From Bacillota bacterium (GTDB taxonomy: Bacteria > Bacillota > Clostridia > Christensenellales > CAG-138), in the NCBI GenBank assembly GCA_016282255.1, contig JAEEKE010000135.1:1-38646 (forward strand): 38,646 bases of DNA, written 5' to 3'. The notes beneath the pieces are model-generated. The model searched no databases and was not told the DNA's origin. It saw only the letters and a program-made list of their open reading frames with translations. Positions 1 to 38,646 of this stretch are shown here, in pieces. A program made the position numbers and the translations under genes. How positions within the stretch are numbered: the first letter of the stretch is position 1; each line of letters begins with the position of its first letter.

Positions 1-2334
1 AACGAGCTGGAGATCAACAGCGGCAGCATCAACGTCACCAGCCAGTCGAACGACGCGATCAAGGCCTCCGACGACACCGAGACGATCGGCAAGCTGACCA
101 TCAGGGGCGGCGAGTTCCATCTCAACGCGGCGGACGAGGGCATCATGGCCAGCGGCTCCGTCACCATCACGGGCGGCACCTTCGATATCGACTGCCAGGG
201 CGACGCAGTCAAGGCCGAGAACGCCGACGAGACCGCGGGCGACCTTTCGATCTGCGGCGGCACCTTCGATATCACCACCCAGTGCGACGGCTTCCAGGCG
301 GCCGGCGCGGCGACCTTCCGCGGCGGCGATATCACCGCCGTATGCTGCGGAGGCTCCTCGAACACCTCCTACGATAAGGACAACGATCCGAGCGCGAAGG
401 GCATCAAGGCCGGCACCGACCTGACCTTCTTCGGCGGCGTCTACAACATCAACTCCGCCGACGACGCGCTCCATTCCAACGGCGATATGACCATCCTCGG
501 CGGCGACTTCACCCTTGCCACCACCGACGACGGCATCCACGCGGACTACACCCTGAACCTCGGCGAATACAACGGCAGTGACGACGACGTGAACCTGACC
601 GTCACCACCTGCTACGAGGGCATCGAGGGCGCGCATATAAACGGTTTTTCCGGCAACTACACGATCTGGACCAATGAGGACTGCATGAACGCCGCGAACT
701 CCGACCTTGGGAACTACGCCTTCACCCTGCGCCTCTGGGGCGGCAATTACTACTGCTACGGCAACACCGGCGACGGCGTCGACTCCAACGGCGAGCTGAC
801 CATCTGCGGCGCCTACGTCGAGGTCTATTCCCCGGGCAACGGCAACGCCGCGCTCGACAGCGACGGCACGATGAGCATCATCGGCAGCACCGTTATGAGC
901 GTCGGAGCCGGCGACATGGTGGAGACCCCGTCCTACGGCATCTACGTCCGCTTCGGCTCATCCGGCGGCTGGGGCGGCGGAGGCTCGAGCATCAGCATCC
1001 AGAACAACGACGTTATCGCCGTCTACAATTCCTCGAATACCAAGCTCTTCGAGAGCACGGTCCATTATCACAACGCGAACCGCACCGGCTCCTGCGTGAT
1101 CTTTGCGAGCCCGCAGCTCTCCTCCGGCCAGACCTATAAGCTCTATAAGAACGGCAGCCAGATCGCGACGGCGACCGCGAGCGGCAGCTCCGGCGGCACG
1201 ATCCCCACGCCCCAGACCGGCGGCGCGGCCGCATGGCAGGCGGTCGGCGAGCTCTCCGAGGCCTATGCCCGCATGACGAGCATGACCCCCGGCGTAGGCG
1301 CGGTCATCACCAACACCAATAACAGCTACGCCCTCACCGGCGGCGCCTCCGTCTCCGGCACCTCCGTGCAGGTCAGCTCCGTGACCGGCGGCTACTCGAT
1401 CACCAACGTCTCCGACGCGAACACCTGGTACCGCAACAACACCGGCAAGCTCTGCTGCACCGTCAACGGCGCCAACTACTACCTCGGCTACACCCAGAGC
1501 GGCAGCGGCTGGAACCCGACCTATGCGATCGCGATGCTGACGAGCGCCGACTCCGCGCCCTCGTGGACGATCACCGCGAACGGCAGCTATGCCCGCATCT
1601 CCACCTCGGCGGGCGAATCCGGCGGCGGCCCCGGCGGCGGCGGCCCCGGCGGCCCGGGCGGCTCGAGGACGCTCTACCTCGCTGCAAGCGGCTCGAGCTT
1701 CACGCTCTCGACCTCCGCTTCCAACCTCTATATCTACGCGCCCGATTCCGCGCTTGCGTCCCTGCAGGGCACGCTCGAATACCTGATCGACACCGACGCG
1801 GGCGAGAGCGTCTCCGAGGCCGAGGTGCTTGCCAATGCGACGATCAGGTTCAAGAGCGGCGCCAACGCCTCCGAGCAGACCCTTGCCTGGACCGACAGCC
1901 GCGTCGAATACGCCTGGAGCCCCGAATTCACCGAGGGCGAGCCCGGCGTCTATGAGCTGAACGTCAGCGTGCTCGGCACCCGCATCGGCGCGATCCGCGT
2001 CATAGCGATCGGCGGCGACCTCGGCAGCACCGCGCCCGAGCCGCCCGAGCTGACGATCCCCGATCCTCCGACCGACGATCCCACCCCGCCTCCGACCGAC
2101 GAGCCCACTCCGCCGCCCACCGAGGAGCCGACCGAGCCCCCGACCGGCCTTATCGGCGACGTGGACTTCGACGGCAGCGTCACCGTGACCGACGCGCTGC
2201 TGATCATGCGCCACGCGATGAACATCATCACCCTCAGCGAGGAAGCGCAGGCCGTGGCGGACGTCGACGGCAGCGGCAGCATCACCGTGACCGACGCGCT
2301 GACCGCGATGCGCATGGCGCTCGGCATCGTCTGA
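1..2334 (+). CDS. Secreted beta-helix-like carbohydrate-binding domain protein (Cthe_2159/DUF4353-like) with C-terminal type I dockerin; 5' end truncated by window edge
   Basis: Frame is open from base 1 (NELEINSGSINVTSQSNDAIKAS...). Repeated GGTFDI/GGDFTL/GGNYY rungs, Gly-rich segment, P/T/E linker, then GDVDFDGSVTVTDALLIMRHAMN...ADVDGSGSITVTDALTAMRMALGIV (duplicated dockerin Ca-binding loop). Confidence 0.8.
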   Translation, partial: NELEINSGSINVTSQSNDAIKASDDTETIGKLTIRGGEFHLNAADEGIMASGSVTITGGTFDIDCQGDAVKAENADETAGDLSICGGTFDITTQCDGFQAAGAATFRGGDITAVCCGGSSNTSYDKDNDPSAKGIKAGTDLTFFGGVYNINSADDALHSNGDMTILGGDFTLATTDDGIHADYTLNLGEYNGSDDDVNLTVTTCYEGIEGAHINGFSGNYTIWTNEDCMNAANSDLGNYAFTLRLWGGNYYCYGNTGDGVDSNGELTICGAYVEVYSPGNGNAALDSDGTMSIIGSTVMSVGAGDMVETPSYGIYVRFGSSGGWGGGGSSISIQNNDVIAVYNSSNTKLFESTVHYHNANRTGSCVIFASPQLSSGQTYKLYKNGSQIATATASGSSGGTIPTPQTGGAAAWQAVGELSEAYARMTSMTPGVGAVITNTNNSYALTGGASVSGTSVQVSSVTGGYSITNVSDANTWYRNNTGKLCCTVNGANYYLGYTQSGSGWNPTYAIAMLTSADSAPSWTITANGSYARISTSAGESGGGPGGGGPGGPGGSRTLYLAASGSSFTLSTSASNLYIYAPDSALASLQGTLEYLIDTDAGESVSEAEVLANATIRFKSGANASEQTLAWTDSRVEYAWSPEFTEGEPGVYELNVSVLGTRIGAIRVIAIGGDLGSTAPEPPELTIPDPPTDDPTPPPTDEPTPPPTEEPTEPPTGLIGDVDFDGSVTVTDALLIMRHAMNIITLSEEAQAVADVDGSGSITVTDALTAMRMALGIV

Positions 2335-2391
2335 GCGGCGAAACAGGCCATCATTCCCTTCGGGGTTTTCATTCAGTGCTTCTCCTTGTAA

Positions 2392-2440
2392 CGGAGCAGG
2401 CGGCGAAACGAAAGGTTTCGCCGCTCTCCGTTTTTGGGGG
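2392..2440 (+). terminator. Intrinsic terminator
   Basis: CGGAG-cagg-CGGCGAAAC-GAAAG-GTTTCGCCG-ct-CTCCG followed by TTTTT. Confidence 0.8.
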
Positions 2441-2549
2441 GATTTTGAAAAATAATGTGGCGGACGCGGCTTCTTTTTGGTATAATATGAGGGAGGATCC
2501 GTTCTAGACCGATGAACGGATAAAAATACTTCCGGGGGATAGAATAAAG

Positions 2550-3191
2550 ATGATCATCGTCGGCATCTGCGGAGGCACGAGCAGCGGCAAATCCACCCTT
2601 GCGAAAAGGATCAAGGCGGGGCTGAGCGCGCGCTGCATCATCCTTAATCAGGACTGCTACTATTTCGACCAGGCGGGCAAGCCCATGGAGGAGAGGGCGA
2701 AGGTGAACTACGATTCGCCCGAGATCTTCGACCACGATCTGCTCTTCGAGGACGTAAGCAGGCTGCGCGAGGGCCAGCCCATCACCACCAAGGGCTACGA
2801 TTTTCCGCATCACTGCCGCGCCGACTCGGACGCGCTGATCGAGCCCCCGGACGTGCTCATCATCGAGGGCATCCACGCCTTCTACGACGAAAGGCTGCTC
2901 GAGCTGATGGATATCAAGGTCTATATGCGTGTGGATACCGATATCTGCCTGCTGCGCAGGATCGACCGCGATATGAAGAAGCGCGGCAGGAGCCTTGAGA
3001 GCATCGCCAACCAGTATCGCGAAACGGTCAAGCCGATGTACGACAAATACATCAGCAAATACATCGACCGCGCCGATTTCGCGGTCATGCGCGGCGGCAA
3101 GAACCTTATGGCCGAGGAAGCGATAACGGCCTATATCGAGAAAAAGCTTTCTCAGCTGGCCGAGGGCGAACCGAAGAGCACCGACGAATGA
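2550..3191 (+). CDS. udk: Uridine kinase
   Basis: MIIVGICGGTSSGKSTLAKRI P-loop, NQDCYYFD, NYDSPEIFDHDLL, IEGIHAF; about 213 aa. TATAAT at 2481-2486 upstream. Confidence 0.9.
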   Translation: MIIVGICGGTSSGKSTLAKRIKAGLSARCIILNQDCYYFDQAGKPMEERAKVNYDSPEIFDHDLLFEDVSRLREGQPITTKGYDFPHHCRADSDALIEPPDVLIIEGIHAFYDERLLELMDIKVYMRVDTDICLLRRIDRDMKKRGRSLESIANQYRETVKPMYDKYISKYIDRADFAVMRGGKNLMAEEAITAYIEKKLSQLAEGEPKSTDE

Positions 3192-3231
3192 ACTTTGGAG
3201 GGCCTTCCCTCCGGGGAGGAGCCCTTGTTCT

Positions 3232-4401
3232 TTGCGTAAGCCCGCTCTTCGGGAACTGACAGAAAAAGCCGCGCTGCCCGTGCTCGCCGTCTGCGCGGGC
3301 GTGCTGTTCTACGAGCTCATCGAAAACATCGGCCCGGCGGCAAGGGCGCTCGGACGCGTGCTGCGCGTGCTCCGCCCCGTGTTTATCGGGATCGCGCTCG
3401 CCTACGCCGTCGGCATCCCCGCGGGATTCTTCGAAAACAAAGTCCTCGGGCGCATGAAGCGCCGCCGCGCCGCCGCACTGATCTCGGCCGCCGCCGCGTA
3501 TTCTCTTGTGCTCGGCGTGCTCGCGCTCGTGCTGCTGCTCGCCGTACCGAGGGCGATCGAGGGCGCTTCGGCCCTTATATCCAACCTCGGCGAATTCATG
3601 GGCGCCTGCTCGGAACGCATCCCCGGGCTGCTTGCGAGGGTCTACCCGGGCGAAGCGGCGCATCAGGCGGCGCAGAAGGCCGCCGAGCTCGTGGGCGCGC
3701 TGGCCGAAAGGCTGGGGGAGAAAGCGCTGTCGGCGCTGCCGAAGCTCTATGAGCACGCGGCCGCGGCGTTCGGATTCATAGCGGACGCCTTCCTTGCGGC
3801 GACGCTGAGCGTCTATCTTCTGATCGACAAGAACAGGCTGCTCGCCCATGCGCGCCGCACATTGCGTGCATTGCTGGGCGAAAGAAACTCCGGGCGGCTG
3901 CTCGGGCTCTGCTCCTTTTTAAACCGCACCTTCCGCGGGTACCTCTCGGGGCAGCTTATAAGCTGCATCGCGCTCGGCGCGGGCTGCTGGCTCGGGATGA
4001 GGCTGTTTAAAATGCCGTACCCCGAGCTGATCTCGCTGCTGACGGCGGTCTTCGCGCTGATACCGATCCTCGGGCCGTGGCTGAGCACGCTCGCCGGGGC
4101 GCTGATCATTCTCGTTTCGGGCGGGCCGGGCCTTGCGCTCCGCTTCGCGGCGCTGATACTCGTGCTCCAGCAGCTCGAGAACAGCTTCATCAGCCCGCGG
4201 CTCGTAGGCCCCGCGGTCGGGCTTTCGGGCGCGTGGGTGCTGCTCGGCGTCATCGTCGGAGGAGGGCTGTTCGGCGTGACGGGCCTGCTGCTCAGCGTGC
4301 CGGTCACGGCGGTGCTCTATCGGCTCGCGGCGAACAGGATCAACGCGCGCGTAAGGCGGCGCGCCCCCGGCCGAGACCCCGGGGGAATGACGCAGATATA
4401 A
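3232..4401 (+). CDS. AI-2E family transporter (polytopic membrane permease)
   Basis: Multiple hydrophobic helices; C-terminal LISLLTAVFALIPILGPWLSTLAG...QQLENSFISPRLVGPAVGLSGAWVLLGVIVGGGLFGVTGLLLSVPVTAV typical of the family. TTG start assumed. Confidence 0.85.
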   Translation: MRKPALRELTEKAALPVLAVCAGVLFYELIENIGPAARALGRVLRVLRPVFIGIALAYAVGIPAGFFENKVLGRMKRRRAAALISAAAAYSLVLGVLALVLLLAVPRAIEGASALISNLGEFMGACSERIPGLLARVYPGEAAHQAAQKAAELVGALAERLGEKALSALPKLYEHAAAAFGFIADAFLAATLSVYLLIDKNRLLAHARRTLRALLGERNSGRLLGLCSFLNRTFRGYLSGQLISCIALGAGCWLGMRLFKMPYPELISLLTAVFALIPILGPWLSTLAGALIILVSGGPGLALRFAALILVLQQLENSFISPRLVGPAVGLSGAWVLLGVIVGGGLFGVTGLLLSVPVTAVLYRLAANRINARVRRRAPGRDPGGMTQI

Positions 4402-4408
4402 TAAAAGT

Positions 4409-5005
4409 ATGGAAAACACAGCAAGCAAAATAGAAAACAGCCCGGAAACGGCGGGGGAGAAGCGGAGAGCCCATCCCTTCAAGCACCTGAGTGTTGTAAC
4501 GAAGCACCGCAGCGCCGTGTTCGTGCACTGCGTGCGCGCGGGCATACCCTGGCGCGGCTTCTGGCACGACGTGTCCAAGCTCTCCCCGCAGGAGTTCATC
4601 CCCAGCATGAAGCATTTCGCCGGCACGCGCAGCCCGAACGAGCTCGAGCGCGCCGACTACGGCTATTCCCTCGCCTGGATGCACCACAAGGGGCGCAACC
4701 GCCATCATTTCGAGTACTGGACCGATTATGATCCGGTCACGAAGGCGATGAGCCCGGTCAAGATGCCGCTCGTGTTCGTGGTGGAGATGTTCTGCGACCG
4801 CGTCGGCGCCTCGAAGACCTATAAGGGCAGGGACTATACCGACGCCTCGGCCTACGAATACTTCATCCGCGGCAAGGCCAAGGACCGCATGCACCCCGAG
4901 ACCGCGAGGCTGCTCGAAAGGCTGCTCGTCATGCTGCGCGACGAGGGCGAGAAAAAGACATTCCGCTATATAAGAAAGGAACTGCTCCCGAAAAAGAAAT
5001 ACTGA
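4409..5005 (+). CDS. DUF5662 family protein
   Basis: HPFKHLSVVTKHRSAVFVHCVRAGIPWRGFWHDVSKLSPQEF...AWMHHKGRNRHHFEYWTDY, a His/Asp-rich pattern of this family. Confidence 0.8.
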   Translation: MENTASKIENSPETAGEKRRAHPFKHLSVVTKHRSAVFVHCVRAGIPWRGFWHDVSKLSPQEFIPSMKHFAGTRSPNELERADYGYSLAWMHHKGRNRHHFEYWTDYDPVTKAMSPVKMPLVFVVEMFCDRVGASKTYKGRDYTDASAYEYFIRGKAKDRMHPETARLLERLLVMLRDEGEKKTFRYIRKELLPKKKY

Positions 5006-5010
5006 ATAAG

Positions 5011-5050
5011 AACCGCGTCCGTTCACCAAGGGGCGCGGTTTTGTTTTTTT
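5011..5050 (+). terminator. Intrinsic terminator
   Basis: AACCGCG ... CGCGGTT followed by TTGTTTTTTT. Confidence 0.75.
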
Positions 5051-5079
5051 GACGCGGGCTTTCCGCCTCTTTCTTTCTC

Positions 5080-5107
5080 TTGACATTTTTTATAATGGAA
5101 TTATAAT
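5080..5107 (+). promoter_or_regulatory. Sigma-A-type promoter for the ABC exporter operon
   Basis: TTGACA(5080-5085)-N16-TATAAT(5102-5107). Confidence 0.7.
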
Positions 5108-5189
5108 GATATTACTAATATGAAGGTCCGGCCGACGCGCAGGGAGAGAGCAGTGTTGCCTCCGGCGCCGGCGGCGGAAGGAGAATCGT

Positions 5190-6962
5190 TTGATATTCGG
5201 AAAACACATCAACCGCTACTATCTAAAGTATGCACCGCTGCTCATGCTCGGCGCGATCGCACTGATCCTGGTAGACTATTTCCAGCTCATCATCCCCAAC
5301 CTGTACGGCATGCTGATCGACGGCCTCAACACCGGCTTCGTCGATTATCACGGCGTGCGCATGGCGTTCGGGCTCGATTTCCTGCTCGATAAGATCTGCC
5401 TGCCCATCGTCGGCATAATCGTGGTCATGGTCATCGGGCGCTTTTTATGGCGCGTCTGCTTCTTCGGCTCCGCGATCCGCGTGGAGACGGATATCCGCAT
5501 AAAGATGTTCGACCACTGCAAGGACCTTTCGCGCGATTATTATCAGGTCAACAAGGTCGGCAACCTGATGAGTCTGTTCACCAACGACCTCGACACCATC
5601 CAGGAATGCTTCGGCGACGGCCTGCTGATGTTCTTCGACGCGCTGTTCCTCGGCATCCTCGGCTTCTACAATATGTGGCGCATGGACGTGGGGCTGACGC
5701 TGCTGACGCTGATCCCGCTCTTTTTGATACTGATGATCGGCACCTTCATGGGCAAGGCCATGATGAAGCAGTGGGAGCGCCGCCAGCAGGCGTTCTCCAA
5801 CCTCTCCGATTTCGCGCAGGAGAGCTTCTCGGGCTACGCGGTCATAAAGGCGTTCGTCAAGGAGCTCAAGCAGCTGCTCGCGTTCCGCAAGCTCAACGTC
5901 GAGAACGAGAACATGAACATCGACTACACCAAGATCTCCACCCTGATGCACGTGCTGATCGTCACACTCGTCGAGACCGTCATCTGCGTCATCCTCGGCT
6001 ACGGCGGCTATCTTGTGTATAAGGGCACGTTCAGCGCGGGCCGCCTGGTCGAATACATCGGCTATTTCACCTCCGTCGTCTGGCCCGTCATGGCCGTCTC
6101 GATGCTGATAGAGAAGAGCGCCCGCGGCAAGGCCTCAATGAAACGCGTTTCCGAGCTGCTTGAGGCCGAGATCACCGTTCACGACCGCGAGGGCGCGGAG
6201 GACATCGGCGAGGTGAAGGGCGATATCGAGTTCCGCGACCTCACCTTCCGCTACCCCGACGGCGAGTTCGACGCGCTCGAGCACGTTTCGTTCAAAATCA
6301 ACGCGGGCGAGAGCGTGGGCCTGGTGGGCAAGACCGGCGCGGGCAAGACAACGCTCGTGGACCTGATCCTGCGCACCTACAACGTGCCCGACGGCACGCT
6401 GTTCATCGACGGCAGGGACGTCAATTCCGTCATGATCCGCTCGGTGCGCGAGGGCTGCGCCTACGTGCCGCAGGATAATTTCCTGTTCAGCGACACGATC
6501 TCAAACAACATCAATTTCGCGTTCGACGATAAGGACGAGGCCGCCGTGGAGCATTCGGCATGGCTCGCCGACGTGCACGACAATATCGCGGAGTTCAAGG
6601 AAAAATACGAGACGATCCTCGGCGAGAGGGGCGTCACGGTCTCGGGCGGGCAGAAGCAGCGCATCTCGATCGCCCGCGCGCTGATGAAGAACGCGCCGAT
6701 CCTGATCCTCGACGACTCGGTCTCCGCGGTCGATACCGACACCGAAAAGGTCATATTGAAGAACCTGCGCGAGAGCAGGGCGGGCAAGACCACGATCCTG
6801 ATCGCGCACCGCATCTCCACCATAAAGGATCTCGACAAGATCGTCTTCGTTGAGGACGGAAGGGTCACGGCCGTCGGCTCGCACGACGAGCTGCTCGTCT
6901 CCTGCCCCGAATACGCCCGGATGGTCGAACTGCAGCGCCTCGAAGAAGAGGCCGCGAAATGA
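5190..6962 (+). CDS. ABC exporter subunit (TMD-NBD), degenerate-site half of a heterodimer
   Basis: Walker A GKTGAGKTT, signature VSGGQKQR, Walker B ILILDDSVSAVD (Asp at catalytic Glu position), H-loop IAHRIST; N-terminal 6-TM domain. Confidence 0.9.
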   Translation: MIFGKHINRYYLKYAPLLMLGAIALILVDYFQLIIPNLYGMLIDGLNTGFVDYHGVRMAFGLDFLLDKICLPIVGIIVVMVIGRFLWRVCFFGSAIRVETDIRIKMFDHCKDLSRDYYQVNKVGNLMSLFTNDLDTIQECFGDGLLMFFDALFLGILGFYNMWRMDVGLTLLTLIPLFLILMIGTFMGKAMMKQWERRQQAFSNLSDFAQESFSGYAVIKAFVKELKQLLAFRKLNVENENMNIDYTKISTLMHVLIVTLVETVICVILGYGGYLVYKGTFSAGRLVEYIGYFTSVVWPVMAVSMLIEKSARGKASMKRVSELLEAEITVHDREGAEDIGEVKGDIEFRDLTFRYPDGEFDALEHVSFKINAGESVGLVGKTGAGKTTLVDLILRTYNVPDGTLFIDGRDVNSVMIRSVREGCAYVPQDNFLFSDTISNNINFAFDDKDEAAVEHSAWLADVHDNIAEFKEKYETILGERGVTVSGGQKQRISIARALMKNAPILILDDSVSAVDTDTEKVILKNLRESRAGKTTILIAHRISTIKDLDKIVFVEDGRVTAVGSHDELLVSCPEYARMVELQRLEEEAAK

Positions 6963-8887
6963 GGGAGGTGAAAGCAATGCACGACTATTATCCCATCCTC
7001 CTCGGCGGCGCCATCATCGGCGTCATCTCGATAGTCCTCATCATCGCCTACGCCTCCATCAAGGACAAGAAGCAGGCCATCGGCTTCGACCGCCATATGA
7101 AGGACGGCGAGATCGTCCGCCGCCTGCTCCGCTACGCCAAGCCCTATGCCGGCAGCTTCATCTTCGTCGGCTTCATAGTGCTGGTCGGCATCGCGTACGA
7201 TATCGCCTCCCCGATGATCATCGGCCGCATCACCGAGCTGATCAAGGGCGAGTTCGAGCTGCCGCCGCTGTTCCGCCTGGTCGCGATCTACGCGAGCATC
7301 CTGATCGTTTCGATGATCTGCACCTACGTGCAGGCCGTCACGCTGCAGCGGGTCGGGCAGAAGATCATCTCCGGCATGCGCGAGGATCTGTTCACGCATA
7401 TCGAGTCCCTCTCCCACGAGCAGATGAACTCTATCCCCGTCGGCAAGCTCGTCACGAGGACCACGAACGACACCAACGCGATCTCGCTGATGTTCACGAC
7501 GCTGCTCGTCAACCTCGTGAAAAACATGTTCGTCATCGTCGGCGTGCTCGCCGCGATGCTCGCCCTCAACTACGAGCTGACGCTGATGGTGCTCTGCTTC
7601 GTGCCCTTCGTGGTGCTCTTCACCGTCATCTTCCGCAAATTCGCCCGCCGCGCCTACCGCAAGGTCAAGGACAGGACGACCGATATAAACACCTATCTTT
7701 CCGAGAACCTCTCCGGCATCAAGATCACGCAGATCTTCAACCGCGAGGGCGAGAAGCTGCGCGACTTCTCCGAGAAGAGCCGCGGCCTCGGCAAGGCCAA
7801 GCGCGAGCAGATAACCGTGTTCGGCATCTTCCGTCCGCTCGTCTACATGCTCTATATCAGCTCCGTGCTCGCCCTGTTCTACCTCGGCGGCAAGGGGTAT
7901 CTGGACGGCACGAGCTTCCTGGGGCAGACGCTCAAGGCCAGCACGATCGTCAGCTTCTATATGTACATCAATAAGTTCTTCCGCCCGATCCAGGAGCTTG
8001 CCGAGCAGTTCAACTGGCTGCAGAGCGCCTTCGCCTCGGCCGAGAAGGTCTTTACGATCATGGATATCGAGCCCGCGCTCACCGACGCGCCCGACGCGAT
8101 CGAGCTCGACACCGTCCGCGGCGAGATCGAGTTCCGCGACGTGTGGTTCAGCTACATCCCCGACGAGTGGGTGCTCAAGGGCGTTTCGTTCCACGTCATG
8201 CCCGACCAGACCGTCGCCTTCGTCGGCGCGACCGGCAGCGGCAAGGCGACGATCCTTTCGCTGATCTGCCGCAACTACGAGTTCCAGAAGGGCGAGATCC
8301 TTATCGACGGGATCGATATCCGCAAGATCAAGGCGCAGTCGCTGAGGAAGCATTTCGGCCAGATGCTGCAGGACGTGTTCCTCTTCTCCGGCACGATCAG
8401 GAGCAATATCCTGCTCGATAAGGACGGCGTTTCGGACGAGGAGGTCATGGAAGCCTGCCGCTACGTCAACGCCGACCACTTCATCGACCGCCTCGAGAAC
8501 GGGCTGGACGAGATCGTGCGCGAGCGCGGCAACAATTTCTCCGCCGGCCAGAGGCAGCTTCTGAGCTTTGCGCGCACGCTGATCCACCGCCCGGAGGTCA
8601 TGATCCTCGACGAGGCGACCGCGAATATCGACACCGAGACCGAGGTGCTGATCCAGGATTCGCTCGAGAAGATGATGAATATCGGCACGATGCTGATCGT
8701 CGCCCACCGGCTCTCGACCATACAGCATGCGGACAATATCATCGTGCTCTCCAAGGGCGAGATCGTGGAGCAGGGCAGCCACCACGAGCTGCTCGCGAAG
8801 CGCGGCAAATACTACGCGCTCTATACCCTCCAGTTCGAGAAGGAGAAGGAAAAGGAGAAGCAGCAGCTCTCGAGAGCGAAAAACTGA
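6959..8887 (+). CDS. ABC exporter subunit (TMD-NBD), partner half; variant Walker A (GKA)
   Basis: Overlaps the previous gene by 4 bp (ATGA). GATGSGKATI, QDVFLFSGTI, FSAGQRQL, MILDEATANID, VAHRLST. Confidence 0.9.
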   Translation: MREVKAMHDYYPILLGGAIIGVISIVLIIAYASIKDKKQAIGFDRHMKDGEIVRRLLRYAKPYAGSFIFVGFIVLVGIAYDIASPMIIGRITELIKGEFELPPLFRLVAIYASILIVSMICTYVQAVTLQRVGQKIISGMREDLFTHIESLSHEQMNSIPVGKLVTRTTNDTNAISLMFTTLLVNLVKNMFVIVGVLAAMLALNYELTLMVLCFVPFVVLFTVIFRKFARRAYRKVKDRTTDINTYLSENLSGIKITQIFNREGEKLRDFSEKSRGLGKAKREQITVFGIFRPLVYMLYISSVLALFYLGGKGYLDGTSFLGQTLKASTIVSFYMYINKFFRPIQELAEQFNWLQSAFASAEKVFTIMDIEPALTDAPDAIELDTVRGEIEFRDVWFSYIPDEWVLKGVSFHVMPDQTVAFVGATGSGKATILSLICRNYEFQKGEILIDGIDIRKIKAQSLRKHFGQMLQDVFLFSGTIRSNILLDKDGVSDEEVMEACRYVNADHFIDRLENGLDEIVRERGNNFSAGQRQLLSFARTLIHRPEVMILDEATANIDTETEVLIQDSLEKMMNIGTMLIVAHRLSTIQHADNIIVLSKGEIVEQGSHHELLAKRGKYYALYTLQFEKEKEKEKQQLSRAKN

Positions 8888-8898
8888 CGGGAAAGCGG

Positions 8899-8932
8899 CG
8901 GCGTTTCGAAGGAGGCACCGCCGTTTTTTTGT
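8899..8932 (+). terminator. Probable intrinsic terminator
   Basis: GGCGG...CCGCCG followed by TTTTTTTG just after the ABC gene stop. Confidence 0.55.
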
Positions 8933-8959
8933 TGACAAAAAAATATACCGCCGTATAAT
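8932..8959 (+). promoter_or_regulatory. Sigma-A-type promoter
   Basis: TTGACA(8932-8937)-N16-TATAAT(8954-8959), upstream of the lipoprotein at 9025. Confidence 0.7.
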
Positions 8960-9024
8960 AAGAGCAAGGCAAGCGTATATCGGGCCTCGGCCCGATCGAA
9001 AAACAGCAAAAGGAGGCACATATT

Positions 9025-9519
9025 ATGTCATCAACAGGAAAAACGGCCGGCCGCGGTCCTAAAGGCGGCGGAGCGAAATGCATCCTCTGCATGCTGCTGA
9101 TCGCCGTATTCTTTACAGCCGGCTGCGCGGCGCCGAAGGAGCCCGCAGCGCCCGTATCCGGAAAATACTGCGTGCTCGGCGCGGACGGGGAGAGGACCTT
9201 CCCGGAGTGGACTGCGCTCAGCTTCGATTTTGAAAACGGCAGCTTCAAATTCGGCAAGCCTTTTACCGATTCCTCCTGGCTTAGGGTCGGCGAGCTGACG
9301 GTCGAGGGGAACCGCATCACAGCCGTTTCGAACAGGCAGAAAGCCGTCATGGAGGGCGATCAGATGAAGGTCGAGGGCTACTATACCTGGATCTTCGAGC
9401 TTGAGGCCGACGGCAGGCTGCGCTTCATCGAGGAGGGCTCCGATACCTTCGACGTCTACGGCACTCAGCTTAATAAGGACAGCATACTCGTCCGTATCGG
9501 CGATCCGGACGGCGACTGA
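9025..9519 (+). CDS. Small lipoprotein of unknown function
   Basis: Signal peptide with lipobox (ILCMLLIAVFFTAGC); AGGAGG-type RBS upstream. Confidence 0.7.
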   Translation: MSSTGKTAGRGPKGGGAKCILCMLLIAVFFTAGCAAPKEPAAPVSGKYCVLGADGERTFPEWTALSFDFENGSFKFGKPFTDSSWLRVGELTVEGNRITAVSNRQKAVMEGDQMKVEGYYTWIFELEADGRLRFIEEGSDTFDVYGTQLNKDSILVRIGDPDGD

Positions 9520-9539
9520 TCGAACAGCATATTTTAAAG

Positions 9540-9565
9540 GCGGGGAGAGCCCCGCTTTTTGTTTT
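9540..9565 (+). terminator. Intrinsic terminator
   Basis: GCGGGG-AGAG-CCCCGC-TTTTTGTTTT. Confidence 0.8.
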
Positions 9566-9578
9566 GTGCGCAGCGCTC

Positions 9579-9672
9579 TGCACCAATGGGGACGGTTCTC
9601 TTTGGTGCAATATGCAGCATGAAGTTGGTTTTAGCCCGCCCTGCACCAAAGAGAACCGTCCCCATTGGTGCA
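9579..9672. repeat. Perfect 31-bp inverted repeat with 32-bp spacer; each arm has 8-bp inverted termini (REP/MITE-like)
   Basis: 9579-9609 TGCACCAATGGGGACGGTTCTCTTTGGTGCA and 9642-9672 TGCACCAAAGAGAACCGTCCCCATTGGTGCA are exact reverse complements. Confidence 0.95.
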
Positions 9673-9742
9673 CCCGTCCGGCCCGTTTTCCCTGCAAAAA
9701 GAAAGATATACCGAGTTTTCCTTGCTTTTGGCAATTATTTCG

Positions 9743-9771
9743 TTGACTTTTACTGTGTCGAGGTCTATAAT
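9743..9771 (+). promoter_or_regulatory. Sigma-A-type promoter for rny
   Basis: TTGACT(9743-9748)-N17-TATAAT(9766-9771). Confidence 0.65.
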
Positions 9772-9870
9772 AAACTGAATGCCTGTATGCTGCCGAAGCT
9801 GTAGCCGGGTTTGCTGTGCCGGTGAGGGCGGAGGAGCGGTGCATTAAATATATAACAGGAGGTGAATTCT

Positions 9871-11427
9871 GTGTCCTTGGATACTCTACATATTATCCTG
9901 CCGGTCGCCGGACTTGCTCTCGGCGCCGTCGGCGGGGCCCTCGGAACCTATTTGGTAGACAGGAAAAATGCAGAATCAAAGGTCGCCAAGGCGGACGAAA
10001 TGGTCAAGAAGATGATCGACGACGCCCAGACGCGAGCCGAAACCCTCAAGAAGGAAACGATCCTCGAAGCGAAGGAAGAAGTCTATCGCCTGAAGAACGA
10101 AAACGAGAGGGAAAACAAGGAACGAAGAAACGAGCTCCAGCGCGCGGAGCGCAGGCTCCAGCAGCGCGAGGAGAGCTTCGACAAGAAGCAGGACGGTCTT
10201 GAACAGCGCGAACAGCAGCTTAACAAGCGCATCAAGAACATCGACGCCAAGGAAGCCTCGATCGACAAGCTCTATGAAGAACAGAAGCAGGAGCTCGAGC
10301 GCGTCGCGGGGATGAGTCAGGAGGAAGCAAAGGGCGTTCTGCTCGCAAACGTCGAGAAGGACGCGAGGCACGACGCCGCGCTGATCATCCGCGATATCGA
10401 GGCCAAGACCAAGGCGGAGGCCGACCGCCGCGCGACGAACATCATCTCGATGGCGATCCAGCGCTGCGCCGCCGACCACGTCGCCGAGGTGGCTATCTCC
10501 GCAGTACCCCTGCCCAACGACGAAATGAAGGGCCGCATCATCGGCCGCGAGGGCAGGAACATCCGCACCTTCGAGACCGCGACCGGCGTTGAGCTGATCA
10601 TCGACGATACGCCCGATTCGGTCATCCTTTCCGGCTTCGATCCCGTCCGCAGGGAGGTCGCCCGCATCGCCCTCGAAAAGCTGATCATCGACGGCCGCAT
10701 CCATCCCGCCCGCATCGAGGAGATGGTCGAAAAGGCCCGCAAGGAGGTCGACAATCAGATCCGCGAGGCCGGCGAACAGGCGGTCTTCGAGGTGGGCGTG
10801 CACGGCCTGCATCACGAGCTGATCAAGCTTCTGGGCCGCCTGCGCTTCCGCACCAGCTACGGCCAGAACGTGCTCAAGCACTCCATCGAGGTCGCGCATC
10901 TCTGCGGCCTGATGGCCACCGAGCTCGGCGTCAACGTCCAGCTCGCCAAGCGCGCGGGCCTGCTCCACGATATCGGCAAGGCCGTCGACCACGAGGTCGA
11001 GGGCACCCACAACCAGATCGGCGCCGATCTCGCCAAGAAGTACCGCGAGAACAACCAGGTCGTCCACTGCATCCTCGCCCATCACGGCGACGTCGACCCA
11101 GGCACGGTCGAGGCCGTGCTCGTGCAGGCGGCGGACGCCATCTCGGCAGCCCGTCCCGGCGCAAGGCGCGAGACGCTCGAGAACTACATCAAGCGCCTTG
11201 AAAAGCTCGAGGAGATCGCCAATTCCTTCGAGGGCGTCGACAAGAGCTTCGCGATCCAGGCCGGCCGCGAGGTCCGCATCATGGTCAAGAGCGACACGGT
11301 CTCCGATACCGACATCATCGTCATCGCGAAGGACATCGTCAAGCGCATCGAGACCGAACTCGAGTATCCCGGCCAGATCAAGGTCAACGTCATCCGCGAG
11401 ACCAGAGCGACCGAGTACGCGAAGTAA
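9871..11427 (+). CDS. rny: Ribonuclease Y
   Basis: N-terminal TM, long coiled coil, KH domain ([22 protein letters not shown]), HD domain ([13 protein letters not shown]...[11 protein letters not shown]), C-term [21 protein letters not shown] start at 9871 is 8 nt after AGGAGGT (9857-9863); the ORF-track start 9862 lies inside the RBS. Confidence 0.95.
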
Positions 11428-11436
11428 CAACAATAA

Positions 11437-11466
11437 GCGGCGCGCTTCGATAACGAAGCGCGCCGC
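11437..11466 (+). terminator. Strong hairpin after rny (no classical U-tract)
   Basis: GCGGCGCGCTTCG-ATAA-CGAAGCGCGCCGC, 13-bp perfect stem. Confidence 0.6.
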
Positions 11467-11467
11467 T

Positions 11468-11672
11468 GCTAAATTCGCCTGCGGCGAGCTAAATTTGCTG
11501 ACGCAAGCTAAATTTGCCTGCGGCAAGCTAAATTCGCTGCGGCGAGCTGAAGGGCGAATTTAATTTAGCTGAAAATCTATGATTTTCAATTTAGCTGACG
11601 CAAAGCGTCAATTTAGCTGGCGCATTGCGCCAATTTAGCTGATAAAAGCTGACGCGAAGCGGCAATTTAGCT
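11468..11672. repeat. Two back-to-back arrays of a 9-bp element ((A)GCTAAATT x4, then AATTTAGCT x5) separated by mostly hairpin-forming spacers
   Basis: (A)GCTAAATT at 11468, 11487, 11506, 11526; AATTTAGCT at 11562, 11588, 11610, 11632, 11664. Spacers include CGCCTGCGGCG, TGCCTGCGGCA, GAAAATCTATGATTTTC, GACGCAAAGCGTC, GGCGCATTGCGCC. Confidence 0.95.
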
Positions 11673-11705
11673 TCTTTAGTCGGAAACGAAAGGGCGGCAA
11701 AGCTA

Positions 11706-12074
11706 ATGGCGGACAGCATTATGCTTGACAAAGCAAAGGATTTTGCGGTTGAAATAGTTAAGACCTGTAAAGGCATTAAGGAAGCAAAACGAGAGTCCGT
11801 TTTGACAAATCAGTTGATCCGCTCGGGCACTTCTATAGGAGCTAATATTTTCGAATCCAAATACGCTCAGAGTACTGCCGATTTTATAGCAAAAATGCAG
11901 ATCGCATTAAAGGAATGCTATGAGTCCGAATACTGGCTGGAATTACTGAACAGGACTGATTGTTTGCCTGACGAACAGTATAGATCGCTTCGAAGCCAAT
12001 GCGGGTCCATACGTCGGATGTTGATCTCATCCGTAAACACTTCCAAAGCAAACATAAGCGAAAACCAGAAATAA
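11706..12074 (+). CDS. Four helix bundle protein (23S rRNA intervening-sequence protein / S23-like family)
   Basis: KAKDFAVEIVKTCKGIKEAKRESVLTNQLIRSGTSIGANIFESKYAQSTADFIAKMQIALKECYESEYWLELL, typical of the S23/IVP four-helix-bundle family. Confidence 0.85.
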   Translation: MADSIMLDKAKDFAVEIVKTCKGIKEAKRESVLTNQLIRSGTSIGANIFESKYAQSTADFIAKMQIALKECYESEYWLELLNRTDCLPDEQYRSLRSQCGSIRRMLISSVNTSKANISENQK

Positions 12075-12083
12075 TAAGCAAGT

Positions 12084-12110
12084 ATGCCCCCTGTAACGGG
12101 GGCATTTTTA
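12084..12110 (+). terminator. Intrinsic terminator
   Basis: ATGCCCCC-TGTAAC-GGGGGCAT followed by TTTTAT. Confidence 0.8.
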
Positions 12111-13976
12111 TGCAAAAAGTCTGTAAACGGCGTTTATTATCAGCAGCAGCACTATTCCCAGCGCGGTCGGCAGCGCCGCCGCCAGCAGCGCCCAGTTCGC
12201 TCCGGCCTCCCGGCGTATCGTCAACAGCGTTGTCGAGCAGGGCCAGTGGAACAGCGAGAAAAGGATCGCCGAGAGCGCGGTCATGGCCGTCCAGCCGTTC
12301 GCCCTGAGGATCGCAGCGGTCTCGGCATACGAGCCGAGCTCCGTCAGGCTCCCGGACGAGGTGTAGATCAGCAGCACGATCGGCAGCACGATCTCGTTCG
12401 CGGGGAAGCCGAGGATGAAGCCCGCGAGGATCGCGCCGTCCAGCCCGATAAGGCGCGCGAAGGGCTCGAGAAATGCCGGCAGTGCCGAGAGCAGCGACCC
12501 GTCCCCTACCGGGATATGCGCAAGGGCGTGGATCACGAGTCCCGCGGGGGCGGCGACGGCGGCCGCGCGGCCGAGCATGCGCAGCGTGCGGTCGAACACG
12601 CTGCGGATAAGCACCTCCCCGGCCTTCGGCAGGCGGTAGGGCGGCAGCTCCATCAGGAACGCCGAGCCCTTGCCCGGCAGCAGCGTCTTTGAAAGGACAA
12701 GCGTCATACCGAGCGACGCGAGCACGGCGAGGAACGTGAACCCCGCCGTCAGCAGGGCGGCGCCGGCGGCCCCGGAGGCGAGGAACAGCGTCGAGAGCGC
12801 GATGATCAGCGGGAAGCGGCCGTTGCAGGGCACGAGGCCGTTGGTCAAGATCGCCTTGAGCCGCTCGTTCCGGTTCGGGATAATCCGGCAGGAGGCCACG
12901 CCCGCCGCGTTGCACCCGAAGCCCATCGAGAGCGTGAGCGCCTGCATCCCGCAGCCGCCGCAGGCGCGGAAGCAGCGGTCCAGGCAGAACGCCGCGCGGG
13001 GCAGGTAGCCGAGGTCCTCCAGCAGCGTGAACAGCGGGAAGAAGATCGCCGTCGGCGGCAGCATGACCGCCACGACCCAAGCCGCAGTGCGGAACATGCC
13101 GAAGACGAGCGCCTCGGTCAGCCATTTCGCGACCCTCATGCGGGTAAGGAGCGCAAGCAGCAGCGTTTCAAGCCTTGTAAACGCCCGGGCGAGCAGCACG
13201 GAGGGCCAGTTCGCCCCACGCACGGTGATGAAGAACACGCCGAGCAGCAGCAGGAACATGATCGGGAACGCCGTGTACCGCCCGACGGCGACGCGGTCGA
13301 GCTTTTCCGTGACCGGGGCCGGCCGCTCCTCCCGCCCTATCACGCCCCCGAGCAGGCGCGAGCATTCCCGAAGCCTTGCTTCGGCCGTTTCCCGCGCGGC
13401 TTCCGGCGAGGCCCCGGGCGGGGAGAGCAGGGGCAGATATTCCTCCCTCGGCGGGAGAGGCCCGTTTTGCGCGGCCTCCTTCGCGGCGGCGATGAGCCTG
13501 TCGAGCCCCCTCCCGCTGCGCGCGGCGCAGGGCACGACGGGGATCCCGAGGCGCTTTGAGAGCAGTTCCGTATCGATCCGAAGCCCCTTGCGCTCCGCCT
13601 CGTCGATCAGGTTGACGGCGAGCACCGCGCTGCCGGTCAGGGCAAGGACCTCGATAACGAGCGCGAGGCTCCTTTCAAGGCAGGCGGCGTCGGCCGCGAC
13701 GATGACGGCTGAGGGCGCGCTTTCTGTAAGAAAATCCCTTGCGGCCGCCTCCTCGGGCGAGCGCGGATCGAGCGAATAGCAGCCCGGCAGATCCGCGAGC
13801 CTTGCCCCGCCGCCGCGCAGCCTCCCCTCGGCGAGCTCCACCGTCTTACCCGACCAGTTGCCGGTGTGCTGGCGGAGCCCGGTCAGCGCGTTGAAGATCG
13901 TGCTCTTGCCCACGTTCGGGTTCCCCGCGAGCGCGATGACGCGCTCCTCCTCGGTCCTGCGGTGCTTTATCGTCAT
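12108..13976 (-). CDS. feoB: Ferrous iron transport protein B
   Basis: ALAGNPNVGKSTIFNALTGLRQHTGNWSGKTVE (G1), ADLPGCYSLDPRSPEE (G3), NLIDEAERKG (G4); FeoB core membrane domains (FLEDLGYLPRAAF, GFGCNAAGV). Confidence 0.95.
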   Translation of the reverse strand: MTIKHRRTEEERVIALAGNPNVGKSTIFNALTGLRQHTGNWSGKTVELAEGRLRGGGARLADLPGCYSLDPRSPEEAAARDFLTESAPSAVIVAADAACLERSLALVIEVLALTGSAVLAVNLIDEAERKGLRIDTELLSKRLGIPVVPCAARSGRGLDRLIAAAKEAAQNGPLPPREEYLPLLSPPGASPEAARETAEARLRECSRLLGGVIGREERPAPVTEKLDRVAVGRYTAFPIMFLLLLGVFFITVRGANWPSVLLARAFTRLETLLLALLTRMRVAKWLTEALVFGMFRTAAWVVAVMLPPTAIFFPLFTLLEDLGYLPRAAFCLDRCFRACGGCGMQALTLSMGFGCNAAGVASCRIIPNRNERLKAILTNGLVPCNGRFPLIIALSTLFLASGAAGAALLTAGFTFLAVLASLGMTLVLSKTLLPGKGSAFLMELPPYRLPKAGEVLIRSVFDRTLRMLGRAAAVAAPAGLVIHALAHIPVGDGSLLSALPAFLEPFARLIGLDGAILAGFILGFPANEIVLPIVLLIYTSSGSLTELGSYAETAAILRANGWTAMTALSAILFSLFHWPCSTTLLTIRREAGANWALLAAALPTALGIVLLLIINAVYRLFA

Positions 13977-14254
13977 AGGTCGGCCTCCGTTTCCGGGTCG
14001 AACGGCCCGACTATCACGAACCGCGCGTCCTGCCTGCGGATCGCCGTCACGGTGCCGCGCACGAGGTAGGCCGAGGGGTCCCCGAGCGGGCTCTCAAGCA
14101 CCTTTTTGACCCTTTCCCCGGGGAAATACCCGAGCTGCGCGAGCCTGCCGAAGGGGCTTTCGGGGCCGCCCCCGTCGATGACGGCGGCGATAACGGCCTC
14201 CTCGCCCGGGCGCAGCGCCCACAGCGGCCTGAAACTCTCCTCATGCTTCTCCAC
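13973..14254 (-). CDS. feoA: FeoA domain protein
   Basis: Overlaps feoB by 4 bp; small SH3-like FeoA pattern (RLAQLGYFPGERVKKVLESPLGDPSAYLVRGTVTAIRRQDARFVIV). Confidence 0.85.
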   Translation of the reverse strand: MEKHEESFRPLWALRPGEEAVIAAVIDGGGPESPFGRLAQLGYFPGERVKKVLESPLGDPSAYLVRGTVTAIRRQDARFVIVGPFDPETEADL

Positions 14255-14338
14255 CGGTCCCGTCCTCCGAAAAACGCTTTTTCTGCCATGTTATGCATCG
14301 GGGCGAGGAACGGTGAAGGCCTTTTAAAGCGGCCCGTC

Positions 14339-14368
14339 TTGAAAACGGCGCAGAAAGCGTGGTATAAT
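14339..14368 (+). promoter_or_regulatory. Sigma-A-type promoter
   Basis: TTGAAA(14339-14344)-N18-TATAAT(14363-14368). Confidence 0.5.
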
Positions 14369-14407
14369 AAATTTTACTGTCGCTTTTAAAGGAGAGATAT
14401 CAAATAA

Positions 14408-15766
14408 ATGAAAAGATTATTTGCGATGATCATCGCGCTGCTCATGCTCTTTACGATGCTTCAGGGCTGCGCTTCAAAAAACGACGTTCCCGATAACACC
14501 CAGCCGCCCGAGACCGCGGCTCCCGAGCCCACCGCGGAAGCGACGGAGGCCCCCTCGGCCGCGCCCGAGGTCACCGCGGACATGGCGTATGAGGGCGTCA
14601 GCACCTACTGCCAGCTCGAGTACGGCTGGAGGCCGGGCCAGGGCGAATACGGCGCCGAGCTGACCGTGGGCGAGGAGACGGATACGGAGCATCAGCTCGC
14701 GTTCCGCAGCTATACCGGCGCGATCGTAAGGTTCTTTGTCGACAAGGCGAGCGGCCTTACGAGGATGAAGGAATACGTCCCCGCGCTCGACGTCGAGGAG
14801 GACGCGGGCAGCTTCGACCTGTTCGAATACCTGGGCAGGGAGATCCCGACCCCGGAGCCGACGGAGGAGCCGACGAGCTACGTGTTCAAGCCCGTGGTCT
14901 ATTCGGTCTTTATGGAGGAGGTCTTCGGCGAGACCATGTGCAAGACCTGGACCAACCTCGTCAACGCCGTCATGGCGGGCGAGGATACCTTTGCCTGCCC
15001 CGATCAGCATACCTACGACTGGGTCATGGGGCAGTTCCCGAAGCATTGCTTCCCGGTGCTCCCGGAGGTGATCGACTACGCGTACGACAGGAGCCATTCC
15101 GTGGTCGACGGCGTTGCGAGCTTTACCTGGCGCGTTCCGCCCGAGGAGGCCGCCGAGCGGATCCGGGAATTCGCGCAGCAGATCGAGGGGATCCTCAACG
15201 AAACGTTCGGGCCCGGCTATACGGACGTTGAAAAATGCCTGGCGCTGTATATCTACTTCTCCGATCATTACCGGTACGACTGGGATACCTTTTATCGGAT
15301 GTATGAGGAGCCGGTGAACTACACCTGTACCTACCGCGTTTTCCAGACCGGGATGGGCATCTGCGGCGAGCTCGCGCCGGCGTACTCCTACCTGCTGATG
15401 CAGGCGGGCGTGGAGGCGACCACGATGATGGGCGGGGACCACGAATGGAGCTACGTCCGCATCAACGACCGATACTATCATATCGACCCGACCTTCGTGC
15501 TCAGCGATCAGGATTCGCTCGCCTATTTCATGATGGACGACGCTCAGCGCGAGGAGAACGGCTACGCCCCGGAGCGCTACACGATCACCTCCAACTATTC
15601 AAAGGATCATCCGCATCCCGATTACGTCGCGGACGACCGCTCCTTCGAGCCCATTTGGTCCTATGCCTTCGATGAGCTCCGGACGGACGACAAGGTGATC
15701 CGCTGCTGGCGGTATACGGAGGGCTGGGAGAAGGAATACCTGGACTTCGACTATTCCGAGTTCTAA
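14408..15766 (+). CDS. Lipoprotein with transglutaminase-like domain
   Basis: Lipobox (LLMLFTMLQGC); Cys/His/Asp triad context GMGICGELAPAYSYLLMQAG...GDHEWSYVRINDRYYHIDPTF. Confidence 0.8.
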   Translation: MKRLFAMIIALLMLFTMLQGCASKNDVPDNTQPPETAAPEPTAEATEAPSAAPEVTADMAYEGVSTYCQLEYGWRPGQGEYGAELTVGEETDTEHQLAFRSYTGAIVRFFVDKASGLTRMKEYVPALDVEEDAGSFDLFEYLGREIPTPEPTEEPTSYVFKPVVYSVFMEEVFGETMCKTWTNLVNAVMAGEDTFACPDQHTYDWVMGQFPKHCFPVLPEVIDYAYDRSHSVVDGVASFTWRVPPEEAAERIREFAQQIEGILNETFGPGYTDVEKCLALYIYFSDHYRYDWDTFYRMYEEPVNYTCTYRVFQTGMGICGELAPAYSYLLMQAGVEATTMMGGDHEWSYVRINDRYYHIDPTFVLSDQDSLAYFMMDDAQREENGYAPERYTITSNYSKDHPHPDYVADDRSFEPIWSYAFDELRTDDKVIRCWRYTEGWEKEYLDFDYSEF

Positions 15767-15813
15767 AAAAGACGGCCACGTGAAAACGGCGGGCACCAAA
15801 AACAATAAAAAGA

Positions 15814-15852
15814 GACCTGAGAAAGGCATTCGATCCCTTCTCAGGTCATTTT
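15814..15852. terminator. Bidirectional intrinsic terminator
   Basis: GACCTGAGAAAGG...CCCTTCTCAGGTC-ATTTTTAT, with A-rich sequence on the left side giving a U-tract on the minus strand; between convergent genes. Confidence 0.75.
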
Positions 15853-15870
15853 TATACGATAGCTTTCGGC

Positions 15871-17286
15871 TTATTTGATAAGCTGCTGGGGCTCGTCCTC
15901 GTCGCCCTTCTGCTTCTTGGAGAGGATGAGGTTGGTGATGATGCCCAGGATCAGCGCGCAGGCGATCGAGGTGACGGTGATGGTCTGGCCGTTGCCGAGG
16001 CTGAAGTTCAGCACGAGGCCGCCGACGCCCGCGATCAGGATGACCGACGCGACGAAGAGGTTGCGGTTCTCGTTGAGGTCCACGGGCTGCAGCATCTTGA
16101 GACCGGAGACCGCGATGAAGCCGTAGAGGGTCATGCAGACGCCGCCCATGACGCAGGCGGGGATCGAATCGAGGAACGCCACGAACGGCGCGATGAACGC
16201 GAAGATCAGGGCGAGCAGCGCGGCGCCGGTGATGGAGATGACGGAGGCGTTGCGGGTGATCGCTACGCAGCCGATGGACTCACCGTAGGTGGTGTTGGGG
16301 CAGCCGCCGAAGATCGCGCCCACGAAGGAGCCGATACCGTCGCCGAGGAGCGTGCGGGAGAGGCCGGGATCGGTGAGCAGATCCTTCTCTATGATGGTGG
16401 AGAGGTTTTTATGGTCCGCGATATGCTCGGCGAACACTACGAAAGCGACGGGCACGTAGCCGACCGCGATGGTGCCGATATAGCCGGCGTTGATCTCCTT
16501 AAGCCCCTTGATCGCCTTGAGGAAGGAGAACTCGGGCACGGAGAGGAAGGTACGGAGCGAAACGCCCTCGCTGAAGAGGTTCTTGAAGGGCGTGAAGTCG
16601 ATGATCTTGAGGGCGTCGATATTCGAAGCGTTGCCGATCAGGGTGAACACGAGCGCCACGACGTAGCCCGCGAGGATGCCGATGATGAACGGGATCAGGC
16701 GGATGCGCTTGCCGCCGTAGGTGGAGCAGATGATGACCACGAACAGCGTCACGAGCGCGCAGATCAGCGCGATGAACGGGGAAGCGACGGGCTGGAGCAC
16801 ACCGTCGACGATGGGGCCGACGTCGCCCTTCATCATATCGCCGACCGCGTTGCCTGCGAGGGACAGACCGATGATCGCAACGGTGGGCCCGATGACGACC
16901 GCCGGCATGAGCTTGCCGATCCAGTTGACGCCCACGCACTTGACGATGATCGCGATCACGACGTAGACGAGCGCCGCGAAGGCCGCGCCGATGATGAGGC
17001 CGGCATAGCCGATCTCCATGGACGCCGCGCCGCCGAAGGCCGCGAACATGGAGCCGAGGAACGCGAAGGAGGAGCCGAGGAACACGGGGCTCCGGAACAT
17101 GGTGAAGAGCTGGTAGACGATGGTGCCGACGCCCGCGCCGAACAGGGCGGCCGATGCGGTCATGCCGTTGCCGACGATCGCGGGAACGGCGATGGTCGCG
17201 GCCATGATGGCGAGAAGCTGCTGGAAAGCGAAGACCAGGCACTGCCCGAACCGAGGCTTATCCTTGACGTTGTAGATGAGTTTCAT
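15871..17286 (-). CDS. Uracil/xanthine permease (NCS2 family)
   Basis: FGQCLVFAFQQLLAIMAATIAVPAIVG...GSSFAFLGSM...VVIGPTVAIIGLSLAGNAV...GGCPNTTYGESIGCVAITRNASV. Start chosen at MKLIYNVKDKPRFGQ (17286). Confidence 0.9.
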   Translation of the reverse strand: MKLIYNVKDKPRFGQCLVFAFQQLLAIMAATIAVPAIVGNGMTASAALFGAGVGTIVYQLFTMFRSPVFLGSSFAFLGSMFAAFGGAASMEIGYAGLIIGAAFAALVYVVIAIIVKCVGVNWIGKLMPAVVIGPTVAIIGLSLAGNAVGDMMKGDVGPIVDGVLQPVASPFIALICALVTLFVVIICSTYGGKRIRLIPFIIGILAGYVVALVFTLIGNASNIDALKIIDFTPFKNLFSEGVSLRTFLSVPEFSFLKAIKGLKEINAGYIGTIAVGYVPVAFVVFAEHIADHKNLSTIIEKDLLTDPGLSRTLLGDGIGSFVGAIFGGCPNTTYGESIGCVAITRNASVISITGAALLALIFAFIAPFVAFLDSIPACVMGGVCMTLYGFIAVSGLKMLQPVDLNENRNLFVASVILIAGVGGLVLNFSLGNGQTITVTSIACALILGIITNLILSKKQKGDEDEPQQLIK

Positions 17287-17364
17287 ACTGTAACCCCTTC
17301 CTGAGTTTTGGAGCCGCCGCATTTCCCTGCGAAAACGAGCCTTTGCACCGATCTCCGGCTAAAA

Positions 17365-17393
17365 ATAATATCGCAATCGGGGGCGGATGTCAA
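17365..17393 (-). promoter_or_regulatory. Promoter for the permease gene
   Basis: Minus strand TTGACA(17393-17388)-N17-TATTAT(17370-17365). Confidence 0.65.
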
Positions 17394-17585
17394 CAAAACA
17401 CGACAATATATTGAGCGCCGGCGCGGCCGAAGCACGGCCGGAGGGCCGCTCCCGCCGCCGCCCGTTCGGGGCCGGGAAAAGAATCCCCAAGGGCCTTGAA
17501 AAAAAGCTTGTCAAGCCCCCGGGGGCTGTGCAATTATTCGGACTGCGGCATTTTGCTGCCGCCCGTTTTGCGGGAAAACCGCCCC

Positions 17586-17627
17586 TTATCAACAGACTTA
17601 TCCACATTATCCACAGGGTTTTCCACA
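17586..17627 (+). promoter_or_regulatory. Cluster of four DnaA-box-like 9-mers
   Basis: TTATCAACA 17586, TTATCCACA 17598, TTATCCACA 17607, TTTTCCACA 17619; same strand, start-to-start spacing 12/9/12. Confidence 0.75.
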
Positions 17628-17861
17628 AAGAAAAGGGCATAAACGCGGGTTTTTTGAAAAACAGCGTCGTAAGAGTTGCGGATAACTTCAAAAACCGTCC
17701 TGAAAACGCCCCGTGAAGACCGCAGGAAAGGGTGTTCAAAAATGCGCACGGGGAGGGGCGATAATATATTTTTTAGGGGGCGGGGCAGGCGCTTTTCGGG
17801 GCGCGAAGGGTCCGCTTCATCATATTCGGAAGGCCGCTCGGGGAGGGGTGCAAACTGTCTC

Positions 17862-17890
17862 TTGAACTGCGGGCGCGGGCATGATATAAA
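17862..17890 (+). promoter_or_regulatory. Extended -10 sigma-A-type promoter for the XRE/sigma4 gene
   Basis: TTGAAC(17862-17867)-N17-TATAAA(17885-17890), with TG one base upstream of the -10. Confidence 0.6.
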
Positions 17891-17923
17891 AAATCTGAAT
17901 CAAACTTGACGGAGGTATGCCCT

Positions 17924-18388
17924 ATGGAGATCGGCAGCAGGATAGCCGCGGCGCGGACGGCGGCGGGCTTGACGCAGCAGGAGCTTGCGGATAAGCTTTT
18001 CGTTTCGCGGCACCTTGTTTCGAAATGGGAGCAGGGCTTAAGGCGCCCCGATCTTAAGACCGCGGAGCTTATCGCAAGCGCGCTGTCCGTCCCCTGCGAT
18101 TCGATAATCAGCAGGGAGGAATGCGTTTTCGGCGAGCTTCAGGGCCTCATTCCGAAGGGGACGGAGCTTACCGTCGAGCGGCTTTCCGCGCTTATAAGCC
18201 GCTTCCTCAGGCAGCGCACGGAAACGGAATCCGATATCTTTATCAGCAGGTACTATCTTTTGCAAAGCTTTTCACAGATCGCCATGGCTCACGGCATGGG
18301 CGAGAACCAGGTCCGCAGCCGCCTTTCAAAGACGGTGAAGCGGCTCGGAGAATATTTGAAGGAGGAATGCGAAAATGACGGGCACTGA
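17924..18388 (+). CDS. XRE-family HTH protein with C-terminal sigma-70 region-4-like helix-turn-helix
   Basis: N-term IGSRIAAARTAAGLTQQELADKLFVSRHLVSKWEQGLRRPDLKTAELIASAL; C-term DIFISRYYLLQSFSQIAMAHGMGENQVRSRLSKTVKRLGEYLKEE. Start at ATG 17924 after GGAGG. Confidence 0.75.
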   Translation: MEIGSRIAAARTAAGLTQQELADKLFVSRHLVSKWEQGLRRPDLKTAELIASALSVPCDSIISREECVFGELQGLIPKGTELTVERLSALISRFLRQRTETESDIFISRYYLLQSFSQIAMAHGMGENQVRSRLSKTVKRLGEYLKEECENDGH

Positions 18389-19367
18389 AATGTTCGACGC
18401 CATAGCGCACATAGATGATGACCTTATCGAAGGCTGCCTTGCCCGAATGAAGGCGCGCTCCTCCGCAGGTAGGGCGACCGCGGCCAATGCGGACCTCGGG
18501 GACGGCAAAAAACCCGCCGGAGTCGGAAGGACCCTGATCGTCTGCGCCGCGCTTGCTGCGGCGGTCGCTCTGGCGATTGGCCTGATCGCGCTCCTGCACA
18601 TAGGGGGCAAGAGCCCCGTGCCGATAGGGCCGGTCATCACCCCAGCGCCCGAAGAAACGCCCGCTCCGACAGAGACGCCCGTCCCGACCGAAACGCCTGT
18701 TCCGACAGCGACCCCCGAGCCGGAGCCGACGCTCGAACCGCTCGACATACCGTATTATTCGTATGAGGAACTGCTTTCAATGCTGAAAAACGGTTTCTTC
18801 GGCTCCTACGATTCCGATGGTTACTGGGCCTGCGACGCTTTGTCGGGCGGCGGCGGCGCCGGTCCGACGGGCTTTCTGCACTATTTCCCGGAAGCCGAAA
18901 ATGCAAAGCGGATAAGGGATGAAAGCTGCTTCTACTATATGATGGATACCGAAAACGATACCAGGATCTTCATTTTCTACGATGATCATAATGATTTCCG
19001 AGGTTATGCGGGTTATCCGGTGTTTGTCTGCACGCCCCTCGAACATGAAGCTTTCGCTTCGCTCGAGATAGGCGATCCGATCGAGTCGATCGGAGAAGTG
19101 GATCCCTCGTTCCCGCTGCATTACAGAGCAATAATCGAAAGGCAAAAGCTTCCCGAAAACCCCCATGTGTTTGAAGTTTGGCCTTCCGAGCACACCTATT
19201 CGACCCTTCACTATCTCACCGACGGCGTGCTCCGCATCGACTATGGCCTTGACGAGGCCGGCGACGTCGTGATCAAGGCCATGACCTACGGCGCGGACTG
19301 GAAGCTCGCCAACGCCGGCGGCGTCATCATCGATTACCGCATACTTCCCGGGGATCTCGATTTCTGA
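18375..19367 (+). CDS. Single-pass membrane protein, probable anti-sigma-like N-terminus with extracellular C-terminal domain
   Basis: Overlaps the previous gene by 14 bp. MFDAIAHIDDDLIEGCLARMKAR, TM LIVCAALAAAVALAIGLIALLHI, P/T/E-rich stalk, extracellular domain. Confidence 0.6.
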   Translation: MTGTEMFDAIAHIDDDLIEGCLARMKARSSAGRATAANADLGDGKKPAGVGRTLIVCAALAAAVALAIGLIALLHIGGKSPVPIGPVITPAPEETPAPTETPVPTETPVPTATPEPEPTLEPLDIPYYSYEELLSMLKNGFFGSYDSDGYWACDALSGGGGAGPTGFLHYFPEAENAKRIRDESCFYYMMDTENDTRIFIFYDDHNDFRGYAGYPVFVCTPLEHEAFASLEIGDPIESIGEVDPSFPLHYRAIIERQKLPENPHVFEVWPSEHTYSTLHYLTDGVLRIDYGLDEAGDVVIKAMTYGADWKLANAGGVIIDYRILPGDLDF

Positions 19368-19454
19368 TCCCGGCTCCGAAAAACGCCCCGCTTCGGCGTA
19401 TCCTTATACGGATGCGCCGTTTACGGAGGCGCAGCATAAAGCTGCATAAAAAAC

Positions 19455-19502
19455 TGACCCACCGTGACAGCTTTCTCGGTCGGAAAGCGTCATAGTGGGT
19501 CA
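19455..19502. repeat. Long imperfect hairpin
   Basis: TGACCCAC-c-GTGACaGCTTTC-tcggtcg-GAAAGCGTCAta-GTGGGTCA. Confidence 0.7.
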
Positions 19503-19553
19503 TTCTCTGTCAAGTGCATGAAATGGGCGGGATCGACCGCATTCGCCCGCAGC

Positions 19554-19632
19554 CCGGCGAAGCCGGATTCAGCTTGCGAAGCAAATTTAGCCGGGCAATG
19601 CCCGATTTAGCTCGCCGCAGGCGAAATTAGCT
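19554..19632. repeat. Second copy of the hairpin array with AATTTAGCT-like linkers
   Basis: CCGGCGAAGCCGG-ATTCAGCT-TGCGAAGCA-AATTTAGC-CGGGCAATGCCCG-ATTTAGCT-CGCCGCAGGCG-AAATTAGCT. Confidence 0.9.
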
Positions 19633-20750
19633 TATTTCTCCTGCACCATGCGCACCATGCCGAGCTTTGCGCTCTTTAGCAGAAGGCGCAGGCAGTAGTT
19701 TATGTCCTGCCGGGTCTGCTCGTCGAGGCTGCGGATCGAGAGGATGATCTTCCTCAGGCTCGAATACTTGTTGCGCCCGATATCGCGCAGCGTGCTCGCG
19801 TCGGTATCCTTGAGGATCTGATAGACCGCGTCGCAGAACTTCTCGCGGCGGTCGGGCGGCAGCTCGGTCATCCAGCCCTTGAGCGTGTAGTCCACGAAGC
19901 GGCTCGCGTTCGTGACCGACTCGACCTGTATAAAGCCGCTGCGGTCGAGCTCCCACGAGGCCGTGTCGTGCTGGCGGAGGTTCTGCCCCCTGCTCTTGAC
20001 GATCGTGTATTTCTCCTCGTGCTCGAGCAGCATGCCGACGACCGAGGACTGGGGCACGAGCGTGCTGAGCTTGGGCGAGATGCGCCTGTAGCCGGGGGCG
20101 GAGATGACGCTCCCGTCAAAGCCCGGCCCGTCGAAATTGTAGACGCGCTCGATCAGGTCCTGCACGCCTTCGGATGCGAACGCCGCCGAATAGACCGCGA
20201 GGTTGCCGCCCTTGGAGTGGCCGCCCACGATGAAGCGCACTTCTTTTTCGCCGTCCGCGAGCTGCAGCGCGATGCGCACCGCGTTCTCAAGGTATTTCAC
20301 GGCCTGCTTCTGCGCGGGAACGGGGGAGACGAAGCTCATATTGAGGTCCTCCTTCCAGCCCACGAGCGTGTTGTCGGTGCCGCGGAAGGCGAGGAAATAA
20401 AGCTCCGGCGCGACGCGGCAGGCGACGGCCGCGAACTGGGTCTCGCTCTCCTCGTCGAAAACGTTGACGTAGTATAGGAACTCCAGCGGCCTAAAGCGCT
20501 CCGCGCCCTGCATGGCGCTGAGGAGGTTGAGCTGGTTCTTCGTCAGCTTGAGCGCCCCCGCTTCGTGCTTGATGAGAAGCGTTGAGGCGACCTGCTCGAA
20601 GGGCACGGGCACGAACGCCTTCTGCCCCATCACGCCCTCGAAGGGCAGGTAGGCGAGGCGCGCGGCGATCATCGCGTCGATCTCGTTGAACGGGGCCACG
20701 CCGAAGGGCACGTCGCCGCGCCAGGCAAGGTAATCGTAAAGGTTTGCCAT
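19632..20750 (-). CDS. Mbeg1-like / DUF2974 family protein (alpha/beta-hydrolase-like)
   Basis: MANLYDYLAWRGDVPFGVAPFNEIDAMIAARLAYLPFEG...FLAFRGTDNTLVGWKEDLNMSF...VGGHSKGGNLAVYSA (GxSxG). Start at MANLYDY (20750). Confidence 0.85.
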   Translation of the reverse strand: MANLYDYLAWRGDVPFGVAPFNEIDAMIAARLAYLPFEGVMGQKAFVPVPFEQVASTLLIKHEAGALKLTKNQLNLLSAMQGAERFRPLEFLYYVNVFDEESETQFAAVACRVAPELYFLAFRGTDNTLVGWKEDLNMSFVSPVPAQKQAVKYLENAVRIALQLADGEKEVRFIVGGHSKGGNLAVYSAAFASEGVQDLIERVYNFDGPGFDGSVISAPGYRRISPKLSTLVPQSSVVGMLLEHEEKYTIVKSRGQNLRQHDTASWELDRSGFIQVESVTNASRFVDYTLKGWMTELPPDRREKFCDAVYQILKDTDASTLRDIGRNKYSSLRKIILSIRSLDEQTRQDINYCLRLLLKSAKLGMVRMVQEK

Positions 20751-20914
20751 TGGTTTTCTCCATTCGCACGGCCCGGCGGCCGCGCAGCGGTCTCGAGTCA
20801 TTATACCACAGTTTCCCCTGTTTTGCACGGCTTCGCCCCCGGAAAACGCGCCGGGCGACGCCTCTCCGACAATGAAAAAACGGCCTTTTCGGCCGTTCCC
20901 GGAGCGTTTTCGGC

Positions 20915-22063
20915 TTATTCCTCCCCTTCCTCCGGTTCATCGTGGTCGTCGGGATCGCCGGGCTTCCAGCCGTCGGTCAGATAATCGCGCAGGGAGGTCA
21001 GCTTTTCGTAAACGGTCTTCTTGTTCATGGTGTAGAGCATGCGGTATTCGGTTACATGACAGTTAACGAATCCGATCGAAAGTAGCTTTTCTAGGTGATA
21101 ATACATTGTATTGCGCGTGCAATGAAGCAAATCAGCGAGCTCTTGTCCGTAAGAATAGTGATTTCTGATATGATGCAGGGCCTGCAGCCTGGTTTCATCG
21201 CTGAGAAGCTTTAGCATATGCACATAAACCTTCATCTCGCTTTGTTGGGAACGAAACAGAATTACTCTGTAGACAAGTATTCCGAGAAACAAGAATAGCG
21301 GATTCGATTTGTTGTGATTGACTATGTATGATACTCCGTTGAATGTGAACAAAGAAGGATAGATAATGAATCGGTCAAGCTCATTTGACTTGAACTCAAT
21401 GCCTAGCATGCCGATTGCTTCCAAACTGTTTTTGCGTGCTAAAAACAACTCACGTTCTTGATGTATGAGTTCATTAAAGCCTCTGCTGCGTTCGGAAATG
21501 AATTCCGTTATGCTCTCGACTAAACCACGCAGTTTTTCAAAGTGTTTCATCGGGTTTGTGGCTATATCCAGCAAATCCCATCTATCCTGTGAATGGATAA
21601 ATGTTTTATCAAGAAGTTCCATAAAACTTCCGAGATCCGGGCTTTTGCCAGTCGGTTCAATGTTGCTTTCTCTCGATACCGTATCGTAAAGGCTTGAAAT
21701 TATCATTGAAATCGGAGCATTGCTGTATGAAGCTGATAATCCGTCAAAATCGAGAGATCCTGAATAATCTAAAAGTGGCGTCAGTAATGCGAACCCAAGC
21801 GAAAGAGAAAACTCCCCCGGCTGTTCTTCTCGGAACTCAAGAGGTTTGAAATAATGACACATGAGCTCATCCGGAATAAACGTCGCATCCAGCTCGCGTT
21901 CAAGATCTGCAATTCTAACAAAATACGCCCAATAGTCATCGCTCATATTGTAGTTGGCTGGCTGAATTGCGGCTATTCTATCGCTCGTTCTGTTTTTCGT
22001 AAACCGCTGCGTCAAATATACGAACGCTTCGAAAAAGGGATTTATTTCAGTAGAATACTGCAC
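20915..22063 (-). CDS. ArsR-type winged-helix transcriptional regulator with long N-terminal domain
   Basis: C-terminal LKLLSDETRLQALHHIRNHYSYGQELADLLHCTRNTMYYHLEKLLSIGFVNCH; acidic tail. Confidence 0.7.
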   Translation of the reverse strand: MQYSTEINPFFEAFVYLTQRFTKNRTSDRIAAIQPANYNMSDDYWAYFVRIADLERELDATFIPDELMCHYFKPLEFREEQPGEFSLSLGFALLTPLLDYSGSLDFDGLSASYSNAPISMIISSLYDTVSRESNIEPTGKSPDLGSFMELLDKTFIHSQDRWDLLDIATNPMKHFEKLRGLVESITEFISERSRGFNELIHQERELFLARKNSLEAIGMLGIEFKSNELDRFIIYPSLFTFNGVSYIVNHNKSNPLFLFLGILVYRVILFRSQQSEMKVYVHMLKLLSDETRLQALHHIRNHYSYGQELADLLHCTRNTMYYHLEKLLSIGFVNCHVTEYRMLYTMNKKTVYEKLTSLRDYLTDGWKPGDPDDHDEPEEGEE

Positions 22064-22119
22064 AACTTAATTGCTCCTTTCACTGCTTGCTGGTATTGTA
22101 CAGCAAAATGGCAACAAAT

Positions 22120-22138
22120 TCAAGAAAAAAGTTCTTGA
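22120..22138. promoter_or_regulatory. Inverted repeat overlapping the -35 of the LRR gene; candidate operator
   Basis: TCAAGAA-AAAAG-TTCTTGA. Confidence 0.55.
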
Positions 22139-22163
22139 CAATATAATATAGATGTGATATAAA
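22135..22163 (+). promoter_or_regulatory. Sigma-A-type promoter for the LRR-dockerin gene
   Basis: TTGACA(22135-22140)-N17-TATAAA(22158-22163). Confidence 0.7.
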
Positions 22164-22247
22164 TAAAGCACGATGAGCATCACGCATGATTTCGAAAGGC
22201 CTGTGTGTGCCATCTTTCACGAAGAAAAAGAAACTGGAGGAAAGAAA

Positions 22248-23528
22248 ATGAAAAACAAGATCCTAAGCGCGTTCATAGCCCTGCTTCTTCTGTTTACTGT
22301 TGCACCGAGAATAAATGCGGTTAATGCAACAGATTGGACTGTACCAGAGGGATACAATGAAAATGATTATAATAAAGCCGCTGCATTTCTTGAGCAAACA
22401 GATCCTAGTGGGATCAAGAACGGAGAAAGACTCTCTCCCGATTATGATGTGAATAATCCGGAGACATGGACGAATAATGCAGAAAGCAGAATAGGATTTG
22501 ATGAATATCAAGGCGAAATGAGGATAGTTCAATTTACAACAGCTGCTATGAATTTATACGGGGTACTTGACTTAACGGAATGCGATGCACTGGTATATGT
22601 ATGTGTTCACGGAAACAGGCTGACGGAACTCCTGATCTCAGGGGCTTCAATTTTGCACATTGACTGCGCCGAAAATCAATTAACCGAAATAGATTTATCG
22701 GACTGCCCTGCTCTTGAATGGTTTGACGCCGGGCAGAACCTTTTTAAAGAACTTGATTTCTCAGTATGCCCGAGTATTAATGCTATCACCTGCCACGCAG
22801 GCCAACTCGAGGAAATAAACCTATCTAACTGTCCCAATCTGACGTCGTTATGGGCATACTACAATTCGCTTACGGAACTTGATCTTAAAGGATGTCCGAA
22901 CTTGGTAGATTGCTATTGTGACTACAACAATTTAAACATTGTTGATGTAAGCAATTGCACTATGCTGCGATACTTTTGTTGTGGCTACAACAATTTGACA
23001 GAGCTCGACGTTTCGCACTGCCCGGAACTCATTCAGCTATATACGCAAGGCAATCCAATATCGGAACTTGACTTGAGCAATAATCCTTCACTTCCTCTTG
23101 ATCTTGTAAGGGCATCCGGGGACGGCACGATCGGTTATTTCTTTGAGGACGGTTGGCAAGGTATTCAGTCAATAGTATATGCTCAGCCGAATGAAGGGAG
23201 CGCTTTCAAAGACGCCGAGTTCCTCGGTTGGTACAATGATTCGGGGGAGCTGTTATCGACCAGTCTTGAATACAACTTCTCGAGTGTTATAAACTCCGAG
23301 ACCGTGCTTATCGCCCGCTTCTCCGGCGGAGCGGAGCCAGTGCTTCCCGGTGATATCGATATGAACGGCGAAGTTGCGGTATCGGATGCGATCCTCGCTT
23401 TGCGCGCGGCAATGGGCATATACGAGCTGAACGCCGAAGAATTCGTGGCCGGCGATATGGACGGCAGCGGCTCCGTCACCGTTTCGGACGCGGTGCTGAT
23501 CCTGCGCACGGCCATGGGCATCGCATAA
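22248..23528 (+). CDS. Secreted leucine-rich-repeat protein with C-terminal type I dockerin
   Basis: Signal peptide MKNKILSAFIALLLLFTVAPRINA; eight LRR units such as LDLKGCPNLVDCYCDYNNLNI; dockerin GDIDMNGEVAVSDAILALRAAMG...GDMDGSGSVTVSDAVLILRTAMGIA. Start at 22248 after GGAGGAAAG. Confidence 0.85.
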   Translation: MKNKILSAFIALLLLFTVAPRINAVNATDWTVPEGYNENDYNKAAAFLEQTDPSGIKNGERLSPDYDVNNPETWTNNAESRIGFDEYQGEMRIVQFTTAAMNLYGVLDLTECDALVYVCVHGNRLTELLISGASILHIDCAENQLTEIDLSDCPALEWFDAGQNLFKELDFSVCPSINAITCHAGQLEEINLSNCPNLTSLWAYYNSLTELDLKGCPNLVDCYCDYNNLNIVDVSNCTMLRYFCCGYNNLTELDVSHCPELIQLYTQGNPISELDLSNNPSLPLDLVRASGDGTIGYFFEDGWQGIQSIVYAQPNEGSAFKDAEFLGWYNDSGELLSTSLEYNFSSVINSETVLIARFSGGAEPVLPGDIDMNGEVAVSDAILALRAAMGIYELNAEEFVAGDMDGSGSVTVSDAVLILRTAMGIA

Positions 23529-23555
23529 GAGCGGGGATCTGCCTTTCTGTTTACG

Positions 23556-23581
23556 AAAAGACGGCTTTCGGGCCGTCTTTT
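23556..23581 (+). terminator. Intrinsic terminator
   Basis: AAAAGACGGC-TTTCGG-GCCGTCTTTT. Confidence 0.8.
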
Positions 23582-23693
23582 CATGCGCCTGCGAACGGCG
23601 GGGCCGCCCTTGCCGAAGCTGCCTTTCACCCTTTCCCCTTCCGCCGCATACTGTGTTGGTATCGGGGGCAAGTCCCCCTTTGGGGAGGGAAAA

Positions 23694-24569
23694 ATGGCAG
23701 ACGGCATTCTCGGGGCGGCGCCCCCGGATACGGTAAGATCGAATGAAAAAACGGAGCCGGTGCAGCCCGCGGCGGAGCTTGAAAACGTCCGCCTCCGCTA
23801 TCACGAGCCGGGGGGCGAGACCGAGGCCGTGGGCGGCGTCTCGTTCACGGTGAAGAAGGGCGAGTTCGTCTCGCTGGTCGGGCCCTCGGGCTGCGGGAAG
23901 ACGAGCATCCTGTCGATGCTTGCGGGGGTGGTCAGGCCCTCAAGCGGCAGCGTTTCGGTTTTGGGCAGCCCGCCGGACCCGCGCGCGAACGCGACGGGCT
24001 ATATGCTGCAGCGGGACCATCTGCTCGACTGGCGCACGATAGAGGACAACGCCCTGCTCGGGCTCGAGGTCAAGGGCAGGCTGAACGCTTCGACCCGCGC
24101 CTACGCGCTCGGGCTGCTCGACAAATGCGGCCTGTCGGATTTTCGGCGGCACTACCCCAGGCAGCTCTCGGGCGGGATGCGGCAGAAGGCGGCGCTGGTG
24201 CGCACGCTCGCGTTCTCGCCGGGGCTGCTCCTGCTCGACGAGCCGTTCTCCGCGCTCGATTATCAGACGCGGCTGCTGCTCGAGGGCGAGGTCTGGTCGA
24301 TCATCCGCGGCGCGGGCTGCACGGCCGTGCTCGTGACGCACGATATCTCCGAGGCGATCGCGCTCAGCGACCGCGTGCTCGTGTTCACGGGGCGCCCCGC
24401 AAGGCTCAAGCGGGATATCAGAATAGAGCTCCTGCGCGGCGGCGAGCCGGCGGAGCCCTTTGAAAGAAGGGGCATGGAGCGGTTCAACGAATATTTCGAC
24501 CTGATCTGGGGCGAGCTGGAAGGGGGCGCGGGCGGTGAAAACAGCCGTAAAGGCGAACAGGCGGACTGA
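23694..24569 (+). CDS. ABC transporter ATP-binding protein (nitrate/sulfonate/taurine-type importer)
   Basis: GPSGCGKTS, QRDHLLDWRTIEDN, LSGGMRQKAALVRTLA, LLLLDEPFSALD, VTHDISEAIALSDRVLVFTGRPA. Confidence 0.9.
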   Translation: MADGILGAAPPDTVRSNEKTEPVQPAAELENVRLRYHEPGGETEAVGGVSFTVKKGEFVSLVGPSGCGKTSILSMLAGVVRPSSGSVSVLGSPPDPRANATGYMLQRDHLLDWRTIEDNALLGLEVKGRLNASTRAYALGLLDKCGLSDFRRHYPRQLSGGMRQKAALVRTLAFSPGLLLLDEPFSALDYQTRLLLEGEVWSIIRGAGCTAVLVTHDISEAIALSDRVLVFTGRPARLKRDIRIELLRGGEPAEPFERRGMERFNEYFDLIWGELEGGAGGENSRKGEQAD

Positions 24570-25374
24570 CGCGCCGGTATCCAAAGAGCAGGCGGCCTTT
24601 ATGCGGGCGCTTCGAAAGAAGGCGCACTTCGTTTCATGCATGCGCCTTGCGCTGCTGCTCGGCGCGCTGGGACTGTGGGAGGGCGCGGCAAGGCTCGGCC
24701 TCATCAACACCTTCATTTTCAGCAGCCCTTCGCGCTTTCTTGCGACGCTTTGCCGCCTCGCGGCCGGAGGGGAGCTCTTCTATCACGTCGGCGTGACGCT
24801 GCTCGAGACAGTGCTGGGATTCACGGTCGGCACGCTGCTGGGCACCGCGGCCGCCGCCGCGCTCTGGTGGAGCCCGACGCTTTCGAGGATACTCGATCCC
24901 TATCTCGTGGTGCTCAACGCCCTGCCGAAGATCGCGCTCGGGCCGGTACTGATCGTGTGGGTCGGGGCGGGCATGAAGGCGATAGTCGTGATGGCGCTGC
25001 TCGTTTCGCTGGTCGTGACGGTCATGACCGTGCTGACGGGGTTTAACGAGACCTCGGAGGATAAGCGGCTTTTGATGCGCACGCTCGGAGCCACGCGGCT
25101 GCAGACCTTTATAAAGGTCGTGCTCCCCGCCTCGGTCCCCGCGATCGTGTCCGCGCTCAAGCTCTCGGTCGGCATGAGCTGGGTCGGCGTCATCGTCGGC
25201 GAATACCTCGTCTCCAAGGCAGGGCTCGGGTATCTCACGGTCTACGGCGGACAGGTCTTCAAGCTCGACCTCGTCATGGCCTCGGTCATCGTGCTCGCCG
25301 TGCTCGCCGCGCTGATGTATTACGGCGTTTCGGCGCTTGAAAAAAGCCTGCTGAAAAAGCGGGGGGAGAGGTGA
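24535..25374 (+). CDS. ABC transporter permease (SsuC/TauC-like)
   Basis: Overlaps the ATPase gene by 35 bp; WEGAARLGLINTFIFSSPSRFLATL..., LPKIALGPVLIVWVGAGMKAIVVMALLVSLVVTVMTV (EAA-like loop region). Confidence 0.88.
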   Translation: MKTAVKANRRTDAPVSKEQAAFMRALRKKAHFVSCMRLALLLGALGLWEGAARLGLINTFIFSSPSRFLATLCRLAAGGELFYHVGVTLLETVLGFTVGTLLGTAAAAALWWSPTLSRILDPYLVVLNALPKIALGPVLIVWVGAGMKAIVVMALLVSLVVTVMTVLTGFNETSEDKRLLMRTLGATRLQTFIKVVLPASVPAIVSALKLSVGMSWVGVIVGEYLVSKAGLGYLTVYGGQVFKLDLVMASVIVLAVLAALMYYGVSALEKSLLKKRGER

Positions 25375-25437
25375 CGGCGGCAGTGATATTGCAAATTATA
25401 AAATAAAAACAGTGAAATCCAAATAATAACAGCGTAG

Positions 25438-25700
25438 GGGCGGCAATCTGCCGCCCGCTTGGTATCTGGCGAAAACTGCGGCGGAGAAACGCCATGTACC
25501 GGATTGCGCAGCTATCCCTTCTCCGAGTTTTTGCGCACAAACGTGAAGGGTTAACGGGCGCCTTCGGCGCGATCCTTTCCATCGCTGCTGAGTGATCGCA
25601 TTCGGCGGCTATCGCGCCGCCGCGCGGTGACTCATTAAGCCGCTTGCGGCTTAATGGGCGCGCTCGCATTCGCTCGCGAGGCCGCCCGCACCCTGTTTTG
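25438..25700. repeat. Non-coding block rich in GC hairpins
   Basis: GGGCGGCA-atc-TGCCGCCC (25438-25456); CATTAAGCCGC-TT-GCGGCTTAATG (25633-25656); further palindromes such as GGGCGCCTTCGGCGC and GGCGGCtatcGCGCCGCC. Confidence 0.75.
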
Positions 25701-25714
25701 CGCCGCAAAGCGCT

Positions 25715-27325
25715 TCACCACTCCAGCGTGAAGCCGTCCAGCGGGTCGAGGTCGGGGAAACGGGCCTGCTTATAATCCAAAAGGGCTGCGGCGGCGCCGA
25801 CGGCGCGGGCCTCCTGCGCGGCGGCGATGAACTCCGAAAGCTGCGCGGCGGTAAAACCCTGTATCAGGTCGGCCACGGCCGGATCGTCGGCGCGGATGCG
25901 GCTGAGCAGCGTTATGCGGTCGAAATAGGCGGCGAGGTGGTTTACGCCGCGCGTGTATTCCCCGAAGGTGAAGCACCTCAGCTCATAGCAGCGCACGCCG
26001 TTCGGGTCCGCAGCCGCGTGGGGGACGAGCTCGGTATCCTCACCGCAGCCTGCGAGCTCCGGCACGGCGCGGTCCCCGAAGAGGATGCCGCGCTTCTCCT
26101 GATCCTTGAAGCGGTAGAACGGGATCGGCACGCCCGCGTAGCGGTCCGGGGCGAGGTCCTCCGGCCTGCGGACGGGCTCCCAGACCTGTTCAAAAGGCTG
26201 TTTGAGCCCGCGCACGGTCAAATAGCGCTGCCATTCGGCGAGGAGCTCCGGACTGAGCTCGATAGGATGCGCGAGGCGGATCGGCGCTTCGCCGACGATA
26301 TAGGCTTCCCCCGAGGCCGTGACGGCCCCGGCGTCGGTCAGGGCAAAGGTCGTCCCGCCCTGCTCCCAGACCAGGCCCTTCGCGGCGGAAAGGAGCAGGG
26401 GGTTTTCAGGATAGGCCGCCTTCCACGCCTCCGCCGGCCGCTCCCTGCCCGAGAGGAAATCCGAGAAGAGCACGGCGATGCGGTTCCTTATCACGGGCCT
26501 CGCATAGCGCCTGACGCATTCCGAATCCGCCTTCGCGCGGGCGTAGAGCACGGGGTCGGCGCCCCGCTTCGGCAGTGTTTTGGCCGGGCGGCCGCGATCG
26601 GGCTCGAACGAGAGGGAAAAGTCCTCCCCGAGCCGCAGCGTCACGAAGAAACCGCCCAGATCATAGCGCTTGGTGCGGTCCGGGGCGAGGCCGAGGTCCG
26701 AGAGCGGGCCGTCGCGCAGGGCGTCCTCGTCGGTCCCGCGCAGGGCGGCGTAGCGCGAAAGCATATGCACGCGGTCGGCGTAGAGCATGGCGGCGCGGGT
26801 GGAGCTGTAGAGCACGGCCGTGTCGAAGATTTCGTGCGCCTCCCATTTGAGCGCGCGGCGGGTCAGCTCCGCCATCGTGCCCTCGTCCGCATAGCGGCAG
26901 AGCGGGAAGGCGAGGCTGCGCTTCTTGCTGATGAACTCCGAATGCAGGCAGGCGTCGGCGACCCGGATAAGCGCCTTCTGCAGGCTTTCGGGGTCGATCG
27001 AGGCGACGAGCTCCGCGGCCCTCGGGCAGAGGCCGGGCTGCTCCCAGACCGGCATAGCGAGCCGCCCGTGCCAGCCGTTCGGAACGTAGGCAAGCGCCTC
27101 GTGCACGGTGAACAGCAGCGCCGCGTCCTCTCTTTCGAGCGCCGTGCCGATAACGGTGGTCAGCTCGGGGATATTATGGGGCTCAAGGCCGTAATAGAGG
27201 CAGAACAGGTGCACCGGGTCGTCGAAGAGCTCGTCGTCGGCGAAGGCGAAGGCGTTCTCGTGCTCGTCCCGGAGGGGAAGATCGGGCGTGAACCCGTTGA
27301 AGATAAGGTGTTCGGTCTCATTCAT
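25715..27325 (-). CDS. DUF4132-like domain protein
   Basis: C-terminal half: GEAPIRLAHPIELSPELLAEWQRYLTVRGLKQPFEQVWEPVRRPEDLAPDRYAGVPIPFYRFKDQEKRGI resembles the DUF4132 core. Confidence 0.65.
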   Translation of the reverse strand: MNETEHLIFNGFTPDLPLRDEHENAFAFADDELFDDPVHLFCLYYGLEPHNIPELTTVIGTALEREDAALLFTVHEALAYVPNGWHGRLAMPVWEQPGLCPRAAELVASIDPESLQKALIRVADACLHSEFISKKRSLAFPLCRYADEGTMAELTRRALKWEAHEIFDTAVLYSSTRAAMLYADRVHMLSRYAALRGTDEDALRDGPLSDLGLAPDRTKRYDLGGFFVTLRLGEDFSLSFEPDRGRPAKTLPKRGADPVLYARAKADSECVRRYARPVIRNRIAVLFSDFLSGRERPAEAWKAAYPENPLLLSAAKGLVWEQGGTTFALTDAGAVTASGEAYIVGEAPIRLAHPIELSPELLAEWQRYLTVRGLKQPFEQVWEPVRRPEDLAPDRYAGVPIPFYRFKDQEKRGILFGDRAVPELAGCGEDTELVPHAAADPNGVRCYELRCFTFGEYTRGVNHLAAYFDRITLLSRIRADDPAVADLIQGFTAAQLSEFIAAAQEARAVGAAAALLDYKQARFPDLDPLDGFTLEW

Positions 27326-27568
27326 TGAAATACTCCTTTGGCGGCGATCGCGGCCGCGCCCTGCGGCACGCCTTTGTTTATTATGAAAGTTCGGTTCATG
27401 AAAAGCCCCATTTCCGGCAATGAAGGGACGGGAAATACAAAACCGGGGAACGGCAGGCGGTTATTTATAAAAAACAAATGTAAGGGAACAGCGCGGATCG
27501 CGCAAAAGACACGGAAAAAGAAAATAATAGAATAAAACGAAATGGAAGCGGACGGGAAGGAGTGGACG

Positions 27569-27591
27569 GGGGGAGGGGAAAACCCTCCCCC
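27569..27591 (-). terminator. Intrinsic terminator of the cytidylate kinase-like gene
   Basis: GGGGGAGGG-GAAAA-CCCTCCCCC, 9-bp stem just past the stop codon. Confidence 0.5.
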
Positions 27592-27599
27592 GGGGTCGT

Positions 27600-28241
27600 T
27601 TATTCGTTGGTCTCGCTGGCATCGGCCTCGACGGAGTTCTTATCGAACATCCTCTCGATGACGCTGACGATCAGGCGGATATCGGTGTTGGTGGTGTTGA
27701 TCAGCAGGTCGTAATTGAGCTTGTCGCCCCAGGTGCGGCCGGTGTAGAACTCATAATATTTGGCGCGGTTCTTCTCGACCTTGCGGATCATGGCGCGCAG
27801 CTGCTTGTCGGTCAGCTTCTCCTCCTCGGGCCCCTTGAGGCGGCAGCGCTCGATCTTGGACTGCATATCGGCATAGACGAACAGGCGCAGCAGCTTCTTC
27901 TGCCGCAGGATATAATCCGCGCAGCAGCCGACGATGACGCAGGGGGATTTTTCGCTCATCTCGTTGATGATCTCGGCCTGCTCCTTGAAGATCTTCTGGC
28001 TCTGCTCCATCAGCGGGTGCTGAACGGGATAGAAGCTGTGGCCGATAGTGATCGGCATCAAAGTAACGGGCCGATGCTCCACGATCTGCTGCACGTATTC
28101 CTCGGAGAGGGAGGTGCGCTTGGAGATCTCCTCGATGATCTCGTCGTCATAATAGGCGAAACCGAGCTTCTCGGCCAGCCTGCGCCCGAGCTCGCGGCCG
28201 CCGCTGCCGAACTGCCTTGCGATCGTAATCACTTTATACAT
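27600..28241 (-). CDS. Cytidylate kinase-like family protein
   Basis: MYKVITIARQFGSGGRELGRRLAEKLGFAYYDDEIIEEISKRTSLSEEYVQ...VIVGCCADYIL. Confidence 0.9.
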   Translation of the reverse strand: MYKVITIARQFGSGGRELGRRLAEKLGFAYYDDEIIEEISKRTSLSEEYVQQIVEHRPVTLMPITIGHSFYPVQHPLMEQSQKIFKEQAEIINEMSEKSPCVIVGCCADYILRQKKLLRLFVYADMQSKIERCRLKGPEEEKLTDKQLRAMIRKVEKNRAKYYEFYTGRTWGDKLNYDLLINTTNTDIRLIVSVIERMFDKNSVEADASETNE

Positions 28242-28368
28242 AGAATACCTCCGATCAATAGCGCCGCGAAGCGCATATTTTTCAGCAGATTATATTATAC
28301 CACGAACGCAAAAGCATGGCAATAGTTATTTCGATGCGCATGCTTGCTTGCAAATTGCAACTTTAAGT

Positions 28369-28790
28369 GTCCAGCCAATCAAAAGAACAGGATCAGGCTC
28401 CGATCGGTTCTTGCCCGAGGGCAAGAACCGCCATTTTTGCGGAGTGCCCGCCGAGGATCGCACGCGGATACTCGTTCACCCATCGCTCGATCCGTTTGAT
28501 CCCTCTGTGGATCAGTTGGCCAATGTCCGTCCCCTTTGGAACGAATCGGCGAATAAGTTTGTTTGCATTCTCATTGGAGCCGCTTTCCCAAGCGCTGTAT
28601 GGATGGGCGTAATAGACCTTTGTCCGCTTTCCTTTCGTTGTCGATTGCTCCATACCCATGTGGTCGAGGTTCTCACATCCGTTATCGCAAGCTATCGTCT
28701 TGAATACCATGCGGAATCGTTTCTTTCCAAGCTTCTGGGAGGGAGAAACGAGAGGACGATCAAGGGGAGATCAAGCGAGGGACTGTCAGG
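28369..28790 (-). pseudogene. Truncated IS30-family transposase remnant (C-terminal DDE part only)
   Basis: FKTIACDNGCENLDHMGMEQ...VYYAHPYSAWESGSNENANKLIRRFVPKGTDIGQL...IERWVNEYPRAILGGHSA; no N-terminal HTH half in the window. Confidence 0.8.
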
Positions 28791-29011
28791 CTATTGAACA
28801 ACGATCTGACAGAGCGATATGAATACAGTGCCGACGCCGCGCAGCGGAAATAGGATCTTAAAGCAGCAAACAAGGGAAGGAGCCTAAAGATAGGTATGCT
28901 TGCTTGCAGTACCATTTCCGTTCCTCTTTACGATTACTTCCAAAGATGATATAATTACAACAAGAATTCACTTATTCAATACTGTATGATCAAAGAAAGG
29001 AATCGGACGAA

Positions 29012-30139
29012 ATGTGTGCTGAAAGCAGACAGGAAGGCAGAGTTGTCGTGCGGCAATCCAATTTTGAATTGCTGCGGATCGTGGCGATGGTTCTCATCGT
29101 CGCTTTCCATCTTGCTGTGCACAGCGGGTTTGCTTTCCCAACCGATACGATAACCGTCAACCGGCTCTGGATCCAACTCATGCAGATCGGCGGAAAGGTC
29201 GGCGTCGATATATTCGTCCTTATCTCCGGCTATTTTCTTGTGTCGGCAAAAACGGTCAAAACGAACAGGGCTGTCAAACTTTGGACACAGCTTCTCTTTT
29301 ACTCTGTGCTGATCTTTGTCATTTTTACAGCAGCGGGAGTTGAGTCGTTCGGGTTCGTCAAAATGTTCAAGCAGTTTGCACCTGTGATCTATTCCCGCTG
29401 GTGGTTCGCAAGCACCTATTTTGTGCTGTATCTGCTATCGCCGTATCTCAATCTGCTCTTGAAGTCATTTGGCAGAAAACGGTATATCGGATTTCTCATC
29501 CTGTTGTTTGTTCTTTGGTGTTTCATCCCTTCTTTCACAGGATTAATCGTCCAAAGTAATGCTCTGCTTTGGTTCGTCTTTCTATATTCCCTCGCAGGAT
29601 ATTACAAGCTCTACGGAATCGGCCCCAAGCTTTCCGGGAATGCGCTAATTCTTCTATCCGTGCTCTGTATCTTTCTCACCTACGCGGTGACGGTACTGCT
29701 GGATGTATTAGGACTGAAGCACCCGGTCTTTGCGGCATACGCAACGTTTTTCTACGATATGCAGCGGATCCCTGTTCTCGTGATCTCCCTGCTGATGTTC
29801 ATGGGCTTTTCCAGGCTCCGCATCAAAAACAGCAAGCTAATCAACGTGATCTCGTCAGCGACCTTCGGCGTGTATTTGATCCATGACCATAATAATGTCT
29901 GCAATTTTCTATGGAAAACGTTATTCCAAAACGCATCCTATGCAAATAGCCGGCTGCTGATCCCGCACACCCTGGTAGCACTTGTTACTGTCTACGTCGC
30001 CTGTACAGTGATAGAGCTGCTGCGAATCTACCTGATTGAAAACAGGTGCCTTCCTTTGTATGACTTCGTTGCAAACTTTATTGATGCAAAAAAAGAAGCA
30101 CTGCTTTCAAGCCGGATATTCAGCAAGCATGACGATTGA
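29012..30139 (+). CDS. Acyltransferase family (acyltransferase_3) membrane protein
   Basis: RQSNFELLRIVAMVLIVAFHLAVHSGF...GGKVGVDIFVLISGYFLVSAK; about 10 TM helices. Confidence 0.88.
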   Translation: MCAESRQEGRVVVRQSNFELLRIVAMVLIVAFHLAVHSGFAFPTDTITVNRLWIQLMQIGGKVGVDIFVLISGYFLVSAKTVKTNRAVKLWTQLLFYSVLIFVIFTAAGVESFGFVKMFKQFAPVIYSRWWFASTYFVLYLLSPYLNLLLKSFGRKRYIGFLILLFVLWCFIPSFTGLIVQSNALLWFVFLYSLAGYYKLYGIGPKLSGNALILLSVLCIFLTYAVTVLLDVLGLKHPVFAAYATFFYDMQRIPVLVISLLMFMGFSRLRIKNSKLINVISSATFGVYLIHDHNNVCNFLWKTLFQNASYANSRLLIPHTLVALVTVYVACTVIELLRIYLIENRCLPLYDFVANFIDAKKEALLSSRIFSKHDD

Positions 30140-30383
30140 TGGTCAGGTGCACCTGTTTGAAGTCATAGATCCTTGTGCAATCCTTGAAGTTTTGCTTTTT
30201 TCAGTGGCATAGGTTCAACAACCCACTATAGGTATAGGAAGCCAGGAGCTCCTGCCACAGTTTTCATAATCTGGCGCTGACGGAAATGAAAATAGACGGG
30301 TTGCTGCAGTGTGACGACAGCTATATGACTGTGTTCTGCGCGAAGGGCATATACTTCGAGCTTAAGCTGCATATCCGACACCG

Positions 30384-31838
30384 CTAATCCTTTTTTAACT
30401 TGATCTCATCTACACGATAATACTCGGCAATTTGCTTGTTCATCCAAAATGAGGGATCCTCTTTTATGCTTAATGCGGAGAAAAAGCTCGGCACGGTTTT
30501 TACATCGTTAATTTCCGTTGCTCCGGCTTGTATCTCGCTGATTGCTTTCCTGTATTCAATGCTGTAAGCTTGAGGGGTTCCGTTCTTCAAAGCAAAAGCA
30601 GTTTCAAAAAAAGTCAGCTTTTTAAAACCGTAAACCAAACAACCCAGCGCAAAGACATAAACCAGAATCAAAGAAAACCATGCAAAGAAACTCTTTTTCG
30701 GAGCTCTAAAGGCCACTATCTCCTTATGACTTAACCAACCGCAGAAATATAGTATGTTCAGCGTTGCAAACAAATAATATGAATAGTAGTAAATGTTGAT
30801 CTGTCTTCCGGCACCTATGTTGCTCATTGCATAAAGCGGTGGAGTGAACTGTGTTGCAAATGTTAATGCGGAGATGAGCAATACTGCCATCGGATGCTTG
30901 AATTGGAACTCTGTATTTCGGGTTACCATAAGACTGACTATCGCAATAAGCACAAAGCCGGCGATCTGCGCCAAGCCCGTCCACTTTGCTATACAAGCAT
31001 TGGCGTAATATAAAGAATGAAGGATGGCTTTTACAGGCGATTCTCCGGTGACTGCTGCTGCGCGAATACCGTTTCCCGGCGCAACCATGCTTACTATGAA
31101 CCCAGCAAGCAAAACGCAGAACAGAATTAGATAATACGGCAGAAGGGACTTTTTGTTCTTGAGAACGATTGCAATGATTATCGTCATAATGACCGTTGTC
31201 AACAAAGCCGTGGAATAATTGCCTCCGCCGATAACAACAGCCAGGATCAAAGCAAAGATGAAACAAACGACCCGAGTTTTTCTTTTATCCGAAGAGTAAA
31301 GCTTGATGAGCAGAGACAGGAACAACAGAGAGAAAGCATAAAACAGAGTATAATAAGAGCAACCGTTCCACCAAAAGAAAGCCTCTCTTTTGTCGATAAC
31401 AAAATGGATCGAGAGGAATAGGATCACGCAGGATACTAAAAGTGCGTTTCTTTTACATAGCCCAAGAGCATCGAAAAAGGTCCTAAGCAGTATAACGGTT
31501 GAGGCGATCAACGAAGTCAGCATTATTATCGTTGTAAGGAAATAAAGGTTGTCTGAAAACACGGCAGGCTGTAAACTGAAAATGAAGACCGCCGAATAGG
31601 TCCCCTGCCACCGGAGGTAGGATTCTTTTACTTGTTGAAGACTGGCGGAAATAACACCGAACACTCCCTTGTTTTCTGAAACAGCTTGTTTGACCTTTTC
31701 TGAAAAGCCAAAATCGTCGGATACGGGATGGGCATAGAAGGAAGCAATGATAATCGGCGCTAAACTTAGCAGAAGGCCAACAACAACCAAAGCCGTAATA
31801 ATGCGGGATAAAGTTTTTTTGTTTTGCTTGTCTTTCAT
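30384..31838 (-). CDS. Polytopic membrane protein, DUF6056-like
   Basis: MKDKQNKKTLSRIITALVVVGLLLSLAPIIIASFYAHPVSDDFGFSEKV...LRWQGTYSAVFIFSLQPAVF...FFWWNGCSYYTLFYAFSLLFLSLL...GGGNYSTALL. Confidence 0.65.
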   Translation of the reverse strand: MKDKQNKKTLSRIITALVVVGLLLSLAPIIIASFYAHPVSDDFGFSEKVKQAVSENKGVFGVISASLQQVKESYLRWQGTYSAVFIFSLQPAVFSDNLYFLTTIIMLTSLIASTVILLRTFFDALGLCKRNALLVSCVILFLSIHFVIDKREAFFWWNGCSYYTLFYAFSLLFLSLLIKLYSSDKRKTRVVCFIFALILAVVIGGGNYSTALLTTVIMTIIIAIVLKNKKSLLPYYLILFCVLLAGFIVSMVAPGNGIRAAAVTGESPVKAILHSLYYANACIAKWTGLAQIAGFVLIAIVSLMVTRNTEFQFKHPMAVLLISALTFATQFTPPLYAMSNIGAGRQINIYYYSYYLFATLNILYFCGWLSHKEIVAFRAPKKSFFAWFSLILVYVFALGCLVYGFKKLTFFETAFALKNGTPQAYSIEYRKAISEIQAGATEINDVKTVPSFFSALSIKEDPSFWMNKQIAEYYRVDEIKLKKD

Positions 31839-32144
31839 GATGATCCCTCTTGTTTTCTCAGTTATCGCTACGCTCCAAACGATAGTTGCAATTATTGTAT
31901 GCTAAGGATGCTTATGCAGCGGCGCAACAGGCAAAGGTTTTTACAAATGGAGAGAAGAGCCCCATAGTTCTTGACATGCTTTATCGACAAATACGCAGAT
32001 CAAGGGCTGTGTGCCTCCATGTGTTTGCACAAATGCAAAACAACAGCTGCTTTAGGGCATTTACCAACTCTGCTTATACTGTAACATATTTCTGCTGACA
32101 AATCAACTCACGGCTTGTCTGATCTTCCTTCCTCCCGCCCCGTA

Positions 32145-32173
32145 TTGACAAAGCCCCGGAAATAATGTATAAA
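32145..32173 (+). promoter_or_regulatory. Extended -10 sigma-A-type promoter
   Basis: TTGACA(32145-32150)-N17-TATAAA(32168-32173), with TG shortly before. Confidence 0.7.
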
Positions 32174-32231
32174 TAAACCGTATTTCCGTCAGTATCCGGG
32201 AAACGCATTTTATTATAAAGGAGAAACACAG

Positions 32232-32921
32232 ATGAAGAAGACCAGCCTTATGAGATTCGCGGCCGTCGCGCTCGCGCTGCTGTTCGCAGCCGCCGCCTTC
32301 GCCGCCTGCGCCAAGGTGCCCGATTCCAAAAAGATCGTCGGCAAGTGGGAGACCACCGTCGATATCTCCAAGATGATCAACGACAGCCTGAAGGAGGGCG
32401 AGGCCGCCGAGGAGCTCGGCGATGTGGAGTTCAAGGACATCAGCATGAAGCTGTTCGTCGAGTTCAAGGAGGACGGCACCTATAAGTCCAGCGTCGACGA
32501 GGAGAGCGTCAACGCGGCGCTCGACAAGGTCGTCGAGCAGCTCGTGCCCATGCTCACCGATATCTTCAAGACCGCCGTAGCCGAGACCTTCGGCAAGGAC
32601 GCTTCCGAGGTCACCGATGAGGAGATCGGCTCCTTCCTTGCGCTGCTCGGCATGAGCTCCATGGAGGATATGGCCCGGATGATTCGCGAGGAGATGGATA
32701 TGGGGGACCTCGCAGGCGAAATGGAGTCCGAGGGCAAGTACATGCTCAAGGACGGCGTGCTCTACACCAGCGACTCCGTGAGCGAGGAGCCCACCGAAGC
32801 GAGCGACGGCGTCGCCTACGAGCTGGCGGACAAGACCCTCAAGCTCAGCGTCAAGGACGGCAAGGACGCCCCCGAGGGCCTCGAGGAGATCCTGCCCCTG
32901 ACCTTCACCAAGGCGGACTGA
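32232..32921 (+). CDS. Lipoprotein of unknown function
   Basis: Signal peptide and lipobox (LLFAAAAFAAC); KIVGKWETTVDISKMIND...FKEDGTYKSSVDEES. Confidence 0.75.
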   Translation: MKKTSLMRFAAVALALLFAAAAFAACAKVPDSKKIVGKWETTVDISKMINDSLKEGEAAEELGDVEFKDISMKLFVEFKEDGTYKSSVDEESVNAALDKVVEQLVPMLTDIFKTAVAETFGKDASEVTDEEIGSFLALLGMSSMEDMARMIREEMDMGDLAGEMESEGKYMLKDGVLYTSDSVSEEPTEASDGVAYELADKTLKLSVKDGKDAPEGLEEILPLTFTKAD

Positions 32922-33388
32922 TTCAGACCTTCATAATTATTAAAAGCGGCGTCCCGTTCCTGCCCGGAGCGGGGCGCTTTTCGCTCAAAAAGCTGCGCCG
33001 TTTCCCCTCGTTTTTCCGAAAAATATCAGCGGATAAAGCGTTTTTAGCGGCCGCCTCAGCAAAAAAACGGACTTCGGACGCTTTTTTTTCAAAGAATATT
33101 TGCATTTTTGACCTTTATGTGTTAAAATAATAAATTGAATGGGTATCTGCTTTCGCGGCAGGCGCGGTGAACCTGCCCCGGAAAGCGCCCTTTCACACCC
33201 GTACCCGCATTGACGCGCAGCGAAAACTCCTCTTCGGAGCCGCTGCGGCGCTGCGGAATGCCTGTATTGCCGCAGGCAGCGAAACGAGCGGGGCCCCGCC
33301 GCCGGATGAGGTAACGGCGCGGAGGAACGCGGCGAGAAAGTAAAAAGCGCCGCTTCCCGCGAAGAATCGAATAGGAGGCAGATCAATT

Positions 33389-35197
33389 ATGAAAGAAAAA
33401 CAGAAAACAGCCGCGAGCCGATTTAAAAAGCTTTTCGCTCCCATGGCGGACGAGCCCGCGAGGACTCGCCGGAGCGACGGCAGCGAGAAGCCGAGGACGG
33501 TCAAAGCCGGCGAAATGAAGCAGGCGGGAGCGAAGCAAAAGCGCTCCGTCGCCGATCTCTTCCGCGGCGTGCTCCGTTACAGGTTCGCGATATCCTGTGC
33601 GGCGGTCGTTATCCTGACGGCGATAGTCCTGGGCGTGCTGCTCGGCGGCGCGGGCCGCTCCGGAGCGGAGCCCGGGCGCGACAATATCATCGCCGCGAAC
33701 GAGACCCCCGTGCCGAAAGCAACGGACGATCCCGGCAGCGCGCGCAGGGAGGAGCCCACAAAGGTCCCGAGCGGCTACGCCGAGGAGACCTTCCCCCCGA
33801 TAGAGACCCCCGAGCCCTATGTTCCGAGCGAGACTCCGGTCCCGGCGACCACCGCGATCCCCATCGACCTCGGCGTGGTCGTCGACGCGAAGTTCGGCGA
33901 GCATAACGACCTGATCCCCTCCGTGCAGGAGAGGCTGATGGTCCTCTGGTACATGGATCAGGACGAGCCCACCGATTATTTCGGCAGGATCACCAAGGGC
34001 GCGCTCGAGGCGTTCCAGCGCAGGAGCGAGCTTCCCGTTACCGGCGAGCTCGACCTTGAGACCTACACCACCCTGTTCGACAACGGCGCCAAGGCCTATC
34101 TCTGCTCGGTCGGCGACACGGGCGGAGACGTTCAGAGCATCGAGGACCGCCTCTATGAGCTCGGCTACCTCGACAAGGCCGACGATACCTTCGACGAGGT
34201 CACCTTCGAGGCCGTCAAGGACTTCCAGCAGACCAATTCTCTCGACGTGGACGGCAAGGTCGGCCGCAACACCAAGGAAGCGCTCTACGATCCCGAAGCG
34301 GTGCCGAAGGCCTGGACCATCGGCGATTCGGGCGAACAGATCCTCAACTATCAGAACCGCCTCACCGAGCTCGGCTACCTTACCACCGAGCCCGACGGCA
34401 TCTACGGTACCGACACCCAGATGGCCGTGCGCCGCTTCCAGGCGCAGAACGAGCTGATCGTGGACGGCTATCTCGGCCCCACCACGCGCGAAAAGCTCAT
34501 GAGCGAAGACGCCGTCGGCAACGCGCTCTCGCTCTCGATGCAGGGTTCGGACGTGCTGCACGTTCAGCAGCGCCTGTACCATTATAATTACATGCGCGCG
34601 CAGGACGTCAACAGCTACTACACCACCCTGACCGAGCAGGCCGTGCGCCTCTTCCAGCAGAACAACCACCTGCAGGTGGACGGCAAGGTCGGCCGCAACA
34701 CGATGCGCGTGCTTATGAGCGACGACGCGGTGCGCGCCTCGTCCCCAGTGACCCCGCCCAGCAACAACAACGGCAATAACGGCAACGGGAACGACAACGG
34801 AAACGGCAGCGGCAACGGCGGCAGCGTAGAGCAGCGCATCAACCGCTTCATCTCGGTCGCGAGGAGCAAGCTCGGCTGCAGATACGTCCGCGGCGGCAAG
34901 GGCCCGAACGTGTTCGACTGCTCCGGCTTCGTGTACTGGGTGCTCAACCATTCCGGCGTTTCCCAGGGCTACATGACCAGCTATATGTGGCGCAGCTGCA
35001 CCAGGTACCAGCGCAACAACAACATCAACAGCGTCAGGCGCGGCGACGTCATCGTCTACTACGGCCACGTCGCGATATGCAGCGGCTCCTGGACCATGAT
35101 CGACGCCTCGTCCTCCAAGGGCAAGGTCGTCGAAAGAAGCTTCAACGGCAACTACTGGCACAGGAACTTCATCTGCTCGTTCAGGATATTCCGTTGA
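33389..35197 (+). CDS. Membrane-anchored peptidoglycan hydrolase: four PG-binding repeats plus C-terminal NlpC/P60
   Basis: TM FAISCAAVVILTAIVLGVLLGG; four PG_binding_1-like units (e.g. VQSIEDRLYELGYLDKADDTFDEVTFEAVKDFQQTNSLDVDGKVGRNTKEAL); NlpC/P60 KLGCRYVRGGKGPNVFDCSGFVYWVLN...RRGDVIVYYGHVAIC. Confidence 0.93.
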   Translation: MKEKQKTAASRFKKLFAPMADEPARTRRSDGSEKPRTVKAGEMKQAGAKQKRSVADLFRGVLRYRFAISCAAVVILTAIVLGVLLGGAGRSGAEPGRDNIIAANETPVPKATDDPGSARREEPTKVPSGYAEETFPPIETPEPYVPSETPVPATTAIPIDLGVVVDAKFGEHNDLIPSVQERLMVLWYMDQDEPTDYFGRITKGALEAFQRRSELPVTGELDLETYTTLFDNGAKAYLCSVGDTGGDVQSIEDRLYELGYLDKADDTFDEVTFEAVKDFQQTNSLDVDGKVGRNTKEALYDPEAVPKAWTIGDSGEQILNYQNRLTELGYLTTEPDGIYGTDTQMAVRRFQAQNELIVDGYLGPTTREKLMSEDAVGNALSLSMQGSDVLHVQQRLYHYNYMRAQDVNSYYTTLTEQAVRLFQQNNHLQVDGKVGRNTMRVLMSDDAVRASSPVTPPSNNNGNNGNGNDNGNGSGNGGSVEQRINRFISVARSKLGCRYVRGGKGPNVFDCSGFVYWVLNHSGVSQGYMTSYMWRSCTRYQRNNNINSVRRGDVIVYYGHVAICSGSWTMIDASSSKGKVVERSFNGNYWHRNFICSFRIFR

Positions 35198-35223
35198 TAT
35201 TGAGCTCAAAACAAACAGCAAAG

Positions 35224-35248
35224 AAAAGGGCATTCGTGCCCTTTTTCG
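35224..35248 (+). terminator. Intrinsic terminator
   Basis: AAAAGGGCA-TTCG-TGCCCTTTTT. Confidence 0.75.
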
Positions 35249-35371
35249 TTTTTGGGAAGCGGTCCGGCTCGAAAAAAGCTTGCAGGCGGTTGAACTGCGG
35301 GACTTAAAATGCTAAAATATAATCGGATCCCGATCGCGGGGAAGAGCATTATCAAGGAAGGAGGAAATGCA

Positions 35372-35560
35372 ATGGATTGGTGGGGAATCGCATTGATCGT
35401 TCTGATCGTCGTCGGACTGATCGTGTTTCAGGCCCTGTCGGGCGCAGGTTCAGCCTTCAACTGTACGACAGGGCGTATGGCGGTCAAAAAAATGCGCCTC
35501 AAGGACAAGCACGACGTCAGCGCAGAAACGGAAGGGACCTCGGAGCAGAATAAAGACTGA
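35372..35560 (+). CDS. Small single-pass membrane protein of unknown function
   Basis: MDWWGIALIVLIVVGLIVFQALSGAGSAFNCTTGRMAVKKMRLKDKHDVS...; GGAGG RBS (35360-35364). Confidence 0.55.
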   Translation: MDWWGIALIVLIVVGLIVFQALSGAGSAFNCTTGRMAVKKMRLKDKHDVSAETEGTSEQNKD

Positions 35561-35590
35561 CCGACGCTCCTCCCAAAAGCACAATAACCA

Positions 35591-35630
35591 AGAACCGGGA
35601 ATGGCTCAGCGCCATTCCCGGTTCTCCTTT
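35591..35630. terminator. Strong hairpin terminator
   Basis: AGAACCGGGAATGGC-TCAGC-GCCATTCCCGGTTCT, 15-bp perfect stem. Confidence 0.65.
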
Positions 35631-35759
35631 ACTGACGGCCGGCTTATCGCGCCTACTTCGGCCAAAAATGTATACCGATATAATATAAAATACTTGAAAA
35701 CAGCCCGATTACATGATATTATTATATCATCCCAATAAAATACAGGAGGGAATTGAAAT

Positions 35760-38646
35760 ATGGCCAGAAAAATCTTGAGTCTTATCGTCGCGCTGACACT
35801 GGTGCTGGCGATAATGCCCCGGGCCGCTTTCGCCCGCAGCACACAAGCCGAGGCGGATCCGGACCTGATCACGATCGATAAGACCGTTCCTCTGAGCGGC
35901 TCCGTCGGCGAGGTCTCCGGCATGACCGGGGAGAGGGCCGGGGAGCCCGAAAAGGGCCAGACAATAGTCCGGGAGTTCGGTTTCGAGTATTCCGCCGAAT
36001 CGCAGTTCGCGCAGGAATGGCAGCTCATCGACGCCGACGGCGACGGCTATAAATGGCAGTGGTTCGGCTACGGAATCAACTACAACACCGGAAGCGGCGA
36101 CACGGCCCCGAACTTCGCCGCCCAGGGCATAGGCTACATGGCGTCGTGCTCCTACTGGAACCCGACCGACACCCCTCTGACGCCCAACAACTGGGCCGTA
36201 TCCCCCGCGGTGACGCTCAACGGCGGGAACCCGTACGTCACCTACTACGTGGCGGCGCACGATGATGAATACCCCGCCGATCACTATGCGGTCTATATCG
36301 GCACCTCGAACAATATCAACCAGATGACGCTGGTTTACGAGGAAACGCTGGCCGAAGAGAACTTCCAGTGGCAGCTGAGGACGATCGACCTTGCCTCCTA
36401 CGCGGGGCAGACGGTCTACATCGCCTTCCGCCACTATAACTGCACCGAGCAGTTCTACGTGGATATCGACTCGGTCCGCTTCATCGCCGACGAACCGGTC
36501 TCGCTCAACAGCGCGGCCAATATCCAGAACGGCAACCAGATCTTCACCAGCACCGGCAACTATCCCTGGGTCACCGTATCCGACGGCAGCCGCGACTACG
36601 TCAAGAGCGGCAATGCCGGCGTCGCAAGTTCGACCTCGACGCTGAGCACGAGCATACCCGCCAACGCGGGAGACACGCTCTCCTTCGATTTCAAGGCGTG
36701 GGGCGAGGGCTCCGGCTCGAGCTATTATGACGTATGCAAATTCAACGTGGACGGCTCGACGGTCTCAAGATGGAACGCGTACGACAATGCGAACTGGGAG
36801 AACTACACCTACACCTTCACCTCCACCGGCGTGCATACGATCGAGTGGATCTACTCTAAGGACACCTCCGTCAACCCGCAGGGCGACTATTTCGCGATAG
36901 ACAACGTGCATTTCGCGAGGGTCCCCTCCGATGATTTGATCGCCGGCTATTACTTCGAGGAGGAGATCGACGGCAGCTCCGCGTGGAGGAGCGACTGGCA
37001 TTTCTCCGATCTTGACGGCGACGGCAGGGGCTTCAACTGGTATTGGGGCGAGGTCATGGCCACGCTCACATACGAGGGCTACGGCCTGATGGGCTCGATA
37101 TCCGTCGTTGACGGCTCTATGATCGAGCATGACAACGTCGCCATCGTCGGCCCTATCACGCTCCGTTCCTACGATAACCTGCTTTCGTTCTATGCGGCCG
37201 GCGCCGGCACCGCGGCGGGCGAGCATTTCCAGCTGCTGATAAGCACGACCCTGAACGGCGGCTACGGGCTGCTGATGGCCGAGACCGCGGCGACGGGCGA
37301 GTATCAGCGATACACCGTGGATCTTGACAGCTACGCCGGACAGACCGTCTATATCGGCTTCAGGCATTTCAACGGCGGCGGTCAGGGCATGTTCCGCCTC
37401 GACATGGTGGAGATCTACGGCACGAATACCGCGCCCGAGACCCCGACCCCGACTCCGACACCCACTCCGACCCCGACGCCGACCCCGACTCCGACACCCA
37501 CTCCGACGCCGACTCCGACTCCGACGCCGACCCCGACGCCGACTCCGACGCCGACTCCCACGCCCACCCCGACTCCGACTCCCACGCCCACTCCGACGCC
37601 GACGGCGACGACCGAACCGACCGAGATCACCTCCGTGCATCTCTACGGCTACGTCGCACCGGTCTGGGGCGCGCATCCGAACTACGGCATAACCGCGGAG
37701 GAAGGCGCGAACTACACGGTCTACGACGTGACCTGGTGGAGGATCGAGGGCTCGAATCTTTCCACGATGGGCGCATCGGAGACCTACCGCGAGGGCCTCG
37801 CCTACTACGTGCGCATAACCCTGCGGGCAAATGAAAACTATACCTTCGCAAGCAGCTTCACAAGGGTCCTCGAAGGCTATTCGCACGCGCCGGCGGTCAT
37901 CTCCAACACAGGCAGTCAGGTCATGCTGGTGACGAACAACGTCACCGTGACCAATCCGCTCAATCCCGCGCTGAACGTCGAGGGCGGACAGCTCGACTTC
38001 AGCGTTTCCGGAGACTATCCCTGGACCGTCGCGACCGAGGGCGACCGCGTCTACGCAAGATCCGGCAATGCCGGCGTCGCGGATTCCACCTCGGCGATCT
38101 ACACGGTCGTAAACGCCAACGAGGGCGATATCGTCAGGTTCGATTTCAAGGCATGGGGCGAGGGAAGCTACTCCTACTGGGATCACTGCGACTTCGCGGT
38201 GGACGGCTCCGTCGTCTTCACCAAGGGCGCCTACGATAACCAGGAGTGGGAGACCTTCACCTATGAGCTGACCGCGGGCCAGCATACGCTGACCTGGTCC
38301 TACACCAAGGATGAATCCGTCAACCCGACGGGCGACTATTTCGCGGTGGACGAGGTCTACGTCGGCGAAAGGCCGCCGGTAACGTACTACCCGGTCTGGG
38401 TCGGCGGCGTTCAGCTGAGCAGCGAGAATGCCGAAAATATCGATTGGCTCGACTCCGGTACGGCCTCCTTCGAGGGCGACGGCTCTAGCGGCACCCTGAC
38501 GCTGGCGAACGCCGTCATCACCGGGACCGGCCCGAATATCAACACCAACAGCACCGCCAACATCCTGATCGGCGGCTACTACGACACCGATAATGATGTT
38601 TACCCGGTCGACTACGATCTGACGATCGTACTGGTCGGCAGCAACA
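35760..38646 (+). CDS. Large secreted modular protein with choice-of-anchor-J/cleaved-adhesin-like modules and a long TP linker; 3' end beyond window
   Basis: ATG at 35760 after AGGAGG; signal peptide [40 protein letters not shown] / [15 protein letters not shown] repeats; (TP)n linker about 37437-37614. Frame appears open to the window end; it is absent from the ORF track because it has no stop. Confidence 0.8.

What the first reader, a model, noticed from the sequence alone, without database searches (positions are those of the whole stretch)
11468..11672. Double array of a 9-bp element separated by covarying mini-hairpins
Nine copies of (A)GCTAAATT/AATTTAGCT are arranged as four forward copies then five inverted copies, meeting near 11549-11561. 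The linker is constant while the 10-17 nt spacers differ in sequence but mostly keep self-complementarity (CGCC/GGCG, TGCC/GGCA, GAAAATC/GATTTTC, GACGC/GCGTC, GGCGC/GCGCC). One spacer at 11651-11663 is imperfect. Conserved pairing with changed sequence suggests selection or a templated copying mechanism at the structure level. The whole block can also fold into one long cruciform. It does not match CRISPR, a classical REP/BIME, or a terminator.
Basis: seen in the sequence. Interest (0 to 1): 0.75.

Follow-up and report, generated by a model that had tools for sequence, protein, structure and literature searches.

The report
Hairpin-array element partnered with four-helix-bundle gene
The odd repeat block is one copy of a widespread, apparently mobile DNA element in gut and rumen Clostridia, made of many tiny hairpins joined by a fixed short motif and coupled to a small four-helix-bundle protein gene of unknown function; it gives a long-orphaned protein family and an orphan 'RNA' family (Gut-1) a shared context.

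Summary
The array is real: nine AATTTAGC(T) copies, 4 inverted then 5 forward, with palindromic spacers. It is one member of a dispersed family. The same two-arm architecture (inverted linkers, hinge, forward linkers) recurs at several loci in this genome and in many gut/rumen Clostridia. The gene 33 bp downstream (11706-12074) encodes a four-helix-bundle protein (TIGR02436 / 23S_rRNA_IVP, Avd fold). Across Clostridia, 53 of 116 such genes carry a convergent linker-hairpin array just upstream (1 of 232 shuffled regions even scores at the lower threshold). The linker differs between protein clades and follows the protein tree. Stand-alone arrays match the linker class of the resident protein. 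Rfam's orphan Gut-1 'sRNA' is the left arm of these elements. Elements abut perfect hairpins (often tRNA terminators), differ in presence between congeners at orthologous sites, and different families occupy one site. Best reading: a REP/RAYT-like selfish DNA element whose dedicated protein is an Avd/IVP four-helix bundle rather than a known transposase. Association and dispersal are well supported. That the protein acts on the array, and at the single-stranded DNA level, is inferred. The library searched holds no description of the link.

The parts
11436..11467 (.). perfect hairpin AGCGGCGCGCTTCG-ATAA-CGAAGCGCGCCGCT abutting the left end of the array (left-end hairpin)
   Evidence: 14-bp stem, distance -1. 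In G006 the orthologous hairpin differs with compensated pairs. 31/45 elements abut a >=10-bp hairpin vs 58/1800 random positions
11467..11534 (-). left arm: four inverted linkers (11467-11475, 11487-11495, 11506-11514, 11526-11534) separated by hairpins CGCCTGCGGCG (11476-11486), TGCTGACGCA (11496-11505), TGCCTGCGGCA (11515-11525); the fourth linker is followed by CGCTGCGGCG (11535-11544). Weak Rfam Gut-1 match 11466-11538
11535..11561 (+). hinge: CGCTGCGGCG-AGCT-GAAG-GGCGAATTT; GGCGAATTT (11553-11561) is complementary to AAATTCGCC at the left end (11471-11479); same layout in other elements
11562..11672 (+). right arm: five forward linkers AATTTAGCT (11562, 11588, 11610, 11632, 11664) separated by hairpins GAAAATC-TAT-GATTTTC, GACGC-AAA-GCGTC, GGCGC-ATT-GCGCC and the decayed unit GATAAAAGCTGACGCGAAGCGGC
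11706..12074 (+). four-helix-bundle gene, 122 aa (TIGR02436 / PF05635 23S_rRNA_IVP); closest solved structure 2RLD, also 2GSC and Avd 4DWL
12086..12109 (+). intrinsic terminator-like hairpin GCCCCC-TGTAAC-GGGGGC-ATTTTT after the gene
   Evidence: read directly
19541..19632 (-). decayed half element of the same family (hinge plus left arm on the minus strand, no right arm): CGGCGAAGCCG-GATTCAGCT-TGCGAAGCA-AATTTAGCC-GGGCAATGCCC-GATTTAGCT-CGCCGCAGGCG-AAATTAGCT

Best explanation
The block is the cis-acting end structure of a small selfish DNA element. A complete element is: left-end hairpin, inverted linker-hairpin array, hinge, forward linker-hairpin array, and usually right after it a gene for an Avd/IVP-type four-helix-bundle protein. 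Shown: the association of array and gene in many genomes with clade-specific linkers, dispersed gene-less copies of the linker class that fits the resident protein, presence/absence and replacement at orthologous sites, and a left end that abuts perfect hairpins such as tRNA terminators. Inferred: when the DNA is single-stranded the units fold into very stable mini-hairpins with GNA/GNNA loops; the four-helix-bundle protein (its fold relatives are pentamers) binds linker plus hairpin with family-specific sequence preference and brings the two arms together; a host enzyme working on single-stranded DNA then copies the element to the 3' foot of another hairpin. Gene-less arrays are then non-autonomous copies, as REP elements are to RAYT.
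For: (1) Gene association: relaxed detector, 67/116 distinct four-helix-bundle genes have a convergent array (score >=4), 53/116 score >=5, versus 1/232 shuffled regions (score 4); strict detector 40/116 versus 1/580 shuffles and 7/190 other ORFs. All AATTTAGCT-linked genes found (13, in host families f1, f35, f43, f53, f70 and rumen MAGs) form one clade, reading away from the right arm. (2) Linker follows the protein tree: 14 changes (minimum 11) versus 29.8 shuffled; Mantel 0.43-0.44, 0/5001. (3) Trans match over 61 relatives: AATTTAGC arrays versus cognate gene p = 2.9e-5; GTGAAAT arrays versus cognate clade p = 1.1e-4; G000/G006 have 22/31 AATTTAGC hits and 0 GTGAAAT, G001/G005/G023 the reverse. 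(4) Dispersal: array plus gene follow RNase Y only in G000 and G006 among the congeners read; one tRNA terminator carries an ATGAAATC element plus gene in G005/G001 (array only visible in G008, contig end), a remnant in G009, a CATCATT array in G000, and nothing in five others; the G000:C60 array is 91% identical to a G006 array at another locus but 80% to the one at the orthologous site. (5) Left end abuts a >=10-bp hairpin in 31/45 elements versus 3% of random positions; 18 left versus 1 right end. (6) DNA-type loops: GNA 56 versus TNC 2; GNNA 41 versus TNNC 0 on the linker strand; GNRA not preferred over GNYA, 19/46. (7) In 13 of 33 elements a sigma70-like promoter lies between array and gene (8% in shuffles), placing the array outside the mRNA.
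Against: No enzymatic activity is known or visible in the 122-aa protein, and no transposition, target-site duplication or excision was observed. Linker and gene are physically linked, so point 2 is partly expected from joint inheritance. Array-bearing genomes without the cognate gene exist (G025, G013, G047, G011), though some are incomplete. In the AATTTAGCT family no promoter lies between array and gene, so there the array may be transcribed. Gut-1 was published as a structured RNA with covariation. In one sub-lineage the left-end hairpin itself travels with the array (GCGGTGTACTTC...), so target hairpin and element hairpin are not cleanly separated. Nearly all data are from MAGs.
Confidence: 0.55

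Rival explanations
1. RNA-level element: the array is transcribed and its structured RNA is bound by the four-helix-bundle protein, as Avd and the reverse transcriptase bind DGR RNA. Spread would go through an RNA copy, or the RNA is a regulator or decoy of the protein (Gut-1 as a true sRNA).
For: Gut-1 was described as a structured ncRNA (Weinberg 2010, PMC2864571) and matches left arms above its gathering score. Avd fold similarity to DGR RNP structures. In the AATTTAGCT family the array sits about 27-62 bp before the gene with mostly no promoter between. Insertion next to terminators recalls group IIC introns (own knowledge).
Against: No GNRA preference and no significant G-U over A-C bias (21 vs 11, p = 0.11). 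In other families a promoter follows the array. Reverse transcriptase (PF00078) was not found in array-rich G007, G013, G025. The array is inverted-symmetric, so either transcript has half of its units in antisense.
Confidence: 0.2
2. A host-useful dispersed repeat: bidirectional terminator, mRNA 3'-end stabiliser, gyrase or nucleoid site (BIME-like), with the four-helix-bundle gene only a frequent neighbour.
For: All copies read here lie between genes; hairpins abut terminators; strong folding.
Against: Clade-specific linkers, absence at most orthologous sites in the genus, the gene always at the same end and orientation, and different families at the same tRNA site.
Confidence: 0.08
3. Mobilisation by an unrelated transposase in trans, with the four-helix-bundle gene a passenger or a regulator.
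For: MITEs and REPs are moved in trans; the four-helix-bundle protein lacks a catalytic motif.
Against: Y1 (IS200/RAYT) genes do not follow arrays over 61 relatives, and the one RAYT-like gene of this genome has its own different palindromes. Only the four-helix-bundle gene was found with matching linker specificity; other transposase families were not surveyed.
Confidence: 0.17

Closest known systems
REP / BIME with RAYT (TnpA_REP), 'REPtron' (PMC8266576)
   Same: dispersed intergenic hairpins with a short conserved tag beside the stem, both orientations, a dedicated gene next to some copies, tag specificity following the gene
   Different: here the protein is an Avd/IVP four-helix bundle with no HUH domain; stems vary freely and only the linker is fixed; fixed two-arm array with hinge; abuts terminator-like hairpins. 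The genome has a separate RAYT-like gene and matching palindromes (9581-9672)
Rfam Gut-1 RNA (RF01706)
   Same: three hairpins separated by GUGAAAU linkers; equals the left arm of GTGAAAT/GTGAAGT/ATGAAAT/ATGATAT elements, 50.9-76.5 bits
   Different: Gut-1 covers one arm only and was described as an ncRNA known only from human gut metagenomes; the second arm and the gene were not part of it
23S rRNA intervening sequences (IVS) with S23p/IVP gene (Leptospira, Coxiella)
   Same: same protein family; small element with hairpin-forming ends; Coxiella has tandem heptamer repeats before the gene (PMC4990558); a role of the ORF in mobility was proposed (Ralph and McClelland 1993, cited there)
   Different: not inside rRNA; linker-hairpin arrays; gene-less dispersed copies
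DGR accessory protein Avd
   Same: fold (Foldseek TM 0.75/0.84 with 4DWL)
   Different: no adjacent RT and no template or variable repeat seen
Hypervariable interspersed repeat arrays without cas genes (Altae-Tran 2023, PMC10910872)
   Same: regular constant repeats with variable spacers next to nucleic-acid-related genes
   Different: spacers there are not described as palindromic; systems named in the text have other proteins (23S rRNA IVP appears only in a figure legend on CRISPR adaptation-module associations)

Membership tests
REP/RAYT (REPtron) | adjacent or genome-encoded HUH Y1 transposase that follows the repeats | tested here: not met
   Y1 hits do not follow arrays (G025 and G008 none, G029 six without this array class); RAYT-like gene at G000:C117 has other palindromes
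REP/RAYT (REPtron) | conserved tag next to a palindrome, dispersed between genes | tested here: met
Rfam Gut-1 | covariance-model score at or above gathering (50 bits) | tested here: not met
   window arm 25.1 bits; homologous leaders L251, L247, L253, L248, L259, L258, L252 reach 50.9-76.5 bits, so the window is a relative below the cut-off
TIGR02436 / PF05635 four-helix-bundle (IVP) protein | score over curated cut-off | tested here: met
   TIGR02436 108.5 bits (cut-off 24), PF05635 97 bits (33.8)
23S rRNA IVS | located inside a 23S rRNA gene | tested here: not met
   lies between RNase Y and FeoB genes
DGR | adjacent RT plus template and variable repeats | tested here: not met
   only RVT_1 hit of the genome is on contig C8, not on the window contig C21; template/variable repeats not specifically searched
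CRISPR | non-palindromic acquired spacers in one orientation, cas genes | tested here: not met
   spacers palindromic, arms convergent; gene products on both sides are RNase Y, four-helix-bundle, FeoB; PADLOC not run
Mobile genetic element (general) | presence/absence at orthologous sites and multiple dispersed copies | tested here: met
Mobile genetic element (general) | observed transposition, excision or target duplication | not testable with these tools
   no isolate time series; boundaries not precise enough for target duplications

The most novel reading that the evidence does not exclude
Avd/IVP four-helix-bundle proteins are the specificity factors of a class of prokaryotic hairpin-array mobile elements whose single-stranded mini-hairpins and clade-specific linkers serve as ends, with insertion at the 3' foot of terminator hairpins. 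Gut-1 'RNA', the 23S rRNA IVSs and the simple-repeat-flanked four-helix-bundle genes would then be branches of the same class.
Probability: 0.45. Interest if true: 0.92.

Novelty: categorically new. Interest (0 to 1): 0.82.

Why it matters
The function of the 23S rRNA IVP / S23 / TIGR02436 family and the way IVSs move have been open since the 1990s. A gene context with clade-specific, testable target motifs makes both questions directly testable. It also reinterprets Rfam Gut-1 as one arm of a DNA element and suggests a RAYT-like arrangement that evolved around a small bundle protein instead of a known transposase.

Tried and rejected
CRISPR, classical REP/BIME and plain terminator (membership tests). 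Y1 transposase in trans: does not follow arrays. Reverse transcriptase in trans: no hit in array-rich G007, G013, G025. Rfam mir-583, mir-3122 and Xoo2 hits: sub-threshold artefacts of palindromes. Terminator-only left-edge test (stem plus T-run) found only 6/46; the common feature is a perfect hairpin with or without T-run. Stand-alone GCGGTGTACTTC hairpin as an independent repeat: only one copy in G000, at an array. Literature searches for Gut-1 RNA, IVP with repeats, and AATTTAGCT gave no description of the link.

Full report
1. Observation. Nine AATTTAGC copies lie at 11468-11672, four inverted then five forward; chance expectation for the whole window is 0.94. Between them are short palindromes of changing sequence. 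The block folds with z = -3.7 against dinucleotide shuffles. It sits between RNase Y (9862-11427) and a small gene at 11706-12074, with FeoB converging from the other side. A 14-bp perfect hairpin (11436-11467) abuts its left end.

2. It is a dispersed family. The two-linker pattern occurs 22 times in the own genome (2.16 Mb MAG) at six loci, never in the reversed-pattern control, and in 8 of 61 relatives (the single G055 hit looks like chance). A scan of bacterial and archaeal genomes returns many rumen/gut Oscillospiraceae, Ruminococcus and Clostridia MAGs, besides chance hits in AT-rich genomes. Parsing them shows one architecture: a left arm of inverted linkers with short hairpins, a hinge ending in GGCGAATTT-AATTTAGCT whose GGCGAATTT is complementary to the left end AAATTCGCC, and a right arm of forward linkers with longer hairpins. 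A second, decayed half element lies in the window at 19541-19632.

3. Structure is what is conserved. In 293 distinct spacers of this family 85.4% of symmetric positions pair, against 28.7% in shuffled spacers. Loops are strongly polar: on the AATTTAGCT strand GNA 56 versus TNC 2 and GNNA 41 versus TNNC 0. The same polarity holds in the other linker families. GNA and GNNA loops closed by C-G are the classical extra-stable DNA mini-hairpin loops (own knowledge), whereas RNA would favour GNRA; GNRA is not preferred (19 of 46 GNNA). G-U versus A-C mismatches are 21 versus 11, p = 0.11. I read this as a lean towards DNA-level selection, not proof.

4. The partner gene. The downstream gene encodes a four-helix-bundle protein, TIGR02436 / PF05635. 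AlphaFold2 gives mean pLDDT 94; Foldseek finds 2RLD, 2GSC (S23 family) and the DGR accessory protein Avd, 4DWL/8UB7. tblastn found close relatives beside AATTTAGCT arrays in G006, G007, G008 and three named rumen/gut MAGs, always beyond the right arm and reading away. Other TIGR02436 genes of relatives have the same two-arm architecture with different linkers: GTGAAAT, GTGAAGT, ATGAAAT, TCGATAT, GCGATAT, ATGATAT, AGTTATAT, GTGGTAT, ATGAATT and others. Over 116 distinct genes from relatives and from a class-wide sample, 53 score >=5 in the convergent-array detector and 67 score >=4, versus 1 of 232 shuffled regions. A stricter detector gives 40 of 116 versus 1 of 580 shuffles and 7 of 190 control ORFs. 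The classical 'VWQKA' IVP branch does not show it; another branch ('SKQLLRSGTS' genes) is instead flanked by inverted simple repeats such as ATTCACTATTCATT.

5. Gut-1. Rfam's Gut-1 RNA (listed as human gut only; Weinberg 2010, PMC2864571) matches the left arms of seven of these loci at 50.9-76.5 bits, above its cut-off of 50, and right arms on the other strand. The window's left arm is a weaker relative (25.1 bits). Gut-1 is therefore one arm of this element class.

6. Linker specificity. On an ML tree of 45 proteins the linker needs 14 changes (minimum 11) against 29.8 for shuffled labels; Mantel correlation 0.43-0.44, no permutation as high; the AATTTAGCT clade spans five host families and single genomes carry up to four classes. 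Since linker and gene are neighbours, part of this is simple co-inheritance. Less trivial are the concerted identity of the six to nine copies on both arms, and the match with dispersed arrays: among 61 relatives AATTTAGC arrays go with the AATTTAGCT-type gene (p = 2.9e-5) and GTGAAAT arrays with the KGH-type gene (p = 1.1e-4). G000 and G006 have only the first, G001, G005 and G023 only the second. Exceptions: G025, G013, G047 and G011 carry an array class without a matching gene; G007 has two GTGAAAT hits.

7. Dispersal. After RNase Y only G000 and G006 carry array plus gene; the other congeners whose RNase Y end could be read have other sequence there (G003 not readable). The G000 and G006 arrays differ by one whole unit. 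Downstream of one tRNA terminator, G005 and G001 have an ATGAAATC element with gene, G008 the same left arm at a contig end, G009 a remnant, G000 a CATCATT array without gene, and five congeners none. The G000:C60 array is 91.4% identical to a G006 array with unrelated flanks but 80.3% to the array at the orthologous site, whose flanks are 77% and 70% identical. So arrays are copied or homogenised between loci.

8. Insertion sites. 31 of 45 gene-linked arrays abut a hairpin of net stem >=10 bp at the left end, versus 58 of 1800 random positions; many are tRNA terminators beginning right after CCA. In 32 hinge-oriented AATTTAGCT elements an abutting hairpin is at the left end in 18 and at the right end in 1. 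In one sub-lineage the hairpin GCGGTGTACTTC... recurs with arrays at different loci and is not found elsewhere in G000, so it can be part of the element.

9. DNA or RNA. In 13 of 33 testable elements a sigma70-like promoter lies between the array and the gene (8% in shuffles), so the array is not in the mRNA there; in the AATTTAGCT family there is mostly no room for one. Reverse transcriptase genes are not found in array-rich G007, G013 and G025 (two of these genomes are only 80-88% complete). Y1 transposases do not follow arrays.

10. Verdict. Observation confirmed. Association of array and four-helix-bundle gene: about 0.95. Mobile or selfish element: about 0.85. Protein acts in trans on cognate arrays: about 0.6. 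DNA-hairpin mechanism: about 0.5. It works like REP/RAYT but fails its defining feature (HUH transposase). It is not an IVS (not in rRNA), not a DGR (no adjacent RT), not CRISPR. Limits: MAGs only, no transcript data, no observed movement, an unknown catalytic partner, and a literature search restricted to open-access full text.

Noticed in passing
window 9581-9672: Two inverted copies of TGCACCAA(T)GGGGACGGTTCTCTTTGGTGCA, a REPIN-like pair. The TGCACCAA palindrome also flanks the only RAYT-like gene of the genome (G000:C117, L192 2779-3522), i.e. a separate REP/RAYT system coexisting with the arrays.
   Followed up: partly
window 19446-19503; L021 ~1395-1445; L014 ~675-730: About 55-bp palindromic repeat (GACCCACYRTGACA...TCATAGTGGGTC-like) recurring near three AATTTAGCT arrays of this genome; possibly another small repeat family.
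   Followed up: no
L373 (G000:C129), just after a tRNA terminator: Array of another linker class (AATGATG/CATCATT) without gene in the own genome, followed by a second partial copy that repeats part of the tRNA terminator; the cognate gene class is in G007 (L249).
   Followed up: partly
L231, L233, L240, L241, L244, L263, L264, L267: A second branch of TIGR02436 genes is flanked by inverted simple tandem repeats (AATAATGAATAGTGAATAATG, AATTCGGAATTC etc.), perhaps a simpler form of the same element type.
   Followed up: partly
L094 5500-6400; L255; L252 1-420: Nested or duplicated elements: an array following a fragment of the four-helix-bundle gene (L094), a gene interrupted by a stop (L255), and tandem copies of the leader (L252).
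   Followed up: no
PMC4990558 (Coxiella 23S IVS): Tandem heptamers GACAGAT of variable number lie just before the S23p gene in the Coxiella IVS, a possible reduced counterpart of the arrays.
   Followed up: no
window 145-2334 and 22173-23528: Large secreted-type proteins ending in dockerin-like repeats (DVDFDGSVTVTDALLIMR..., GDMDGSGSVTVSDAVLILR...), suggesting a fibre-degrading gut bacterium.
   Followed up: no
L018 1060-1600 (G000:C109): An array with variant linkers (AATTTCGCT) and a run of near-identical 18-bp units sits between a T-box-like terminator and metG.
   Followed up: no
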